Both the position numbers and the translations under genes were made by a program. A DNA stretch of 64,000 bases from Pseudarthrobacter sp. NIBRBAC000502772 (GTDB lineage Bacteria > Actinomycetota > Actinomycetes > Actinomycetales > Micrococcaceae): NCBI RefSeq assembly GCF_006517235.1, contig NZ_CP041188.1:3968001-4032000 (forward strand), given 5' to 3'. The notes beneath the pieces are model-generated. The model worked only from the letters and a program-made list of their open reading frames with translations, did no database searches and was not told where the DNA came from. Each line of letters begins with the position of its first letter. The stretch's first letter is position 1. Shown piece after piece: positions 1 through 64,000 of this stretch.

Positions 1-122
1 CTGCTACGGATGCCGGCCGGATAGATTATTAGTCGGCCAAGTCCGCTGCAGCGGAGATAGTACCGGCCGGTGAAAACCCGGTTCAGTCGCCCAAAGATGC
101 GCGGACGCCCCTTGGAGGAACA
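1..122. other. Window edge and leader of the glnR-like gene
   Basis: No gene is visible in these first 122 bases. The segment ends with a good ribosome binding site (TTGGAGGAACA) directly before the ATG at 123. An AT-richer patch at about 20-32 (GATAGATTATTAG) could hold a -10 element for the downstream gene, but I see no matching -35 box. Confidence 0.5.
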
Positions 123-821
123 ATGTCGCACATCCTGCTATTGACGAACAGCACCGGTTCTTCGGTAGACATTCTGCCTGCCCTGGAATTGCTGAACCAC
201 CGCGTGCATATCCTCGCCGCGGAACCCACAGCCCTGCTGGAGACCGATCCCTGCGATATTGTGCTTCTCGACGCCCGCAAGGACCTGGTGGGCGCCCGCT
301 CCCTCACCCAGCTGCTCAAGGCCACAGGTCTGAGCGCACCCCTGGTCCTGATCCTGACCGAGGGCGGCATGGCCGCTGTTTCTTCGGCCTGGGCCGTGGA
401 TGACATCGTGCTCGATTCAGCCGGTCCCGCCGAAGTGGAAGCCCGCATCAGGCTCTCCGTGGCGCGTGCAGTGCCGGACAAGGATGACGCCCCCACGGAG
501 ATCCGGGCGGCAGGCGTGGTCATCGATGAAGCTAGCTACACTGCCCGCGTCAACGGCGCCCCGCTGAACCTGACGTTCAAGGAATTCGAACTCCTCAAAT
601 ACCTGGCCCAGCACCCCGGCCGCGTCTTCACCCGCCAGCAACTGCTCACCGAAGTGTGGGGCTATGACTACTACGGCGGCACGCGCACCGTGGATGTCCA
701 CGTCCGGCGGCTGCGGGCCAAACTCGGTGCGGACCACGAAAACCTGATCAGCACGGTCCGGAACGTCGGCTACCGCCTGACCCTGGTGCGGCAGCAGGAA
801 GACGAACTGACGGAAGCCTGA
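123..821 (+). CDS. glnR: GlnR-like orphan winged-helix response regulator
   Basis: A 232-residue OmpR-type regulator. Residues 1-110 form a degenerate receiver domain; Asp50 is in the usual phosphorylation position (IVLLDAR), but the acidic pocket at the start of the domain is missing (LLLTNST instead of a DD pair). Residues about 135-225 are the winged helix, with the typical stretch [18 protein letters not shown]. This build matches actinobacterial GlnR, the nitrogen regulator that acts without a partner kinase. In mycobacteria glnR also precedes mshD, as here, which supports the assignment. The gene has a strong SD (GGAGGAA) and is followed by a perfect terminator hairpin, so it is probably a single-gene transcript. 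Its regulatory targets cannot be seen here. Confidence 0.8.
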
Positions 822-830
822 CACCGTTCC

Positions 831-873
831 GACAGGAACAGCCCCGGACCTCTGGTCCGGGGCTGTTCCTGTC
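831..873 (+). terminator. Rho-independent terminator after the glnR-like gene
   Basis: A perfect 20-bp inverted repeat (831-850 with 854-873) around the 3-base loop TCT, starting 9 bases after the stop codon. The arms begin GACAGGAACAGCCCC and are followed by a short T/A stretch. No gene lies on the opposite side for about 170 bases, so it serves the upstream gene. Confidence 0.85.
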
Positions 874-1045
874 TTAGTGATGCTGTATTTGTGGAGGACA
901 TACGGGTCGAACGTATCGAGGCCACCCCACTGGTGGATCCCCCTCGTTTCCCACCGTTACCGGCGGGTGAGATATCGACTATACGTGCCCGCCCCGGGGC
1001 CATCAAATCGGAGCGCCTTCCGGCCGGGGCGTATAGCCTAGCCTC

Positions 1046-2017
1046 ATGAGTCCTGCGCACCCGGAAAAATGGCCCGTCCTTATCGTCCACGGCGGTCTGG
1101 AAGAACAGCTGCTGAAGGACTCCGTGGCGCTCCTCGCAGCTGCCGAAGAGTCTGACGGCAACCCCTCACTTTCCGAGCAAACGGTGGTAACGCTCCGTGC
1201 CGGTGACTCCGCCGAGCATTCCCTCCTGACCCTGGCGCTCTACGCGCCGGACGAGGACTCCGATCCCTCCTCCGGCCAGGACCTGGCCGGGTTTGCCGTT
1301 GTTGTGGAGGAGCCTGACGGCAGCGGAGTGCTGGAAATTGCCGTCCACCCCAGCTACCGCAACCAGGGCGTGGCGGACAGGCTTGTCGGCGCACTGCAGT
1401 CGGGGCGAGGCCTGGATGGGCTGAAGGCCTGGTCCCACGGCAACCATGAGGCAGCCGCGGACCTCGCCGCCCGCTACGGCTACGGTCCGGTGCGCGAACT
1501 CTGGAAGATGAGGCTGACCACCGCCACGGCAGAACTGCCCGACGTCGGCCTGCCGGATGGCGTCACGCTCCGCCCCTTTGTGCCGGGCAAGGACGAGGAC
1601 CGCTGGCTGGCTGCGAACCGCGCCGCATTTGCCCACCACCCCGAGCAGGGCTCGATGTCCCGCGCGGACTTGGATGCCCGCATGGCCGAGGACTGGTTTG
1701 ATCCCGCCGGCTTTCTGTTGGCCGTGGACGCCGAGGACCGGTTGCTGGGATTCCACTGGACCAAGGTGCATCCGCGCCACGGCGCCCACCCGGCGATTGG
1801 CGAGGTCTACGCTGTTGGTGTCACGCCGGCCGCGCAGGGTATGGGCCTGGGTAAAGCCCTCACAGTGGCTGGCATCAGGCATCTGCAGGGTCTGGGGCTT
1901 CACGCCGTCATGCTCTACACGGATGCCGACAACACCGCTGCCGTTTCCCTCTACCGGGGCCTGGGCTTCACACGCTGGGATATGGACGTGATGTACGGAC
2001 CGCTGGCCTCCGTTTAG
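1046..2017 (+). CDS. mshD: Mycothiol synthase MshD
   Basis: A 323-residue protein with two GNAT acetyltransferase domains, the usual size and layout of MshD. It catalyses the last step of mycothiol synthesis, acetyl-CoA-dependent acetylation of Cys-GlcN-Ins. The C-terminal domain carries the acetyl-CoA loop VTPAAQGMGLGKAL (about residues 255-268); the N-terminal domain has the weaker copy VHPSYRNQGVADRL. The start ATG follows TATAGCCTAGCCTC with no ribosome binding site, so the mRNA is probably leaderless. The neighbourhood glnR-mshD is conserved in actinobacteria. Mycothiol is the expected electron donor, through mycoredoxin, for arsenate reductases such as those encoded at 18.3-22.3 kb. Confidence 0.9.
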   Translation: MSPAHPEKWPVLIVHGGLEEQLLKDSVALLAAAEESDGNPSLSEQTVVTLRAGDSAEHSLLTLALYAPDEDSDPSSGQDLAGFAVVVEEPDGSGVLEIAVHPSYRNQGVADRLVGALQSGRGLDGLKAWSHGNHEAAADLAARYGYGPVRELWKMRLTTATAELPDVGLPDGVTLRPFVPGKDEDRWLAANRAAFAHHPEQGSMSRADLDARMAEDWFDPAGFLLAVDAEDRLLGFHWTKVHPRHGAHPAIGEVYAVGVTPAAQGMGLGKALTVAGIRHLQGLGLHAVMLYTDADNTAAVSLYRGLGFTRWDMDVMYGPLASV

Positions 2018-2165
2018 TGGCACCCGGGTGAGTTATCCCACTCGTGTGACTAACGACTTCAGGTGGCCCGAAATCTAGGGCTTGTGGACGCTGATTGATT
2101 GTAAGGTTGGTAAAGAACCGCGCCGGCCGAGGGCCAGCATCAAGCGCCAGGTAAGAGGAGAGACC

Positions 2166-4415
2166 ATGAAACCGGAACCCGCCGGAACAGTCACGTCCGA
2201 GGGCGCTTCAGCGCCGGTGCGCGCGCGCTTCGGCTCATCCGAAGTCCCTGCCTCGCGCGCAACGCAGGACCGGATCGACATCCCCGAGTTTGCGCCCAAT
2301 CTTGTGCCCGAAGGGGACATCCGGCCGGACCGTTTCCTGGACCGCGAGCTCAGCTGGCTGGCTTTCAACTCCCGTGTCCTCGAGCTCGCCGAAGATCCTA
2401 CGCTCCACCTCCTGGAACGCGTGGCGTTCCTGTCCATCTTCGCGTCCAACCTGGACGAGTTCTTTATGGTCCGGGTGGCGGGCCTGAAGCGGCGCATCGC
2501 CACCAACCTCGCCGTGCCCTCCCCTGCCGGCCTCAGCCCGGTGGAGGTGCTGGAGAAAATCGGGGACGAAGCCCACCGACTCCAGCAGCGCCATGCCCAG
2601 GTCTACGCCGAACAGATCCGCCCCGCCCTGGCCTACGAGCACATCCACCTGATGCACTGGGACGAACTGGACGACACCGCCAAACAGCAGCTCAGCGCCA
2701 TGTTCGCCGAAAAGGTCTTCCCGATCCTGACGCCGCTGGCGGTGGACCCGGCACACCCGTTCCCCTACATTTCGGGCCTCTCCCTCAACCTGGCCGTGGT
2801 GGTCCGCAACCCCGTGAGCGACAAGGAACTTTTCGCCCGCCTCAAGGTTCCGGACCAGCTTCCCCGCCTGATCTCCATCGACGGTCCGCGGGCCGGGGCG
2901 GTCGCGGGACGCGTGGCGCGTTTCATCGCGCTTGAGGAAGTCATTGCCGTCCACCTGGACAAGCTCTTCGCCGGCATGGAAGTCCTGGAACACCACATCT
3001 TCCGCGTCACCCGCAACGAGGACCTCGAAGTGGAAGAGGACGACGCCGAGAACCTCCTGCAGGCGCTGGAGAAGGAACTGCTGCGCCGCCGGTTCGGCCC
3101 GCCCGTCCGCCTCGAGGTCACCCACGACATCAACCCGAACATCCGGGCCCTGCTCATCCGTGAGCTCGGAGTGGACGAGTCCGAGGTGTACTCGCTCCCG
3201 GCTCCGTTGGACCTCCGCGGCCTGTCCGTCATTGCCGGGATTGACCGTGCCGACCTTCATTACCCCAAGCACATGCCGCACACGTCCCGGTTCCTCAACG
3301 AGTCCGAGACGTCCAAGGCCGCCAACGTTTTCTCGGCCATGCGCCGCCGCGACATCCTGCTTCACCACCCGTACGATTCCTTCTCCACGTCCGTGCAGGC
3401 GTTCCTGGAACAGGCGGCCGCGGACCCCAAGGTCCAGGCCATCAAGCAGACCCTGTACCGGACTTCGGGCGACTCCCCCATCGTTGACGCCCTGATCGAT
3501 GCCGCCGAGGCCGGCAAGCAGGTGCTGGCCCTCGTGGAGATCAAGGCCCGGTTCGACGAGCAGGCCAATATCTCATGGGCCCGCAAGCTGGAACAGGCGG
3601 GCGTCCACGTGGTCTACGGCATCGTGGGCCTGAAAACCCACTGCAAGCTGTCGCTGGTGGTCCGCCAGGAAGTGGACGGGCTGCGCCGCTACTGCCACAT
3701 CGGCACCGGAAACTACCACCCGAGGACCGCGCGCTACTACGAGGACCTTGGCCTGCTGACCGCGAACGACCAGGTGGGCGAGGACCTGTCCAAGCTGTTC
3801 AACCAGCTCTCCGGCTATGCTCCGAAGTCAACGTTCAAGCGGCTCTTGGTTGCTCCGCGCTCCGTCCGCTCCGGGCTGATCGACCGCATCGAGACCGAGA
3901 TCCGCAACGCCAGGGCCGGGCTGGCCGCCAGGGTGCAGATCAAGGTCAACTCCATGGTGGATGAAGCCATCATCGACTCCCTCTACCGCGCGTCCCAGGC
4001 CGGCGTGATGGTGGACGTCGTTGTGCGCGGCATCTGCTCGCTGCGTCCCGGCGTTCCGGGCCTCAGTGACAACATCACAGTGCGCTCCGTGCTGGGCCGG
4101 TTCCTGGAACACTCCCGGGTGTTCGCCTTTGCCAACGGCGGCGATCCTGTGGTTTACATCGGCTCGGCGGACATGATGCACCGGAACCTGGACCGCAGGG
4201 TCGAGGCCCTTGTCCAGCTGTCCAATCCCGACGACATCAGCTACGTCCTTAACCTGCTGCGCCGCTACATGGATCCGGAGACCGCCAGCTGGCATCTGGA
4301 TAGCCAGGGTCTATGGAACCGGCACCACATTGCCGACGACGGCAGCCACCTCGACGACATCCAGTCCTGGCTGCTGGCGTCGCGCACCCGCCAGCGCAGC
4401 CTGAGCCGTCGGTAG
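2166..4415 (+). CDS. ppk: Polyphosphate kinase PPK1
   Basis: A 749-residue PPK1-type polyphosphate kinase, which reversibly makes polyphosphate from ATP. The four-domain architecture is intact. The autophosphorylated histidine is expected at His492 ([11 protein letters not shown]), and the second conserved histidine at His649 ([10 protein letters not shown]). Other family landmarks are [10 protein letters not shown] near the N terminus, HIGTGNYHP after the catalytic loop, and [15 protein letters not shown] chose the ATG at 2166 because GTAAGAGGAGAGACC lies directly before it; an upstream in-frame start at 2082 has no such site. The first ~45 residues are a low-complexity extension compared with E. 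coli PPK. A NUDIX-type gene follows after 10 bases, probably in the same operon. Confidence 0.95.
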
Positions 4416-4425
4416 GGCTGCGGCG

Positions 4426-5394
4426 TTGGCGAGCGACATCCTCGTAGCAGACCAAACAGATCATCCCGGCGAGGCAGTCGCCGTCGTCGCAGCCGGGGCG
4501 CTGCCCTGGCGTATCAACTCTGAAGGTCTCGAAGTCCTGCTGATCCACCGTCCGCGGTACGACGACTGGTCCTGGCCCAAGGGCAAAATCGACGCCGGCG
4601 AGACCCTTCCCGAATGCGCGGCCCGTGAGGTGCAGGAGGAGATCGGACTTGATGCACCCCTGGGCATTCCGCTGCCGCCGATCCACTACCGGGTGGCGAC
4701 TGGACTGAAGGTGGTCCACTACTGGGCGGTCCACGTCAACGGAGCCCGCCTCGTTCCCGACGGCAAGGAGGTGGACCGCGTGGTGTGGTGCGCCCCTGAA
4801 ACGGCCGCGGGGCTGCTGTCCAATCCGACCGACGTCGTTCCCCTGGAGTACCTGCGGGCAGCCCATGGCCGGGGTGACCTGAACACGTGGCCGCTGATTG
4901 TGGTCCGGCATGCAAAGGCCAAGCCCCGCTCGTCCTGGTCCAAAGCCGAGGGTGAACGGCCCCTGGCCGCGACGGGAATCAGGCAGGCGCAGGCCGTCAG
5001 CCGGCTGCTGCAGGCCTGGAAGCCACCCCGCGTGGTGACGAGTCCCTGGCAGCGCTGCGTGTCAACCGTGGCGCCATACCTGAGGGCAACAGGGGCCAAG
5101 GTCAAACTGGTGGAAGCGCTGACGGAACACCGGCACGCCAGGACCCCCAAAAAAACCGCTGCCGCCATTGAGTCGCTCCTGGAGAAGGCACGCCCCGTCG
5201 CCGTCTGCACGCACCGCCCCGCCCTGCCCACCATCCTGGGCCAGCTGGGCAAGCACATGCCCGGCCGCGTGCGCGCGCTTCTGCCGGACGCCGACCCGTA
5301 CCTGTCCCCTGGTGAGCTGGTGGTGTGCCACGTGGCCATCGACAACAGGCGCCGCGTCGTGGCAGTGGAGCAGTTCAAGCCCTTCGACGACTAG
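4426..5394 (+). CDS. NUDIX hydrolase fused to a SixA-type histidine phosphatase (MutT1-like)
   Basis: A 322-residue two-domain protein. Residues about 15-145 are a NUDIX domain with a complete box from Gly53 to Gly74 (G-x5-E-x7-REVQEEIG). Residues about 155-320 are a histidine phosphatase domain with the catalytic RHA motif at Arg161-His162. This fusion is the architecture of mycobacterial MutT1, which cleans up 8-oxo-GTP/8-oxo-dGTP and diadenosine polyphosphates; that substrate range is inferred from the family. The start is a TTG at 4426, ten bases after the ppk stop. Placement after ppk in one operon suggests a link to phosphate and nucleotide metabolism. Confidence 0.85.
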   Translation: MASDILVADQTDHPGEAVAVVAAGALPWRINSEGLEVLLIHRPRYDDWSWPKGKIDAGETLPECAAREVQEEIGLDAPLGIPLPPIHYRVATGLKVVHYWAVHVNGARLVPDGKEVDRVVWCAPETAAGLLSNPTDVVPLEYLRAAHGRGDLNTWPLIVVRHAKAKPRSSWSKAEGERPLAATGIRQAQAVSRLLQAWKPPRVVTSPWQRCVSTVAPYLRATGAKVKLVEALTEHRHARTPKKTAAAIESLLEKARPVAVCTHRPALPTILGQLGKHMPGRVRALLPDADPYLSPGELVVCHVAIDNRRRVVAVEQFKPFDD

Positions 5395-5426
5395 GTTTTC
5401 GGCACGCCCGGCCGCGACGCAGCCTG

Positions 5427-5461
5427 TTGACCCCGAGATGTTTGTATCAAATACTTAGTAC
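5427..5461 (+). promoter_or_regulatory. Promoter with overlapping GntR/YtrA-type operator
   Basis: TTGACC (5427-5432) and AATACT (5450-5455) are separated by 17 bases, a good -35/-10 pair. The -10 lies inside the imperfect palindrome GTATCAAATACTTAGTAC (5444-5461; 12 of 18 positions symmetric, ends GTA...TAC). GTA/TAC-ended palindromes of this kind are typical targets of GntR-family regulators. The likely ligand is the YtrA-type repressor encoded at the end of this operon (7183). The start codon of the first gene is at 5489, about 27 bases after the expected transcription start. Confidence 0.45.
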
Positions 5462-5488
5462 ATTGATGCGCAAAATCTGGGGGATGAT

Positions 5489-7186
5489 GTGCCGGGCGTC
5501 GACGGTCTCGAATTAGCGGTTCACAATGTGCCGCCCATGGTCATGTTGTGGCCGTTCCTGTTGGCCGCCGGCCTGTACCTGCTGTTGCGGTGGGTGATCA
5601 GGGCCCCGGGCGGCGGGACCACAGCCGTGACGGTTTCCCAGCATGCGCTGTGGATCGGCGTGATCGGATGGTTGGCTAGCTCCCTGCAGCCCGCGTGGAC
5701 TGCGGGCATCCTTCCGGCGGGCAACACATCGCCCGCCCTGGCCACGCCCACAAGCATCCTCGGAGCTTTGGCGTGGCCGGTCCTGGGCTGCGTGGCGGTC
5801 CATGCCGTGGGGCAGCTGAGCTACCCCGGACCCCGGCTCCCGCGCCGGCTGGCCTGGTTGGAGATCCGCCGCGTCCGGGACTACCTGCCCCGTACCCTCG
5901 CCTGGACTGTCGCTGCGATCTTTGTCGGTTCGGCGCTGCAGATCGGGTTTGTGGCTGGCCTTCCGGCCTACGACGCCATCCCGTATGGCGCTTTGCAGGA
6001 AGACCCCGGCAGTTTCAGGCGCACCGGTGGGGACGGCCGGATCCAGGGTTTCGTTTTGGCCGCCTGCCTGGGCGCCGCCTGGCTAACCCTCGCGTTGGGA
6101 ACCGCGCTGGTGCTCACACTCATCAGCCACCGGAGGCAGCTCGAGGCCCTGGATGCACCGGAGAACGACCTGCTGCGGTCCATCGCCATGAACAGGCTCC
6201 TGAGGACCGTCGCAACCATCGCCGCCGGGCTTGCCGCGGTGGCAGGCAACTTTGCTGCCCGGCCCGATCCGGCCGCCAATGTAACCAGCTGGACCAACCC
6301 GGCCGGATTCGCGGCGTTCGTGGTGCTGCTGGTCATGTGGGGGTGGGCGCCACCCAAGCTGCCCAGCGTCCAGGTCAACGGCAAGGGGAACAGGGCAGCG
6401 CTCTCAGGATCACCGGCCGCCGCGCATCCGGCAACCCGTCTCGTTGTTTCCCTCGGGGCAGCCATGGGGCTGGCCACGCTGCTCGCCGCCCCGTTGGGAT
6501 TCTTTCTTCTCGGCGCCGGTCTTCCGGGGCTGCCGGTGCTGTTTGTCGCGCTGATGGCGGCAGCCGTTCTGCTGGTGGCTGGGGCTGGCGAGCTGCTGCT
6601 CCAGCGCAGCTATGGCACCCACGGGATACCGCGGACATGGCCGCGGCAGGTGGTGAGCCCGGCTTTGCTCACCACGGCGATCGTCGCCGTCGTACTCTTC
6701 GTCGCGATCACGGTGCTGACTGCTGCGGGGGAATGGGAACTGCGTGAGGCTGGGCTGGACGGTATTCTGCGCCCGGGCGGCACGGCCCCCGATGGTTCTC
6801 CCGGCTGGGTGGTCGCGGCGGTGGCGACGGCGGCCGTCGCGGCCATCGCCAGCCTGCCGGTTGTTGCGGCCCGGAGGCGTCGCAGCATATCCACCGACAT
6901 CCACGGCCTGGACGCCGCGCTGCGGGCCATCACGGTCCATCGTGTGGTGCGGACGTTCGCCGCGTACTGCACAGCCCAGGCGGGCGTGCTGCTGATGACG
7001 GCAAGCCAGGCCTGGCCGCCGTTGCTGGGCCTGCCGGCAACAACCTGGGCAGCCCCGTGGCAGCCGACCATCATTGCCGGGGTGCTGCTCGCGGCTGCCG
7101 GCGTGGTGATCGCCGTCATCCCGGTCAAGGGTTTCGCCCGGACTCCGGCCGCCCCGGTGAAGCCTGTCCGGGAAGGGGTGCCGTGA
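5489..7186 (+). CDS. Large polytopic membrane protein, partner of a GntR regulator
   Basis: A 565-residue integral membrane protein with roughly 12-13 hydrophobic segments, long Ala/Gly/Val-rich helices and short loops. I do not recognise a specific family; no ATPase motif, transporter signature or catalytic motif is visible. The GTG at 5489 is preceded by GGGGGA at SD distance; ATG at 5537 is an alternative start. The stop codon overlaps the start of a YtrA-type GntR regulator (GTGA), a pairing usually seen with membrane proteins or ABC systems induced by envelope stress or antibiotics. That role is inference from context only. Confidence 0.7.
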   Translation: MPGVDGLELAVHNVPPMVMLWPFLLAAGLYLLLRWVIRAPGGGTTAVTVSQHALWIGVIGWLASSLQPAWTAGILPAGNTSPALATPTSILGALAWPVLGCVAVHAVGQLSYPGPRLPRRLAWLEIRRVRDYLPRTLAWTVAAIFVGSALQIGFVAGLPAYDAIPYGALQEDPGSFRRTGGDGRIQGFVLAACLGAAWLTLALGTALVLTLISHRRQLEALDAPENDLLRSIAMNRLLRTVATIAAGLAAVAGNFAARPDPAANVTSWTNPAGFAAFVVLLVMWGWAPPKLPSVQVNGKGNRAALSGSPAAAHPATRLVVSLGAAMGLATLLAAPLGFFLLGAGLPGLPVLFVALMAAAVLLVAGAGELLLQRSYGTHGIPRTWPRQVVSPALLTTAIVAVVLFVAITVLTAAGEWELREAGLDGILRPGGTAPDGSPGWVVAAVATAAVAAIASLPVVAARRRRSISTDIHGLDAALRAITVHRVVRTFAAYCTAQAGVLLMTASQAWPPLLGLPATTWAAPWQPTIIAGVLLAAAGVVIAVIPVKGFARTPAAPVKPVREGVP

Positions 7187-7572
7187 ACGCCGGCGTCTCC
7201 GTGGACCTGCGCTCGGCAACCCCGCCGTATGAACAAATCCGCTCGCAGATCAGCGCCCTGATCGCCACCGGAACACTCACCGCCGGAAGCCGGCTGCCCA
7301 CCGTCCGCAGCCTGGCCGCCGATCTGGGCATCGCCGCCGGAACGGTCGCGCGGGCGTACAAGGAACTTGAGGCTGCCGGACTCATTGAATCCCGACGGCG
7401 CAACGGCACCGTCGTCGCGCAGCCGGCACCGGTCGGCGCCCAGCAGGCAGGCGGGCCGGTGCCGGAAGCGGTGACTGCCGCCGTCGACCTTTTGGTCAAT
7501 GCCGGCCGCGACGCCCGGCTCACCGATGAGCTGCTGCTCGATCTGGTCCGCGGCAAGCTGAGGAAGGGCTGA
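7183..7572 (+). CDS. GntR-family regulator, YtrA subfamily
   Basis: A 129-residue short GntR regulator. The winged helix fills residues about 10-75 (PPYEQIRSQISALI, then LPTVRSLAADLGIAAGTVARAYKELE). The C-terminal tail is only ~50 residues, too short for a FadR- or UTRA-type ligand domain, which is the mark of the YtrA subfamily. The GTG start at 7183 overlaps the stop of the membrane protein gene, so translation is coupled. Members of this subfamily usually repress their own operon; the palindrome at 5444-5461 is the candidate operator. Confidence 0.85.
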   Translation: MNAGVSVDLRSATPPYEQIRSQISALIATGTLTAGSRLPTVRSLAADLGIAAGTVARAYKELEAAGLIESRRRNGTVVAQPAPVGAQQAGGPVPEAVTAAVDLLVNAGRDARLTDELLLDLVRGKLRKG

Positions 7573-7580
7573 TCCGATGC

Positions 7581-7611
7581 GCGGCCGGCGGCCAACACTG
7601 AGGCCGGCCGC
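7581..7611 (+). terminator. GC-rich hairpin after the GntR gene
   Basis: GCGGCCGGC (7581-7589) pairs perfectly with GCCGGCCGC (7603-7611) across a 13-base loop, just after the GntR stop codon. There is no T run, so it could be a weak terminator or only an mRNA end structure. Confidence 0.4.
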
Positions 7612-7645
7612 GGGACCATTGCGGGGCCGGCAGGGCTTGGCCCGG

Positions 7646-7651
7646 TAGACT
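7646..7651 (+). promoter_or_regulatory. -10 box of leaderless thyA
   Basis: TAGACT lies 6 bases before the GTG start of thyA, which has no SD. This spacing places the transcription start at or next to the start codon. No convincing -35 box is seen. Confidence 0.45.
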
Positions 7652-7657
7652 TTAGCC

Positions 7658-8461
7658 GTGAGCATCCCGACGCCTTATGAAGACCTCCTGCGCGATGTCC
7701 TGGCCCATGGCACGCACAAATCCGACCGCACGGGCACCGGAACCACCAGCGTTTTCGGCCGTCAACTGCGCTTTGACCTTGGCCGGAGCTTCCCCCTGAT
7801 CACCACCAAACGCGTGCATTTCAAGTCCGTGGCGGTGGAGCTACTGTGGTTCTTGCGCGGTGAATCGAACGTCAAATGGATGCAGGACCAGGGCGTCAGC
7901 ATCTGGAACGAGTGGGCCGACGCAAACGGCGAACTCGGCCCCGTCTACGGCGTCCAGTGGCGCAGCTGGCCCACCCCTGACGGCGGCCATGTTGACCAGA
8001 TCGCCGAGCTGGTGGAGAACCTCAAAACCAACCCGGACTCGCGCCGGCACATCGTGTCTGCCTGGAACGTCTCCGAGCTCAAGGACATGGCACTGCCCCC
8101 GTGCCACGCGTTCTTCCAGTTCTACGTGGCCAACGGCAAACTGTCCTGCCAGCTGTACCAGCGCTCGGCGGACATGTTCCTGGGTGTCCCCTTCAACATC
8201 GCCTCCTACGCCCTGCTGACGTGCATGATTGCGCAGCAGGTGGGGCTGGAGCCCGGCGAGTTTGTCTGGACAGGCGGCGACGTCCACATCTACGAGAACC
8301 ACATGGACCAGGTCCTGAAGCAGCTGGACCGGGAACCGTATGAATACCCGCAGCTGAAGATCACCCGGAAGCCGGCGTCGATCTTCGACTACACACTCGA
8401 GGACTTCGAAGTGGTGGGCTACCAGCACCACCCCACGATCAAGGCCCCGATTGCCGTATGA
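7658..8461 (+). CDS. thyA: Thymidylate synthase
   Basis: A 267-residue ThyA, the normal family length. It makes dTMP from dUMP with methylenetetrahydrofolate. The catalytic cysteine is Cys149 in [10 protein letters not shown]; the phosphate-binding RRHIVSAWN and the folate-site [10 protein letters not shown] are intact. The GTG start at 7658 has no ribosome binding site but sits 6 bases after a -10-like TAGACT. The stop overlaps the folA start (ATGA at 8458-8461), so the two folate-cycle enzymes are translationally coupled: ThyA produces the dihydrofolate that FolA reduces. Confidence 0.95.
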
Positions 8462-9042
8462 GCACCGAAAATGCAGCAGACCCCCAGGACTTCACGCAGG
8501 AACTCGCCGGTTCCGTGACCGGTGTCGGCCTTGTGTGGGCGCAGACGTCCGGCGGTGTGATCGGCAAGGACGGCGATATGCCCTGGCACCTCCCTGAGGA
8601 CCTCAAGCACTTCAACCGGCTCACCATGGGGCACCCCGTGATCATGGGCCGCAAGACGTGGCTGTCCTTCGCGGACAAGTACCGTCCCCTGCCCGGCCGG
8701 ACAAACATTGTGATCACCCGGCAGAAAAACTGGGGCGAATCGCCCGAGGCGGTGGGCGCCGTCGTGGTCCCCTCCCTGGATGATGCCCTCCTTGAGTCGC
8801 AGTTCGTCGACGGCGGCGGGACCGTGTGGATCCTGGGCGGCGGGGAAGTCTTCCGCCAGTCCACCGGACTCGCCAACGTCGCGGTGGTCACCACCATCGA
8901 TGTGGAGGCCGACGGCGACACGTTCGCTCCAGACCTCGACGAAACCTGGGAGGCGGCCGCGTCCGTCCCGCCAGACGGATGGCTGACGGCAGCCAACGGA
9001 ACGCGCTACAGGTTTACCAAATGGATTAGGACGCAGGGCTGA
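8458..9042 (+). CDS. folA: Dihydrofolate reductase
   Basis: A 194-residue DHFR, somewhat longer than the usual ~160 because of an extra N-terminal ~20 residues. It reduces dihydrofolate to tetrahydrofolate with NADPH. Landmarks are [27 protein letters not shown] (active-site loop and acidic residue, split here by PWH), the NADPH-binding GRKTW and WILGGGEVF. It overlaps thyA by 4 bases and is followed after one base by a short membrane gene, so the operon is thyA-folA-small membrane protein. A folate analogue target in general, but nothing unusual is visible in its key residues. Confidence 0.92.
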
Positions 9043-9043
9043 G

Positions 9044-9261
9044 ATGTTGAAGAAACCGGAAACACTGTTTGTGCTGGGCTACATGCTGCTGCCGCTGTTC
9101 GCGCTGCTGTCTGCGATCGTGGGCCTGACCATGATCCTGGGCGGCAACAAGGTCGCGGGGCCATCGTGCTGGTGGTGGTGACGCAGGTGTTTGCCTTCGG
9201 CTCCTTCTACGCGTTGCGACTCCGCAAAGCCGCGGTGCTGGCGGAAACCAACCGCAGCTGA
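9044..9261 (+). pseudogene. Small two-helix membrane protein, broken by a one-base frameshift
   Basis: ATG at 9044, one base after the folA stop, opens MLKKPETLFVLGYMLLPLFA and a first membrane helix, but the frame ends at TGA 9178-9180 with the odd tail PSCWWW. In the next frame the sequence continues sensibly as AIVLVVVTQVFAFGSFYALR and ends KAAVLAETNRS at TGA 9259-9261. Adding one G to the GGGG at 9157-9160 restores a 72-residue protein with two membrane helices. It is either a sequencing error or a recent mutation. The gene is the third member of the thyA-folA operon; its function is unknown. Confidence 0.7.
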
Positions 9262-9316
9262 CGCCTGTTCCCCCGCACGCCGCTCGTACGCATCCCGGCG
9301 CGAGTGACGTAACCGA

Positions 9317-9346
9317 CTGCGACCTGCTCGTTCCGGCGTCTAAACT
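9317..9346 (+). promoter_or_regulatory. Promoter of leaderless asd
   Basis: CTGCGA (9317-9322) and TAAACT (9341-9346) are 18 bases apart. The -10 is 6 bases before the asd ATG, which has no SD, so the mRNA probably starts at the A of the start codon. Confidence 0.5.
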
Positions 9347-9352
9347 GGACGG

Positions 9353-10486
9353 ATGACTACAGCAGCTACCCCCTCCGTCGGCCTGGTCGGATGGCGCGGC
9401 ATGGTCGGCTCCGTCCTGATGCAGCGCATGCAGGACGAGGGCGACTTCGCCAACATCAACCCGGTGTTCTTCTCCACGTCAAACGCGGGAGGTGCCGCGC
9501 CGTCGATTGCCGGTGCTGCCGCCGGCAAGCTTGAGGACGCGTTCGACGTCGACACGCTGGCTAAGCTGCCCATTATTGTCACCGCCCAGGGCGGGGACTA
9601 CACCAAGCGCGTGCACACCGAGCTGCGTGGCCGCGGCTGGGACGGCCTCTGGATCGACGCCGCCTCCACGCTGCGCATGAACGACGACTCGATCATCGTG
9701 CTGGACCCGATCAACCGCGACGTCATCGACAAGGGCCTGGTCAACGGGACCAAGGACTTCATCGGCGGGAACTGCACCGTTTCCTGCATGCTCATGGGCC
9801 TCGGCGGGCTGTTCAAGAACGGCCTCGTCGAATGGGGCACGTCCATGACCTACCAGGCTGCCTCGGGCGGCGGCGCCCGGCACATGCGCGAACTGCTCAG
9901 CCAGTTCGGCACGCTCAACGCCGAAGTGAGCTCGGAACTGGACGACCCGGCGTCGGCCATCCTGGAAATTGACCGCAAGGTCCTGGCCCACCAGCGCTCC
10001 GACATCGACGCCACCCAGTTCGGCGTGCCCCTGGCCGGCTCCCTCATCCCGTGGATCGACGCGGACCTCGGCAACGGACAGTCCAAGGAAGAGTGGAAGG
10101 CCGGGGTTGAAACCAACAAGATCCTGGGCACCTCGGACGAAAACCGGATCATCATGGACGGCCTGTGCATCCGGATCGGCGCCATGCGCTCCCACTCCCA
10201 GGCGCTGACGCTCAAGCTCCGCGAGGACCTCTCCGTGGCCGAGATCGAGAAGCTCCTCGCCGAGGACAACGAGTGGGCCAAGGTCATCCCGAACACCAAG
10301 GAAGACTCCATGGCGGGCCTGACCCCCGTGGCCGCGTCCGGCACGCTGGACATCCCCGTGGGCCGCATCCGCAAGATGGAAATGGGCCCTGAGTACATCA
10401 GCGCCTTCACCGTTGGCGACCAGCTGCTCTGGGGCGCCGCCGAGCCGCTGCGCCGCATGCTCAACATCGCCACCGGGAACCTGTAA
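9353..10486 (+). CDS. asd: Aspartate-semialdehyde dehydrogenase
   Basis: A 377-residue enzyme that reduces aspartyl phosphate to aspartate semialdehyde for lysine/diaminopimelate, threonine and methionine synthesis. The NADP-binding [14 protein letters not shown] is at residues 9-22. The catalytic cysteine is Cys141 in [10 protein letters not shown], and the conserved histidine is in [11 protein letters not shown]. The sequence style ([21 protein letters not shown]) is that of the longer E. coli-type Asd, rather than the shorter form typical of Mycobacterium/Corynebacterium. Start and promoter fit a leaderless mRNA. It stands alone, upstream of a palindromic repeat. Confidence 0.93.
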
Positions 10487-10514
10487 CTCCCCGCGGTTCC
10501 CCGCCACTCGAACG

Positions 10515-10605
10515 GCCCTGCCCCGCAGGAACGGTGCTGCCCCGCACCGCTTTTGCGGGGCAGAGCCGTCTTTGCGTTCAGCACGCGTCCTTGCGTTCAG
10601 CACGC
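10515..10605. repeat. Composite palindromic repeat, copy 1
   Basis: A 49-base block (10515-10563) is identical to 11680-11728. Inside it the arm CTGCCCCGCA occurs twice and its complement TGCGGGGCAG once, so alternative hairpins can form (10519-10528 or 10537-10546 with 10554-10563). A tandem pair of TTGCGTTCAGCACGC with a 19-base period follows (10572-10586 and 10591-10605). The second copy has the same architecture with a different tandem sequence. The element sits after asd and runs into the 3' end of the converging gene at 10597. Confidence 0.8.
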
Positions 10606-11574
10606 CAAGCCTGACGCACGCAAGATCCTGGACCGATCCATCATGGCCAAAAGCCGGCGCCGCACTTCTGCCGGATACGCCAAGTGCTTCCACTCAAGTC
10701 GAAGGACCAGCCAGCCTTCTTCGATCAGTGCGTTCTCCCGGCGACGCTCTGCGAGCAGCACCTCCTCCGTGGGCCTGTGGTCGGTGTATTTGCCGCTGCC
10801 ATCAAACTCAATCACTATGCGGGTCATCGGATCCGCGAAGTCTGCCCTGAATTGTCCACTTGGCGTCTGAATCTCGAACTGCGGAATGAACATGTGCAGA
10901 TCGAATGATCGCAGCAGCAGCCTGGTCCGGGTCTCCCCCACTGATTCCGACCGCCCATCCAGGGCCGCCAACAGATCCAGCGCCCGCCGGTTCCCGCGTT
11001 TGACGGGTCCCACGTCCAGAAGTTGCCGCATGCTGTCGATCCCGGCTCCCTTGCGCAGCGCGTGGTCGCCGATCACGGCTGCCTGCTCCAGTGGCAGGAT
11101 ACGGGCGCAGTCCAGGACGGTCCGTTCAATGCCGGTAGCCAGAATCTCTTTGCCATCCATGCTCCACCGTGTTGTCACGTCTACGGGTTGCAGGTCCATC
11201 CGGTGGGTGCGGACGTCCGTGCCGGCACTTTTCGTCGAGTTGGCGTAGGCCGTGGTGACGTGGATCATGGGCCCGGCATCCCAGACGTGACACTCATGCA
11301 GTCTGGCGGCACTGATATGGCTGTAGCGGCAGGCCCCGCCGGTGGACAGGAAGTGCGCCTGGATCCGCAGGGCGTCCCTGGTCCACGGCTCCGCTCCCTT
11401 CCAGTCAGCGTTCCGGACGTAAGCTCCGCGTCGAAGGCGCAGGATGGTTCCGGCGCGGACTGCCGCGGTCAGGACCCGCTCGTCCAGCCCTGCCGCGTCC
11501 AACTGTTGCGTGGAGGCAACGGGGAAGGCTGGCCAGCGCCCATCCAGGAGCACACGGACTTTGTCGCCATTCAT
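10597..11574 (-). CDS. AbiEi-like winged helix with DUF559/Vsr-like nuclease domain
   Basis: A 325-residue protein of a type common in actinobacteria. The N terminus has an AbiEi-antitoxin-like winged helix (LDERVLTAAVRAGTILRLRR-GAYV). The C terminus has a DUF559/Vsr-type PD-(D/E)xK fold: a conserved Glu in SVGETRTRLLLRSF, then FRADFADP, VIEFDGSGKY and E/K-R residues in LLAERRRENALIEEGWLVLRL. No cognate AbiEii toxin lies next to it, so it may not be an antitoxin; its function is unknown. ATG 11574 is chosen; GTG 11595 is also possible. It is flanked by the two copies of the same palindromic repeat, which may reflect insertion or duplication. Confidence 0.7.
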   Translation of the reverse strand: MNGDKVRVLLDGRWPAFPVASTQQLDAAGLDERVLTAAVRAGTILRLRRGAYVRNADWKGAEPWTRDALRIQAHFLSTGGACRYSHISAARLHECHVWDAGPMIHVTTAYANSTKSAGTDVRTHRMDLQPVDVTTRWSMDGKEILATGIERTVLDCARILPLEQAAVIGDHALRKGAGIDSMRQLLDVGPVKRGNRRALDLLAALDGRSESVGETRTRLLLRSFDLHMFIPQFEIQTPSGQFRADFADPMTRIVIEFDGSGKYTDHRPTEEVLLAERRRENALIEEGWLVLRLEWKHLAYPAEVRRRLLAMMDRSRILRASGLAC

Positions 11575-11679
11575 GGTCCAAGGTTCTCGGACCACGGCTG
11601 GCCCCGGTAGAGCGCGGGCACATTATGTGGACAACCCCCGCAGAAATACACGCATCCGCTTCTTCCGGCATCATTCGCT

Positions 11680-11764
11680 GCCCTGCCCCGCAGGAACGGT
11701 GCTGCCCCGCACCGCTTTTGCGGGGCAGGGCCGCTCGTGTTCGGCAGCACCGCTCGTGTTCGGC
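11680..11764. repeat. Composite palindromic repeat, copy 2
   Basis: Bases 11680-11728 repeat 10515-10563 exactly and in the same orientation. They are followed by CCGCTCGTGTTCGGC twice with a 19-base period (11731-11745 and 11750-11764). GGCAGCACC between these can also pair with GGTGCTGCC inside the first block. The element lies between the start of the DUF559-like gene and the stop of the HTH_42 gene. Confidence 0.8.
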
Positions 11765-11786
11765 GGGGCGGCGAATGGGGCCTGGC

Positions 11787-12884
11787 TTAGCTGTCCAGGA
11801 ATGCGAGGTACTGTACGGCGGCCTTGCTGAACACGGCCTGCGCAGCGGGTCCAAGTGGCTTGGCGTCGTCAAACAGTTCAGGCACGACGGCGGCGCTGCG
11901 GCTGGTGCCGGCCCGCGCCCATGTGCCGATCACCTCGCCCCCTGCCACGACGGTCTTCTTGAACACTCCGTTGCCGCCCGGGACGATCTTGTTGGCGTGC
12001 TCAGGGGCCAGCACAAGGCTCCGGTCCATGTAGCCCAGCACAAACTCGTCGAAGCCCGGCAAGAGGAGGACGGACCGCTGGCCGGGCACACCGCCGTCGA
12101 GCATTGATGCAGTCTCCGGTGACATCCAATAGTGGACGCCCCCGAATTCCAGCTCCACGAGCTGCCCGCTGACCAGCTCAAAGGCCGCCCGCACGTCGGT
12201 CAGGGGAATCTGCGTCCACCAGGCGAAGTCGCGGACGGTGGCAGGGCCGTGGCTGCGGAAGTAGCGCAACATGAACTCGGCGATCGCTTCCTGCCGCTCA
12301 AGCCCGCGCGACACCGGAATCCAGTCATCGAACGCCACCAGCAGCTGCTGGTTCCCGGCCAATGGGCCTTGAACCAGCCAGGCGTGCCGGCACAGCGTCC
12401 CCAGGAGGTGGATCCCCCGCTGGCCGGAGGTGGGCTGCCCGGCTGCCTCAAACACCTCGAAGAGTTCGGTGCGGCTCACGGGACCGCCGGCCGCAATCCG
12501 CTCCAAGGCAACGTCGCGGCACTTCTCGATGTCCGCCCAGGTGATGTCCAGTTCCCGGTGCCGGCCGGCAATGATGCGGCTAAGACGCTCGGTGGTGAGG
12601 TCCAGCATCCAGCGCAGATCCTCCGGAGCCACCAGGTGCAGGGTGCCGCGCATCGGCCAGGACCGGACCACCCTTCCGCTGTCCAGCGCGTCGCGCACGT
12701 CAGTCAACCCTGCGCCCGGAACGCGGACGCCGATGGCCCAGAGCGCGGCCTGCAGGTCCTGAGCCTGCGTGGCCGTCATCCAGCGGACCGCGGCCTCTAC
12801 GGAGCCGAGTCCGGTACCGAGCAGTCCTTGAGAGGCAAGGCGTAACCTGCCCAGCACCTTGGGGCTTACGCGGTTCACTGCCAT
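11787..12884 (-). CDS. HTH_42 (AlkZ/YcaQ-like) winged-helix protein
   Basis: A 365-residue protein of the HTH_42 superfamily. The family holds DNA glycosylases such as AlkZ, which unhooks interstrand crosslinks, and YcaQ/AlkX. The family's N-terminal motif is present as ATQAQDLQAALWAIG (about residues 32-46) with the Q-x-Q arrangement used by AlkZ; WPMRGTLHLV and a C-terminal LLPGFDEFVLGYMDRS are also typical. The ATG at 12884 is chosen because the longer upstream reading overlaps the divergent gene. A role in repair of alkylated or crosslinked DNA is likely by family but not proven. It is divergent from the gene at 12922 across only 37 bases. Confidence 0.7.
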   Translation of the reverse strand: MAVNRVSPKVLGRLRLASQGLLGTGLGSVEAAVRWMTATQAQDLQAALWAIGVRVPGAGLTDVRDALDSGRVVRSWPMRGTLHLVAPEDLRWMLDLTTERLSRIIAGRHRELDITWADIEKCRDVALERIAAGGPVSRTELFEVFEAAGQPTSGQRGIHLLGTLCRHAWLVQGPLAGNQQLLVAFDDWIPVSRGLERQEAIAEFMLRYFRSHGPATVRDFAWWTQIPLTDVRAAFELVSGQLVELEFGGVHYWMSPETASMLDGGVPGQRSVLLLPGFDEFVLGYMDRSLVLAPEHANKIVPGGNGVFKKTVVAGGEVIGTWARAGTSRSAAVVPELFDDAKPLGPAAQAVFSKAAVQYLAFLDS

Positions 12885-12921
12885 GTCCTCATCGTAGGAC
12901 CTGGCCCGATAGGGTGTAAGC

Positions 12922-13431
12922 ATGACTTTGGGGAGTTTGTGGCAATTGTTCGCGCGCGGAACACAGGCATGGCTGGTGGCAGGGACCGTATCGGTCCTGG
13001 CCGGCGTGGCCATCGGGCTGGCCCCGGCCATTGGTTTCCAGCCCCAGGGATTCCCGGGAGGCGGCGGCGAGGCACCCCTGGAACTCCTCTTGCCTTCCCT
13101 GTTCCTGTCGCTCGGCGGAGGGTACGCCGTGCTTTTTCCCGGTATCCGGGTGGGCCGCGGCAAGGTCCGCATCGTCCGTGACTGGAAGCTCTATCCCGTC
13201 AGCGGCCGGCTGCTCTGGTTCCTCGCCCAGGCCACCGCCGTGATCGGTTTGGTGGTTTGCATTCTTGCCGCCGCGACCCACCCGGCGGCTCCGGGCCTTA
13301 TGGTCTGGCTGTTTATGGGGCCATATTTGGCGCTGACCGGCTGGGCCGCCGCCCTGCTGGGCATGGCCACGAACGTCCGGCTGATCGGCGCCGTTGACGG
13401 GCACCTGGCGCCGGTCACGCAAGCAGGCTGA
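12922..13431 (+). CDS. Four-helix membrane protein of unknown function
   Basis: A 169-residue protein with about four membrane helices (residues ~15-40, 53-72, 90-112, 122-145) and a short basic loop in the middle. I do not recognise the family. There is no SD; a -10-like TAGGGT lies about 6 bases before the ATG, suggesting a leaderless mRNA. The promoter region is shared with the divergent HTH_42 gene. Downstream it converges with murB, 20 bases apart. Confidence 0.6.
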   Translation: MTLGSLWQLFARGTQAWLVAGTVSVLAGVAIGLAPAIGFQPQGFPGGGGEAPLELLLPSLFLSLGGGYAVLFPGIRVGRGKVRIVRDWKLYPVSGRLLWFLAQATAVIGLVVCILAAATHPAAPGLMVWLFMGPYLALTGWAAALLGMATNVRLIGAVDGHLAPVTQAG

Positions 13432-13451
13432 TGCGTTCGACGAGCTGAACG

Positions 13452-14519
13452 CTAGAGCGTCAGGCCGATGAGCAACGGTTCCGGGTGCAGTTCAATGCCA
13501 AAGCGTTCGACGACGCCGGCGCGCACCTCGCGCGCGATCGCCAGCATGTCCTTGGCGCTGGCGGAGCCGCGGTTGGTAATGGCCAGCGTGTGCTTCGTAG
13601 ACAGTGACGCCCGCCCGCCGGAGGCGCTGGCCTCCTCCAGGCCGTAGCCCTTGCCGAACCCTGCCTGGTCGATCAGCCACGCGGCGGACAGCTTCACCAG
13701 CCCGTCCGCCCCGGCGGGGTACTTCGGTGCGGACTCCGGCAGCGTTGCCGCCACGTCCACGGGGACTATGGGGTTGGTGAAGAAGGAGCCGGTGGAATAG
13801 GTGTCCCGGTCGGCCGGGTCCAGCACCATGCCTTTGGATGCCCGCAGCCTCAGGACTTCCCGGCGCACATCGTTGGAGTACGCACGCTTGCCTGCCTCGA
13901 CGCCCAGTGAGCGGGCCAGTTCGGCGTAGCGGATGGGCGCGCTCATCCGGCCCAGCGGGAGCTGGAATTCCACGGTCAGCACCACGTAGCGGGGTGAGCC
14001 CTGGACCGTGGTCTGTTTCAGGATGGAATCGCGGTAGCCGAACTTCAGCTCGGAGTTGGTGAATGTCTGGACCGCGTTCCGGGTCCGGTCCCAGGTGCGG
14101 ACAGCCGCGATGGTCTGGGAGACGTCAGAGCCGTAGGCCCCGACGTTCTGCACGGGCGTGGCGCCGGTGGCCCCCGGGATGCCTGAGAGTGCTTCGATGC
14201 CGGACCACGCATGCAGCACGGCGTGTTCCACGAGAGCATCCCAGTTGTGGCCGGCCTGGACCACTACCGCCACGCCGCCGCAGGAGTCCTCGGCGTTGAC
14301 CGTGAACCCTTCCGAGGCGATCCTGATCACCGTACCGGGGAACCCGTCGTCGGAAATCAGGAGGTTGGAGCCGCCGCCGATGATGAGGACCTGCTCCCCC
14401 GCGGCGTCAGCTGTGCGGACGGCGTCGATGATCTCCGCCTCGGTGCTGGCCTCAATGTACTTGCCGGCGGGGCCCCCGACGGCGGCCGTGGTCAGGGCAG
14501 AAAGCAGGATGGAAGTCAC
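13452..14519 (-). CDS. murB: UDP-N-acetylenolpyruvoylglucosamine reductase
   Basis: A 355-residue MurB, the flavoenzyme that completes UDP-MurNAc synthesis for peptidoglycan. The FAD-binding signature is at residues ~46-57 (LIIGGGSNLLIS). Other landmarks are LSGIPGATGATPVQNVGAYG, FGYRDSILK, and the catalytic serine in STGSFFTNPI. Length and motif order are normal for the type without large loop insertions. The start has a -10-like GATAGGT at leaderless distance (minus strand, about 14530). It lies beside a HadA/HadB-like pair, a grouping seen in related actinobacteria. Confidence 0.93.
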   Translation of the reverse strand: MTSILLSALTTAAVGGPAGKYIEASTEAEIIDAVRTADAAGEQVLIIGGGSNLLISDDGFPGTVIRIASEGFTVNAEDSCGGVAVVVQAGHNWDALVEHAVLHAWSGIEALSGIPGATGATPVQNVGAYGSDVSQTIAAVRTWDRTRNAVQTFTNSELKFGYRDSILKQTTVQGSPRYVVLTVEFQLPLGRMSAPIRYAELARSLGVEAGKRAYSNDVRREVLRLRASKGMVLDPADRDTYSTGSFFTNPIVPVDVAATLPESAPKYPAGADGLVKLSAAWLIDQAGFGKGYGLEEASASGGRASLSTKHTLAITNRGSASAKDMLAIAREVRAGVVERFGIELHPEPLLIGLTL

Positions 14520-14545
14520 CTATCCACCCTAACTTAGGGAGAAGG

Positions 14546-15820
14546 CTAGGTAACTTTCCGGGCCACCGGTGAGAGCAGGAAGGTGGCCACCAGCATGACC
14601 ATCACGGCCAGCAGCGAGTGAAGGATGCCCACGTGTTCAGCCAGCAGGCCCAGCAGCGGCGGCCCGCATAGGAAGGCGCCGTAGCCGATGGTGGAGACCA
14701 CCGAGACGCGGGCCGCAGCCTTGGCGGGATCATCCGCGGCGGCGGACATGCCCACCGGGAACCCCAGCGAGGCGCCGAGTCCCCAGATGGCCAGGGCCAC
14801 AAAGGCGAGCCAGGGAACGGGGGCAAACACAAACAGTCCGAGTCCGAACACTGCCAGCGCGGCGCACCAGCGCATCACGGGAACGCGGCCGAAACGGTCC
14901 AGGACCACAGTGCCGGCGAACCGTCCGATGGTCATGAAGGTCACGAAGAGCCCGTAGCCGGCGGCTCCGGCGGCGTCGGTCTGGCCGTGCCCGTCGGCGA
15001 GGGCCAGTGCCACCCAGTCCCCTGCCGCACCTTCGGCCAAGGCAAGCCCCAGGACCATGACTCCGAGAAGCAGGGTGCGCCGGTCGCGCCAGGCCTCCGC
15101 GATCTTCCGCTTGTTGTCCAGCGGGGCGCCGGAAGCGTCAGCCGACGCCCCGGCGGTGACAATGGGGATCGGGCCCGTGAACGGGTCCTCGAAGTTGTCC
15201 GGGACATACTTCCGTTCCCCCGCGACCGGGGTGACATCCGCACGGAACCAGGCTGCCGCCGTCGTCACCGAGACGGCAACCACAACGCCGGCCGCCGCCA
15301 GGTGCCAAAACACCGGGACGGAAGCGGCTGCGGCCCACGCCCCAAGGCCTGCACCTGCCACGGTGCCGAGGCTGAATGCGCCGTGGAGCCGTGGCATGAT
15401 GTGCCGGCCCACCGCGCGTTCCACCGAGGCGCCCTCGACGTTGGCGGCCGTACTCCAGCTGGCGGAGCCGAGCCCGATGACGGCAAGTCCCACGGCCACC
15501 GCGACCGGCGTGGCCAGCACCGACGTTCCGAATCCGGTGATGGCCATGCCGCAGGCCACCATGATGGCGCCCGTGCGGATGGTCCGTTTGGAGCCCAGAC
15601 GGAGCACGATCAGCCCCGATGCGGACACCGAGACGAACGATCCCAAGGTCATGCACAGCAACAGCAAACCGACCGTGCCGGGCGTCAGGTCCAGCCCGTC
15701 GCGGATTGCCGGAAGCCGGGAAACCCAGGACGCGAAGGCCAGCCCGCTGCCGGCATAGGCAACCACTACGGCATTGCGCCAGGCAGTGACCTCGGCAGCG
15801 GCAGTTTTGTTGACGGTCAA
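14546..15820 (-). CDS. MFS transporter
   Basis: A 424-residue major facilitator with 12 predicted membrane helices and a long central loop (about residues 180-230). It resembles the group with SRLPAIRDGLDLTPGTVGLLLL in the first helix-loop, annotated only as general MFS or fucose-permease-like. The substrate cannot be predicted. The start is a TTG at 15820, four bases after the stop of the upstream hadB-like gene, so it is probably co-transcribed with the MaoC pair (hadA-hadB-MFS, all minus). Confidence 0.75.
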   Translation of the reverse strand: MTVNKTAAAEVTAWRNAVVVAYAGSGLAFASWVSRLPAIRDGLDLTPGTVGLLLLCMTLGSFVSVSASGLIVLRLGSKRTIRTGAIMVACGMAITGFGTSVLATPVAVAVGLAVIGLGSASWSTAANVEGASVERAVGRHIMPRLHGAFSLGTVAGAGLGAWAAAASVPVFWHLAAAGVVVAVSVTTAAAWFRADVTPVAGERKYVPDNFEDPFTGPIPIVTAGASADASGAPLDNKRKIAEAWRDRRTLLLGVMVLGLALAEGAAGDWVALALADGHGQTDAAGAAGYGLFVTFMTIGRFAGTVVLDRFGRVPVMRWCAALAVFGLGLFVFAPVPWLAFVALAIWGLGASLGFPVGMSAAADDPAKAAARVSVVSTIGYGAFLCGPPLLGLLAEHVGILHSLLAVMVMLVATFLLSPVARKVT

Positions 15821-15824
15821 AGGA

Positions 15825-16262
15825 TCATGACAGCCTGACGACGGCCTGGGCCTTCATCAGCACTTTCTGGCCGGCAGCGACCACGGTGAGGTCAATGCGG
15901 GCGGCGCCCGCATCGGCGTCGAGCTTTCCAATGGCGCCGCTGACCTCGATGGTGGCCCCGGCGTCCATGGTTCCGGTGGTGTCCGTAACCAGGACCGGCT
16001 TGGTGAAGCGGGTCTGGAAGTCGACGACGGCGGCGGGGTCGCCTGCCCAGTCGGTCACCAGCTGAACGGCGGCACCCATGGTGAACATGCCGTGGGCAAT
16101 GACGCCGGGCAGTTCCACGCCGGTGGCGAAGGCTTCGTTCCAGTGGATGGGGTTGAAGTCGCCGGAGGCGCCAGCGTACTTGACCAGGTCGGTCCGGGTG
16201 ACCTCGATGGTGCGGCTGCCGATGTCCTGGCCGGCGCTGAGTTCGTGGAAGCTGGGGCTCAT
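15825..16262 (-). CDS. HadB-like MaoC (R)-specific dehydratase
   Basis: A 145-residue hot-dog-fold protein. The hydratase-2 motif with catalytic Asp and His is present as ASGDFNPIHWNEAFA (about residues 31-45), followed by PGVIAHGMFTMGAA. This is the catalytic partner in HadAB-type 3-hydroxyacyl-ACP dehydratases. The start is two bases after the stop of the HadA-like gene, so the two subunits are expressed together. The natural substrate is not evident; a fatty acid chain intermediate is likely by family. Confidence 0.85.
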   Translation of the reverse strand: MSPSFHELSAGQDIGSRTIEVTRTDLVKYAGASGDFNPIHWNEAFATGVELPGVIAHGMFTMGAAVQLVTDWAGDPAAVVDFQTRFTKPVLVTDTTGTMDAGATIEVSGAIGKLDADAGAARIDLTVVAAGQKVLMKAQAVVRLS

Positions 16263-16264
16263 GG

Positions 16265-16732
16265 TTATTGTCCCTCTCCGCGGACGAGGATGGATGAGGT
16301 GGTGGTGGCGACTGCCTCGCGCGACCCGTTGCCACCGTCGGTCAGGGCAAAAATTTCCTGGCGGGTGGTGATCATGGCCCCGCCGCCCATGGCACGGACA
16401 CCGTCAACGTGCAGTTCGGCAACCAGGCGGTCGCCGGCAAAGATGGGGCGGTGGTGGATGAAGCGCTGATCGGCGTGGACCACGCGGGAGAAGTCGATGC
16501 CGGCGTCCGGATCCTCGATCAGCTGGGCATCGGCGCGCTGGGCGATGATGATGGCGAAGGTGGGTGGTGCCACCAAATCCTTGTGTCCCAGGGCCTTGGC
16601 GGCCTCGACGTCGAAGTGGGCTGGGTGCGTGGCCTTGACCGCGCGGGCGAACTCGCGGATCTTCTCGCGGCCGACGTCGTAAACCTCTGCGGCAGGGTAG
16701 CTGCGGCCCTGCAGGTCCGGATTGATAGTCAT
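16265..16732 (-). CDS. HadA-like MaoC dehydratase subunit
   Basis: A 155-residue protein of the FAS1_DH/MaoC N-terminal type (YDVGREKIREFARAVKATHP near the N terminus, VVHADQRFIHHRPIFAGDRL in the middle). It lacks the D-x4-H catalytic motif that the HadB-like neighbour carries, as expected for the non-catalytic HadA-type subunit. GATAGGCTTGAGGCC directly precedes the ATG, giving a -10 at leaderless distance. First gene of the hadA-hadB-MFS operon. Confidence 0.82.
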   Translation of the reverse strand: MTINPDLQGRSYPAAEVYDVGREKIREFARAVKATHPAHFDVEAAKALGHKDLVAPPTFAIIIAQRADAQLIEDPDAGIDFSRVVHADQRFIHHRPIFAGDRLVAELHVDGVRAMGGGAMITTRQEIFALTDGGNGSREAVATTTSSILVRGEGQ

Positions 16733-16776
16733 GGCCTCAAGCCTATCGGTCTGCCCCGGGACACCCGGAATTCCGG

Positions 16777-17001
16777 CTACTTGCGGAGGTTCCTCCGGAT
16801 GGTCTGGCCACGCACCACAATCCCGGCGATGTGCAGCAGGAGGCCTAGCCCAATCAGTGGCAGTGACGCAGTGGCGAGGCCCTGGTTTCCGGACGTGTTG
16901 CCGATCAGGTTCAGGATGATGCCGACGCCGATGAGGCCCATGGCGCCGAAGACCAGGACTTTGTACGAGGTGGGCGCTGACTCCCAGAATTCTTTGAGCA
17001 C
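16777..17001 (-). CDS. Small two-helix membrane protein
   Basis: A 74-residue protein with two membrane helices (about residues 15-35 and 45-63) and a basic tail (RGQTIRRNLRK). It may belong to the DUF3188 group of short actinobacterial membrane proteins, but I am not certain. No SD is clear. It lies between hadA (43 bases away) and a broken small gene. Function unknown. Confidence 0.6.
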   Translation of the reverse strand: MLKEFWESAPTSYKVLVFGAMGLIGVGIILNLIGNTSGNQGLATASLPLIGLGLLLHIAGIVVRGQTIRRNLRK

Positions 17002-17010
17002 CGTGACAGT

Positions 17011-17270
17011 CTACCGAGCACGTTCAGAACAGCGATTCCTGCACGGCCGGGACTGTGCCCACCTTGCGGCGCCGTCGGCGAACATGGCCACGTAGAGCCG
17101 TGATCGGCCACCGCAAAACCGAGCCTGGCGCCCGCCCCGAGGCTGACCTCCCGGAGATCCCCGGACGGTGACTGGAGGCGCAGAGCCGGGCTGCCGCCGT
17201 CGTGCCTTACCGTCTGCGCCGGGGCGCCATCCCAAAAGACCCCGTGAACCAGATAGCGGGTATCGGTCAC
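17011..17270 (-). pseudogene. Small gene after citE, apparently frameshifted
   Basis: A GTG at 17270 with a good SD (TGGAGACCCC) starts MTDTRYLVHGVFWDG and runs to about GFAVADHG near 17100. There the same frame degrades into STWPCSPTAPQGG. In the neighbouring frame the sequence continues naturally as LYVAMFADGAARWAQSR and ends at TAG 17011-17013. One missing base around 17094-17100 would join them into a protein of about 86 residues. It starts 32 bases after the CitE-like gene, so it belongs to that operon. I do not recognise the family. Confidence 0.5.
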
Positions 17271-17302
17271 GGGGTCTCCAGTGCTTGGGTGTACGGGTGG
17301 CG

Positions 17303-18166
17303 TTACAGCGCGGGCTGCACGCCGAACGCTACCGCGAGCTTCATGATCTTTTCGGCGCGGCCCAGGCGGGGCAGGTCCGAGCCGTCACGGATGACGCGGC
17401 CGTTGGCCTCGAAGTCGGACATAAAGTCCGTGGCCCAGGCGACGTCCGACGGGGTGGGGCTGATGACCTCGTTGATGACGTTCGTCTGGTCGATGGCCAG
17501 GCACAGCTTGCCGGTCATGCCCATCATCACGGTGATGCCGGTCTGCTCGCGCAGGATGGGGTGGTTGGTGCCGACGGTGGGGCCGTCAATGGGGCCGGGC
17601 AGGTTGCCGACGCGGCTGGCAACCACCAGTTTCGCGCGCGGATAGGCCATGGCCTCGGGAGTGGCCGCCATGCCGGTGTCGCGGCGGAAGTCGCCGGAGC
17701 CGAACGCCAGGCGGAAAGCACCCTGGGCCTTGGCGATGTTGTTGGCTTCCTCGATGCCCAGAGCGGATTCCACGAGCGGGATGACGGGCGTCTTGCCGTC
17801 CATCCGGTGGAAACTTTCGGTCACCTGGTCAGCTGATTCGGTCTTGGCGAGCATCACGCCGAGCAGCCCGGGAGTACCGCGCAGCCCTGCAAGGTCATCG
17901 GCCCAGAACGGGCTGGTGGCATCGTTGATGCGGACCCAGGCCTGGCCGCCGCCGCTGAGCCACTCAATCACGTGTCCGCGCGCCTCGTCCTTTTGCGACG
18001 GGTCCACGGCGTCCTCGATGTCCAGGATGATCGAGTCAGCGCGCGAAACAGCCGACTGGTCAAACAGGTCGGTTTTCATGGCGTTGACCAAAAGCCATGA
18101 ACGGGCGATTTCTGCTGGGATGTTGCGCTTGGCGCGTAATGTCTCGGTGGCGGTGGGTGACGTCAT
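17303..18166 (-). CDS. HpcH/HpaI aldolase family protein, CitE-like
   Basis: A 287-residue TIM-barrel protein of the CitE/HpcH type that cleaves or forms C-C bonds of acyl-CoA thioesters such as citramalyl-CoA or malyl-CoA. Typical parts are RSWLLVNAM near the N terminus, the metal-site DSIILDIEDAVDP (residues ~45-57), RINDATSPFWADDL, and VIPLVESALGI with its metal-binding Glu. No citrate lyase alpha or acyl-carrier subunits are nearby, so true citrate lyase is unlikely. The ATG follows TACGGTAGTAGC, a leaderless-type promoter end. Confidence 0.8.
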   Translation of the reverse strand: MTSPTATETLRAKRNIPAEIARSWLLVNAMKTDLFDQSAVSRADSIILDIEDAVDPSQKDEARGHVIEWLSGGGQAWVRINDATSPFWADDLAGLRGTPGLLGVMLAKTESADQVTESFHRMDGKTPVIPLVESALGIEEANNIAKAQGAFRLAFGSGDFRRDTGMAATPEAMAYPRAKLVVASRVGNLPGPIDGPTVGTNHPILREQTGITVMMGMTGKLCLAIDQTNVINEVISPTPSDVAWATDFMSDFEANGRVIRDGSDLPRLGRAEKIMKLAVAFGVQPAL

Positions 18167-18250
18167 GCTACTACCGTATCTGCCCGGGCACCGCCAGCGC
18201 TAAGCCATGGCGCCGGACGTGCCGAACAATACAGATACGACCGGCCGGCG

Positions 18251-18300
18251 CCGGTGGTCGAGCCTGTCGAGACCCAGGTTTCGACAAGCTCAACCACCGG
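18251..18300. repeat. Dispersed-type palindromic repeat
   Basis: Arms 18251-18274 and 18277-18300 (24 bases each, loop CA) pair with three mismatches that are all G-U tolerant. The core GGTTTCGACAAGCTCAACCA is a palindromic sequence I have seen many times in actinobacterial genomes. It lies downstream of the arsC-type gene ending at 18335 and may also work as a terminator. Confidence 0.7.
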
Positions 18301-18334
18301 TTTGGACAGGCTCTACCCACGGCGTTGGGCCAGC

Positions 18335-18757
18335 TCAGTTGCCGGTGAGTTCCGCATGAAGCTTGCGGACGCGGGCGTTGATGTCGTCGCGGACGAGGCG
18401 CATGCGCTCCGTGCCTTCGATGCCCCGGGTGGAAGGTTCGTCGGTTTCCCAGATTTCGAAGCGGGTGCCTTCGCGGGGTTCGAGCTTTGCTTCGGTGCCC
18501 AGGACGATCACGACGTCGACGGTGTCAAGCACTTCGTCTGTGACGGGCTTAGGGTGTTCCCCCGAAATGTCGATGCCGAGTTCGTTCAGGGATTCCACAG
18601 CCTCGTTGTTCAGGCAGCTGCCCGGCTTGGTGCCTGCCGAATAAACGGTGACCCCTTCGCCGGCGAGGTCCCGCATGAGACCGGCCGCCAGCTGGGACTT
18701 CCCGCCGTTCTTGCTGCAGACGAACAGGATGCGGGGAGTCTTGGTGCTTTCGGTCAT
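18335..18757 (-). CDS. Arsenate reductase-like LMW phosphatase with Lys in the P-loop
   Basis: A 140-residue low-molecular-weight phosphatase fold. The P-loop is FVCSKNGGKSQ with Cys14 and, at the place of the invariant arginine of C-x5-R, Lys20. The second-half cysteines used by thioredoxin-type ArsC are also absent (VLGTEAKLEPREG in place of MGCGDEC). This places it in a distinct subgroup related to corynebacterial ArsC variants; activity on arsenate is likely from context but the altered loop leaves doubt. Its ATG overlaps the stop of the upstream arsC-type gene (ATGA), so it ends the ars operon. Confidence 0.75.
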   Translation of the reverse strand: MTESTKTPRILFVCSKNGGKSQLAAGLMRDLAGEGVTVYSAGTKPGSCLNNEAVESLNELGIDISGEHPKPVTDEVLDTVDVVIVLGTEAKLEPREGTRFEIWETDEPSTRGIEGTERMRLVRDDINARVRKLHAELTGN

Positions 18758-19425
18758 GAGTGGGTGTCTTCTTTCTGTTGTGCGGTCAGGAGTGAGCCGA
18801 CGAGGGTTTTGATGCGGGCGTGGATTTCGTCGCGGATTTCCCGGACGGTCTCCAGGGAATGTCCGGCGGGGTCGGTGAGGTCCCAGTCTTCATAGCGTTT
18901 CCCGGGGTAGATGGGGCAGGAGTCCCCGCAGCCCATCGTGATGACGACATCAGATGCCCGCACGACGTCGTCCGTGAGTGGCTTCGGATAGTCCTTGCCC
19001 AGGTCCAAGCCCATTTCGGACATTACAGTCACAACCGTTGGATCCAGCTCAGCCGCCGGCATGGAGCCTGCCGACCGGACGCGGATCCTGCCCTTGGCTT
19101 CAACAGTGAGCAGCGCGGCAGCCATCTGAGACCTCCCGGCGTTCTGCACGCAAACGAACAGGACCTCCGGGACCTCGGAGACCACCGTCCCTTTGGATTT
19201 GGCCAGGGCGGCCAGCCGGTCGTTGGCGAAGTGTTCTGTGGTGGCAGGCAGGTAGGCGCTGATCTTCGCTGTCCGGGCCAAGGCCGTGTACGACTCGAAG
19301 ACGTAGCGTTCGACGGTCTCGACGGCGAACACCCCGGTGAAACGCTCGGCGAGGCGTTCGCTGATCCGGTGCAGGATTTCAGTGTTGTCCTGCAATCCCA
19401 GCGTCGTTTTCTGGTGTTCGGTCAT
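18754..19425 (-). CDS. arsC: Arsenate reductase with N-terminal three-helix domain
   Basis: A 223-residue protein. Residues 1-77 form a helical domain (EILHRISERLAERF, then a region rich in Tyr/Ala) often fused to actinobacterial ArsC; residues 85-223 are the LMW-phosphatase ArsC with P-loop VCVQNAGRS (Cys92, Arg98) and the later MGCGDSCPIY. Family knowledge: such enzymes reduce arsenate through an arseno-mycothiol adduct resolved by mycoredoxin. The start at 19425 is set by AAGGGAGTACTGCC just upstream; a longer reading overlaps the flavoprotein gene. It overlaps the next gene by 4 bases. Confidence 0.85.
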   Translation of the reverse strand: MTEHQKTTLGLQDNTEILHRISERLAERFTGVFAVETVERYVFESYTALARTAKISAYLPATTEHFANDRLAALAKSKGTVVSEVPEVLFVCVQNAGRSQMAAALLTVEAKGRIRVRSAGSMPAAELDPTVVTVMSEMGLDLGKDYPKPLTDDVVRASDVVITMGCGDSCPIYPGKRYEDWDLTDPAGHSLETVREIRDEIHARIKTLVGSLLTAQQKEDTHS

Positions 19426-19477
19426 GGCAGTACTCCCTTGGCGTGCGTCCGGAACGGTGCGTCGTGGTCTGTTGTGG

Positions 19478-20863
19478 TCAGTGTTCCCCGGAGCGGCCGT
19501 GAGCCAGCCCGGTGGGGAATCCAACGAGGACCGGTTCCGGGGCGGCGCAACAGCCGCTCTCCGCCGATCCGTCAGTGTCTGCTATTGAGGCCGCGGGGAC
19601 GTCGCAGCTGGTGCCGGCGTCTGTGGAGCAAACCCCGGTTTCGGGCAGTTCAAGGTGGACAGTGTCCGCCCCGGCCTGGTCGCCGGCGAGGGCCGCGGCG
19701 ACGGACCTGACCTGTTCGTAACCGGTGGCCAGCAGGAACGTCGGGGCACGGCCGTAGGACTTCATGCCGACGATATAGAAGTCCTTCTCCGGGTGGGCGA
19801 GCATCTTGGCGCCGTGCGGCTGGACAGTGCCGCAGGAGTGGAATTCGGGGTCGATCAAAGGGCCCAGCTCGACGGGTGCTTCGACAGCGGGGTCAAGGTT
19901 GAGCCGGAGTTCGTGCAGGATGACCAGGTCCGGCCGGAAGCCCGTGCAGGGGACGATGATGTCCGCTTCCAGAGTGCGTCCGTCGACTGCTTCTACGGTG
20001 ACGCCGGAATCCAGTGTTTTGAGGGCAGCGATCCCGAAGCCGGTGTGCAGTTCGATTGTTCCGGCCTCCACGAGTCGGCGGAGCCTGGCGCCTAGTTGGC
20101 CGCGGGCGGGCAGGCCGTCGGCGTCGGCGCCTCCATAGGCCTTGTCAGCGGATGCTCCGCGCACGGCCCACAGGATGGTGGTTCCGGGTTCGTCCTTGGC
20201 GAGGTCTGCCAGATTGATCAGGGTGTTCGCGGCCGAGTGCCCGGCTCCCACGACCAGGACGCGGCGGCCCGCGAAGGACGTGCGGTCCCGTCCTGTGACG
20301 TCCGGCAGGGGCGAGGAGATCCGGGCGGCCGCCGTGTCTTCGCCGATGGCGGGCAGCCCGGAAGTTCCGAGCGGGTTGCGGGTGGACCACGTGCCGGAGG
20401 CGTCAATGACGGCCGCCACCGTGTGGTCACGGATTTCACCGCCGTCGTGTACGACCCGGACGGTGAAAGGGGTGGCGTCACGGTCCCGGACGTGGGTTTT
20501 GTCCATGCCCTGGCGTGTAACGGCAATGACGCGTGCGCTGGTCTGGAGCCGGGAGGAGATCTCCGGGGTTGCAGCCAGCGGGGCGAGGTAATTGTCGATC
20601 AGTTCCCCGCCGTAAGGCAGTGCCGTCAGGCGAGGGGATTCCCAGCCGGCGTCCTCCAGCAAACGCACGGCCGCGGCGTCGAGGTTGAATCGCCAGGGTG
20701 AGAACAGCCGGATGTGGCGCCACTGTTCGATGGCGGATCCCGCTGTCGAGCCTGCCTCGAAGATCAGCGGCTCGAGGCCACGTTCGAGCAGGTGGGCTGC
20801 GGTAGCAAGACCGACGGGGCCGGCGCCGATGACGGCGACGGGAAGGGTCTTTAGCGGATCCAT
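19478..20863 (-). CDS. arsO: ars-operon flavoprotein monooxygenase-like (ArsO type)
   Basis: A 461-residue FAD/NADPH-dependent oxidoreductase. The first Rossmann motif is VAVIGAGPVGLATAAHL (residues ~9-25) and the second is VLVVGAGHSAANTLINL (about 200-216), the layout of flavin monooxygenases. Genes of this type are found in actinobacterial ars operons and called ArsO; the reaction is not settled. The last ~55 residues carry a Cys-rich tail with VCSTDAGTSCDV and SGCCAAP, which could bind As(III). It lies between the Cys-Cys micropeptide and an arsC gene on one minus-strand transcript. Confidence 0.75.
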   Translation of the reverse strand: MDPLKTLPVAVIGAGPVGLATAAHLLERGLEPLIFEAGSTAGSAIEQWRHIRLFSPWRFNLDAAAVRLLEDAGWESPRLTALPYGGELIDNYLAPLAATPEISSRLQTSARVIAVTRQGMDKTHVRDRDATPFTVRVVHDGGEIRDHTVAAVIDASGTWSTRNPLGTSGLPAIGEDTAAARISSPLPDVTGRDRTSFAGRRVLVVGAGHSAANTLINLADLAKDEPGTTILWAVRGASADKAYGGADADGLPARGQLGARLRRLVEAGTIELHTGFGIAALKTLDSGVTVEAVDGRTLEADIIVPCTGFRPDLVILHELRLNLDPAVEAPVELGPLIDPEFHSCGTVQPHGAKMLAHPEKDFYIVGMKSYGRAPTFLLATGYEQVRSVAAALAGDQAGADTVHLELPETGVCSTDAGTSCDVPAASIADTDGSAESGCCAAPEPVLVGFPTGLAHGRSGEH

Positions 20864-20948
20864 GCTGTCCTCTGTTTCATCCGTTGGTGTGCGGTTCGAT
20901 CGGGGTGCCTGCCGGAGCCTTGTGGGACCGGCAGGCCGGGGCGCCTGT

Positions 20949-21020
20949 TCAGCAGCAGTCCAGATCGTCCTCGTCGCAGCAGCCCGTATCGGTGCAGCAA
21001 TCGGTGTCCATCCAGTTCAC
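20949..21020 (-). CDS. Cys-Cys micropeptide in the ars operon
   Basis: A tiny ORF inside the ars operon, 25 bases after arsC and 85 before arsO. From ATG 21011 it encodes the 20-residue MDTDCCTDTGCCDEDDLDCC; a GTG at 21020 adds three residues. The strong purine run AGGGAGGGGG (21021-21030 on the minus strand) precedes it, at a distance that is a bit short for the GTG and a bit long for the ATG. Three vicinal cysteine pairs and eight acidic residues make a natural thiol ligand set for As(III) or other soft metals. I know no described family like it. It could be an arsenic buffer or chaperone, or a leader peptide; expression is unproven. Confidence 0.5.
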   Translation of the reverse strand: MNWMDTDCCTDTGCCDEDDLDCC

Positions 21021-21045
21021 CCCCCTCCCTAACGGCGGCGTGTGG

Positions 21046-21468
21046 TTACTTGGCGGCCGGGACCAGGGACTCGATGAGTCCTTCGATGCGGGTCTTGATC
21101 TCGTCACGGATGGGGCGGACAGACTCCACGCCCTGCCCGGCCGGGTCTTCCAGGACCCAGTCCTCGTAGCGCTTGCCGGGGAAGTACGGGCATTCGTCAC
21201 CGCAGCCCATGGTGATCACGACGTCGGACTCCTTCACGGCCTCGGTGGTGAGGACTTTGGGGATCTCTGCAGACATGTCGATGCCCAGTTCGGCCATGGC
21301 CTCGACGGCGGCCGGGTTGACCTTATCCGCAGGCTGGGAACCGGCGGAACGCACCTCGATCCCGCCCTTGGAAATCGTGGTGAGGAAGGCAGCGGCCATC
21401 TGCGAACGGCCGGCATTGTGGACGCAGACGAAGAGGACGGACGGCTTCTTGGCGGTTTCGGTGCTCAC
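21046..21468 (-). CDS. arsC: Arsenate reductase, LMW-phosphatase type
   Basis: A 140-residue ArsC, first gene of the minus-strand ars operon. The P-loop is FVCVHNAGRS with nucleophile Cys15 and Arg21. Cys89 and Cys93 (MGCGDEC) follow, and KRYEDWVLEDPAG carries the general-acid aspartate. In actinobacteria this form works with mycothiol and mycoredoxin; mshD is in the same window. The ATG has CAGGAGAAACAC as SD. The promoter with two ArsR-type operators is at 21545-21601. Confidence 0.9.
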   Translation of the reverse strand: MSTETAKKPSVLFVCVHNAGRSQMAAAFLTTISKGGIEVRSAGSQPADKVNPAAVEAMAELGIDMSAEIPKVLTTEAVKESDVVITMGCGDECPYFPGKRYEDWVLEDPAGQGVESVRPIRDEIKTRIEGLIESLVPAAK

Positions 21469-21544
21469 GTGTTTCTCCTGGAATCAGTTGCGTGTGGATC
21501 AGTTTTGATGAGGTCGTCGTGTCCGCACCACCCACACCGACTAG

Positions 21545-21601
21545 ACATTGATATGCGTCGATGTATGCAGTATCGGACAATATATTGATGGTTGTCAATA
21601 T
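21545..21601 (-). promoter_or_regulatory. ars operon promoter with two ArsR operators
   Basis: On the minus strand a perfect -35 TTGACA (21598-21593) is followed after 18 bases by GATACT (21574-21569). Two inverted repeats of one design flank this: ATATTGA-N6-TCAATAT at 21582-21601 covers the -35 box, and ACATTGA-N6-TCGATGT at 21545-21564 lies just after the expected transcription start. The same element occurs before arsR at 23153-23172. Binding there would block polymerase, so As(III)-released repression is expected. Confidence 0.7.
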
Positions 21602-21617
21602 TTACGGGCGTGGACTA

Positions 21618-22292
21618 TCAGGCAGCGTGCAGTCGGGGCGCGAGGCCGGTAACGCGGTGGAAGATGTCAGTGAAGGCGCCCTCGAAAGCATCCTCCGTGT
21701 TTAGGCGCAGTGGATCCGGAACAGACCAATGGATCCCTCCCAGGTTGAGGATTTCCTCGTGGGCGTTGTCGCACACGGTCACGACGAAGTCATCATCGTG
21801 CGCCACTTCATCGAGCCGGCGCGGGGGATGGTCCGCGAGAGCAACACCGTGGCGACTCGCGACATCAATGGCACCCAGGGCGATGCGGTCCGCGGGGTGG
21901 GTGCCCGCCGAGGCCGAGGGGATGTCGCTGACCTGATTCCAGAGTGCGACGGCCAGCTGGGACCTGGCGCTGTTGCGCGTGCAGACGAAGAGGACACGGC
22001 GGGCGCCGTGTTCGCGGCCGGGGGCCAGTCCCTCCAACGCCCCTGCGGCCAGCCGGATGTAGCTGCGGCGCTTGTCCGCCTCCGAACGGTGGCGCGTCGC
22101 CAGGCCCGCGGCTTCGAGTGTGCGCAGGTGGTGCGACAGCAGGTTCGACGGCATCCCGAGCTCGGCCTGCAGCTCCGTGGGGGAAAGATCCCCCAGGGTC
22201 AGCAGGTCCACGATGCGCAGCCGCGCGGGATCCGCCAGGGCCGCATGCTTGGCGACCCGCGCGCGGAAAACTTCAACTGGGTCAATGATCAT
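21618..22292 (-). CDS. ArsR-type repressor fused to an arsenate reductase domain
   Basis: A 224-residue fusion. Residues 1-90 are an ArsR/SmtB winged helix (HAALADPARLRIVDLL, then PSNLLSHHLRTLEAAG as recognition helix). Residues 98-224 are a LMW-phosphatase domain with P-loop FVCTRNSARS (Cys104, Arg110). The N-terminal part lacks the usual metal-binding cysteine motif of ArsR proteins, so sensing may be through the enzyme domain; this is inference. The ATG at 22292 follows a -10 at leaderless distance. It is divergent from the aquaporin gene, with a TTGACT/AGTCAA inverted repeat between. Confidence 0.8.
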   Translation of the reverse strand: MIIDPVEVFRARVAKHAALADPARLRIVDLLTLGDLSPTELQAELGMPSNLLSHHLRTLEAAGLATRHRSEADKRRSYIRLAAGALEGLAPGREHGARRVLFVCTRNSARSQLAVALWNQVSDIPSASAGTHPADRIALGAIDVASRHGVALADHPPRRLDEVAHDDDFVVTVCDNAHEEILNLGGIHWSVPDPLRLNTEDAFEGAFTDIFHRVTGLAPRLHAA

Positions 22293-22331
22293 TGATTCAA
22301 TTTTGACTGAGTAAATATCTTGAGTCAAGCT
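22292..22331. promoter_or_regulatory. Divergent promoters with inverted repeat between arsR-arsC fusion and aquaporin
   Basis: TTGACT (22303-22308) and AGTCAA (22323-22328) form an inverted repeat with 14 bases between. On the minus strand TTGACT (22328-22323) and CAAAAT (22305-22300) are 17 bases apart and point to a leaderless start at 22292. On the plus strand TTGATT (22292-22297) and TATCTT (22316-22321) could serve the aquaporin gene. The repeat differs from the other ArsR sites in this locus, so the fusion protein probably has its own operator here. Confidence 0.5.
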
Positions 22332-22337
22332 GTTGGT

Positions 22338-23078
22338 ATGACTTCTCAACAACCGCCGTTGTGGCGCCGCGCCTTCGCCGAACTACTCGGTTCCAGTTTG
22401 CTCGTTATGATCGTCGTTGGCTCGGGGATCATGGCACAGCAGCTCTCCCCCAGCGACATCGGCCTGCAGCTGCTGCAGAACAGCACGGCCACGGTTCTGG
22501 GTCTGACGGTGCTGATCCTCGTCTTCGGACCCGTCAGCGGCGCACACTTCAACCCCGTCGTCTCGCTCGTGGACTGGGCCCTCGGCCGGCGCAGCGGAAC
22601 CGGATTAACACTTCCGGACCTGGGCACATATGTAGTTGCCCAAACCGTCGGTGCAATCAGCGGCAGCGTGGTGGCCAACGCCATGTTTGAGGTGGGCACT
22701 TCCATCTCGGTGAAGGACCGCGCCACCACCGGGCACCTGCTGGGCGAAGTCGTCGCGACGGCAGGGCTCGTCCTGTTGATCTTCGCCCTGGCAGCCACAA
22801 ACCGGGGCACCCTCGCAGCCCCCGCCGTGGGTGCCTACATCGGCGCCGCCTACTGGTTCACGTCCTCAACGTCCTTCGCCAACCCCGCCGTGACGGTCGG
22901 CCGCATCTTCAGTGACACCTTCGCCGGCATCGCACCCGCTTCAGTTCCCGGGTTCGTCGTGGCGCAACTGCTCGGGGCGGCCGTAGGCCTGGGGCTTCTG
23001 CTCATCCTGTTCCCGTCTGCGGCCCGCAACGCAGACGACGTCGTTCTTCCGCACGCATCGGAAAAGGCCAGCTCCTAA
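22338..23078 (+). CDS. aqpS: Aquaporin family channel, AqpS-like
   Basis: A 246-residue MIP channel with six membrane helices and two half-helix motifs: the first is NPV (Asn72-Val74) in place of NPA, the second is NPA (Asn182-Ala184) but is followed by Val185 where most aquaporins have the selectivity-filter arginine. A filter without Arg favours a wider pore, fitting uncharged solutes such as arsenous acid. In Sinorhizobium meliloti an aquaporin (AqpS) replaces the efflux pump in the ars operon and lets As(III) flow out. No ArsB or Acr3 gene is in this locus. I start at ATG 22338; a TTG at 22320 is in frame. Confidence 0.8.
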   Translation: MTSQQPPLWRRAFAELLGSSLLVMIVVGSGIMAQQLSPSDIGLQLLQNSTATVLGLTVLILVFGPVSGAHFNPVVSLVDWALGRRSGTGLTLPDLGTYVVAQTVGAISGSVVANAMFEVGTSISVKDRATTGHLLGEVVATAGLVLLIFALAATNRGTLAAPAVGAYIGAAYWFTSSTSFANPAVTVGRIFSDTFAGIAPASVPGFVVAQLLGAAVGLGLLLILFPSAARNADDVVLPHASEKASS

Positions 23079-23152
23079 GACTTCGTCGACCGGTCCGACG
23101 GCGGGCAAGCCTCCGGAGCGTAGCCACCTCCGGGTCGAGCGGCGGGATTAAT

Positions 23153-23183
23153 ACATTGATGATGGTCAATATTCGGGCATAAT
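23153..23183 (+). promoter_or_regulatory. arsR promoter with ArsR operator
   Basis: The inverted repeat ACATTGA-TGATGG-TCAATAT (23153-23172) matches the two operators of the ars operon at 21545-21601 in arms and 6-base spacer. It covers TTGATG (23156-23161), which is 16 bases before CATAAT (23178-23183). The -10 is 6 bases before the arsR ATG. This fits autorepression of a leaderless arsR mRNA. Confidence 0.65.
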
Positions 23184-23189
23184 GGGTAC

Positions 23190-23540
23190 ATGAACTTGCT
23201 GCCCGTAATCGATCAGGCCACGGATGACGCCTGCTGCACCCCGGCAGGTCCGCCCGCATTGGGGGCCGAGGAAGCCAAGCAGAAGGCCCTGGTCTTCAAA
23301 GCCCTGGCCGACCCCAACCGACTGCGGCTGCTGTCCATCGTTAAGGCCGAATCCTCGGGCGAGTCCTGCGTGTGCGACCTGACCGACCCGCTGGACCTGG
23401 GCCAGCCCACGGTTTCCCACCACCTGAAAATCCTGGTGGACGCCGGTCTGCTGCACCGCGAAAAGCGTGGAACCTGGGCCTATTACTCCCTGGTTCCGGG
23501 GGCACTTGACGACGTAGCAGGGCTTCTGGCAACCCTCTGA
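23190..23540 (+). CDS. arsR: ArsR arsenite-responsive repressor
   Basis: A 116-residue ArsR/SmtB repressor. Cys15-Cys16 (ATDDACCTP) near the N terminus and Cys60/Cys62 (GESCVCDL) near the first helix of the winged helix match the As(III) site described for Corynebacterium ArsR (two adjacent N-terminal cysteines plus one more). The recognition helix is PTVSHHLKILVDAG. The three copies of the same operator (two before the minus-strand arsC operon, one before arsR) suggest that this protein controls both units. The ATG has no SD and follows a -10 closely. Confidence 0.9.
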   Translation: MNLLPVIDQATDDACCTPAGPPALGAEEAKQKALVFKALADPNRLRLLSIVKAESSGESCVCDLTDPLDLGQPTVSHHLKILVDAGLLHREKRGTWAYYSLVPGALDDVAGLLATL

Positions 23541-23546
23541 CCGGCC

Positions 23547-24515
23547 TCAGGGGAGGGTGCCGCCCCGCGCCGCAATCCACAGTCCGTACCAGTCGGCCCG
23601 GGTCATGGCCTCCGCCACGCGGGCGGCGTCCGCGCAGGCCGCGATTCTCGCCGGATTCACGGTGCCGATCACGGGCGCAATGCCGGCCGGATGCTTCATC
23701 AGCCACCCCAGGAGGACGGCCTCCCCGGTGGTGCCGTACTGACCGGCAAGCTCCGCAACCATCGCGGCCGCGGCAGTCTCCGCCGCCGTCGGGTTTTCCG
23801 GAACTGCCCCCGTGTACAACCCTTGCGCCAGCGCGCCGTAAGCCTGCACGGTAACACCGTTGCTGCTGCAGTACTCCAGGGTCCCGTGCGGGAAGCTGTA
23901 GTCCACCGACTCCGGATGGTTCACCAGTACCTGGCTTTCCAGCCAGGCCCGCTTCAGCAGGCTCATCTCCAGCTGGTTGGCCACCACCGGCACCTCCAGC
24001 CGTTCCTGCAGCGCCTCGATCTGCGCGCCGGACATGTTGGACACCCCAAGCGCCCGCACCTTGCCGTCGGCCAGCAGTTGCCCGACGGCGGCCGCCACCT
24101 CCGCCAGGTCCGTCAGGGGATCCGGGCGGTGCAGCAGGAGGACGTCCACGTAATCCGTCTGCAGCCTCTTCAGGCTCCCGTCCACCCGCTCGAGGATGGA
24201 TTCGCGGCTGAGGTCATAGTGTGTGGCCAGCCCGCGTTCGCGGAGCCGGATCCCGCACTTGGTCTGCAGCCGGATCCGGTCGCGCAGGCCTGGTGTTGCC
24301 GCGAGAACCTCGCCGAACACCGCCTCGGACTTGCCGCTGCGGTAGATGTCCGCGTGGTCGAACAGCGTGATGCCGGCGTCCAGCGCGGCCTCGACGGCGG
24401 CGGCTGCCTCGTCCACATGCTGCACCTGATGCGGTTCGTCGGTCCAGCTGCCGCCCAGGCCCATGCAGCCGTAGATGAGTTCCTGCGCGGGGGATGGAAC
24501 GGTGTGTTGGGTCAT
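23547..24515 (-). CDS. Aldo/keto reductase
   Basis: A 322-residue NADPH-dependent reductase with the (beta/alpha)8 fold. The catalytic tetrad is visible: Asp in ALDAGITLFDHADIY, Tyr at the end of that segment, Lys in LQTKCGI and His in VLLLHRPDPL. The C-terminal NADP-binding part includes PVIGTVNPARIAACADA. It resembles the YdhF-type oxidoreductases. Substrate unknown. It converges with arsR (6 bases between stops) and has a strong SD (GAAAGGGTGAAGCA). It is not obviously part of the ars or sugar operons. Confidence 0.85.
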   Translation of the reverse strand: MTQHTVPSPAQELIYGCMGLGGSWTDEPHQVQHVDEAAAAVEAALDAGITLFDHADIYRSGKSEAVFGEVLAATPGLRDRIRLQTKCGIRLRERGLATHYDLSRESILERVDGSLKRLQTDYVDVLLLHRPDPLTDLAEVAAAVGQLLADGKVRALGVSNMSGAQIEALQERLEVPVVANQLEMSLLKRAWLESQVLVNHPESVDYSFPHGTLEYCSSNGVTVQAYGALAQGLYTGAVPENPTAAETAAAAMVAELAGQYGTTGEAVLLGWLMKHPAGIAPVIGTVNPARIAACADAARVAEAMTRADWYGLWIAARGGTLP

Positions 24516-24548
24516 TGCTTCACCCTTTCATGAGCCGGGGCAGACGCA

Positions 24549-24582
24549 CAGGTGGCGGGGCCCGGCCGGGTCCCGCCACCTG
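24549..24582 (-). terminator. Hairpin after the alpha-glucosidase operon
   Basis: CAGGTGGCGGG (24549-24559) pairs with CCCGCCACCTG (24572-24582) across 12 bases, between the GH13 stop and the aldo/keto reductase start. It has no T run on the minus strand, so efficiency is uncertain. Confidence 0.5.
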
Positions 24583-24599
24583 TTTGATCTTGGGTTATG

Positions 24600-26312
24600 T
24601 CAGCGCAGCCAGACGGTGCTGTTGGCGCCGAGTTTGCCGTCCACCAGCGGGGCGCTGCTGACCAGGACGGTCCCTGCCGGAAGGTCGACGGCGGTGTCCC
24701 CGAAGTTGGTCACGGACTGCCAGCTACCGGGGCGGCGGAAGTGCAGGACCTCCGGGTTTCCGGTCTCCACCCACTCCAGCTCCTCGCCGGCCTGCAGTTC
24801 GCGGCGCAGCTTCAGGGCAGTGCGGTACAGCTCCAGAGTGGAGTTTTCGCTGCCGTCCTGCGCCTCCACCGCATACTTGCTGAACCAGTCCGGCTGCGGC
24901 AGGTGCGCGCCGCCGTCGCCAAAGCCGAATGAGGTCCCTTCAACCTTCCAGGGCAGGGGCACCCGGCAGCCGTCACGGCCCACCTCAACGCCCCTGTTCC
25001 GGAAGAACGCGGGATCCTGGCGCTCGGAGTCCGGAATCTCCGCCACTTCCTGCAGGCCCAGTTCCTCGCCCTGGTACAGGTAGGCCGAGCCGGGCACAGC
25101 AAGCATCAGCAAGGTGGCGGCGCGGGCACGGCGCTCGCCAAGGTCCACGTCGAGTTCTTCCTTGGGTCCGCCAGCCAGCAGCCAGCCTTTCCCGTCCTGA
25201 CCCTTGGCGTGCTTCTTGCCCTTGGACGCCTTGGGCAGGCCATAGCGCGTGGCATGCCGGACGACGTCGTGGTTGGAGAAAACCCAGGTGGAGGACGCGC
25301 CGGTCGCGGCGGCTTCGGCGAGGTTGCGGGTGATGATTTCGCGGAAATCCTCGGCATCGAAGTCGGCCTGCAGCAGGTCGAAGTTGAAGGCCTGGCCCAG
25401 GCCCTCCGGGCTGGCATAGCGGGCACGGCGGGTAGCGTGCACCCATGCTTCGGCGACGGCGGTGCGGGGCGGGTTGTACTCGTTGAAGACTTCGCGCCAT
25501 TCGAGGTAGATGTCGTGAACGTCGTCCCGGTCCCAGAAGGGGTGCGAACCGTCGTCGAACCCGTCCGTCCCCGAGTTGGCCTCGGTCAGCTCCACCTTGG
25601 AGATGAGCGGCTCGGTGAGGTCCTTGGTGAGGGCATGGGCCACATCCACGCGGAAGCCGTCGACGCCGCGGTCGGACCAGAAGCGCAGGGTCTTGAGGAA
25701 GTCGTCGCGGACCTCCCGGCTGGCCCAGTTCAGGTCCGGCTGCTCCTTGGCGAAGATGTGCATGTACCACTGGCCGGGGGTGCCGTCCGGCTCGGTGATG
25801 CGCTCCCAGGCCGGGCCGCCGAAGACGGAGTCCCAGTCCGACGGCGGGAATTCGCCGTTGGGTCCTTTGCCGTCACGGAAGATGTAGCGCTCCCGCGCGG
25901 CGGAACCCTTCGGCGCGGCGAGCGCCTCTTTGAACCATTCGTGCCGGTTCGAGGAGTGGTTGGGGACGATGTCGGCGATCAGCTTGATGCCGGCGGCGTG
26001 CAGCGCCTTGGCCATCTCGTCGAAGTCCGCCAGCGTGCCCAGCTTGGGGTCCACGTCGCGGTAGTCGTCCACATCGTAGCCGCCGTCGGCCAGGGCCGAC
26101 GGATAGAAAGGGCTGAGCCACACGGCGTCGATCCCCAGCGCCTTCAGGTACGGGACCTTGGCCGTGATGCCCCTGATGTCACCCATGCCGTCACCGTTTG
26201 AATCGGCGAAGCTGCGCGGATAGATCTGGTAGACCGCGGCCTGGCGCCACCAGTTGGGATCGGCCAGACGATCGGAATCGGACAGGGTTGCCAGCGTGGC
26301 AGTGGTGGACAA
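24600..26312 (-). CDS. GH13 alpha-glucosidase
   Basis: A 570-residue GH13 enzyme of the oligo-1,6-glucosidase/alpha-glucosidase group, intracellular (no signal peptide). The catalytic parts are VDGFRVDVAHALTK with the nucleophile Asp, TAVAEAWVHA with the acid/base Glu and VFSNHDVVRH with the third carboxylate; DIVPNHSS is region I. It would hydrolyse short alpha-glucosides after import. It is the last gene of a four-gene uptake operon (binding protein, two permeases, GH13), about 50 bases after the second permease. The family does not tell the exact linkage. Confidence 0.9.
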   Translation of the reverse strand: MSTTATLATLSDSDRLADPNWWRQAAVYQIYPRSFADSNGDGMGDIRGITAKVPYLKALGIDAVWLSPFYPSALADGGYDVDDYRDVDPKLGTLADFDEMAKALHAAGIKLIADIVPNHSSNRHEWFKEALAAPKGSAARERYIFRDGKGPNGEFPPSDWDSVFGGPAWERITEPDGTPGQWYMHIFAKEQPDLNWASREVRDDFLKTLRFWSDRGVDGFRVDVAHALTKDLTEPLISKVELTEANSGTDGFDDGSHPFWDRDDVHDIYLEWREVFNEYNPPRTAVAEAWVHATRRARYASPEGLGQAFNFDLLQADFDAEDFREIITRNLAEAAATGASSTWVFSNHDVVRHATRYGLPKASKGKKHAKGQDGKGWLLAGGPKEELDVDLGERRARAATLLMLAVPGSAYLYQGEELGLQEVAEIPDSERQDPAFFRNRGVEVGRDGCRVPLPWKVEGTSFGFGDGGAHLPQPDWFSKYAVEAQDGSENSTLELYRTALKLRRELQAGEELEWVETGNPEVLHFRRPGSWQSVTNFGDTAVDLPAGTVLVSSAPLVDGKLGANSTVWLR

Positions 26313-26365
26313 AGGATGATCCTTTTCTCTTGTTTGGGTTGTTCTTGCTGGGTGGATAGGTCTGG

Positions 26366-27250
26366 CTATTTAACGGCCCCGCGCATGACTCCGGACAGTA
26401 CCCAACGTTGGGCCAGGATGTAAACCACCAATGTGGGTGCCATGGCCATCAGGTAGGACGCGAACGCGAGGCTGTAGTCCGTATTGAATTCGCCCTGGAA
26501 CAGCATCTGGACCACGGGGAGGGTCTGCAGGGCCGGGTCGGCGATCATCATCTGCGGCAGCAGGAAGTCGTTCCACGAGCCCAGGAAGGCGAAGATGCCC
26601 ACCGTGGCGTTCATGGGGGCCAGCAGCGGGAAGATGATCTTGCGGAATACCTGCCACGTGGTGGCGCCGTCAATCCGGGCCGATTCCTCCAGCTCCACAG
26701 GTATGGACCGGACGAAGGCGATGTACAGCAGCGCGTTGAACGAGATCCCGCCCAGCACGTGCAGGAAGACGACGCCGGCCGGGTTGTCCAGGCCGAGCAA
26801 TGCCGTCTGCTTGATCAGCGGAAGGATGATCACCGGGAACGGAATGAACATGGCGGACAGAAGGTACACAAAGGAGCCGCGGAAGAACCGGTGGTTCCAG
26901 TTCCGCGCGATGGCGTAGGCAACCAGCGAACTGCAGGCCAGCGAGCCCAGGACGCTGAAAACGGTGACGAATGCCGTGGACATAAAGGCCCGGGGGAAGT
27001 TCGTGGCCACGTAGGCAGCGGCGAAGTTCTCCCAGTTCAGCGGGTTCGGCCAGGCAAGCCCTGTACCGGTGCCGATCTGGTCCGGTGACTTCAGCGCCAT
27101 GGCCACGGTGAAGTACAGCGGCAGCAGGACAGTCAGCGAAGCCACCAGCATCAGGGCGGTGAGCCACCAGTTGATCTTGAAGCCTTCGCGGCTGGACGGG
27201 CGTTTTGTGAGGACGCGGGCGCTGCGCTGTGGAAGTAGTGATGCGGTCAT
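26366..27250 (-). CDS. Sugar ABC transporter permease, MalG type
   Basis: A 294-residue CUT1-family inner membrane protein with six helices. The cytoplasmic loop that contacts the ATPase is ELEESARIDGATTWQVFRKIIFPLLAP, a clear EAA motif. Its ATG overlaps the ideal stop of the upstream permease as TAATG, showing that the upstream gene was meant to end there. No ATPase gene is in the operon, as usual for CUT1 systems in actinobacteria that share a distant MsiK-type ATPase. Confidence 0.9.
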   Translation of the reverse strand: MTASLLPQRSARVLTKRPSSREGFKINWWLTALMLVASLTVLLPLYFTVAMALKSPDQIGTGTGLAWPNPLNWENFAAAYVATNFPRAFMSTAFVTVFSVLGSLACSSLVAYAIARNWNHRFFRGSFVYLLSAMFIPFPVIILPLIKQTALLGLDNPAGVVFLHVLGGISFNALLYIAFVRSIPVELEESARIDGATTWQVFRKIIFPLLAPMNATVGIFAFLGSWNDFLLPQMMIADPALQTLPVVQMLFQGEFNTDYSLAFASYLMAMAPTLVVYILAQRWVLSGVMRGAVK

Positions 27251-28187
27251 TAGAGAGATACCCCCGGCGCTGGATGAGGCGCAGCTGGATGACGGAGATC
27301 AGCAAAGTGATCAGGAAGTAGATGACCGCATTGGCCATCTGGTAGGAATAGTCGCCACCCGTGAAGCCGGAGAAGATGCGCATGGCCACTGACTGGGTTG
27401 CCATGCCGGGTCCGCCGCCGGTGAGGCCCACGATGATCTCGTAGGTCCCCAGGAATCCCTTGAACCCGAGGATCACATTGATGACCAGGTACCCGAGGAT
27501 GAGGGGCAGTGTGAGGCTCAGGAACTGGCGGAAGCTGCCGGCACCATCCAGGTCCGCGGCTTCGTAGACCTCCGCCGGGACGCTCTGGAGCCCGGCGAGG
27601 AAGATGATGGTGGCTCCGGGCGCGGCCTGCCATACGGTGACAAGCACAATGGCCAGCCAGGCGAGGTTTTCGTTGGCCAGGATGCTGGTGGCAAGCGGCG
27701 TTAAGCCGAACCGTTCAGCGAGCACCGGCAGGGTGTTGGAGAACAGGTAGTTGAAGACAAACGACACCACCAGGGCTGAGAGCACCATGGGGATGAAGAA
27801 CACGGTGCGGATGCCGGTTCGCCACTTGATTTTCGCATTCAGCCCAAGGGCGATCGCCAGGGCCACGATATTGACCACCACGGTGGTGGTCAGGGCAAAG
27901 ACGAACGTGAAGATGTAGGACTGCAGGATTGCAGGGTCCTTGAAGATGTTGACGTAGTTGGACAGGCCGATGAACTTCCAGTCACCGTAGCCTGCGTAGT
28001 TGGTAAGGCTGAAGAACACACCAACCAGCGCTGGCAGGGTGATGAAGAAGGCGAAAAGTGCGAGGACCGGCACCACCATCCAGTAGTACGTGGGGTCGAT
28101 CCGGCGCTTGGACCGGATGGCGGGCGCACGGGCGGGCTCGTTGTGCGCGGCCGTGGCTGTCTCGGCCGGCAGGGCAGTTGCGGTCAT
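27250..28187 (-). CDS. Sugar ABC transporter permease, MalF type, with frameshifted end
   Basis: A CUT1 permease with six helices and the EAA loop PAEVYEAADLDGAGSFRQFLSL. As read, the frame does not stop where expected: after IQRRG it continues 194 residues (to 26670) through the next permease gene in a wrong frame. Adding one C to the run 27261-27265 gives the ending RRGVSL and a TAA at 27252-27250 that overlaps the next ATG as TAATG, for a normal 312 residues. I therefore mark the end at 27250. The ATG at 28187 has AGGAG five bases upstream; ATG 28214 is an alternative overlapping the binding protein gene. Confidence 0.75.
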
Positions 28188-28213
28188 GGGGGCTCCTGGA
28201 ATCGTAGTGGGCA

Positions 28214-29515
28214 TCAGACCGCTGTCCGCTCGGCGACGCGGCGCCATTCGTCGTCGACCGTGGTCAGGAACTGTTCACCGTTCTTGTTGAAGACGAAGGA
28301 CTGGATGTAGTTGTTCATGGGGACCGACGGCGGGAAGTACGTTCCGGCGCCCTGGTAGTAGCGGCCTTCGGCCACGTGGGCGGCAACACCGCGGAGATGG
28401 GGGTTGCTCACGGCAGGGGCGCCTACCAGCGGAGAGAACGCCGCGTTCTTCTCGTTGTACCTGTTGACCACGGACGGTTCCAGCAGGTAGTTGAGGAACC
28501 TCTCCGCAGCGGCCCTTTTCCGCGTGTTCCGGGTGATGGAGAGGGCCATGTCCACGTTGACGCGCACCTTGGTCTGGTCCGGGTCGTTGGTAACCGGCAG
28601 CGGAAAGGTGCCCAGCTTGATGTCCTTGTTGGCCTGAACCAGCTGGGAGAGCGCCCACGGCCCCTGCAGATACATGGCGGCCTGGCCCTTGCCGAAGGCG
28701 GCATTTCCGTCAGAGTAGTTCTTACTGGCCGCCCCGTTCTGTGAGTAGGACGCAAGCTGCAGGATTTTTGGCAGCGAGGAGCGGTAGTGATTGCTGAATG
28801 ACTCGGGGGCGGACTGCGGGATGTTGGCCCCCTTGGCCATCAGGTCCCGGAAGAATCCCCCGACGTCCAGCATTCCGCCGGTGACGTAGTCGAAGGCACC
28901 CTGGCGGAGGGTCCAGGCGTCCTTGAACGTCCCGTAGATCGGCGTGATGCCTGCTGCCTTGAAGGTCTCACACGCGGCGATGAAGGCGTCCCACGTGGTT
29001 GGAACAGCCACACCGTGGGCTGCGAAGATGTCCCGGTTGTAGATGACCCCGGCCGCAGCAATGGAGAACGGCAGGGCGCTGGTTTCGTTCCCCTTGTATT
29101 GTCCCCACGAACTGATGAGGTCCTGGAACTTCGGATCGACAGTCTTGGCCACGGGAAGGCCGGACAGGTCTGCGAAGATTCCCTTCCGGACGAACTCAGC
29201 CGTTTCGGTCGCGAATCCCCGGGTCACGACGTCGGGCGGATCGTTGCGGACCAGGCCGGGGACGAAGTTGCCCTCATTGAAGTCCTGGATGACCCGGAGA
29301 TCCGGGTTCAGGGCTTCGAAGTCCTTGATCACCTGGTTGAAGTAGCCCACCACCTCGGGCTTGTTCTGCATAAACCGCAGGGTGGTGACGCCGGCCTGCT
29401 GCCCTGCGCCGGCGGCGCAGCCGGTGAGGGGAAGGAAGGCGGCTGCTCCGGCCAGGCCGGCCGCCCGGAACAGCGAGCGCCTGCTGGCCAGTGTTGCGGG
29501 CACGGTGCCGCTCAC
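28214..29515 (-). CDS. Sugar ABC transporter substrate-binding lipoprotein
   Basis: An extracellular solute-binding protein of the CUT1 type, about 433 residues from GTG 29515. It has an SRRSLFR motif, a hydrophobic stretch and a lipobox PLTGC (Cys33), so it should be a lipid-anchored receptor, perhaps Tat-exported. The end overlaps the permease region. The start is uncertain: a strong SD (AAAGGAGCAACA) precedes a GTG at 29586 that is out of frame by one missing base, so the real start may be 29586 with a lost base between. It heads the alpha-glucoside operon opposite the ROK gene. Confidence 0.8.
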   Translation of the reverse strand: MSGTVPATLASRRSLFRAAGLAGAAAFLPLTGCAAGAGQQAGVTTLRFMQNKPEVVGYFNQVIKDFEALNPDLRVIQDFNEGNFVPGLVRNDPPDVVTRGFATETAEFVRKGIFADLSGLPVAKTVDPKFQDLISSWGQYKGNETSALPFSIAAAGVIYNRDIFAAHGVAVPTTWDAFIAACETFKAAGITPIYGTFKDAWTLRQGAFDYVTGGMLDVGGFFRDLMAKGANIPQSAPESFSNHYRSSLPKILQLASYSQNGAASKNYSDGNAAFGKGQAAMYLQGPWALSQLVQANKDIKLGTFPLPVTNDPDQTKVRVNVDMALSITRNTRKRAAAERFLNYLLEPSVVNRYNEKNAAFSPLVGAPAVSNPHLRGVAAHVAEGRYYQGAGTYFPPSVPMNNYIQSFVFNKNGEQFLTTVDDEWRRVAERTAV

Positions 29516-29676
29516 AGGGCGGGAGCCGACGGACGGCAGGGAGAGGACTGTGGTGAAGGCGGGCAGTGCTTCGGGATGCGGTTCACTGTTGCTCCTTTGC
29601 AAAGGCTGAATGAAGGATTTTGAAGACCGGTGGCTCGGCGGCCGTCCGGCCCACCTGGCCAAGCATTGTTTATTTG

Positions 29677-29694
29677 GAATCTAAATTTAGTTTC
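29677..29694. promoter_or_regulatory. Palindromic operator between sugar operon and ROK gene
   Basis: GAATCTAAATTTAGTTTC is symmetric at 16 of 18 positions around a perfect CTAAATTTAG core. It is AT-rich in a GC-rich genome and lies in the divergent region between the binding protein gene and the ROK regulator. Just downstream, TATTAT (29700-29705) looks like the -10 of the ROK gene. ROK repressors bind AT-rich palindromes of this size. Confidence 0.65.
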
Positions 29695-29733
29695 TCAAGT
29701 ATTATGTGGTGCAGAACACAGGGGGTCAACACC

Positions 29734-30936
29734 ATGTCCGAAATTTCCGTCGCAACGCCCCAGTTGCTCAGGCGCGTGAGTGCCGGAGCCGTCCTGGATT
29801 TTCTGCGCGCGTCGCAGGCCGTAACGGTCACCGACGTTATGGAAGCCACCGGACTGACCCGGGCCACGGCCATCTCCGTGTGCGAGGACCTCATGCACCG
29901 AGGCTGGATCCGGGAGCTGGAAAACCAGCGGGCCTTCGGCGGCTACCAGAAAGGCCGGCCGGCACGGCGGTTCGAACTCAACGAACGCGCAGGCTACGTT
30001 CTGGGCATGGACGTGGGTGTCTCCAAGGCCACCGTGGTGGTGTCCGACCTTCGCGGAAAGGCCCTCGGCAGGTCCAGCCAGCCCTTCGCGGAAGCAGACA
30101 TCCCGGCCGAGGAACGCATCGCCGTCATTGACCGCACCGCCATGATGGCCCTCCACAGCGTGGGAGCCTCCCCCGATTCCGTTCTGGCGGTCTGCGCCGG
30201 CATTGCGGCGCCGGTGGACCGTAACGGCGAGGTGCTGGTGACGCAGCACTTCTGGGGACTGTTCGACGTCGGCCTGAAGGCCGCCCTGCGGGACCGGCGG
30301 GGCTGGGCGCTGCTGCTGGAAAACGATGCGAACCTGGCCGCCCTGGGCGACCGCTGGCGGGGCGCCGCTGCCGGCGTGGACGACGTCGTGGTCATCCTCG
30401 CGAGTGAGCGCCTCGGGTCGGGCGTGATCGACGGCGGACGGCTGCTGCACGGCCGCGGCGGAGGCGCCGGCGAGCTTGCCTTCCTCGACAGGCTGGAGGG
30501 AGTGGGAGACACCTACGGAATAGCGTCCCTGGCCAGGAGATGGGCCGCAGAGGCGCTTGCGGGCAAGGCCAAGACGTCGCTCCGGGATCACGCCGCCAAA
30601 GGCGCGGAAGCAGAGCACGTCTTCGCGGCCGCCGCGGACGGCGACGCCGTGGCGCTGAAGATCCTTGAACGGCTGGCCGACAGGATGGCCCGGATCATCG
30701 GGGCCGTCGCCACCATGATCAACCCCGAACTCGTGGTCATTGGCGGGGCCGTGGCGAACTCCGCCGGCGTGCTGCTCGAGCCGATCGCCAGGCACCTGAC
30801 CAAGTACACCGCCACTCCCCCGCGGGTGGCGGTCTCGCCCTTGGGGGATTCAATCGTGACCGTGGGAGCCGTGCGGTGCGCCCTCGACTACGTGGAAAAG
30901 AACACCCTGGACCTGGAGCTCGCGGTTCCGGAGTAG
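29734..30936 (+). CDS. ROK family transcriptional repressor
   Basis: A 400-residue ROK regulator. Residues 1-75 hold a winged helix (AGAVLDFLRASQAVTVTDVMEATGLTRAT in two parts), residues ~90-400 the sugar-kinase-like fold (GMDVGVSKATVVV, LLENDANLAALGD, PELVVIGGAVANS). The zinc-binding CxCGxxGCxE motif of ROK kinases is absent, as in many pure regulators. It is divergent from the alpha-glucoside operon and probably represses it until a sugar binds; the palindrome at 29677-29694 is the candidate site. The ATG has GGGGG at SD distance. Confidence 0.87.
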   Translation: MSEISVATPQLLRRVSAGAVLDFLRASQAVTVTDVMEATGLTRATAISVCEDLMHRGWIRELENQRAFGGYQKGRPARRFELNERAGYVLGMDVGVSKATVVVSDLRGKALGRSSQPFAEADIPAEERIAVIDRTAMMALHSVGASPDSVLAVCAGIAAPVDRNGEVLVTQHFWGLFDVGLKAALRDRRGWALLLENDANLAALGDRWRGAAAGVDDVVVILASERLGSGVIDGGRLLHGRGGGAGELAFLDRLEGVGDTYGIASLARRWAAEALAGKAKTSLRDHAAKGAEAEHVFAAAADGDAVALKILERLADRMARIIGAVATMINPELVVIGGAVANSAGVLLEPIARHLTKYTATPPRVAVSPLGDSIVTVGAVRCALDYVEKNTLDLELAVPE

Positions 30937-30952
30937 GCTTCGTGCTCCAACG

Positions 30953-31017
30953 GCGCGAAGGGACATTTGAGGCCCGGAGCCGCATCGGTTCCAGGGGCCT
31001 CAGCCGTCCCTTCGCGC
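30953..31017. terminator. Two-part hairpin between converging genes
   Basis: GCGCGAAGGGAC (30953-30964) pairs with GTCCCTTCGCGC (31006-31017); inside, GAGGCCC (30969-30975) pairs with GGGCCTC (30995-31001). It lies between the ROK gene and a gene converging on it, so it could terminate both. No T run is present. Confidence 0.6.
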
Positions 31018-31052
31018 TGTGTTATTCCAGCGTCGCGGCCGGTCCCTCTCGG

Positions 31053-31709
31053 CTACGGCTGCGGCTCCAGCGCGGCGGCAATCGGGAGTGTGCCGTCACG
31101 GAATTCGATGGTCCGCCCCGCCGTTTCGGGCAGGTCAAGCACCGCGGCGGCCACACTGGCCGTGTTGCTGCGGGAGGTTGCCCGGCTGCCGTCCGTTCCG
31201 GGGTCCACTTCGATGAGTCCTGTTCCCGGCTGGTCCGTCAGCGTCCCCGGACCCAGGATGGTCCAGGCCAGTGAGGTGCCGCGCAGGTACTCATCCGCCG
31301 CTGCTTTGGCGTCCGCGTAGGCAAAGAAGCTGTTCTCGGCCGGAACGCCATGGTCCGGCCCCGCGCCCAGGTAGGACACCATCACATAACGCCCGACGCC
31401 GGCCTCCGCCGCCGCGTCCATCGACCGGATGGCCGCGTCACGGTCCACCGCATAGGTGCGTTCCGGGCTTCCTCCCCCGGCCCCGGCGGACCAGACCACG
31501 GCGTCATGGCCCCTGAGGGCGTCGGCGATTGCGGCCGTCGTCGAATTTTCAACGTCCAGGACCGACGGCGTAGCGCCGGTAGCCGCGACGTCTGCGGCAT
31601 GGTCCGGGTTGCGGATGATCGACGTGACCCTGTGACCTTCGGTTGTAAGAAGCGTGGACAGGTGGAGGGCCACTTTGCCGTGGCCGCCAATGATAACGAT
31701 GCTGGTCAT
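31053..31709 (-). CDS. NAD(P)-binding NmrA/SDR-like oxidoreductase
   Basis: A 218-residue atypical short-chain dehydrogenase. The Rossmann motif is IVIIGGHGKVALHLSTLL (residues 4-21), followed by VWSAGAGGG and the YADAKAAADEYLRG stretch holding the Tyr-x3-Lys-like pair. It resembles YwnB/NmrA-type proteins with unknown substrates. ATG 31709 is chosen on the motif position. A gene for a DHFR-like reductase lies 16 bases upstream, so the two may be co-transcribed. Confidence 0.8.
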   Translation of the reverse strand: MTSIVIIGGHGKVALHLSTLLTTEGHRVTSIIRNPDHAADVAATGATPSVLDVENSTTAAIADALRGHDAVVWSAGAGGGSPERTYAVDRDAAIRSMDAAAEAGVGRYVMVSYLGAGPDHGVPAENSFFAYADAKAAADEYLRGTSLAWTILGPGTLTDQPGTGLIEVDPGTDGSRATSRSNTASVAAAVLDLPETAGRTIEFRDGTLPIAAALEPQP

Positions 31710-31725
31710 GCCCCCATTCTGCCCC

Positions 31726-32283
31726 TTATGCCTGTGTGCGGTAGCGGAGGTAGACCACGCCGTTTCCAAAGGTGTGCTCTTCGAGGAGTTCCAGCCGCAG
31801 GCCCTGCCCGTCCGGCAGGAAGCGAAGGCCTCCTCCCACGGCCACCGGATTGAGGAACACGCGGCATTCCTCCACCAGCCCGGCCCGGAGCGCGGCAGCG
31901 GCCAGCGTGGGGCCGCTGATGCTGATGTGCGCGTCCGTGGCGTTCCTGAGGTCCCGGACGGCGTCGGGAACAAAGGTCCGCTCGATCCTGGTTTTGGCCG
32001 TGGATGCGGCGGTGAGGGTGGTGGAGTAGACAACTTTGTCTGCCTCTTGCCAGATCCGCGCGAAGTCCCGGATGTAGTCCGGCTGATCGGGGGTATCGAA
32101 GGTTTCCCACGCAGCCATGACCTGGTACATGCGGCGGCCGAAAAGGTAGGTGCCCACATCGCGTTCGAGATCATTGACGAACGTATGGACTTCCTCGTCC
32201 GGCTCGCTCCAGCTGAAGTTGCCGTTGCGGTCCGCGACGTAGCCGTCCAGGGACATGATGCCTGAGTAGATGAGCTGGCCCAT
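31726..32283 (-). CDS. DHFR/RibD-type reductase
   Basis: A 185-residue protein of the RibD C-terminal/dihydrofolate reductase-like family (IYSGIMSLDGYVADRNG at the N terminus, GRRMYQ, ISGPTLAAAALRAGLVEE, VGGGLRFLP). It lacks features of true folA enzymes and, unlike the folA at 8458, is not linked to thyA. Such proteins are common in actinobacteria and their substrates are mostly unknown. ATG 32283 is chosen on homology to the family start. Confidence 0.82.
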   Translation of the reverse strand: MGQLIYSGIMSLDGYVADRNGNFSWSEPDEEVHTFVNDLERDVGTYLFGRRMYQVMAAWETFDTPDQPDYIRDFARIWQEADKVVYSTTLTAASTAKTRIERTFVPDAVRDLRNATDAHISISGPTLAAAALRAGLVEECRVFLNPVAVGGGLRFLPDGQGLRLELLEEHTFGNGVVYLRYRTQA

Positions 32284-32328
32284 CCGCCCATTGTGCCGCC
32301 GTCGCCCGCCGGTGGATAGGCGCACCCT

Positions 32329-33111
32329 TCATTTGATGGTGAACTGCTGCGCCATGGTCCAGAGGTTGGTGGTGGTCCAGTAGATCAGGACGCCGATTGG
32401 GAAGAGTACGCCGCCCACACCGAAGACGAACGGCAAGATGTACATGATCACCTTCTGCTGGCGCGCGAGCGGATTGTCTGCGGCATCGTCAGGCACGGTC
32501 CGGGCCACGATCCGTCGTTGCGTGATGAACTGCGCGGCCGTCATGGCCAGGATCATAACGATAGTCAGTACCAGGACCGCCGCTGGGTCGCCACCACTGC
32601 CGTGCAGCACGGACGCTGACAGCGGGGCGCCGAAAATGCTTGAGTCGTCGAACTGCACAGCCTGTTCGTGGGTCATCGCTCCGATGCCGTGGGCTTCCCT
32701 GGCTGCGGCTGGGATGCCGGAGAGTACTTGGAAGAGCGCGAAGAAGAACGGCACCTGGATGAGCATCGGCAGGCAGGCGGACAGCGGATTGGTCCCGTGT
32801 TCCTTGTAGAGGGCCATCTGTTCCTGTGCCATGGCCTGCCGGGACAGCTGATCGGTCTTGCCCTTGTACTTTTCCTGCAGCCTCTTCAGGTCCGGCTGCA
32901 GGAGCCGCATCCGGCGCTGGGCCTTGACCTGCTGCAGGAACACCGGAATCAGGGCGGCACGGATGATCAGCACCAGGCCGATGATGGACACAGTCCACGT
33001 CCAGCCGCTGGCCGCAGGCATCCCCATGCTGCTCAGGACGTCATGGATTCCGACCATGACGGCGGATACAAGCCAATTGAACGGACCCATGATGGTTCCG
33101 AAGAAGTCCAC
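32329..33111 (-). CDS. YidC/Oxa1-type membrane insertase, second type
   Basis: A 260-residue YidC-like insertase with about five membrane helices, the family loop KAQRRMRLLQPDLKRLQEKYKG in two parts, and LPMLIQVPFFFALFQVLSG. It stands alone, not in the usual rpmH-rnpA-yidC-jag cluster, so the genome probably has another copy. The reading starts with GTG at 33111. Its position just before the low-GC island may be chance. Its clients cannot be predicted. Confidence 0.85.
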   Translation of the reverse strand: MDFFGTIMGPFNWLVSAVMVGIHDVLSSMGMPAASGWTWTVSIIGLVLIIRAALIPVFLQQVKAQRRMRLLQPDLKRLQEKYKGKTDQLSRQAMAQEQMALYKEHGTNPLSACLPMLIQVPFFFALFQVLSGIPAAAREAHGIGAMTHEQAVQFDDSSIFGAPLSASVLHGSGGDPAAVLVLTIVMILAMTAAQFITQRRIVARTVPDDAADNPLARQQKVIMYILPFVFGVGGVLFPIGVLIYWTTTNLWTMAQQFTIK

Positions 33112-33640
33112 AACAATCCCCCATCGCCACGTGCAGCAAAGCTACGGCGAAAAGGAGCACTTGTCACGGCCTCGCGCCGCCGCAAACACACGGTCCTGCG
33201 GGGTTTTTGGGATCGGAACTGTTCGCGACCTCCGGGACATGGTCGCGTCCCTGAATTGTAGACGCCCGTCTACGGGTACCAACGTTGTCAGGACGATGAC
33301 CTGCGGCCTCTCACCGAATGTCAGAGCATCGGGATAGAGGCCAGAGATTTCCGACCGCCTGAGGCCTGTTGTGCCGGCGAAAGGATCAGAAGTCTGTACA
33401 CGTCGTGGGCTGCGTCCACCATTTGCAGCTTGTTCGGCGAATGCCGGGAGCTGTGCAACCGTCCGCGCGGCGGGATTCCTGATGGACTTGAAACTAGGGA
33501 AAGCCCTCTATGTCGTTCAGTAAACCATTACTCCATCGTTTTGACTAACTCATCGACGCTAGCTACGCTCATGCGGGGGTGCCGGTTAAAGGAGGGAATA
33601 AACTTTCCGCCGGCTCGCTCAAATAAGGGGGAAAATCTAA
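33112..33640. other. Intergenic region at the left edge of the low-GC island
   Basis: About 530 bases without a supported gene. The first ~150 are the upstream region of the yidC-like gene. From about 33480 the base composition becomes AT-richer, marking the island. A promoter (33541-33569) and SD-like AAAGGAGGG (near 33586) precede the peptide gene; the latter has no start codon at a proper distance. I see no tRNA-derived att copy or integrase remnant. Confidence 0.6.
33541..33569 (+). promoter_or_regulatory. Promoter of the peptide/ABC/protease operon
   Basis: TTGACT (33541-33546) and TACGCT (33564-33569) are 17 bases apart. The leader to the ATG at 33641 would be about 65 bases and contains an AAAGGAGGG purine run and a second one (AAGGGGG) before the start codon. 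Confidence 0.5.
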
Positions 33641-33886
33641 ATGGGAACAGCACTTCAGCTCATGATTCCTGGGGGAGCCGTTATTGAAGCAGACATCAAA
33701 CGTCGCTTTGACGAATCACTTGTTCGGTTTGATGCCTGGTATCTCGTGGCAGTTGCTATCTTGATTGTGGTCGGAGGCGCTGTGCTGCTCGGCATGGCTG
33801 CGTGGTGTGTCATCTTCCAGAATAAGCGCTTCAGCGGCCGGTTCTACTTCAATAATGGCTTTGAGGTCTTCATGGAGTGTGTGTAA
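33641..33886 (+). CDS. 81-residue single-span peptide, candidate precursor
   Basis: A small protein with an N-terminal amphipathic part (residues 1-32, charged IKRRFDESLVRFD), one membrane helix (about 33-58) and a 23-residue tail rich in Phe, Asn and Gly (FSGRFYFNNGFEVFMECV). Cysteines are at 56, at the end of the helix, and 80, the next to last residue. A SD-like GGGGG run is ~10 bases upstream. It is the first gene of a unit with an ABC exporter and an intramembrane protease and is separated from them by a hairpin, as usual for abundant precursor peptides. I infer that it is a substrate to be cut and exported; its mature form and activity are unknown. Confidence 0.6.
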   Translation: MGTALQLMIPGGAVIEADIKRRFDESLVRFDAWYLVAVAILIVVGGAVLLGMAAWCVIFQNKRFSGRFYFNNGFEVFMECV

Positions 33887-33900
33887 CTAGTTAGGTACTA

Positions 33901-33935
33901 GGGGAGCCTGTGGAGGTCTGCTTGGCAGGCTCCCC
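33901..33935 (+). terminator. Hairpin between peptide gene and ABC genes (attenuator-like)
   Basis: GGGGAGCCTG (33901-33910) pairs perfectly with CAGGCTCCCC (33926-33935) across 15 bases, 14 bases after the peptide stop and 26 before the ATPase start. It is followed by TTCACTTG, not by a clean T run, so partial read-through is likely. Such a hairpin would give more peptide mRNA than transporter mRNA. Confidence 0.65.
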
Positions 33936-33961
33936 TTCACTTGGGAATTAAGGCAAAATTT

Positions 33962-34693
33962 GTGAAGACTATACTCGACGTTAGCAAGGTTTCATTTTCG
34001 TATGGATCCGGGCCGATCGTCCTGTTCGAAACAGACTTAGTCGTTGGCGAGGGCCAGATTGTTGGACTCGTAGGTCCCAATGGCTCGGGGAAATCAACGT
34101 TGATCAATTTAATTTTTGATAACTACCAACTTAAGCGGGGACGAATTCAGCTGTCCGGGCAGGATCACCAGCAGTTGGATGCGAAGAAGTCAGCTATTTA
34201 CCTGCCCAGCGAAGACTTTCTTCCTGACTTTCTCACCGGACGCGAGTACTACCGGGCAGTCGAGCAAATGTATGGAACGTCCGAGGTCAGTGCTGATGAG
34301 GTCAGCGCAGTATTCCAAGCGTTAGGCATGGACGGACGGGAGGAGCACCTGATCGAAGACTACTCACACGGAATGAGGAAGAAGGTGCAATTCCTAGCCG
34401 CATTCCTCCTGGATCGACCCCTAACGGTTATCGATGAGACCTTCAACGGAATCGACCTGGACGCACAGCGCTATTGCGCGCGGCGTCTTGCTGAAATGAG
34501 AGAACGTGGCAGGGCTGTCTTGCTGTGCACGCACGACTTTTCAATACTCGAGGAGCTTGCCGACGATGTTGTTGTGATGAAGAAAGCCCTGATATTGGAT
34601 CGGATTTCCATTGAGGAGTTGCAAAAAGAGGGGACAACGCTCAAGTCATGGGTTGATGAGATGCTGTTCGGAAGTGAGCATGAAAGCGTCTAA
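33962..34693 (+). CDS. ABC transporter ATPase of the peptide system
   Basis: A 243-residue ABC ATPase. Walker A is VGPNGSGKST, the signature YSHGMRKK is slightly unusual, Walker B is LTVIDETFNGID, and the switch histidine is in LLCTHDFS. The start is GTG 33962 with AAGG at SD distance; an upstream TTG at 33941 lies next to the hairpin. The gene overlaps the permease gene by 14 bases. With the following 12-helix permease it makes an exporter of the kind found with small peptides, bacteriocins or toxins. Codon and base use are those of the island, not of the surrounding chromosome. Confidence 0.85.
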   Translation: MKTILDVSKVSFSYGSGPIVLFETDLVVGEGQIVGLVGPNGSGKSTLINLIFDNYQLKRGRIQLSGQDHQQLDAKKSAIYLPSEDFLPDFLTGREYYRAVEQMYGTSEVSADEVSAVFQALGMDGREEHLIEDYSHGMRKKVQFLAAFLLDRPLTVIDETFNGIDLDAQRYCARRLAEMRERGRAVLLCTHDFSILEELADDVVVMKKALILDRISIEELQKEGTTLKSWVDEMLFGSEHESV

Positions 34694-36101
34694 TACCCTC
34701 CTACTTGTTCGCCTGCTGACGACGTACATGCGTCGGCGTGTCCTTTCACATGGCCTCTTGCGGGATTCATTTTTCAGGCTGGGCATTGCGGCTGCTGCAA
34801 TCCTCACACTGGCAGCTCTAACCCTGTTTGCTTTCCTCTTCCTGTCGCCGGTGGTGGGCAACGCAGGCACTCTGGAGTTTCTCGTCCGCATAGCGAGCAT
34901 TTCAACGGTCAATTGGACCATCCTCGCCTTCCTCTTCGTTCGAGTCCTTTTCGGTCGGTCGTCTGACATGATGGCTTTCACATGGCAGCTTCCTTTGACG
35001 AACCGGCAGCGGTCGGCTGCCTTGACAACGTTTGAAGCTCTTATAATTCTCGGAATCATCGGACTCGTATTCGTCCCTGCTAGTATCGCGGTAGTCATTC
35101 TGACCGGATTTACAGGGTTAATCTTCATTCTAGAAGGTATTGCTTTTCCCGCGGTATGTGCTTTCACTGTGCTTCTGATCATAAACAACCTTGTTATGAG
35201 GATCCTGAACGCCCTAAAACTGTCTCGTATTGCGACTCTTGTTAGCTTGGTCGTATGCGCCACGTTGTTGGGAACGTTCGCTGCAATAACGCAGACACTC
35301 GCGAATGTTATGTCCGTCGATTTTCTAGAGCGGCGCCCTGGCTACCACTTCACCGACAGCTTCGTTACTTTGGGTAGGACCTACGGAGACTTTGCGGCTG
35401 TCATTGCCTTTTTCGTTATAGCTATTTCGACCGGGATTATCGCTTGGCTAACAATCCCAGACTCATATACGACGGGACGGAAGTTCTTTGGAATCAGCTT
35501 CCGTCATACATGGACGTCCACAGAACTTGGTTGGTACGTCCTGGCATGGATTCGGCGGGCGGATACATGGTTGGCAATAGTGGGGACGTATGCCGTTGCG
35601 GCAGTACTGTTAGTGCAAGCACCTAATAACCTTGTATATTCAGTTGGTATCCTGACTGCCCAAGCCCTCTATCATTTTTCTGCAACCCGGTCACTCAGGC
35701 GCCTTCCTGGAACCGCAGGATCGGCGGGTCGAACGCTGCTCCTGCTGCTAGGTTCTCAGGTTATTGGCGTGGTCGTAGTATCGCTGCCGATTGTGGTAGT
35801 CGCCATTTTGACTGGCACTACTCTAATGCAGATTCTGCTTACGTTGGGTTCATGCATCAGCGGTGTAATCTTGCTAAATCTCCTCGGAATATTGTTTCCG
35901 CAGGACCGCGATAACCCTTTTTCAGCGATAGTGAGCTACCTCGTCTGCCTCCTTATTGTTGCCACGTTGGTTGTGGTTTTTGGAGTCATTGATCTGCCGG
36001 CGACAGTTAGCGCTGTACTTATTGGCGTATTCCATGCCGCGGGCTTGTACTATTCTCTTTTGGGTATTCAGACTGCAACACGGAAGGCGCGCTATGCGTA
36101 A
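34680..36101 (+). CDS. ABC transporter permease, about 12 membrane helices
   Basis: A 473-residue hydrophobic protein with a basic N terminus (LLTTYMRRRVL) and about 12 membrane helices. No ABC2 family signature stands out; it is the transmembrane partner of the ATPase by position (14-base overlap) and topology. A hydrophilic region around residues 275-300 (SFRHTWTSTELGWY) may be a large loop. Overlap of 8 bases with the next gene supports one operon. Family assignment is open. Confidence 0.75.
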   Translation: MKASNTLLLVRLLTTYMRRRVLSHGLLRDSFFRLGIAAAAILTLAALTLFAFLFLSPVVGNAGTLEFLVRIASISTVNWTILAFLFVRVLFGRSSDMMAFTWQLPLTNRQRSAALTTFEALIILGIIGLVFVPASIAVVILTGFTGLIFILEGIAFPAVCAFTVLLIINNLVMRILNALKLSRIATLVSLVVCATLLGTFAAITQTLANVMSVDFLERRPGYHFTDSFVTLGRTYGDFAAVIAFFVIAISTGIIAWLTIPDSYTTGRKFFGISFRHTWTSTELGWYVLAWIRRADTWLAIVGTYAVAAVLLVQAPNNLVYSVGILTAQALYHFSATRSLRRLPGTAGSAGRTLLLLLGSQVIGVVVVSLPIVVVAILTGTTLMQILLTLGSCISGVILLNLLGILFPQDRDNPFSAIVSYLVCLLIVATLVVVFGVIDLPATVSAVLIGVFHAAGLYYSLLGIQTATRKARYA

Positions 36102-36411
36102 ATTGTTTTTGGGCGTTAATGCTTTGTTTGGTGGGGCGATCCTCACCTTGATTATTGCCGCAGGTGCACTCTTGCTACTAATGGCGACGACTCCGGAAGC
36201 TGGCGTTCGCAAAGAAGGTCTGTTTGGTGGCGTTTTCTTCAGCTCCACGACGTCACCCAGCGGCAGCATCGGCATGTCGCTGGGGATAAGTTCGTGGACT
36301 AGCATTGCGACGGTTTGGCTTATATGCAGCCTTTTCATTTTTGCCGTTATTCTTGTAGTTGCCAGACTCCGTCGGTACCGTGCGTCGCTTATTGCACAGT
36401 CGAGTTCGTAG
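36094..36411 (+). CDS. Small membrane protein of the peptide system
   Basis: A 105-residue protein with two membrane helices (about 5-30 and 68-92) joined by a loop with GGVFFSSTTSPSGSIGMS. The ATG is preceded by GGAAGG and overlaps the permease stop. No family is recognised. By place and size it could be an immunity protein or a small transporter subunit, but this is only inference. Confidence 0.6.
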   Translation: MRKLFLGVNALFGGAILTLIIAAGALLLLMATTPEAGVRKEGLFGGVFFSSTTSPSGSIGMSLGISSWTSIATVWLICSLFIFAVILVVARLRRYRASLIAQSSS

Positions 36412-36424
36412 CGACTCGGCTTAT

Positions 36425-36901
36425 ATGCCGACGGCGCGCGCAGTCAGGATACTTGGACTACATGTGGGCTTGTGGGCTGCGGTCGCAGCGTTCTTTCCTG
36501 TTGTAGGCATAATCTTTGGCTTATCAGCTAATGATTCCATCTTGGTGGGGCTGTCTGCAGAGTTGGCCGTCCATGTGGTCTTTGGCTTTGGTGGTTCCTA
36601 TCTTCTGCATGAGGCGGGACATATTGTCTTGTTGACTAGGTACCCGTCTGTTGAGGGAATAGATGTAACAGCGTCGTGGACTCGTTTCTCCGTTCATCCC
36701 CGTGGTAGTCTCAGCCCGCTCCAAGTGATAGCCGTCGGATTAATCGGCCCCGTCGGTTGCTTCGTGATAGGCGCCGGCTTATGGCTGCTCGGTTCTAATC
36801 TGGCATTCTGGTACATGGGTCACATCATCTTCCTGCTCCCTATTTTTGGCGATGGCAGGGCTGTCCTCTTGTCCCTTACTAAGATGCGGGCCGTGCTGTA
36901 G
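36425..36901 (+). CDS. M50-like intramembrane zinc metalloprotease
   Basis: A 158-residue membrane protein with four helices. Helix 2 carries LLHEAGHIVLL, the HExxH zinc motif of site-2-type proteases. Near the C terminus FLLPIFGDGRAVL gives the conserved Pro and the third ligand Asp of the usual N-x-x-P-x-x-x-L-D-G motif, and LIGPVG between them matches the G-P of M50 proteins. All ligands of the active site are therefore present in a minimal scaffold. The start is uncertain: ATG 36425 has no SD, and GTG 36380 in frame would overlap the previous gene. YydH of the Bacillus yyd peptide operon is a comparable M50 protein beside an ABC exporter. Confidence 0.7.
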   Translation: MPTARAVRILGLHVGLWAAVAAFFPVVGIIFGLSANDSILVGLSAELAVHVVFGFGGSYLLHEAGHIVLLTRYPSVEGIDVTASWTRFSVHPRGSLSPLQVIAVGLIGPVGCFVIGAGLWLLGSNLAFWYMGHIIFLLPIFGDGRAVLLSLTKMRAVL

Positions 36902-37760
36902 CTTGCAAACGGCCTGACCGTTCTTGCTATGCCGGGCAATGGCGCGAGGCAAACGGGGGTCTTCCCCGGCCCGCGCCAAGCCATCCTTCGTCTCAGCAGC
37001 ACCTGCACCAGGTAGACGTAGAGGCAATTGCCGCATAGATCCACGAGCCCTGTTGGCGGTCCGTCAGGATCAACACCGCAAGGATGAGCACCTATGCCCA
37101 CCACAGAAGGTTTAGCGGCTCATAGTGGCCGCATGCGTCGTCTCGCGTGACATCCCAACCAAGTCACCCACGGTGAGGTCGGCGACCGTCTTCCAGCCGA
37201 TAGGTGTGGCAACGCGGTGCGTAAGCGTCAGCGCCGGCCCTCCGGGAACCGCGGCCACCCTTCGGCCGCGGGCTGATTCAGTCGACCTGCACAGACCATC
37301 TGGTCATTCCGTTCGGGTCCGGACCCCTTCCGTGGACTCAGGGACGCCCCGGTTGTCGAGGGTTTGCCGTCGATGCCGACCTTGAAGGCATCCGCAGTGG
37401 TGTCGACGGCCCGGCTGGCGGCTGCCCGGACCAGCGGCAGGTAGTGGGATGCAGCGTCTGCCGTCGACTGCTCACCGCGCTTGGTGTGGGCCACTGCAAC
37501 CATGTTGCGGTTGTAGGCCCGGTCCAGACGGCTGAGGGTTCTAGCTGGTGGCAGCCGACCTGGGCGCTTTAGGCGATCTAAAGGCCTTAATTCGACGGAC
37601 GGTACGATCCGCGGCACACCAAGACGATGCGGCCGTAGAGGGCCACCGAGGGGCTACCGTGGCCACGACAGCCCAGCCCCCTTCCGGGAGCAGCCATCTA
37701 CAGCCACCCCTCGGAGAATCTGAGAGACGCCTCTATTACGTGAGTCGTCATTCAAGACAG
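36902..37760. other. Gene-poor right part of the island
   Basis: About 860 bases with no intact gene. GC content rises again. On the minus strand 37112-37303 holds a Hint/intein-like fragment, and a coding-like stretch in another frame (about 37360-37530, with NMVAVAHTKRGEQSTADAAS and TTADAFKVGIDGK) lies just upstream of it. Both look like pieces of a decayed gene. I see no transposase, integrase or clear repeats. The terminator of the tRNA-Met transcript bounds the region. Confidence 0.5.
37112..37303 (-). pseudogene. Hint/intein-like fragment
   Basis: The frame open from 37303 to the TAA at 37112-37114 contains ALTLTHRVATPIGWKTVADL followed by TVGDLVGM. This matches the block-B pattern of inteins and Hint domains (T-x-x-H-x-V-x-T-x-x-G-W-x-x-V-x-x-L-x-x-G-D-x-V). 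The N-terminal splice-site cysteine and the C-terminal HN are not found in frame, so it is a remnant. It could come from an intein-bearing phage gene or from a Hint domain of a polymorphic toxin. Confidence 0.45.
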
Positions 37761-37795
37761 AAAAGCCCCCGGAATCTCGGGGATTCCGGGGGCTT
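37761..37795 (-). terminator. Terminator of the tRNA-Thr/tRNA-Met transcript
   Basis: AAGCCCCCGGAATC (37763-37776) pairs perfectly with GATTCCGGGGGCTT (37782-37795), loop of 5. On the minus strand the stem is followed by TTTTCTGTCTT, a proper terminator tail. It lies 7 bases after the end of tRNA-Met. Confidence 0.85.
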
Positions 37796-37802
37796 AGCCT
37801 GT

Positions 37803-37876
37803 AGCGGTGGGGAGGCTCGATCTCCCGACCTCACGATTATGAGTCGTGCGCTCTAACCAACTGAGCTACACCGCCA
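37803..37876 (-). tRNA. tRNA-Met (anticodon CAT)
   Basis: A 74-base cloverleaf on the minus strand. It starts GGCGGTGTAGCTCAGTTGG, has the anticodon loop CTCATAA with CAT, the T arm with GGTCGGGAGATCGAGCC-like sequence, and ends CACCGCTA. The acceptor stem begins with a G-U pair. The elongator type is favoured by the D arm (AGCTCAGTTGGTTAGAGC) and the absence of three G-C pairs in the anticodon stem. The 3' CCA does not follow. It is the likely boundary or attachment point of the low-GC island. Confidence 0.9.
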
Positions 37877-37937
37877 CGAATGAGAAAAACCTGCGCCAAG
37901 CCGGTCAAAAACCGCCTTGACACAGGCCCTCATCCAG

Positions 37938-38009
37938 AGCCCCCCACCGGAATCGATCCGGTGACCTCGTTCTTACCAAGAACGCGCTCTACCACTGAGC
38001 TAGGGGGGC
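37938..38009 (-). tRNA. tRNA-Thr (anticodon GGT)
   Basis: A 72-base cloverleaf on the minus strand, 61 bases before tRNA-Met. It starts GCCCCCCTAGCTCAGTGG, has the anticodon loop CTTGGTAA with GGT, a T arm with GGTTCGATTCC-like pairing (CACCGGATCGATTCCGGTG), and a perfect GCCCCCC/GGGGGGC acceptor stem. It decodes ACC/ACT. Confidence 0.9.
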
Positions 38010-38191
38010 AACGAGTAAATACTCTACCGGAAGATTTGGCCACCAACAAATCGGCTCCAGAACGACGCCCGCGGCGCCAAAAGTGCCGGAAATCCGGGCG
38101 TTCGGCGCCCTCCGGACGGCCCTTGAACCGGCCCGGAGACGGATCCCTGAGGGGATGTGACCAAGCCAACTTAAGCAGCAACCTTAAAGCA

Positions 38192-38220
38192 GAACGGGCC
38201 GGCAAGAAGCCGGCCCGTTC
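38192..38220 (-). terminator. Hairpin after the DEAD-box helicase gene
   Basis: GAACGGGCCGGC (38192-38203) pairs perfectly with GCCGGCCCGTTC (38209-38220), loop AAGAA. On the minus strand it follows the helicase stop by 24 bases and is followed by TGCTTTAAGG, a short T stretch. Confidence 0.75.
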
Positions 38221-38244
38221 CCAGTTCACTTTAGGAAGCTGTGG

Positions 38245-40476
38245 TTACCACTTGTTGCGGGGCTTGAAGCCGCCTTCGGTGCGCGGCTTGCGTGCAGCGT
38301 CGGTGCCCACGCTGCGCTCGTTGCGGTCGCTGAAGGAGCGGCCGCCGCGGTCAGCGGAGCTACGCTCGCCGTCGGTCTTGCGGAATTCCTTCTTGAACCC
38401 GCCGTTGCCCTTGAAGTTGCCGCCACGGTCGCCGCCCCCGGCGCCGCCGCCGGAGTAACCACCACGGTCGCCACCGCCACGGTTGCCCTGGTAACCGCCG
38501 CGGTCGCCGCCGCCACGGTTGCCCTGGTAGCCGCCACGCTCGCCGTCGCCGGAGGGCTTGCGGCCGTTGTCCAGCTCGAGGTGGATCAGCTCGCCGCCGA
38601 TCCGGGTGCGGGACAGCGCCTTCAGCTGGTCGGCGCTAAGGTCCGCCGGGAGCTCCACGAGGGAGTGGTCGGCGCGGATGTCGATCCCGCCGATGTTGGC
38701 CGAGGAGATGCCGCCTTCGTTGGCAATGGCGCCCACGATGGAGCCCGGCATAACGCGCTGGCGGCGTCCGACGGCGATCCGGTAGGTGGCATTGCCTTCG
38801 GTGAGCGTACGGGTCGGGCCACGTGAGCCGAAGCCGTCCTTGGAGCGCTCGCGCTTCTGGAAATCGGGAGCTGCAGCCAGTTCCTTGACGAGCAGAGGCT
38901 GACCGCCCTGGGCCATCACGGCCAGCGCAGCAGCGATCTCCGAGGCCGGCACGTTGTGCTCTTCCTCGTAGGAGGAGATGAGGTCGCGGAACGCGGCAAC
39001 GTCCTCGGACTCGAGGGTTTCCGTGATGCGCTCGGCGAACTTGCCCAGGCGCAGCGTGTTGACGGTCTCGGCCGTGGGCAGGTGCATCTGCTCCACCGGC
39101 TGGCGGGTGGCCTTTTCGATGGAACGCAGCAGGTACTTCTCCCGCGGCGTCATGAACAGGATGGCGTCGCCGGAACGGCCTGCACGGCCGGTGCGGCCGA
39201 TGCGGTGGACGTAGGACTCGGTGTCGTGCGGGATGTCGTAGTTGACCACGTGGCTGATGCGCTCAACGTCAAGGCCGCGGGCAGCGACGTCGGTGGCCAC
39301 CAGGATATCGATGCGGCCTTCCTTCAGCGCCTCGACAGTGCGTTCGCGCTGCTGCTGCGGGATGTCGCCGTTGATGGCGGCAGCCTGGAAGCCGCGGGAC
39401 TTCAGCTTGTCAGCCAGGTCCTCGGTAGCCATCTTGGTGCGCACGAAGGCGATAACGCCGTCGAACTCTTCAACCTCGAGGATGCGGGTCAGGGCGTCGA
39501 GCTTGTGCGGGCCCATAACCTGCAGGTACCGCTGGCGGGTGTTGGCGCCGGTGGTGGTCTTGGACTTGACCGAGATCTCGGCCGGGTTGTTCAGGTACTG
39601 CTTGGACATGCGGCGGATCTGGCTCGGCATGGTGGCCGAGAACAGTGCAACCTGGCGGTCCGACGGGGTCTGCTGGAAGATCTGCTCCACGTCTTCGGCG
39701 AAGCCCATGCGCAGCATTTCGTCGGCCTCGTCCAGCACCAGGTACTGGAGCTCGGACAGGTCCAGGGAACCCTTGGAGATGTGGTCGATCACACGGCCGG
39801 GAGTACCGACAACAACCTGAGCACCGCGGCGCAGGCCGGCGAGCTGGGGGCCGTAGGCGGAGCCGCCGTAGACGGGGAGGACGGTGAAGTCATCGATGTG
39901 CTTGGCGTACGAGGTGAAGGCCTCAGCAACCTGGAGCGCGAGCTCGCGGGTCGGAGCCAGGACCAGGGCCTGGGTCTTGCGTGACGGGCCGTTGAGGTCG
40001 TGGAGCTCGGCCAGGCGGGACAGGGCCGGTACTGCGAATGCTGCAGTCTTACCGGTGCCGGTCTGGGCGAGGCCCACAACGTCGCGGCCTTCAAGCAGCA
40101 GCGGGATGGTTGCTGCCTGGATGGGGGAAGGCTTTTCGTAGCCGACATCCTGCAGGGCAGCGAGGACGCGGGCATCAATGCCGAGATCGGCGAACTTGAC
40201 GCCCTCTTCTTCGGCTTCCTCAGCCTTGGCGGGTGCCTCTTCGGTCTTAGCTACGGGAGCTTCTTCAAACTTGGCAGCAGGCGCCTCGGTCTGAGCGGCA
40301 GGCGCTTCTTCGACCTTGGCGGGGGCTTCTTCAGCGGGAGCGGCGGGCGCTTCAGCTTCGGTAGCGGCGGGCTCTGCTGCGGGGGCAACGGCCTCGGTGA
40401 ACTCGACAGCGACGGTTTCGGCAGTTACTGCTTCGGCGGTGATAGCTGTCTCGTCGTTGGTCTGATTTTCAGGCAT
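38245..40476 (-). CDS. deaD: DEAD-box ATP-dependent RNA helicase (DeaD/CsdA type)
   Basis: A 743-residue helicase. Residues 1-90 are an Ala/Glu/Pro-rich acidic extension with repeated EEAPAKVEEAPA-like units. Residues ~95-460 are the two RecA domains: GTGKTAAFAVPAL (motif I), LVLDEADEML (II), SATMP (III), HRIGRTGRAGRSG (VI). About residues 560-640 form the DbpA-type RNA-binding domain. The end has tandem GGYQGNRGGGDR repeats (12 residues, 36 bases at DNA level) and a basic tail. It remodels structured RNA during ribosome assembly, especially in the cold. The leader upstream is long. ATGAGGAAATTTCCCT supplies the SD. Confidence 0.92.
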   Translation of the reverse strand: MPENQTNDETAITAEAVTAETVAVEFTEAVAPAAEPAATEAEAPAAPAEEAPAKVEEAPAAQTEAPAAKFEEAPVAKTEEAPAKAEEAEEEGVKFADLGIDARVLAALQDVGYEKPSPIQAATIPLLLEGRDVVGLAQTGTGKTAAFAVPALSRLAELHDLNGPSRKTQALVLAPTRELALQVAEAFTSYAKHIDDFTVLPVYGGSAYGPQLAGLRRGAQVVVGTPGRVIDHISKGSLDLSELQYLVLDEADEMLRMGFAEDVEQIFQQTPSDRQVALFSATMPSQIRRMSKQYLNNPAEISVKSKTTTGANTRQRYLQVMGPHKLDALTRILEVEEFDGVIAFVRTKMATEDLADKLKSRGFQAAAINGDIPQQQRERTVEALKEGRIDILVATDVAARGLDVERISHVVNYDIPHDTESYVHRIGRTGRAGRSGDAILFMTPREKYLLRSIEKATRQPVEQMHLPTAETVNTLRLGKFAERITETLESEDVAAFRDLISSYEEEHNVPASEIAAALAVMAQGGQPLLVKELAAAPDFQKRERSKDGFGSRGPTRTLTEGNATYRIAVGRRQRVMPGSIVGAIANEGGISSANIGGIDIRADHSLVELPADLSADQLKALSRTRIGGELIHLELDNGRKPSGDGERGGYQGNRGGGDRGGYQGNRGGGDRGGYSGGGAGGGDRGGNFKGNGGFKKEFRKTDGERSSADRGGRSFSDRNERSVGTDAARKPRTEGGFKPRNKW
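38440..38540. repeat. Tandem repeat coding for the RG-rich helicase tail
   Basis: Near-identical 36-base units (CGGTCGCCGCCGCCACGGTTGCCCTGGTA-type, written here in part) encode GGYQGNRGGGDR twice, then the variant GGYSGGGAGGGDR and GGNFKG. Such in-frame repeats change length easily by slippage and are also places where short-read assembly may collapse. Confidence 0.7.
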
Positions 40477-40882
40477 AGGGAAATTTCCTCATCCATAGGG
40501 GGCCAGGCGGCACAACCCGAGGTGAGCGGAGCCGCAGTACAATGTGCCGTGGGTGCCGGGCATACATTGACCGGCCGGTCACTTAGAAGTCCGGCGCTTT
40601 CGCAATCCCGTGGCAGGACTTCCCGCTGCATCTCTTGGCTGCTATCTCAGCAGTCTGTACAGCGTTTTCTTTAGCCGGCTCTCCCTATGAAAATGCCCGC
40701 ATCACATTAGCGGGCCCCAACACTTGCCAGTCCTGCCTCAAAAATTGGGCAGGAATAAGGGATTTCCGGAGTGGGGGATATTTCTAGTGTAGGGTACGGA
40801 TCCGCTTTGCGGCTAATTGAACGTTCGACGGCGGCGGTGAGCTTGCGCACATGGCTCCCCTACCAGCCACTCCAACGGGCCG
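40477..40882. other. Long leader region of the helicase gene
   Basis: 406 bases between the helicase and the MOSC gene. TACACT (40791-40786, minus) may be the -10, which would give a leader of about 300 bases. The leader contains the hairpin GCCCGC-N9-GCGGGC near 40693-40713. A short frame starting at an ATG 20 bases before the helicase start overlaps its beginning and may only be the SD context. Long structured leaders are usual for cold-induced deaD/csdA genes; nothing here proves a riboswitch. Confidence 0.5.
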
Positions 40883-41539
40883 CTACGGGGCCAACTGCCG
40901 CTGCAGCCGCTGGAACTTTTCCTCGTATTCGGGCTGCTGCAGGCGGATCTCGCGGTCGGCATCGGCATCCCGCAATGCCTCCATGGACTCCAGGTCAGGC
41001 TCGCTGAACCACTTGCCTACGGTGATTCCGTGCTTGGGCACAAAAATGCGGTGGATGTGGTCGCCGGTCTGGATGCTGCCGGTGCGGATCACCCTTAGGT
41101 AGGCGCCCACGCGCCCTGCCTCCGTGAATCGCTTAACGAAGCGGGGCTCGTCAAAGCGCCGCTGGAAGGTTGCGCAGGGCGTTCGCGGGGAGGTCACTTC
41201 CAGCTCCACCTCCAGCCCGATCTTCCAGCGCTCCCCGATGACGGCGCCTGTGGTTTCGATGCCGGCCACCCGAAGGTTTTCGCCAAAGATGCCCGGCGGA
41301 AGGTCGCGCTGGAGCTCGCCGGCCCAGTAGTCCGCGTCGTCCTGGGAGTATGCGTAGATGGCCTGGTCCTCCCCGCCATGGTTGATCCGGTCGGCCTGGA
41401 CGTCACCGTGCAGGCCCAGCTTGTGGACGCGGACGGGGCCGTCCACCGGGCGCTTGTCGATGGCCGTGACTCCCACGTTCCCCTCATCGGCGAGGAGCTG
41501 GTGGACGCGGCAGACGGCAAGCACAGATGCGGTTTCCAT
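40883..41539 (-). CDS. MOSC domain protein, YiiM-like
   Basis: A 218-residue MOSC protein. The core shows LHGDVQADRINHGGEDQAIYAY (split after ADRI), the GENLRVAGI stretch and the conserved cysteine in SPRTPCATFQRRF that carries the molybdenum cofactor ligand or sulfur. YiiM-type proteins reduce N-hydroxylated compounds such as 6-N-hydroxylaminopurine; this activity is inferred. Normal length. It lies alone, divergent from the next gene by about 170 bases. Confidence 0.85.
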   Translation of the reverse strand: METASVLAVCRVHQLLADEGNVGVTAIDKRPVDGPVRVHKLGLHGDVQADRINHGGEDQAIYAYSQDDADYWAGELQRDLPPGIFGENLRVAGIETTGAVIGERWKIGLEVELEVTSPRTPCATFQRRFDEPRFVKRFTEAGRVGAYLRVIRTGSIQTGDHIHRIFVPKHGITVGKWFSEPDLESMEALRDADADREIRLQQPEYEEKFQRLQRQLAP

Positions 41540-41710
41540 GGCTCCAGTGTAGGTTCCCGGGCGGACATTGAACCCGGGCGGCAGGGTGGGGACTTCTCCC
41601 CCGGTTTCCGCTCGCAGCCGGCCGGGCCAGCGGCTAGGCTGAACTCAGGATTTGAGCTTCCGGCGCACAGCTGCGCCCACATTCAGCATGGACTACCAAG
41701 GGGGGACGTC

Positions 41711-42304
41711 ATGGACCCGGAAAAGGACCAAGGCAACGGTCCGGACAAAGACCAGGCCAAGGACCAAGGCACCGGTCAAGGCAAGGACCAGGGGGCGCCG
41801 AAGCCGCCGCCGTGGCAGGTACCCAAGCCTGAGCTGCGTCCTGAACTCCTGAATGAACCCATTCCCACGGTTGATCCCTTCGCCCGGGACCGCGAGCGCC
41901 AGACCCATGATGCGGCCGCGCGCAAGAAGCGTTCCCAGCGGCGGACCGTTGTGGTGGGGTTGGGAGTCACGGCCCTCCTTGCCGGCACGATCACCGCCGT
42001 CGTGGCCAGCAACCAGGATGAGGCCGACTACGCCCAGGTCTGTTTCAATGACGAAACCGGCGAGCGCGTGGAAGATACGCAGTGCAACAGCTCCGCCGGA
42101 CGCAGCGGCGCACTCTACGCGTGGTACTTCTACTCCCGCGGCGCCAGCGTTCCCGGGGTGGGCCAGAACCGGTCCGCGTACCCGAGCTACACCAGCACCA
42201 TCCCCAGCGGCGCCAAGGCTTCCACCGGGTACAGCACCAAGGGCGGAACGGTCAGCAGGGGCGGCTTTGGCAGCAGCTCCAAAGGCGGAAGCACGGGGGG
42301 CTAG
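41711..42304 (+). CDS. YgiB-like (DUF1190-type) anchored protein
   Basis: A 197-residue protein. Residues 1-40 are a charged low-complexity stretch of DQG/KDQ units, followed by a basic KKRSQRR, one membrane helix (about 77-97) and an extracytoplasmic part with CFNDETGERVEDTQC, then a Gly/Ser-rich tail. Position directly before a glutathionylspermidine-synthase-like gene matches the ygiB-ygiC pair of enterobacteria, and the Cys-rich motif agrees with DUF1190, but similarity is judged by eye only. The ATG is preceded by AAGGGGGGACGTC. The next gene starts two bases after the stop. Confidence 0.6.
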   Translation: MDPEKDQGNGPDKDQAKDQGTGQGKDQGAPKPPPWQVPKPELRPELLNEPIPTVDPFARDRERQTHDAAARKKRSQRRTVVVGLGVTALLAGTITAVVASNQDEADYAQVCFNDETGERVEDTQCNSSAGRSGALYAWYFYSRGASVPGVGQNRSAYPSYTSTIPSGAKASTGYSTKGGTVSRGGFGSSSKGGSTGG

Positions 42305-42306
42305 GC

Positions 42307-43518
42307 GTGAAGCGGTTGTTATCGGAGCCCAGGCCTGATTGGAAGCAGAAAATCGAAGAGCAGGGCCTGGTCTTCTCCACCACCGCCATGCCCGACGGTA
42401 AGAAGATCGAATACTGGAACGAGGCGGCCTACTACGAATTCACCATGGACGAGGTGGAGACGCTGGAGGTCACGGCCGAGGACATGCACAAGATGTGCCT
42501 GGAGGCAGCCAAGTTCCTGGCCACGGGCGCCATGGGGAACATCGGCATCGGCCCGCAGGCGCTGGAGCTCGCAGCTGAGTCTTTGCAGGCCGCGGACATG
42601 GATGTCTACGGGCGCTTCGACTTTATCTATGACGGTCAGGGCGGACCCGCCAAGATGCTCGAGTACAACGCCGACACCCCCACCGGCCTGATCGAGGCCG
42701 CCGTCGCGCAATGGTTCTGGCTGCAGGACGTGTTCCCGGAGAAGGACCAGTGGAACGGCATCCACGAGGCCCTGATCCGGCAGTGGAAGAAAATGCAGTA
42801 CCGCACCGGCATGAGCACGCTCCACATAGCCCATTCCGAGGCTGAGGAGTCCGGCGAGGACTGGATGACGGCCGCGTACATGCGGGACGTGGCCAGCCAG
42901 GCGGGCTGGACCACCATCGGCATCAATATGTCCGATATCGGCTGGGATCCCAACCTGAACCGCTTCGTGGACCTGGACAACTTCATGATCAGCACCATGT
43001 TCAAGCTGTATCCCTGGGAGCTGATGATGAAGGAGCCGTTCGGGCACCGGCTGCTGCAGCGCGCACATAATCCCCGTTGGGTGGAGCCTGCGTGGAAAAT
43101 GCTGCTCTCCAACAAGGCCTTGCTGGCTGCTCTGTGGCACCTGTACCCGGACCACCCCCACCTGCTGCCGGCCTACCTCAACGAGCCCGGACCCCTGAAG
43201 GAATGGGTGGCCAAGCCGCTGCATGGGCGCGAAGGCGACAATATCAAGATCCATGCGCCGGGCATCAGCCTGGAGCAGCCCGGCGGGTACGGCCGAGAGG
43301 GCTGGTGCTACCAGCAGTTCCATGCGTTGCCCGACTTCGACGGCAACCACCCCGTCCTTGGCCTCTGGGTGGTGGATGGCGAGTCCGTGGGCTGCGGGAT
43401 CCGCGAATCGGACGGCCCCATCACCGACTACTTCTGCCGTTTTGTGCCCAACACCATTGACGCCCCGGCGCCGCTTTCAGCGCAGGCCCACTCCAGCAAA
43501 GCAGGTATCGCACTATGA
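42307..43518 (+). CDS. Glutathionylspermidine synthase-like ATP-grasp protein (YgiC type)
   Basis: A 403-residue ATP-grasp protein of the YgiC/YjfC group. Typical stretches are YWNEAAYYEFTMDEVETLE (start), YGRFDFIYDGQ, LEYNADTPTGLIEAAVAQW in two parts, and the C-terminal GREGWCYQQFHALPDFDG. These relatives lack the amidase half of true Gsp synthase and their substrate is unknown; as actinobacteria use mycothiol, glutathionylspermidine is unlikely here. GTG 42307 starts two bases after the YgiB-like stop. The unit continues with an APC permease, so it may process something imported or exported by it. Confidence 0.8.
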   Translation: MKRLLSEPRPDWKQKIEEQGLVFSTTAMPDGKKIEYWNEAAYYEFTMDEVETLEVTAEDMHKMCLEAAKFLATGAMGNIGIGPQALELAAESLQAADMDVYGRFDFIYDGQGGPAKMLEYNADTPTGLIEAAVAQWFWLQDVFPEKDQWNGIHEALIRQWKKMQYRTGMSTLHIAHSEAEESGEDWMTAAYMRDVASQAGWTTIGINMSDIGWDPNLNRFVDLDNFMISTMFKLYPWELMMKEPFGHRLLQRAHNPRWVEPAWKMLLSNKALLAALWHLYPDHPHLLPAYLNEPGPLKEWVAKPLHGREGDNIKIHAPGISLEQPGGYGREGWCYQQFHALPDFDGNHPVLGLWVVDGESVGCGIRESDGPITDYFCRFVPNTIDAPAPLSAQAHSSKAGIAL

Positions 43519-43549
43519 GCACCCTAATATTCCAGAGCCCGGTGACCGT

Positions 43550-45073
43550 ATGAGTGCGGAGACGACGACGGCGGGCGGCGCTTCCGGCGGACCGTCCGGC
43601 GGTGCCGTCCCCGACAAGGGGCTCCGTGCGGGGATCCTGGACCTCGGCGACTCAGTCATGCTGGGCCTCGCATCCACGGCGCCCGTGTATTCGCTGGCCG
43701 CCACGCTGGGCCTGATCGTGGCCGTCAACGGGAACTACACTCCCCTGATCCTGGTCCTCGGGTTCATCCCCGTCCTGTTCATCGCCTACGCCTTCCGGGA
43801 GCTGAACAGCGCCATGCCGGACTGCGGCACAACGTTCACCTGGTCCCGCCGGGCGTTCGGCCCGTGGGCGGGTTGGCTGGGCGGCTGGGGTGTTGCCCTG
43901 GCCGGCATCGTGGTCCTGGCCAATCTCGCCCAGGTGGCAGGCCAGTATCTGTGGCTGCTGATCGGCGACGGCTCACTGGCGGAAAACAAGGTGGTGGTCA
44001 CCGCCACCGGCGTGCTGTTCATCGTGTTTATGACCCTGGTGAACTACCGGGGCATCCGGCTGGGCGAGCATGTCCAACGGGTGCTGACGTATGTGCAGTA
44101 TGTCTCGCTGGGCATCTTTGCGCTGGCCATCATTGTGCGGATCGCGGGCGGTGCGCCCGAGGGCCAGGCCTTTGACATCGAGTGGTTCAACCCTGCCGGT
44201 GCCTTCGCGGACCCCTTCGCCGTGGTGCACGGTTCGCTGCTTGCCCTGTTCATTTATTGGGGCTGGGATACCTGCCTGGCCGTGAACGAGGAGACCGAAA
44301 ACCCGACCACTACGCCGGGGCGTGGCGCCGTCATTTCGGCCTTTGTCCTGGTGGCCATCTACGTCTCGGTGGCCTTGCTGGTGATGATGTACGCCACGGT
44401 TGGCACCGAGGGCATTGGCCTGGGCAACGAAGCGAACCAGTCCGACGTCTTCCTGGCGATGAAGGACGTGGTCCTGGGTCCGTGGGGCTGGCTGATTGTG
44501 GTGGCCGTGCTGGCCTCGGTCCTGTCGTCCACGCAGACCACCATCCTGCCCACGGCCCGCGGCACACTGTCGATGGGCGTGCACGGTGCGCTGCCGCCGA
44601 AGTTCGGCGAAGTCCATGCCCGCAACCAGACCCCCGGATTCTCCACCCAGGTCATGGGCGCCGCCGCCGTGGTGTACTACGTGGCCATGAGTTTCCTCAG
44701 CGAAAACCTGCTCTCCGATTCCATCAGCGCCATCAGCCTGTTCATCGCCTTCTACTACGCGCTGACGGGCTTCGCGTGCTTCTGGTATTTCCGCGCCACC
44801 CTCCGGAGCTCAGCCCGCAATCTCTGGTTCCGGGGCATCCTCCCCCTGCTCGGGGCGCTGATCCTCACGGCGGCGTTCTTCATTTCCGCTGTCCAGATGT
44901 GGGATCCGGCCTACGGCGACACCCAGATCTTCGGCGTCGGCGGGGCGTTTGTCAGCGGCGTGGTGCTACTGGCCCTGGGCGTTGTCCTGGCCGTTGTCTG
45001 CAGGTTCCTGCCGTCAACGCGGGAGTACTTCACCGGGAAGCCGGCGGCGGCCGCCACACCGACGTCGGCCTAA
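43550..45073 (+). CDS. APC family amino acid/polyamine permease
   Basis: A 507-residue permease with about 12 membrane helices. Helix 1 has the unwound GLASTAPVYSLAATLG motif and FTWSRRAFGPWAGWLGGW follows, both typical of APC transporters. The family imports amino acids, polyamines or related amines. ATG 43550 is used. A 12-codon frame (43515-43553) starts in the stop codon of the previous gene and ends in this start codon (ATGA at both ends), so ribosomes could be handed on; alternatively one base is missing and the gene starts at 43515. Neighbours suggest amine metabolism. Confidence 0.83.
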   Translation: MSAETTTAGGASGGPSGGAVPDKGLRAGILDLGDSVMLGLASTAPVYSLAATLGLIVAVNGNYTPLILVLGFIPVLFIAYAFRELNSAMPDCGTTFTWSRRAFGPWAGWLGGWGVALAGIVVLANLAQVAGQYLWLLIGDGSLAENKVVVTATGVLFIVFMTLVNYRGIRLGEHVQRVLTYVQYVSLGIFALAIIVRIAGGAPEGQAFDIEWFNPAGAFADPFAVVHGSLLALFIYWGWDTCLAVNEETENPTTTPGRGAVISAFVLVAIYVSVALLVMMYATVGTEGIGLGNEANQSDVFLAMKDVVLGPWGWLIVVAVLASVLSSTQTTILPTARGTLSMGVHGALPPKFGEVHARNQTPGFSTQVMGAAAVVYYVAMSFLSENLLSDSISAISLFIAFYYALTGFACFWYFRATLRSSARNLWFRGILPLLGALILTAAFFISAVQMWDPAYGDTQIFGVGGAFVSGVVLLALGVVLAVVCRFLPSTREYFTGKPAAAATPTSA

Positions 45074-45082
45074 GATACTCAG

Positions 45083-46291
45083 ATGAGCGACGCTGACGTC
45101 ACTGCCGAAGTACTTGCCTCACCGGACCCATCGGACATCCTGGCCCTTGATGCGCTGCTGAGCGCTGACGAGCGTGCGCTCCGGCAGCGGATCCGCGACT
45201 TCACCGACCAGCGGATCAAACCAAACATCGCCCGCTGGTACGACGACGCCGTCTTTCCGCTGGAGCTCGCTCCCGAACTCGGCGAGCTGGGCGTCCTGGG
45301 GATGCACCTGGAAGGGTACGGCTGCCCCGGCCGTTCCGCCGTCGAATACGGCCTGGCCGCGATGGAACTTGAGGCCGGCGATTCCGGGATCCGGACCTTC
45401 GTCTCGGTGCAGGGGTCCCTGGCCATGACGGCGATCCACAAATGGGGTTCGGAGGACCAGAAGCAGGAGTGGCTCCCCCGGATGGCCGCCGGCGAAGTGA
45501 TCGGCTGCTTCGCCCTGACTGAGCCCACGGCAGGCTCCGACCCGTCCTCCATGACCACTGTCGCCCGCCGGGACGGCACCGGGGACAGCGCCGGCTGGAT
45601 CCTGGACGGTGCCAAGCGCTGGATCGGGCTGGCCTCCGTGGCCGGGGTGATGGTGGTGTGGGCCCAAACCGACGACGGCGTCCGCGGCTTCCTGGTGCCG
45701 GCCGGTACGCCGGGCGTGACCGCAACGCCCATTACTCAGAAGCTCTCCATGCGCGCTTCCATCCAGTGCGATGTGGTGTTCGACGGCGTCCGGCTGGGAC
45801 CGGAGGCCATGCTGCCGGCCGCCATGGGCCTGCGCGGGCCATTTACGTGCCTGAACGAGGCCCGCTACGGGATCATCTGGGGTGCCATGGGCGCCGCCCG
45901 TGATTCTTACGAAGCCGCCCTGGCGTATTCCCAGGACCGGCTGCAGTTCGGCAAGCCGCTGGCCGGGTACCAGCTGACGCAGGAGAAGCTGGTGAATATG
46001 CTGCTGGAGATCCAGAAGGGCACCATGCTGGCCTACTACCTGGGGCGCCTCAAAGACGAAAGAAAACTGCGGCCCGAGCAGATCTCGCTGGGCAAGCTGA
46101 ACAACGTGCGCGAGGCCATCAAGATCGCCCGCGAGGCCCGTTCCATCCTCGGTGGCAACGGCATCACGCTGGACTACTCGCCGCTCCGGCACGCTGCCAA
46201 CCTGGAGTCAGTCCGCACCTACGAGGGCACCGACGAGGTCCACATGCTCGTCCTTGGTCAGCACATCACCGGCCTCGGCGCGTTCCGGTAA
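45083..46291 (+). CDS. Acyl-CoA dehydrogenase, glutaryl-CoA dehydrogenase-like
   Basis: A 402-residue flavoprotein. The FAD/substrate region has GCFALTEPTAGSDPSSM; the C terminus has ARSILGGNGITLDYSPLRH and the stretch VRTYEGTDEVHMLVLG with the catalytic glutamate in the YEGT position. This end and the length resemble glutaryl-CoA dehydrogenase, which acts in lysine and related degradation. It follows the APC permease by 9 bases, so import and oxidation of an amino acid derivative may be linked (inference). Confidence 0.87.
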   Translation: MSDADVTAEVLASPDPSDILALDALLSADERALRQRIRDFTDQRIKPNIARWYDDAVFPLELAPELGELGVLGMHLEGYGCPGRSAVEYGLAAMELEAGDSGIRTFVSVQGSLAMTAIHKWGSEDQKQEWLPRMAAGEVIGCFALTEPTAGSDPSSMTTVARRDGTGDSAGWILDGAKRWIGLASVAGVMVVWAQTDDGVRGFLVPAGTPGVTATPITQKLSMRASIQCDVVFDGVRLGPEAMLPAAMGLRGPFTCLNEARYGIIWGAMGAARDSYEAALAYSQDRLQFGKPLAGYQLTQEKLVNMLLEIQKGTMLAYYLGRLKDERKLRPEQISLGKLNNVREAIKIAREARSILGGNGITLDYSPLRHAANLESVRTYEGTDEVHMLVLGQHITGLGAFR

Positions 46292-46327
46292 GCCCGCCCG
46301 CCCCTCCCCAACTGATATATAGGGCGG

Positions 46328-46939
46328 TTATTCGGGGAGGATGACCAGTTCGAGGTAGCCCCGCAGGCACCCTGCCATGTCGACGCTCTCGGGCGATAGC
46401 AGCCACTGTGTCTGGATGCCGTCCCACAGCGCAATCAATGATGCCGCGGCGGCTTCGGGTTCCACCCCGGGGCGCAGCCGCCCTTCCTCGGCGAGCTGCT
46501 CAAACCGACGGGCGTAGCTCCGCCGCAGCCGTTCAAATCGTTCGATGAAGAATTCGCGCCCCGGATGGCCGTCCGTGACAGATTCCGCGCAGAGCACGGT
46601 GTACAACTCAATGACGCCCGGGATCTCCTCGTTGAAGCGTGCCTGGCGAATCACGGCATCGACCAGCGCTTCCTCCGGATCGGGAAGTGTGGTGCCATCG
46701 CCGGTATGCGAGTCGCGCCAGTTGAGCACGGCCAGCAGCAGATCGCTTTTCGATGGGAAGTAGTGCAGGAGGCTCGTCTGGCTCATTCCAACGCGGTCGG
46801 CAACGTCCTGCAATGAGCCTCCGCGGTATCCGCGGGCCGCAAACACAGCGTGCGCAGCACCAAGTATCGCGTTCCGGCGTTCCGCCGACTTCGCGTACGG
46901 TCCCCGCCGGGAGGGCCTGCTCGCCTCGTTTGTGGTCAT
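46328..46939 (-). CDS. TetR-family regulator next to beta-galactosidase
   Basis: A 203-residue TetR regulator. The helix-turn-helix is RRNAILGAAHAVFAARGYRG then LQDVADRVGMSQTSLLHYFPSK (residues ~22-66); the C-terminal part resembles the BetI/TetR_C_6 type. ATG 46939 is chosen by the position of the HTH. It is divergent from the lacZ gene, and a perfect 12+4+12 palindrome stands between them. It probably represses lacZ and itself; a galactoside-type inducer is an inference. Confidence 0.87.
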   Translation of the reverse strand: MTTNEASRPSRRGPYAKSAERRNAILGAAHAVFAARGYRGGSLQDVADRVGMSQTSLLHYFPSKSDLLLAVLNWRDSHTGDGTTLPDPEEALVDAVIRQARFNEEIPGVIELYTVLCAESVTDGHPGREFFIERFERLRRSYARRFEQLAEEGRLRPGVEPEAAAASLIALWDGIQTQWLLSPESVDMAGCLRGYLELVILPE

Positions 46940-46975
46940 GGCAAGCCAGTGTACAGGCGGAAATGCGGACAAATT

Positions 46976-47003
46976 CAAAACTCGAGTGACTACTCGAGTT
47001 TTG
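46976..47003. promoter_or_regulatory. Perfect 28-base palindrome, TetR operator
   Basis: CAAAACTCGAGT (46976-46987) and ACTCGAGTTTTG (46992-47003) are exact complements around GACT. The site lies 37 bases before the TetR start and overlaps the region just upstream of TAGCCT (47007-47012), a possible -10 of lacZ. The size and symmetry fit TetR-family operators. Confidence 0.85.
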
Positions 47004-47009
47004 TGTTAG

Positions 47010-50285
<3,276 letters not shown>

Positions 50286-51602
50286 CTACGCAGCTCCGAC
50301 CGGGACGGGTTCCTTGGCGCCTGCGTCCTTGCGGATGGTCGCGCTGATCACGGCGGCGATGGTGCACATGGCGGCCGCGCCGAACCAGGCGTAGGTGTAC
50401 TGGCCGGTGGCGTCCCGGATGGCACCGGCGCCGAGGGCGGCGGCGGCCGCGCCCAGCTGGTGGGCCGCGAACACCCAGCCGAACACCACGCTGCCGTCCG
50501 CGCCGAACGTTTTCCGGCAGATTGCCGCGGTGGGCGGTACCGTCGCCACCCAGTCCAGGCCGTAGATCACCACAAAAACGATCATGCTCGGCTGGACGGT
50601 GGCGCTCAGGAGCAGCGGCAGCACGAGCAGGCCGATCCCCCGGAACTGGTAGTAGACGGCCAGCAGGATTTTGGGGTTGTACCGGTCGGTCAGCCAGCCG
50701 GACGCGATGGTGCCCAGGATGTCGAAGATCCCGACGACGGCGAGCAGCCCGGCCGCTGTGGTTTCGGGCATGCCGTGGTCGTGGGCGGAGGGGATGAAGT
50801 GGGTGCCGATCAGCCCGTTGGTAGTGGCCCCGCAGATCGCAAAACCGGCCACCAGCGCCCAGAATGTCCGCACTTTGCTGGCCCGCTTGAGTACCTGGAG
50901 GGCGCGCACTGCGGCGTTGCTGCTGCGCCCGCTTTCCACGGCAGGGGCGGCGGCAGACTCAGCCGTTCCCTCCTCAGGTGCCGTTTCACCGTAAGGCAAG
51001 GCGCCGACGTCGGCCGGTGAGTTCTTGAGGAACTTCAGCACCAGCGGCACCACCGCCAGCGCGCCGGCGGCGATCAGCAGCGAGGCCTGCCGCCAGCCCG
51101 GATCCTGGGCCAGCATGGCGATGAACGGCAGGAAGACCAGCTGGCCCGCGGCGCTGCCGGCGGTCAGGATGCCGATCACCAGGCCCCGGCTCTTGGAGAA
51201 CCAGGTGTTGGCGATGGTGGCGGCGAAGACGAGCGCCATGGAGCCGGTGCCCAGCCCGATCAGCAGGCCCCAGGTCAGGAGGATCTGCCAGGACTCGGTG
51301 ACCAGGACCGTGAGCGCACTGCCGGCGCCGATCATCACCAGGGCGGTGGCGGTGACGGTCCGGATCCCGAACCGTTCCATCAGGGCAGCGGCGAAGGGGG
51401 CGGTCAGGCCAAACAGCACCAGGTTGATGCTGACGGCTGCGGACAGCACGGTGGTGGACCAGCCGAACTCCTGCTGCAGCGGCACCATGAGGACACCCGG
51501 GGCGGCCCGGAATCCGGCGGCGCCAACGAGGGCCAGGAAGGCGACGGCCGCGACGATCCAGGCGGGGTGCAGCCGGCGGCGCGTGGTTTCGGTGGCACTC
51601 AT
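50286..51602 (-). CDS. MFS transporter of the OFA/monocarboxylate type
   Basis: A 438-residue major facilitator with 12 helices and the N-terminal pattern GVLMVPLQQEFGWSTTVLSAAVS of the oxalate/formate and monocarboxylate porter group. The central loop (about 200-235) is acidic. The substrate is not known. Its ATG overlaps the stop of the HxlR regulator (ATGA), so the two are translationally coupled, and the regulator presumably controls the transporter. It may export a toxic compound sensed by the regulator. Confidence 0.82.
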   Translation of the reverse strand: MSATETTRRRLHPAWIVAAVAFLALVGAAGFRAAPGVLMVPLQQEFGWSTTVLSAAVSINLVLFGLTAPFAAALMERFGIRTVTATALVMIGAGSALTVLVTESWQILLTWGLLIGLGTGSMALVFAATIANTWFSKSRGLVIGILTAGSAAGQLVFLPFIAMLAQDPGWRQASLLIAAGALAVVPLVLKFLKNSPADVGALPYGETAPEEGTAESAAAPAVESGRSSNAAVRALQVLKRASKVRTFWALVAGFAICGATTNGLIGTHFIPSAHDHGMPETTAAGLLAVVGIFDILGTIASGWLTDRYNPKILLAVYYQFRGIGLLVLPLLLSATVQPSMIVFVVIYGLDWVATVPPTAAICRKTFGADGSVVFGWVFAAHQLGAAAAALGAGAIRDATGQYTYAWFGAAAMCTIAAVISATIRKDAGAKEPVPVGAA

Positions 51603-52087
51603 GCGGCCGTGGCCAGCTGCACGGGCGCGTCCGTCCGGGTGAGGCTGTGCCAGCTGGTGTTGGCGGCAGTGAGCCGTTCCCCGCAGCCGGTGCAGGTGTC
51701 CGCGGAGCTGGTCCGCTGGCCGCAGCCGGAATGGATGACGTACATATGGGCCTGGTCAGACGGCGCCGGGAGGTGCTTTTCCGCCCACATGACCACGGCG
51801 TTCAGGACCGGGAGGGCGTCCTCACCCTTAGGAGTCAGGACGTACTCCTGGCGGGGGCGGCCGCCGTCGTCGTACGCCTTCTTCTCAAGCAAGCCCGACT
51901 CCACGAGACCCGCCAGGCGCCTGGTGAGCACGGAATCCGCGACGGCCAGCCGGGACTTCATGGCGTCGAAGCGCCCGTTGCCGAAAAAGACCTCGCGGAG
52001 CACCAGCATGCTCCAGGGGTCACCCAAAATGTCGAGACCTCGTGCCATGCTGCAGTTGCGCTGGGACCAGTCGGAGCGGAGAACCAT
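51599..52087 (-). CDS. HxlR-type winged-helix regulator with cysteine-rich tail
   Basis: A 162-residue protein. Residues 10-105 are an HxlR winged helix (CSMARGLDILGDPWSMLVLRE at the start, VLTRRLAGLVESGLLEK in the middle, RPRQEYVLTPKG as wing). The tail has HSGCGQRTSSADTCTGCGERL, four cysteines in a C-x8-C-x2-C-like set with a fifth before, suggesting a small zinc or redox-active site. HxlR regulators often sense electrophiles by cysteine. The palindrome at 52105-52119 just before the gene is the likely site of autorepression. Confidence 0.85.
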   Translation of the reverse strand: MVLRSDWSQRNCSMARGLDILGDPWSMLVLREVFFGNGRFDAMKSRLAVADSVLTRRLAGLVESGLLEKKAYDDGGRPRQEYVLTPKGEDALPVLNAVVMWAEKHLPAPSDQAHMYVIHSGCGQRTSSADTCTGCGERLTAANTSWHSLTRTDAPVQLATAA

Positions 52088-52132
52088 AAAGGCACCCTAG
52101 CTAACTTTCTTGAAGAAAGCCAGAGTGCCTTT
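52088..52132. promoter_or_regulatory. Nested palindrome before the HxlR gene
   Basis: The perfect palindrome CTTTCTT-G-AAGAAAG (52105-52119) is framed by AAAGGCAC (52088-52095) and GTGCCTTT (52125-52132), also exact complements. The structure starts at the first base before the HxlR start codon. The inner part is the candidate HxlR operator; the whole can also fold as an mRNA hairpin hiding the start region. Confidence 0.7.
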
Positions 52133-52166
52133 GGCTGGCGAGCGCGGTGCTACTGGAGGGGCGCTG

Positions 52167-53330
52167 CTACTTGAGGAAGGTGAAGGCGCGCTCGAGGTCG
52201 GCGATGAGGTCTTCCACGTCCTCGATGCCGCAGGACAGCCGGATCAGGTTGACGGGAACCGCCAGTTCCGTGCCCTTGACCGATGCGTGGGTCATCTCGG
52301 ACGGGTAGTTCATCAGCGATTCGATGCCGCCCAGGGATTCCGCCAGCGTGAACACCGACGTGTTTTCCGCGACCGTGCGGGCCGCCGCCTCGCCGCCCTT
52401 GAACTGGACGGAGACCATGCCGCCGAACTTCTTCATCTGCTTCTTCGCCAGCTCGTGGCCGGGGTGGGACGGCAGGCCCGGGTACAGGACGGCCTCCACC
52501 TCGGGGCGCTCGAGCAGCCATTCGGCCACGGCCTGGCCGTTGTCGCTGTGCCGGTCCATGCGCACGCCGAGTGTCTTCAGGCCGCGGGTGGTGAGGAAAG
52601 CGTCCATGGGGCCGGACACCGCACCCACCGCGAACTGCACAAAGCCGATCTTCTCCGCGAGGTCCGCGTCGTTGACCACGATGGCGCCGCCCACCACGTC
52701 GGAGTGCCCGCCGATGTACTTGGTGGTGGAGTGGACCACGACGTCGGCACCCAGGGCGAGCGGGGTCTGCAGGTAGGGCGACGCGAAGGTGTTGTCCACC
52801 ACGAGGAGGGCCCCGGCGTCGTGCGCTATTGCGGCGAGCGCCTCGATGTCGGTGACCTTCATCAGCGGGTTGGAGGGGGTCTCCACCCAGACGAAGCGGG
52901 TCTTGTTCGCGGCCACGGCTTTGCGCACCGCGTCCAGGTCCGCCATGTCCACGGGGGTGTTCCCGATCCCCCAGTCGCCGAGCACGCCGTTGATCAGCCG
53001 GTACGTGCCGCCGTACGCGTCGTTGCCGAGCACAATGTGGTCGCCCGGCCGGGTCAGCGCCCGAATGAGGGAGTCCTCCGCCGCGAGGCCCGAGCTGAAG
53101 GAGTACGCGTGGCTTCCGCCCTCGAGCGCCGCGAGCTGCTCCTGCAGGGCGTCGCGCGTGGGGTTGGTGCCACGGCCGTATTCGTAGCCGTCGCGGAGCC
53201 CGCCGATGCCGTCCTGGGCGTACGTGGAGCTGAAGTGCACCGGCGGGACCACGGCGCCGGTGCGGGGCTCGAAGGCCTGGCCGGCGTGGACGGCGCGCGT
53301 GTTGAAACCCTGGTTTTCAGAAACAGACAT
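52167..53330 (-). CDS. metB: Cystathionine gamma-synthase
   Basis: A 387-residue PLP enzyme of the Cys/Met metabolism family. The PLP lysine is Lys204 in VHSTTKYIGGHSD; YEYGRGTNPTRDALQEQLAALEGG is split by family-typical spacing, and ETPSNPLMKVTDI is present. By family it joins O-acylhomoserine and cysteine to cystathionine, or works as a gamma-lyase. The position right after a cystathionine beta-synthase gene (13 bases) suggests that this pair runs the reverse transsulfuration route, homocysteine to cysteine; then the gene would act as gamma-lyase. The sequence alone does not separate the two. Confidence 0.88.
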   Translation of the reverse strand: MSVSENQGFNTRAVHAGQAFEPRTGAVVPPVHFSSTYAQDGIGGLRDGYEYGRGTNPTRDALQEQLAALEGGSHAYSFSSGLAAEDSLIRALTRPGDHIVLGNDAYGGTYRLINGVLGDWGIGNTPVDMADLDAVRKAVAANKTRFVWVETPSNPLMKVTDIEALAAIAHDAGALLVVDNTFASPYLQTPLALGADVVVHSTTKYIGGHSDVVGGAIVVNDADLAEKIGFVQFAVGAVSGPMDAFLTTRGLKTLGVRMDRHSDNGQAVAEWLLERPEVEAVLYPGLPSHPGHELAKKQMKKFGGMVSVQFKGGEAAARTVAENTSVFTLAESLGGIESLMNYPSEMTHASVKGTELAVPVNLIRLSCGIEDVEDLIADLERAFTFLK

Positions 53331-53343
53331 GGAGTTCCTTTAG

Positions 53344-54729
53344 CTAGTTGCTGAGGTAGGCGAGGAGGTCGTGGCGGGTGAGGATTCCCACGGGGGCGCC
53401 GACGAATGTCACCATCACGGTGTCCACGTCGGAGAGCAGTTCGCGGGCTGCGGAGATGGTTTCCAGCGAGCCGATGACCGGCAGGCGGGGGCCCATGTGC
53501 TCTGAGATCTTGTCCGTCAGCTTGGCCTCGCCGCGGAACAGCTTGGAGGTCAGGCTGCGCTCATCCACGGCGCCGAGGACCTCGCCCATCACCACCGGCG
53601 GTTCCTGCGAGAGGACCGGGATGTGGCTGACACCGAACTCGTTCATGATGTTGATGACGTCGCGGACGGTCTCGTTGGGGTGGATGTGGACCAGGTCCGG
53701 CAGCTCGCCGGTCTTGGACTTGATGACCTCGCCCACTGACGTCTCCTCGCCGCCGGAGAGGAAGCCGTAGGAACGCATCCACTGGTCGTTGAAGATCTTG
53801 GCCAGGTAGCCGCGGCCGGAGTCCGGGAGGATGACCACCACCACGGCGCTTTCCGGGAGGTCGCGGGCGGTCTGCAGCGCAGCCACCACCGCCATGCCGG
53901 ACGAGCCGCCCACCAGCAGCCCTTCCTCGCGGGCCAGCCGCCGCGTCATGGCGAAGGAATCGGCGTCGGTGACGGCGATGACGTCGTCCGGGACGGATTT
54001 GTCGTAGTTCGCCGGCCACATGTCCTCGCCCACGCCCTCGACGAAGTACGGGCGCCCGGTGCCGCCGGAGTAGACCGAGCCTTCGGGGTCAGCCCCGATG
54101 ATCCTGACCCGGCCGCCGTCGGCCTCCGGACGGTCCGCCGAGATCTCCTTGAGGAAGCGGCCGGTGCCGGTGATGGTGCCGCCGGTGCCGGCGCCGATCA
54201 CGCAGTGCGTCACCGTGCCGTCCGTGTCCCGCCAGATTTCCGGCCCCGTGGTCTCGTAGTGGCTGCCGGGGGCGGCCGGGTTGGAGAACTGGTCCGGCTT
54301 GTAGGCGCCCGGAATTTCCGTGACCAGTCGGTCCGAGACGCTGTAGTAGCTCTGCGGGCTGTCCGGGGCCACGGACGTGGGGGTGACCACCACTTCGGCG
54401 CCGTAAGCCTGAAGCACCGCGCGCTTGTCCTCACCCACCTTGTCCGGCACGACGAAGATGCATTTGTAGCCTTTTTGCTGGGCCACGAGCGCCAGACCCA
54501 CGCCGGTGTTGCCCGACGTCGGCTCAACGATGGTCCCTCCGGGCAGGAGTTTGCCGGTCCGTTCGGCCTCTTCGATCATTTTCACCGCGATGCGGTCCTT
54601 GATGGAACCGCCGGGATTGATGTATTCCAGCTTGACCAGGACTGTGGCTTTGAGGCCTTCCGTCACGTGGTTGAGCTTGATGAGCGGCGTGTTTCCGATG
54701 AGGTCCAGGACGGACTGCGCGTACTTCAT
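53344..54729 (-). CDS. cbs: Cystathionine beta-synthase
   Basis: A 461-residue protein. Residues 1-320 are the PLP fold type II domain with Lys44 in NPGGSIKDRIAVKM, EPTSGNTGVGLALV and GTGGTITGTGRFLKE. Residues ~335-461 are a pair of CBS domains (FGVSHIPVLSQEP and TVMVTFVGAPVGILTRHDLL) that usually bind adenosyl compounds. It condenses serine and homocysteine. ATG 54729 is chosen since the PLP domain begins right there. It is first in the cbs-metB operon. Confidence 0.93.
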   Translation of the reverse strand: MKYAQSVLDLIGNTPLIKLNHVTEGLKATVLVKLEYINPGGSIKDRIAVKMIEEAERTGKLLPGGTIVEPTSGNTGVGLALVAQQKGYKCIFVVPDKVGEDKRAVLQAYGAEVVVTPTSVAPDSPQSYYSVSDRLVTEIPGAYKPDQFSNPAAPGSHYETTGPEIWRDTDGTVTHCVIGAGTGGTITGTGRFLKEISADRPEADGGRVRIIGADPEGSVYSGGTGRPYFVEGVGEDMWPANYDKSVPDDVIAVTDADSFAMTRRLAREEGLLVGGSSGMAVVAALQTARDLPESAVVVVILPDSGRGYLAKIFNDQWMRSYGFLSGGEETSVGEVIKSKTGELPDLVHIHPNETVRDVINIMNEFGVSHIPVLSQEPPVVMGEVLGAVDERSLTSKLFRGEAKLTDKISEHMGPRLPVIGSLETISAARELLSDVDTVMVTFVGAPVGILTRHDLLAYLSN

Positions 54730-54772
54730 AGGTACAAAGTTACCGCCTGCCGCCACAGGTCCTGCCCGGGGC

Positions 54773-55165
54773 TCAGCTCCCTGCCGAGGAATCTGTGTGC
54801 CAGAGGCCCAGGGTGTTGCCCTCGGTGTCCTTGAAGTAGGCGTAATAGCCCATGCCGGGAACGGCGTCCTTTGCCTGGGCGACAGTACCTCCAGCGGATT
54901 CGACCTGCGCCAGCGCGGCGTCCACGTCCTCCACATCGATGGTGATGATGGGGGTCTTGAGGTTGTCCGTGCGGGGGAACAGGGCCCCGTTGATGGCCCC
55001 TGGCGCGCTTGGCATGCCTGTCTGTTCGTCCGACGGCGTGGTGATGGCGATGGTGTAGTCCATCTCCTGCATGGGGGTCAGGGTCCAGCCAAACGCACTT
55101 TGGTAAAAGGTGTTGGCGCGTTCCTTGTCGTCGGAGGGGATCTCGAAATGCACAACTCCAGCCAC
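54773..55165 (-). CDS. VOC (glyoxalase/bleomycin resistance) family protein
   Basis: A 130-residue VOC-fold protein with two beta-alpha-beta-beta-beta modules (VVHFEIPSDDKERANTFYQ, then ITIDVEDVDAALAQVESAGG, FKDTEGNTLGLWHTD). Metal-ligand positions are His in VVHFEI and Glu in DTEGN. The reaction is not predictable. GTG 55165 has AAAGGAGCATGCT as SD; an out-of-frame ATG lies just beside. It is 43 bases before cbs on the same strand. Confidence 0.8.
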   Translation of the reverse strand: MAGVVHFEIPSDDKERANTFYQSAFGWTLTPMQEMDYTIAITTPSDEQTGMPSAPGAINGALFPRTDNLKTPIITIDVEDVDAALAQVESAGGTVAQAKDAVPGMGYYAYFKDTEGNTLGLWHTDSSAGS

Positions 55166-55296
55166 AGCATGCTCCTTTGAATGCGAGGGGAAGACGCGGA
55201 CTCCCCGCGCCACACGTTGGAGTCTAGTCCTGGCATCTTCGGCCTGAAAGGGGCTCCGGAAGCTGCGTTGCCAGCCCATCGTGGGACCATGAATAC

Positions 55297-56268
55297 ATGA
55301 CCATCCTTGACGCTCCGGCCCGGCTTGCCGCCGCCGCGGATGCGTCCCTGCGGTGGCATCCGGACGGCCCGTACAGCCTGCACCAGACGCTGGGAACGCT
55401 CCTGCGGGGTACCGGAGATCCGTCGTTTTCGTTCCGGCCGGACGGGTTATGGATGGCGTTTACGACGCCGGACGGCCCGGTCACGCTGCGCCTCACCGCG
55501 GCTGCGGATGGGGCTGTTGACGCCCAGGCCTGGGGTCCGGGTTCCGCCGCCGGACTCGCCGGCGTGCCCCGGCTCCTGGGCGCTGAGGACGATTGGTCGG
55601 CGTTTGACGAACCGGATTTCCACGCCACGCTCCCCCGGATGGTCCGTGATGCCCGACGCCGGAACCTGGCTGTCCGGCTGCCCTCCACCGGGCGGGTGGT
55701 TGATTGCCTCGTGCCCACCATCCTTGAGCAGAAGGTCACCGTCATTGAGGCCCGCCGCGGCTACCGGTACCTGATGTACCGGTTCGGCTCGCCGGCTCCG
55801 GCGGCAGGAAGCGCGGCGCCGGAAGGGCTCCGCCTCCAGCCCACGCCTGAGCAGTGGCTGCGCATCCCCTCGTGGGAATGGCACCAGGCCGGCGTAGGAC
55901 CCCAGCGTTCGGCGACCGTCATGCGGGCGCTGCGATCCGCCGTCGCGCTTGAACGGCTGGCCGCCCTTCCGTCCGCGGAGGCGGCAGCAAAGCTGCAGGT
56001 GATTCCCGGTATCGGGGTGTGGACCGCGGCCGAAGTGGTGCAGCGGACGCACGGCTGCCCGGACTCCATTGCGGTGGGCGACTACCACCTCGCCGCCTAT
56101 GTGGGCGCCGCCCTCACCGGCCGCCGGACGGACGACGCCGGCATGCTGGCCTTGCTTGAGCCGTGGACGGGGCACCGGCAGCGTGTGGTCCGGATGATCG
56201 GCCTGAGCGGCTTCCGCAAACCGACGTTCGGGCCGCGCATGACCATCCAGGACCACCGCCGGCACTGA
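55297..56268 (+). CDS. AlkA-like DNA-3-methyladenine glycosylase (HhH-GPD)
   Basis: A 323-residue HhH-GPD glycosylase. The N-terminal part (1-110) is AlkA_N-like. The helix-hairpin-helix is IPGIGVWTAAEVVQR (about 235-250), and the catalytic aspartate is in AVGDYHLAAYVG; VPTILEQKVTVIEA corresponds to the helix preceding them. It removes alkylated bases from DNA. Slightly longer than E. coli AlkA. Together with the HTH_42 protein at 11787 it makes two alkylation-repair candidates in the window, but they are not linked. Start codon without a clear SD. Confidence 0.83.
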   Translation: MTILDAPARLAAAADASLRWHPDGPYSLHQTLGTLLRGTGDPSFSFRPDGLWMAFTTPDGPVTLRLTAAADGAVDAQAWGPGSAAGLAGVPRLLGAEDDWSAFDEPDFHATLPRMVRDARRRNLAVRLPSTGRVVDCLVPTILEQKVTVIEARRGYRYLMYRFGSPAPAAGSAAPEGLRLQPTPEQWLRIPSWEWHQAGVGPQRSATVMRALRSAVALERLAALPSAEAAAKLQVIPGIGVWTAAEVVQRTHGCPDSIAVGDYHLAAYVGAALTGRRTDDAGMLALLEPWTGHRQRVVRMIGLSGFRKPTFGPRMTIQDHRRH

Positions 56269-56364
56269 CGGTTCCGCCGTGGACTCGGGCCGCGGATGGG
56301 TATAGCGTGGCGCCATGGAGCCCGCACCAGAGCCCCGGAATTCCGAATTCTCTGGGAGTCAGCC

Positions 56365-57333
56365 ATGATCCACACTGACAAGCTAACCAAGACATTCACC
56401 GTCAAGAAGGAAACGGTAGAAGCCGTCAAGGGGGTCGACATCGATGTTGCCCCGGGCGAGCTTGTGGCGTTCCTTGGCCCGAACGGTGCGGGCAAATCCA
56501 CCACCCTGCGCATGCTCACCACCCTGCTCCGGCCCACGTCGGGCACGGCAACCGTCGCGGGTGTGGACGTCACAGCGGACCCGGCCGGCGTACGCGCCCG
56601 GATCGGCTACATCGGCCAGGGCAACGGCGGCGGGCACAGCTTCCGGGTCATCGACGAACTGATCATGCAGGGCCGCTTCTACGGTATGAACTCCACGGAT
56701 GCCGCTGCCCGGGCACACGAGCTCCTGATCTCCATGGACCTGGCCGACCTCGCCAAACGCACCGTGGTCAAGCTGTCCGGCGGGCAGCGGCGGCGGATGG
56801 ACGTGGCGCTGGGGCTGATGCACTCCCCGCGGCTGCTGTTCCTGGATGAACCGTCCACCGGCATGGACCCGCAGAACCGGGCCAACCTGTGGGACCACAT
56901 CATGCGGTTGCGCGCCGAGCACGGCACCACCATCGTCCTCACCACGCATTATATGGACGAGGCCGATTTGATGTCCGAGCGCGTGATCGTGATTGACCAC
57001 GGCCAGATCATCGCCGATGACACAGCTGCCCGGCTGAAGGCCAACCTGGCCGGCGACCTGCTCGCCGTCGAGGTGGCGGCGGAGTCCGCCGCGGGCGTGC
57101 GCGGGCTGCTGGGCCGGGCCGCTGCGGGCGGTGAGGTCAACGAAAACTCGTACGACGGCGTGGTCCGCTTCCGCCTCCGGCTCACCGAAGGCGCCCGGCT
57201 GGCACCGGCGCTGCTGCAAGAAATGAACGACGCCGGTGCTCCCGCCCAGTCCCTGGAGCTGAAACCGCCCACCCTGGACGATGTATTCCTGGAGCTGACC
57301 GGCCGCAATCTGCGGGAAGGAGCAAACCGCTGA
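56365..57333 (+). CDS. ABC exporter ATPase, DrrA type
   Basis: A 322-residue ATPase of the daunorubicin-resistance type. Walker A is GPNGAGKST, signature LSGGQRRRMD, Walker B LLFLDEPSTGMD, H-loop LTTHYMDEAD. The C-terminal 90 residues are the DrrA-specific extension. ATG 56365 has GGGAGTCAGCC upstream. The stop overlaps the start of the permease (TGATG). The pair should export a hydrophobic drug or lipid. Confidence 0.92.
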   Translation: MIHTDKLTKTFTVKKETVEAVKGVDIDVAPGELVAFLGPNGAGKSTTLRMLTTLLRPTSGTATVAGVDVTADPAGVRARIGYIGQGNGGGHSFRVIDELIMQGRFYGMNSTDAAARAHELLISMDLADLAKRTVVKLSGGQRRRMDVALGLMHSPRLLFLDEPSTGMDPQNRANLWDHIMRLRAEHGTTIVLTTHYMDEADLMSERVIVIDHGQIIADDTAARLKANLAGDLLAVEVAAESAAGVRGLLGRAAAGGEVNENSYDGVVRFRLRLTEGARLAPALLQEMNDAGAPAQSLELKPPTLDDVFLELTGRNLREGANR

Positions 57334-58136
57334 TGGCTGTGCAAAGCACCGAGGTCCTGGAAAAGCCAGGCCTGGTCCAGATCCTGCATGACACCAGGTT
57401 CGTCTTCTGGCGCGAGATGCTGCTGCCGCTGCGTGACCCGTTCTCGCTGATCTTCTCGCTGCTCCAGCCGCTTGTATTCCTGGGTCTCTTCGGCCCGTTG
57501 CTCGGCGCGGCCGTGGGGGCACCCGCATTCGGCGGCCAGTCCACGCTGCAGTGGTTCCTGCCCGGCGTCGTGGTCATGATTGCCCTGTTCGGCACGTCCA
57601 TGACGGGCTCCAACCTGCAGTACGAGCTCATGACCGGTTCTTATGAGCGCATCCTGGCCACGCCGCTGTCCCGCTCGTCGCTGATGATCGGGCGGGCGCT
57701 GAAGGAATGGGCGCCGCTGGTGGTGCAGGGCCTGCTGATCGCCCTGGTCTGCATCCCGTTCGGCTTTGTCTTCTATCCGCTGCACGTGCTGTTCGGCCTG
57801 GTCATCCTGGGGATCTTCGGGATCGGGCTCGGCGCCCTCTCCTACGCGCTGGCGCTGGTATCGCAGAACAAGGAGTGGATCTTCTGGGGTGTGCAGCAGA
57901 CGCTGCTCTTCCCGCTGATGATCCTGTCCGGCATCATGCTGCCCATCGAGGCAGGGCCGGACTGGATGAAGACCGCCAGCCTCTTCAACCCCCTGACTTA
58001 CCTGGTCAACGCCGAACGGGAGCTGTTCTCCGGCAGCGTCGGGACCGACACGCTCCTGGGCCTCCTCGCCGCATCGGCGACGGCCGCCGTCGGGCTTGTA
58101 GTGGGTGTGCGGGCCATCAACCGCAACATCAATTAG
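57333..58136 (+). CDS. ABC exporter permease, DrrB type
   Basis: A 267-residue ABC-2 permease with six helices. The cytoplasmic start is FVFWREMLLPLRDPFSLIFSL, and PLMILSGIMLPIEAGPDWM is the typical ABC2 signature region. Coupled to the ATPase by TGATG. The last 8 bases overlap the converging LuxR gene (58129-58136), so the two transcripts share their ends. Confidence 0.9.
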   Translation: MAVQSTEVLEKPGLVQILHDTRFVFWREMLLPLRDPFSLIFSLLQPLVFLGLFGPLLGAAVGAPAFGGQSTLQWFLPGVVVMIALFGTSMTGSNLQYELMTGSYERILATPLSRSSLMIGRALKEWAPLVVQGLLIALVCIPFGFVFYPLHVLFGLVILGIFGIGLGALSYALALVSQNKEWIFWGVQQTLLFPLMILSGIMLPIEAGPDWMKTASLFNPLTYLVNAERELFSGSVGTDTLLGLLAASATAAVGLVVGVRAINRNIN

Positions 58137-59811
58137 AGCCCAGGCGGGCGGCGTAAGCAGCGGCTTCAGCACGGTTGCGAAGGCCCAGCTTCTCCAGCAC
58201 ACTGCTCACATGGTGGGCCACCGTTTTGCTGCTGATAAACAGCTGCCCCGCAATTTCAGGATTTGAATAGCCCTCAACCAGCAGCCCCAGAATTTCATGC
58301 TCACGCCGGGTGAGAATACCTGCCTCGCGGGGAACGGACCGGCCCCCGGCGCCCCACGATCGCAGCAGTGCCGCTGCCGTATCGGCATCATGGGACGCCC
58401 CCAGCCTGTCCATCGCTGACAGGGCAGCGCGGGCTTCGGAGATAGCGAGTGTGGGCTGGACTTGGGCTAAAACACGCGCAAGTTCCAGTCGTGTGCGCGC
58501 GGCTTCCAGCGGAAGGTCCAAGTGCCCGAACCACTTGAGGGCGTCCTCAAAATACAACGTGGCAGGCTCCAGCCGGCCCTCGGCGGCTGCAACCCGGCCC
58601 CTAGCCAGAGCGGCATGCGCGGACACCAGGCATACTCCTCCGGCGCTGGCGTCAAGGTCGCCAAGGTGCTCGGCGGCCACTGCAGCAGCGGCAGGATTGC
58701 CTGCTGCCAGCTGTGCCTGCACCAGCAGGCTGCGTGCGCTCGCTGTTTCCAGAGAGGTCCGGTGCCCGCCGGCGTGCAATGTCGGAACGACGTCGCCGGT
58801 ACCCTCATTTTCCGAACGAAGCCAACGCTCGGCCAGTGCCACGGCCGCCACCGGTTCGTTGCTTCCGAGGGCCAGGCCCGCCGCCACCAGGCTGGTCTCG
58901 ACCGGAGCGCCGATCCTCTCGATCAAGGCCTTTGCCTCGTCGAAATGCCCTTGGCGCACGCGGAGTTCGGCGAGGCTCGCGATGGCCCTGTGGTACATAC
59001 CGGGGAAGACGTCCTTCGTACTCGCCGCCGCATGCCGCAGCTCGTCCTCGGCTTCGGCCCAATGACCCGTCAGCAGGAGCACCCGCCCGTGGACCATGCG
59101 GCACTGGGCGTAAAGGTATGGACAGCCGTAGGTCCTCATGTAGTCATCCGCAGCCAGCGACCACTGGGTAGCCCGCCCGAGGTCGCTGAGCAGGTCGCAG
59201 ACCGTCAGCATCGAGCAGCTCGCCATGACCACCGTATAGAACGTCGTTCCGTCGCCACCCAGGGCGCTGGCCATGGCCTCATCCACACAGCGAAGCCCGG
59301 CCTGGACGTCTCCACCCTTGACCAGGACGACCCCGCGCTCCGCAAGCGCACAGACTGCCAGGTCCGGGTCGCCCAACTCATGCGACGCGGCCAGCGCTCT
59401 GTCGATCAGGTCGCGGCAGCGATGGGCATCCGTAGCCAGCAGCGCCGCACAATAATCAACCCACGCAAGGGACAGTCCGTCGTCGGGTCCGGCCATGCTC
59501 TCCGCACGGGCAAGCCAGCCCCGCGCCGCCGCCTCGTTGCCGAGGGACATTCCATAGACGAGGCACAGCCATACGGCGGAGTCGATGGCCTCCGGAACAT
59601 TGCCCGCGCGGCGGCTGGCGGCGTAGGCGCGCTCACGGCAGCGGACGCTTTCACTGAGCTCACCGAGGAAAAAGAGGGCGTCGCCCAAGCCCGCGAGCGT
59701 GGCCGACGATCCGGTGCCTGAGAGGACCTCCTCAAAGGCGGCGCGCGCATCCGCCCACCGCCCCGCTTCCAGTGCCGCGTAGCCCCTCGCTGTCACTTCC
59801 TCCAGCGTCAC
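58129..59811 (-). CDS. Large LuxR-type regulator with TPR-like repeats
   Basis: A 560-residue protein. Residues ~1-480 are helical repeats of TPR type (for example YAALEAGRWADARAAFEEVL at the start), with no Walker motif, so it is not a full LAL/MalT ATPase. Residues ~495-560 are the LuxR HTH (LTRREHEILGLLVEGYSNPE, then SSKTVAHHVSSVLEKLGL). Function unknown; it is divergent from an SnoaL-like gene at 60004 and converges on the DrrAB genes, and may control the former. The promoter region between (59812-60003) has GTTCC-N7-GGAAC (weak palindrome). Confidence 0.82.
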   Translation of the reverse strand: MTLEEVTARGYAALEAGRWADARAAFEEVLSGTGSSATLAGLGDALFFLGELSESVRCRERAYAASRRAGNVPEAIDSAVWLCLVYGMSLGNEAAARGWLARAESMAGPDDGLSLAWVDYCAALLATDAHRCRDLIDRALAASHELGDPDLAVCALAERGVVLVKGGDVQAGLRCVDEAMASALGGDGTTFYTVVMASCSMLTVCDLLSDLGRATQWSLAADDYMRTYGCPYLYAQCRMVHGRVLLLTGHWAEAEDELRHAAASTKDVFPGMYHRAIASLAELRVRQGHFDEAKALIERIGAPVETSLVAAGLALGSNEPVAAVALAERWLRSENEGTGDVVPTLHAGGHRTSLETASARSLLVQAQLAAGNPAAAAVAAEHLGDLDASAGGVCLVSAHAALARGRVAAAEGRLEPATLYFEDALKWFGHLDLPLEAARTRLELARVLAQVQPTLAISEARAALSAMDRLGASHDADTAAALLRSWGAGGRSVPREAGILTRREHEILGLLVEGYSNPEIAGQLFISSKTVAHHVSSVLEKLGLRNRAEAAAYAARLGSN

Positions 59812-60003
59812 GCTTCAATTACAGCACTTCACACTGCCGTTCCCTAGGACGGAACTTCGGGCGCGGCCGAACCGAATCCGCCTGATGGGCGCTGCCGGCA
59901 TCGGCCACAAAATGGGTCAGTTGACCGATCCGCCCGTCCTTGAAGCCGGGCAGTCTGGAATTGTCCCAAACAGCGGACCACAGGACCAATCAAGGAGCAA
60001 ACG

Positions 60004-60426
60004 ATGAGCGCGGACGCAATTGCCAAGTCAGTAGAAGCCCTTAACTCTCACGATGCGAAGGCCTTTGCGGCAGCCTATGCCGCGGACGCGGTTGTCCACG
60101 ACCCGAGCTACCCGCAGCCGCTGAAGGGGCGGGATGCTATTGAGCAGGACGTGGTGGATCTCCTGCGGGCTTTCCCGGATGTCAGTCTCACCGTGGGGCC
60201 CGTGCTCCAGGATGGCGAGACGTTCGCAGCCGAGTACACTCTGCGCGGAACGCACCAGGGACCGTTGGCATTGCCCGGCGGCGAGATTCCCGCCACCGGA
60301 AAGTCCTTCATCAATAACGCGGCCGTCTTCTCGAAATTCAATACTGACGGGGAAGTCACGGAGGAAAGCCGCTACTACGATGTAGCCGGCCTCATGGCGC
60401 AGCTTGGGGTGACTCCGACAACCTGA
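60004..60426 (+). CDS. SnoaL-like/NTF2-fold protein
   Basis: A 140-residue NTF2-fold protein of the SnoaL/ester cyclase-like group (SVEALNSHDAKAFAAAYAADAVVHDP at the N terminus in parts, LRAFPDVSLTV and ESRYYDVAGLMAQLG). Such proteins are small enzymes or stress proteins with a central pocket. ATG 60004 has AAGGAGCAAACG as a strong SD. It is divergent from the TPR-LuxR gene and may be its target (context only). Confidence 0.8.
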   Translation: MSADAIAKSVEALNSHDAKAFAAAYAADAVVHDPSYPQPLKGRDAIEQDVVDLLRAFPDVSLTVGPVLQDGETFAAEYTLRGTHQGPLALPGGEIPATGKSFINNAAVFSKFNTDGEVTEESRYYDVAGLMAQLGVTPTT

Positions 60427-60442
60427 GCTCGAAGCCTCGGGC

Positions 60443-60498
60443 CTCAGGTGTCCGTTCACGCTAACACCGGTCACATACAGCGCGAGCGGACACTTGAG
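60443..60498. terminator. Hairpin between converging genes
   Basis: Arms 60443-60462 and 60479-60498 (20 bases each) match at 17 positions, with the rest G-U tolerant. The element lies between the SnoaL-like stop and the stop of the acyl-CoA synthetase gene, so it may terminate both. Confidence 0.6.
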
Positions 60499-60525
60499 CC
60501 CCCGATGGTGTGACCCGCTTTGCTG

Positions 60526-62202
60526 TCAGAGCCCCAGGCGGGCCACGGCTTCCTCGCGCATCTCCACCTTGCGGATCTTCCCGGAAACGGTCATGGGGAA
60601 ACTTTCGCGGACGTCCACGTAGCGGGGGATCTTGTAGTGCGCCAGTTTCCCGCGGCAGAAGTCGGCGACGGCGGCCGCGTCCAGCGGTTCCGCGCCGGGC
60701 GTGAGGATGATGCAGGCCATGAGTTCCTCGCCGTACTTGGCATCGGGCACCCCGATCACCTGCACGTCCTGGATGGACGGGTGGCTGTACAGGAACTCCT
60801 CGATCTCACGCGGGTAGATGTTCTCGCCGCCGCGGATCACCAGGTCCTTGATGCGGCCTTCGATCACCACGTAGCCCTCGTCATCAATCCGGGCGAGGTC
60901 GCCGGTGTGCATCCAGCGGTCGGCGTCGATGGCCTCCGCCGTCTTCTCCGGCTGGTCCCAGTACCCGGCCATGACGGCGTAGCCCCGGGTGCACAGCTCG
61001 CCGATCTCGCCGCGCTCCAGCACCTCGCCGGTGCCGGGGTCCACGATCTGGTTTTCCAGCCTCGGCATGGTGCGGCCCACGGTCTCGGTGCGATGCTGCA
61101 GCGTGTCACCGTGCCGGGTCATGGTGGACACCGGGGAGGTCTCGGTCATGCCGTAGCAGATGGCCACATCCACCATGTGCATCTCCGAGATCACCCGGTT
61201 CATCACATCAATGGGGCACACCGATCCCGCCATGACGCCGGTGCGGAGCGTTGCCAGGTCGTAGGAGGAAAAGTCCGGCAGCGCCAGCTCCGCGATGAAC
61301 ATGGTTGGCACGCCGTACAGCGATGTCCCGCCGAAGTCCTGGACCGCCTCCAGCGCGGCCGCCGGCGTGAAGCCGCGCCCGGGGATGATAGTGGCCGCAC
61401 CGTGGCTGAGGGCTGCCAGGTTGCCGATCACCATCCCGAAGCAGTGGTAGAACGGGACCGGAATCACCACCCGGTCGTGCTCGGTGTAGCCCAGCAGCTC
61501 ACCGATGGAGTAGCCGTTGTTCAGGATGTTGTGGTGCGTCAGCGTTGCGCCCTTGGGGAAGCCCGTGGTCCCGGACGTGTACTGCAGGTTGATGGGATCG
61601 TGCGGGTCCAGCTCCGCCATCCGCGCCTTCAGGGAGGAATGGCCGACGGCGTCAGCCCGCTTGAGCAGCTCGGCGTACGTCAGCTCCCCGTCACTTTGGG
61701 GATCCCCGGCGTCGAGCCCGTCCATGCCGTAATCCGGCAGGAACACCAGTTCCCGCAGGTCCGGGCAGCCGGCGAGCGCCTGGCGCGCCATCCCCACGTA
61801 GTCGCTGTTCCGGTCCGACGGTGCCGCCACCAGCATCCGCATGCCGTTCTGCTTCACCACAAACTCCAGCTCGTGGCTCCGGTAGGCCGGGTTCACGTTG
61901 ACCAGGATGGCACCGGCTTTGGCCGTGGCGTACTGCAGCAGCGTCCACTCAGCGCAGTTCGGGCTCCAGATGCCCACCCGGTCCCCTTTGGCCACCCCCG
62001 AGGCGAGGAGCGCACGCGCGAGGCGATCGACGTCGTCGTTCATTTTCGTGTAGCTCCAGCGGCGGGCATCAGCGCCCGGGACCGGCGCGGCCTCGATCAG
62101 TGCGTCGTGGAGGGGGAACCGGGCCACCACCCGTTCAAAGTTCTGGCCGATGGTTTCCTCAAGGAGCGGGACGTCAGTGTCCCCGGCTGTGTAAGCGCGC
62201 AT
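60526..62202 (-). CDS. AMP-binding acyl-CoA synthetase (fatty acid type)
   Basis: A 558-residue adenylate-forming enzyme. The P-loop is YTSGTTGFPKGATLTH; CYGMTETSPV is the A5 region, YVVIEGRIKDLVIRGGENI contains A7-A8, and the acyl-CoA lysine near the end lies in MTVSGKIRKVEMRE. It activates a fatty or other carboxylic acid to its CoA ester. The reading starts at ATG 62202. Single gene, with the hairpin at 60443-60498 after its stop. Confidence 0.9.
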   Translation of the reverse strand: MRAYTAGDTDVPLLEETIGQNFERVVARFPLHDALIEAAPVPGADARRWSYTKMNDDVDRLARALLASGVAKGDRVGIWSPNCAEWTLLQYATAKAGAILVNVNPAYRSHELEFVVKQNGMRMLVAAPSDRNSDYVGMARQALAGCPDLRELVFLPDYGMDGLDAGDPQSDGELTYAELLKRADAVGHSSLKARMAELDPHDPINLQYTSGTTGFPKGATLTHHNILNNGYSIGELLGYTEHDRVVIPVPFYHCFGMVIGNLAALSHGAATIIPGRGFTPAAALEAVQDFGGTSLYGVPTMFIAELALPDFSSYDLATLRTGVMAGSVCPIDVMNRVISEMHMVDVAICYGMTETSPVSTMTRHGDTLQHRTETVGRTMPRLENQIVDPGTGEVLERGEIGELCTRGYAVMAGYWDQPEKTAEAIDADRWMHTGDLARIDDEGYVVIEGRIKDLVIRGGENIYPREIEEFLYSHPSIQDVQVIGVPDAKYGEELMACIILTPGAEPLDAAAVADFCRGKLAHYKIPRYVDVRESFPMTVSGKIRKVEMREEAVARLGL

Positions 62203-62306
62203 GCTGGCACGCTACCGTCTGGCCCCCGGCAATGAAAGCGCAACAGGAGGGTGTCCGCGCGTAAACAGGGCGGGCGTGCATCCCGAGTCCCGGTATTGTG
62301 AAATCC

Positions 62307-62585
62307 ATGAGTGCACCCATCGACCTGCAGGCAACGTTCATCCCCAACGACGGCGAGTTCTTCCGTGTGAAGCTCGCCCTGGAAATCGCCATCGACGAGG
62401 TGGTGAACGAACCCGGCTGCATCCGCTACGAGCTGACCGAGGCTACCGAAGAGAAGCTGGTCCTCACGGAACAGTGGGAATCCGAGGAACTGCTGGCGAA
62501 GCACTCCAAGGGCACCGCAGTCCAGGACCTGAACGAATCCCTGAGCGCGCTGCTGGCCGAACCCGTGCAGCTGGCCCGCCTCTAA
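62307..62585 (+). CDS. ABM-domain monooxygenase-like protein
   Basis: A 92-residue ferredoxin-like protein of the antibiotic biosynthesis monooxygenase fold (IDEVVNEPGCIRYELTEATE, LTEQWESEELLAKHSKG). Relatives such as YgiN oxidise quinols; the physiological role here is open. ATG 62307 lies 8 bases after a -10-like TATTGT (62293-62298), so the mRNA is probably leaderless; a GTG at 62298 is the alternative. A strong terminator follows. Confidence 0.8.
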   Translation: MSAPIDLQATFIPNDGEFFRVKLALEIAIDEVVNEPGCIRYELTEATEEKLVLTEQWESEELLAKHSKGTAVQDLNESLSALLAEPVQLARL

Positions 62586-62597
62586 CCCTCGCTTAAC

Positions 62598-62665
62598 CAT
62601 CGACTGCTCCGTAAGTGCCGTTTTGAACGTTCAAAAGGGCCCTTACGGAGCAGTCGATGTTTTTT
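62598..62665 (+). terminator. Strong terminator with a second palindrome in the loop
   Basis: An 18-base perfect stem (62598-62615 with 62642-62659) is followed by TTTTTT (62660-62665). The 26-base loop itself contains the perfect palindrome TTTTGAACGTTCAAAA (62620-62635). The T run on the plus strand shows that it ends the ABM gene; it is also downstream of the thioredoxin gene on the other strand, but without a T run there. Confidence 0.85.
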
Positions 62666-62684
62666 ACAGAGGAACCAGGGGCGC

Positions 62685-63131
62685 TTAAGCCTCGGGGATC
62701 TGCGATCCGTCCTGAGGACCCGACGTCTTTCCGGCGGTGGCCGGGTTGCTTTCCGCGGCTGCTGCGGCTTCCGCCTGTGAGCGCGCCACATGGGCGTGGA
62801 CCTCGTCCATGTCCAGGGCCTTGACGGCGTCAACAACCTGCTCCAGCTGCTGGGCGTTCAGGGCGCCGGGCTGGGAGAAGACCAGGACTTTTTCGCGGAA
62901 GGCCATCAGGGTGGGGATGGACGTGATGCCGGCCTCGGCGGCGAGCTGCTGCTGGGCTTCGGTGTCCACCTTCGTGAACAGGACGTCGGAATGCTTCTCC
63001 GACACGGCGCTGTACGTGGGCCCGAACTGCTTGCAGGGACCGCACCATTCAGCCCAGAAGTCCACCAGGACAATGTCGTTGCCTTCGATGGTCGTTGCGA
63101 ACTGTTCACCTGTGATGTCTACGGTTGCCAT
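62685..63131 (-). CDS. trxA: Thioredoxin with C-terminal extension
   Basis: A 148-residue thioredoxin. The active site is WCGPC with Cys30 and Cys33; TSIPTLMAFR holds the cis-proline. The last ~35 residues are an Ala/Glu/Ser-rich tail beyond the normal ~108-residue fold. It reduces protein disulfides in the cytoplasm. ATG 63131 fits the fold start; longer readings are improbable. Confidence 0.92.
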   Translation of the reverse strand: MATVDITGEQFATTIEGNDIVLVDFWAEWCGPCKQFGPTYSAVSEKHSDVLFTKVDTEAQQQLAAEAGITSIPTLMAFREKVLVFSQPGALNAQQLEQVVDAVKALDMDEVHAHVARSQAEAAAAAESNPATAGKTSGPQDGSQIPEA

Positions 63132-63292
63132 GCCTTCAACGGTACGCGAGGCACAGGCCGATGTCCCAGCCGGGGGCGTCCTGTTCGCTCCCCGCGTCAT
63201 CGGGAATATCCGGTACGGGGCCGTGTACACCGGGCACGGCGAGGCCTACCCTTGGGGTCATCAGCCGCTGACTGCCGCACACAGGAGGGTTC

Positions 63293-64000
63293 ATGGCCCA
63301 GGCTATTTCCACCCGGTCCCTCACCAAGAAGTTCGGCCGGCGCGAGGTGCTCCACGGGGTGGATTTCAGCGTCGAAGCGGGCTCCGTGTTCGGCGTGATC
63401 GGCCCGAACGGCGCGGGCAAGACCACCACCATGCGCTGCCTGCTGGACATCATCCGCCCCACGTCGGGGGAGGTCAGGGTCCTGGGCAAGGACCCCCGGG
63501 CGGGCGGCCCGGAGCTCCGCCGGCGGATCGGTTACCTTCCTGGCGAGCTGTTCCTCGAGGGCCGTGTCACGGGCCGGACGCTCCTGGCCCACTACCAGGC
63601 CATCAGCGGTCCGGTGGCCCCGGGCAGGATCGATGGCCTTGCCGAACGGCTGGGGCTGGACCTGGACCGCCACACGCGCAAACTGTCCAAGGGCAACAAG
63701 CAGAAGCTCGGGCTGGTCCAGGCGTTTATGCACGACCCCGAGCTCCTGGTTCTTGACGAACCCACCAGCGGCCTCGATCCGCTGGTCCAGCAGGAATTCC
63801 ACGCGATGGTCCGCGAGGCGCAGCACCGCGGCCAGACCATCTTCCTCAGCTCCCACGTCCTCAGCGAGGTCCAGCAGACCGCTGACACCGTGGCGATCCT
63901 CCGGGAAGGACGGATCATCGCCGTCGAGTCCGTGAGCGGGCTTCGGGAAGGTGCGGTGCGCCGGGTCCGGTTCACCGCGAACGGAATAACAGCGCACGAC
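63293..64000 (+). CDS. ABC exporter ATPase, cut by the window end
   Basis: Open to the last base (236 codons seen). ATG 63293 has GGAGG five bases upstream. Walker A is GPNGAGKTT, the signature is LSKGNKQKLGL (non-canonical Lys for the second Ser-Gly position), Walker B LLVLDEPTSGLD and H-loop LSSHVLSE. This pattern is typical of ABC-2 exporter ATPases (CcmA/NatA-like). The permease gene is expected just after the window. Confidence 0.9.
   Translation, partial: MAQAISTRSLTKKFGRREVLHGVDFSVEAGSVFGVIGPNGAGKTTTMRCLLDIIRPTSGEVRVLGKDPRAGGPELRRRIGYLPGELFLEGRVTGRTLLAHYQAISGPVAPGRIDGLAERLGLDLDRHTRKLSKGNKQKLGLVQAFMHDPELLVLDEPTSGLDPLVQQEFHAMVREAQHRGQTIFLSSHVLSEVQQTADTVAILREGRIIAVESVSGLREGAVRRVRFTANGITAHD

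Follow-up and report, generated by a model that had tools for sequence, protein, structure and literature searches.

A divergent, very probable actinobacterial TMcin cluster on a low-GC chromosomal island of Pseudarthrobacter

TMcins are membrane-spanning antibacterial peptides that kill rivals through large pores, described in Nature Communications in 2025 (PMC12328743), with their biosynthesis set out in a 2026 preprint (PMC13252029), and they represent a new bacteriocin class forming large, stable pores. The one studied member, TMcin-G1905 of Staphylococcus aureus (UniProt C0HMD4), kills and forms pores (PMC12328743), and homologues in Bacillota and Actinomycetota, in three gene arrangements, have already been published (PMC12328743, PMC13252029). 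The TMcin-G1905 precursor is cut before its membrane helix, which stays in the product, the two universally conserved cysteines of the class are joined by a disulfide, and the protease TmcP combines an HExxH motif and a distal Asp with DUF3267 (PF11667) (PMC12328743, PMC13252029). The DsbA-like gene tmcD is reported in staphylococcal clusters only and is missing elsewhere, and is therefore not class-defining (PMC13252029). The preprint leaves open both regulation and the disulfide maker outside staphylococci, and the protecting role of TmcE is its authors' presumption (PMC13252029).

The window analysed here, a 64,000-nucleotide stretch of the Pseudarthrobacter sp. NIBRBAC000502772 chromosome, holds all genes of the TMcin core operon, and we are confident that its five-gene cassette is a TMcin biosynthetic cluster, tmcA-tmcB-tmcC-tmcE-tmcP, gained by horizontal transfer. 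By analogy, a TMcin peptide is very probably produced, trimmed and exported by the cassette, which is very probably a new, divergent actinobacterial member of this already known class. The Bacillus yyd operon, that of the epipeptide YydF, also combines a peptide, an M50-like protease and an ABC exporter, a likeness in kinds of gene. None of the five cassette genes matches a radical SAM family in Pfam, so the place of closest relative by design that the original prediction gave to yyd is not supported, and TMcin is nearer; nor can the system be called undescribed, as first proposed and now rejected, because TMcins and their biosynthesis are already in print (PMC12328743, PMC13252029). A circular bacteriocin was likewise considered, since the available portions of two reports describe a few such clusters with an M50 protease beside transport genes (PMC8534725, PMC8659200). 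Judged against those portions, the protease is the sole shared gene, no SpoIIM/DUF95 match was found among the five genes in Pfam, and the precursor is a TMcin homologue; that reading was rejected too.

Gene layout and homology

Gene content, homology, conservation, predicted fold and insertion site were all computed in the present analysis. All five genes are open, lie on the + strand and run in one direction, at or near the positions originally predicted, and their GC content of 0.51-0.54, against 0.61-0.70 in the 1-kb tiles of the window outside 33001-37000, bears out the predicted low-GC island; the tiles from 33001 to 37000 range from 0.50 to 0.55. As the stand-in for TMcin-G1905 we used Staphylococcus epidermidis plasmid pHOB2 (NZ_CP018844.1), a 9.3-kb mobilizable plasmid with an HTH gene, classed as TMcin by a layout matching the published description, in which a 297-bp tmcA is the fifth gene after tmcB, C, E and P. 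All five pHOB2 proteins are homologous to those of the window, in the order B-C-E-P-A there and A-B-C-E-P here, and all E-values given below for pHOB2 refer to this five-protein set. Identity to this nearest staphylococcal cluster is low: 27% for TmcA, 33% for TmcB and 21% for both TmcC and TmcE. TMcin-G1905 itself shares the core genes with the window cluster, and the two precursors are alike in having a Trp on either side of a single membrane helix, a conserved pair of Cys and, by prediction, a two-stranded hairpin at the C-terminus. The differences are that tmcA stands first here and last there, that neither tmcD (DsbA) nor the HTH operon was recognised in the window cassette, and that the window cluster occupies a chromosomal island beside tRNA-Met with a stem-loop after tmcA.

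The ATPase gene tmcB (33962..34693, +) starts at TTG 33941 or, more likely, at GTG 33962, which has AAGG upstream; its product matches Pfam ABC_tran (E 1.8e-22) and pHOB2 TmcB (33% identity over 209 aa). The permease gene tmcC (34680..36101, +) encodes a single chain of two halves, 473 aa, aligned to pHOB2 TmcC at 21% identity over 472 columns (E 2e-27), and corresponds to the single-chain, 12-helix type V ABC permease of TMcin clusters. The permease had been predicted with 12 spans and is found where it was placed, with 11 segments by hydropathy. Its AlphaFold model is almost wholly helical, and structure comparison found a fold akin to a mycobacterial efflux pump, with no Foldseek match at E<=0.001. 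That resemblance, together with the generic match of TmcB to drug-exporter ATPases such as DrrA (E 2.3e-27, far under the DrrA cut-off), would fit a known drug exporter whose small neighbour gene has nothing to do with it; TmcB, however, falls below the curated cut-off in every one of the best 25 of 204 NCBIfam families, and the peptide accompanies the exporter at most loci, a conserved linkage that in practice refutes this explanation and leaves it with hardly any probability against that of a TMcin exporter.

The 105-residue TmcE (36094..36411, +) has the two membrane segments of the TMcin two-span protein and is homologous to pHOB2 TmcE (21% identity, pairwise E 9e-5, profile E 1e-24), so that the two-span protein first predicted as a possible helper matches the TmcE escort protein. 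The site-2-like metalloprotease gene tmcP (36425..36901, +; start ambiguous between TTG 36359 and ATG 36425) encodes four membrane segments by hydropathy and the HEAGH and GDG motifs. TmcP aligns with pHOB2 TmcP at pairwise E 5e-4 over only 35 aa (profile E 4e-19), and the His and Glu of HExxH, as well as GDG, are invariant among 10 aligned proteases. Its match to DUF3267 (PF11667) is weak (E 0.0067-0.0087, under the curated cut-off), and 4 of the 10 proteases, the window's included, match PF11667 at E<=0.01. Scans of Pfam and NCBIfam left the peptide, the permease and the two-span protein without a family name. The original idea of a peptide precursor served by a protease and an ABC exporter of its own is thus supported, in the form of TmcA, TmcP and TmcB/TmcC.

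The precursor and its predicted product

The 81-residue precursor encoded by tmcA (33641..33886, +) is homologous to TmcA, as judged against the pHOB2 protein (27% identity over 67 aa, pairwise E 3e-11, profile E 2e-25). Across 50 aligned precursors W33, C56, F64 and C80 are invariant, and alignment, hydropathy and AlphaFold together show a membrane helix with W33 and W55. Of the predicted single span and Cys-ended tail, the one span holds; the sequence ends in ECV, and the Cys is therefore penultimate. The AlphaFold model contains a leader helix (12-29), a break (30-31), a second helix (32-60) and strands at 64-70 and 74-80 (mean pLDDT 67.8), and with modest confidence represents the helix-plus-hairpin form reported for TMcin. 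In seven Arthrobacter-group relatives mean non-synonymous variation (pN) of TmcA is 0.104 for residues 29-79, less than half the 0.232 of residues 1-28. With the cleavage site taken from the numbering in PMC13252029, we predict a leader of about 31 residues, compared with 45 in TMcin-G1905, and a mature peptide of about 50 residues (32-81) that retains the membrane helix; its calculated monoisotopic mass, with one disulfide, is near 5615.9 Da (average 5619.6).

Carrying over cleavage site, disulfide, export, pore formation and killing from TMcin-G1905, we posit that TmcA would insert in the producer's membrane, where TmcP, aided by TmcE, would cut it between Asp31 and Ala32. Cys56 and Cys80 (mature 25 and 49) would be joined by a disulfide, through air oxidation or an oxidoreductase whose gene lies outside the cassette, and this bond would fasten an amphipathic beta-hairpin to the helix end; TmcBC would then extract and export the mature peptide. 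The exported peptide could insert in competing Gram-positive membranes and oligomerise to a beta-barrel pore ringed by helices, with the producer shielded by TmcE and perhaps also by TmcBC. The mechanism first proposed was close to this overall; its choice of the tail, residues 55-81, as product is probably wrong, because the TMcin-G1905 cut precedes the membrane helix and the helix is kept. As a divergent member from Actinomycetota, the cluster offers a second system in which to study how a TMcin is cut and escorted, how its disulfide forms and how the producer is protected.

Conservation, insertion site and function

Within the genus, profiles for all five genes matched at 12 of 14 sister loci, and a cross-phylum scan gave the full set of matches at 25 of its 29 loci; the two sets overlap, and a profile match does not imply an intact gene. 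All five are under purifying selection among seven relatives (median pairwise dN/dS 0.11-0.28, many pairs being saturated), with tmcA as constrained as tmcB and tmcC. The set is therefore no chance assembly; on sequence grounds all five genes are genuine and have been kept together. The pattern first named as one that would refute the prediction, a peptide widespread without ABC and protease genes, was largely absent: it was seen at one locus among the 29, in Kandleria (L042), which has tmcA and tmcE without tmcB, tmcC or tmcP; a search of that genome, run without a positive control, gave no tmcC match. One further locus, L050, is incomplete and cut by a contig end, and L049 and L051 lack only a tmcE match, L049 also being degraded.

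Decay in several relatives is what a cassette serving mainly immunity or detoxification, its peptide no active weapon in this strain, might leave behind: in L030 the cluster persists in part while tmcA is broken, L022 and L031 have no detected tmcA (both near contig ends), and L032 and L049 have split tmcB and tmcC. All five window frames are nevertheless open, and in seven relatives the constraint on tmcA equals that on the transporter genes, which makes this account unlikely beside production of an active TMcin. Less likely still is that the cassette makes a pheromone, released by TmcP, exported and sensed, even though in Firmicutes the processing of peptide pheromones does involve membrane proteases together with ABC exporters (Eep, PptAB). 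Against it stand the helix-plus-hairpin sequence pattern preserved over two phyla, the lack of a prominent sensor gene beside the five among 17 diverse loci (where further frames recur at many loci, for example L043:4023-4667), and the homology to TMcins, of which the single member studied is a pore-forming killer (PMC12328743). Of the two functions first offered, signal or bacteriocin, the second thus probably stands and the first is disfavoured by that homology.

The island that carries the cassette was inserted cleanly, over 4.55 kb (33204..37756), beside tRNA-Met (37801..37875, -): positions 33203 and 37757 of the window lie two bases apart in the relatives L102 and L103. When the surroundings of the island were searched for direct repeats that might mark attachment sites, only short repeats appeared, and the tRNA was the sole match in the Rfam scan. 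In the TmcC tree, the window protein branches separately from the five further copies of the Arthrobacter group included. Among 396 genomes searched in the phylum, the window's own genome alone gave a match. Six weak matches, all from a single genus (E 4e-5 to 8e-4), are probable false positives; two of these loci, L088 and L089, have none of the other cluster genes. G062 gave a weak match at E 1.8e-4. On a Peribacillus plasmid (L078) the profiles matched only tmcA and an ATPase, which is followed by two hypothetical proteins.

Stem-loop and thioredoxin-fold genes

Between tmcA and tmcB lies a stem-loop with a 12-bp stem (33900..33936, +) and no T-run behind it, and stems of at least 10 bp occur in 20 of the 22 tmcA-tmcB gaps tested. 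The cassette has no recognisable oxidoreductase of its own, and three thioredoxin-fold queries, TmcD itself not among them, found no homologue in the window; several Bacillota clusters do contain thioredoxin-fold genes. The words hairpin, stem-loop, intergenic and thioredoxin are absent from the main texts, figures and supplements aside, of PMC12328743 and PMC13252029, and both features are possibly new relative to the TMcin literature. They provide testable leads on regulation and on the disulfide maker outside staphylococci. We put forward, as a proposal whose chances we judge evenly balanced, that in actinobacterial TMcin clusters the stem-loop, of varying sequence, raises the ratio of precursor to machinery, through partial termination or protection of the tmcA message, and that several Bacillota clusters use a thioredoxin-fold gene of their own for the disulfide.

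A divergent TMcin cassette

The window carries, as the original prediction had it, five genes on the + strand, assigned here as the precursor tmcA (33641..33886), the ATPase tmcB (33962..34693), the permease tmcC (34680..36101), the two-span escort tmcE (36094..36411) and the HExxH protease tmcP (36425..36901). Only the ATPase was named confidently by Pfam; the protease reached DUF3267 at E 0.0087, below the cut-off (Pfam), and no Pfam or NCBIfam match passed a cut-off for the peptide, the permease or the two-span protein. TMcin-G1905 is reported to kill Gram-positive bacteria through large pores (PMC12328743). Its precursor TmcA, from a 297-bp gene, has a 45-residue leader, one TM helix and a C25-C50 disulfide; leader removal requires TmcP (HExxH, DUF3267) together with TmcE (two spans), and secretion requires TmcBC, an ATPase with a 12-helix permease (PMC13252029). 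With high confidence, we assign the cassette to this class, in identity and inferred function, as a new, divergent TMcin member. The mechanism first proposed for it was close, whereas the claimed novelty does not hold, the class having been described in 2025. Homologues in Bacillota and Actinomycetota, in three gene arrangements, are likewise already reported (PMC12328743, PMC13252029); our literature search found no paper on TMcin together with Arthrobacter. Twelve precursors used as protein search queries retrieved 65 proteins at E<=0.01, and the named entries among them are all called ‘hypothetical protein’ except one match, P0027, whose Fe-S transporter label does not fit.

Distribution, insertion and selection

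Counting the window’s own, 15 of 150 genomes of the genus are positive for the permease: 13 of the others have homologues with 25-29% identity over near full length, and one more has a split copy. Comparison of the flanks shows the window’s gene order at 14 genus loci, 12 of which matched all five profiles, a profile match at a locus not being equivalent to an intact gene: both L030, with tmcA broken in frame, and L032, with ATPase and permease split, are decayed TMcin clusters. At the other two loci, L022 and L031, the profile search did not find tmcA; their contigs stop 160 and 432 bases ahead of the ATPase open frame, the 432-base stretch of L031 resembling a transposase end, and tmcA may have been cut off or lost. 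The precursor profile itself matched in 14 of 150 genus genomes, one of them (G062) weakly.

One peptide pattern run against 84,980 species genomes yielded 29 loci in Actinomycetota and Bacillota, a count that shares some species with the 14 genus loci and is not independent of it. Matches to all five genes were found at 25. Among the remaining four, L042 (Kandleria) has tmcA and tmcE only (9971-10575), with tmcB, tmcC and tmcP not found in the 20-kb locus and no tmcC match in a genome search run without a positive control; L049 (Kocuria) is degraded, with no tmcE match, a split ATPase and a short permease frame; L050 ends at a contig end and is probably the other part of L046, from the same MAG; and L051 misses only the tmcE match. 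In the order scan, the precursor profile matched in 14 of 396 genomes, 8 strongly and the window’s own included. Ten regions fetched from nine of these genomes held all five genes in seven cases, a tmcE match was missing in L084, and two weak-match regions contained none of the other four genes; at least two of the ten, L082 and L084, sit on contigs equal in length to those of L048 and L051. The phylum scan matched the window’s own genome alone among 396. From these counts, the TMcin cassette is therefore patchy and rare. One genome of the order, G413, carries two separate TMcin clusters (L086, L087).

In the close relatives L102, about 92-93% like the window over this stretch, and L103, the positions matching 33203 and 37757 of the window are two bases apart, and in L105 the same flanks are separated by 26 bases. 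The island is thus a clean insertion of 4.55 kb whose end lies 44 bases from a tRNA-Met. The tRNA-Met integration region (37757-37875), empty in these three relatives, holds in L104 a different insert of about 6 kb (L104:2921-9072) that carries a duplicate of the tRNA-Met end and a putative frame that, on reading its sequence, looks like a tyrosine integrase; together these suggest that the tRNA-Met is a hotspot for integration. The window’s own island showed no recognisable integrase. In a tree of 22 TmcC sequences, the window sits on a long branch (1.28), apart from the other five Arthrobacter-group sequences in the tree, which form a clade joined at full support; the window’s exact place is not firmly supported (94/92).

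Among seven Arthrobacter-group relatives, the window left out, median dN/dS was 0.12 for tmcA, 0.11 for tmcB, 0.13 for tmcC, 0.15 for tmcE and 0.28 for tmcP, with 12-18 of the 21 pairs usable per gene because of saturation. Within tmcA, mean pN was 0.232 over residues 1-28 and 0.104 over residues 29-79.

A stem-loop between tmcA and tmcB

In the window, the tmcA-tmcB gap contains a stem-loop (33900-33936), and the gap as a whole folds at -33.5 kcal/mol, with a z of -3.35 and 1 shuffle in 200 doing equally well. We compared it with the gaps of 21 actinobacterial loci, leaving out L037, where the gap is too short, L059, and the Bacillota loci, which have other gene orders. Counting G-U pairs, 20 of the 22 gaps (the window, L033, L035, L038-L040, L045-L048, L051-L058, L060 and L061) hold an unbroken stem of 10 bp or more; the stem search saw none in the gaps of L034 and L049. 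The 5' arms of the 20 stems fall into 17 different sequences, several of them variants from related species. In 17 gaps none of the gap's own 200 shuffles yields a stem as long. The window is not one of these, its stem length being reached by 12 of 200 shuffles, and shuffles likewise reached the lengths in L039 (11/200) and L055 (14/200). Folding energy has z <= -2.6 in all gaps except L034, L047, L049 and L061 (18/22), and the background rate of stems of at least 12 is 20 in 842 window tiles of 76 bases. A classical terminator is an unlikely reading because no T-run follows the stem-loop. The stem-loop after tmcA is possibly a new detail for TMcin clusters; the main texts of PMC12328743 and PMC13252029 do not contain ‘hairpin’, ‘stem-loop’ or ‘intergenic’.

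Additional genes in Bacillota clusters

The preprint describes the DsbA-like TmcD as an extra of staphylococcal clusters and states that tmcD is missing elsewhere (PMC13252029). With three queries, thioredoxin-fold frames were found in 5 of 9 Bacillota loci, including the three from which the queries themselves had been taken. Such frames lie directly 3' of tmcA in two Enterococcus loci (L036:10250-10657, L041:10222-10647) and a Lachnospiraceae MAG (L044:1564-2142), after tmcP in Roseburia (L018:2314-3822), and in the Paraclostridium cluster, not directly after tmcA (L079:8717-9127). These genes could possibly supply the disulfide partner outside staphylococci, and their presence is perhaps a new detail; the main texts of PMC12328743 and PMC13252029 lack the word ‘thioredoxin’. 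Possibly new, too, is the fusion of a TmcP-like protease to a PqqD domain (E 1.2e-13) on the Paraclostridium plasmid (L079:7550-8440), in a cluster where a TmcA homologue, the thioredoxin-fold gene and another DUF3267 protein are also present. In the TMcin cluster of the Roseburia plasmid, the extra genes between tmcP and tmcB (L018:2314-5296) are one whose product combines two thioredoxin domains with a weak DsbD-like part, one for an unnamed protein of 108 aa, and a cysteine desulfurase-like gene.
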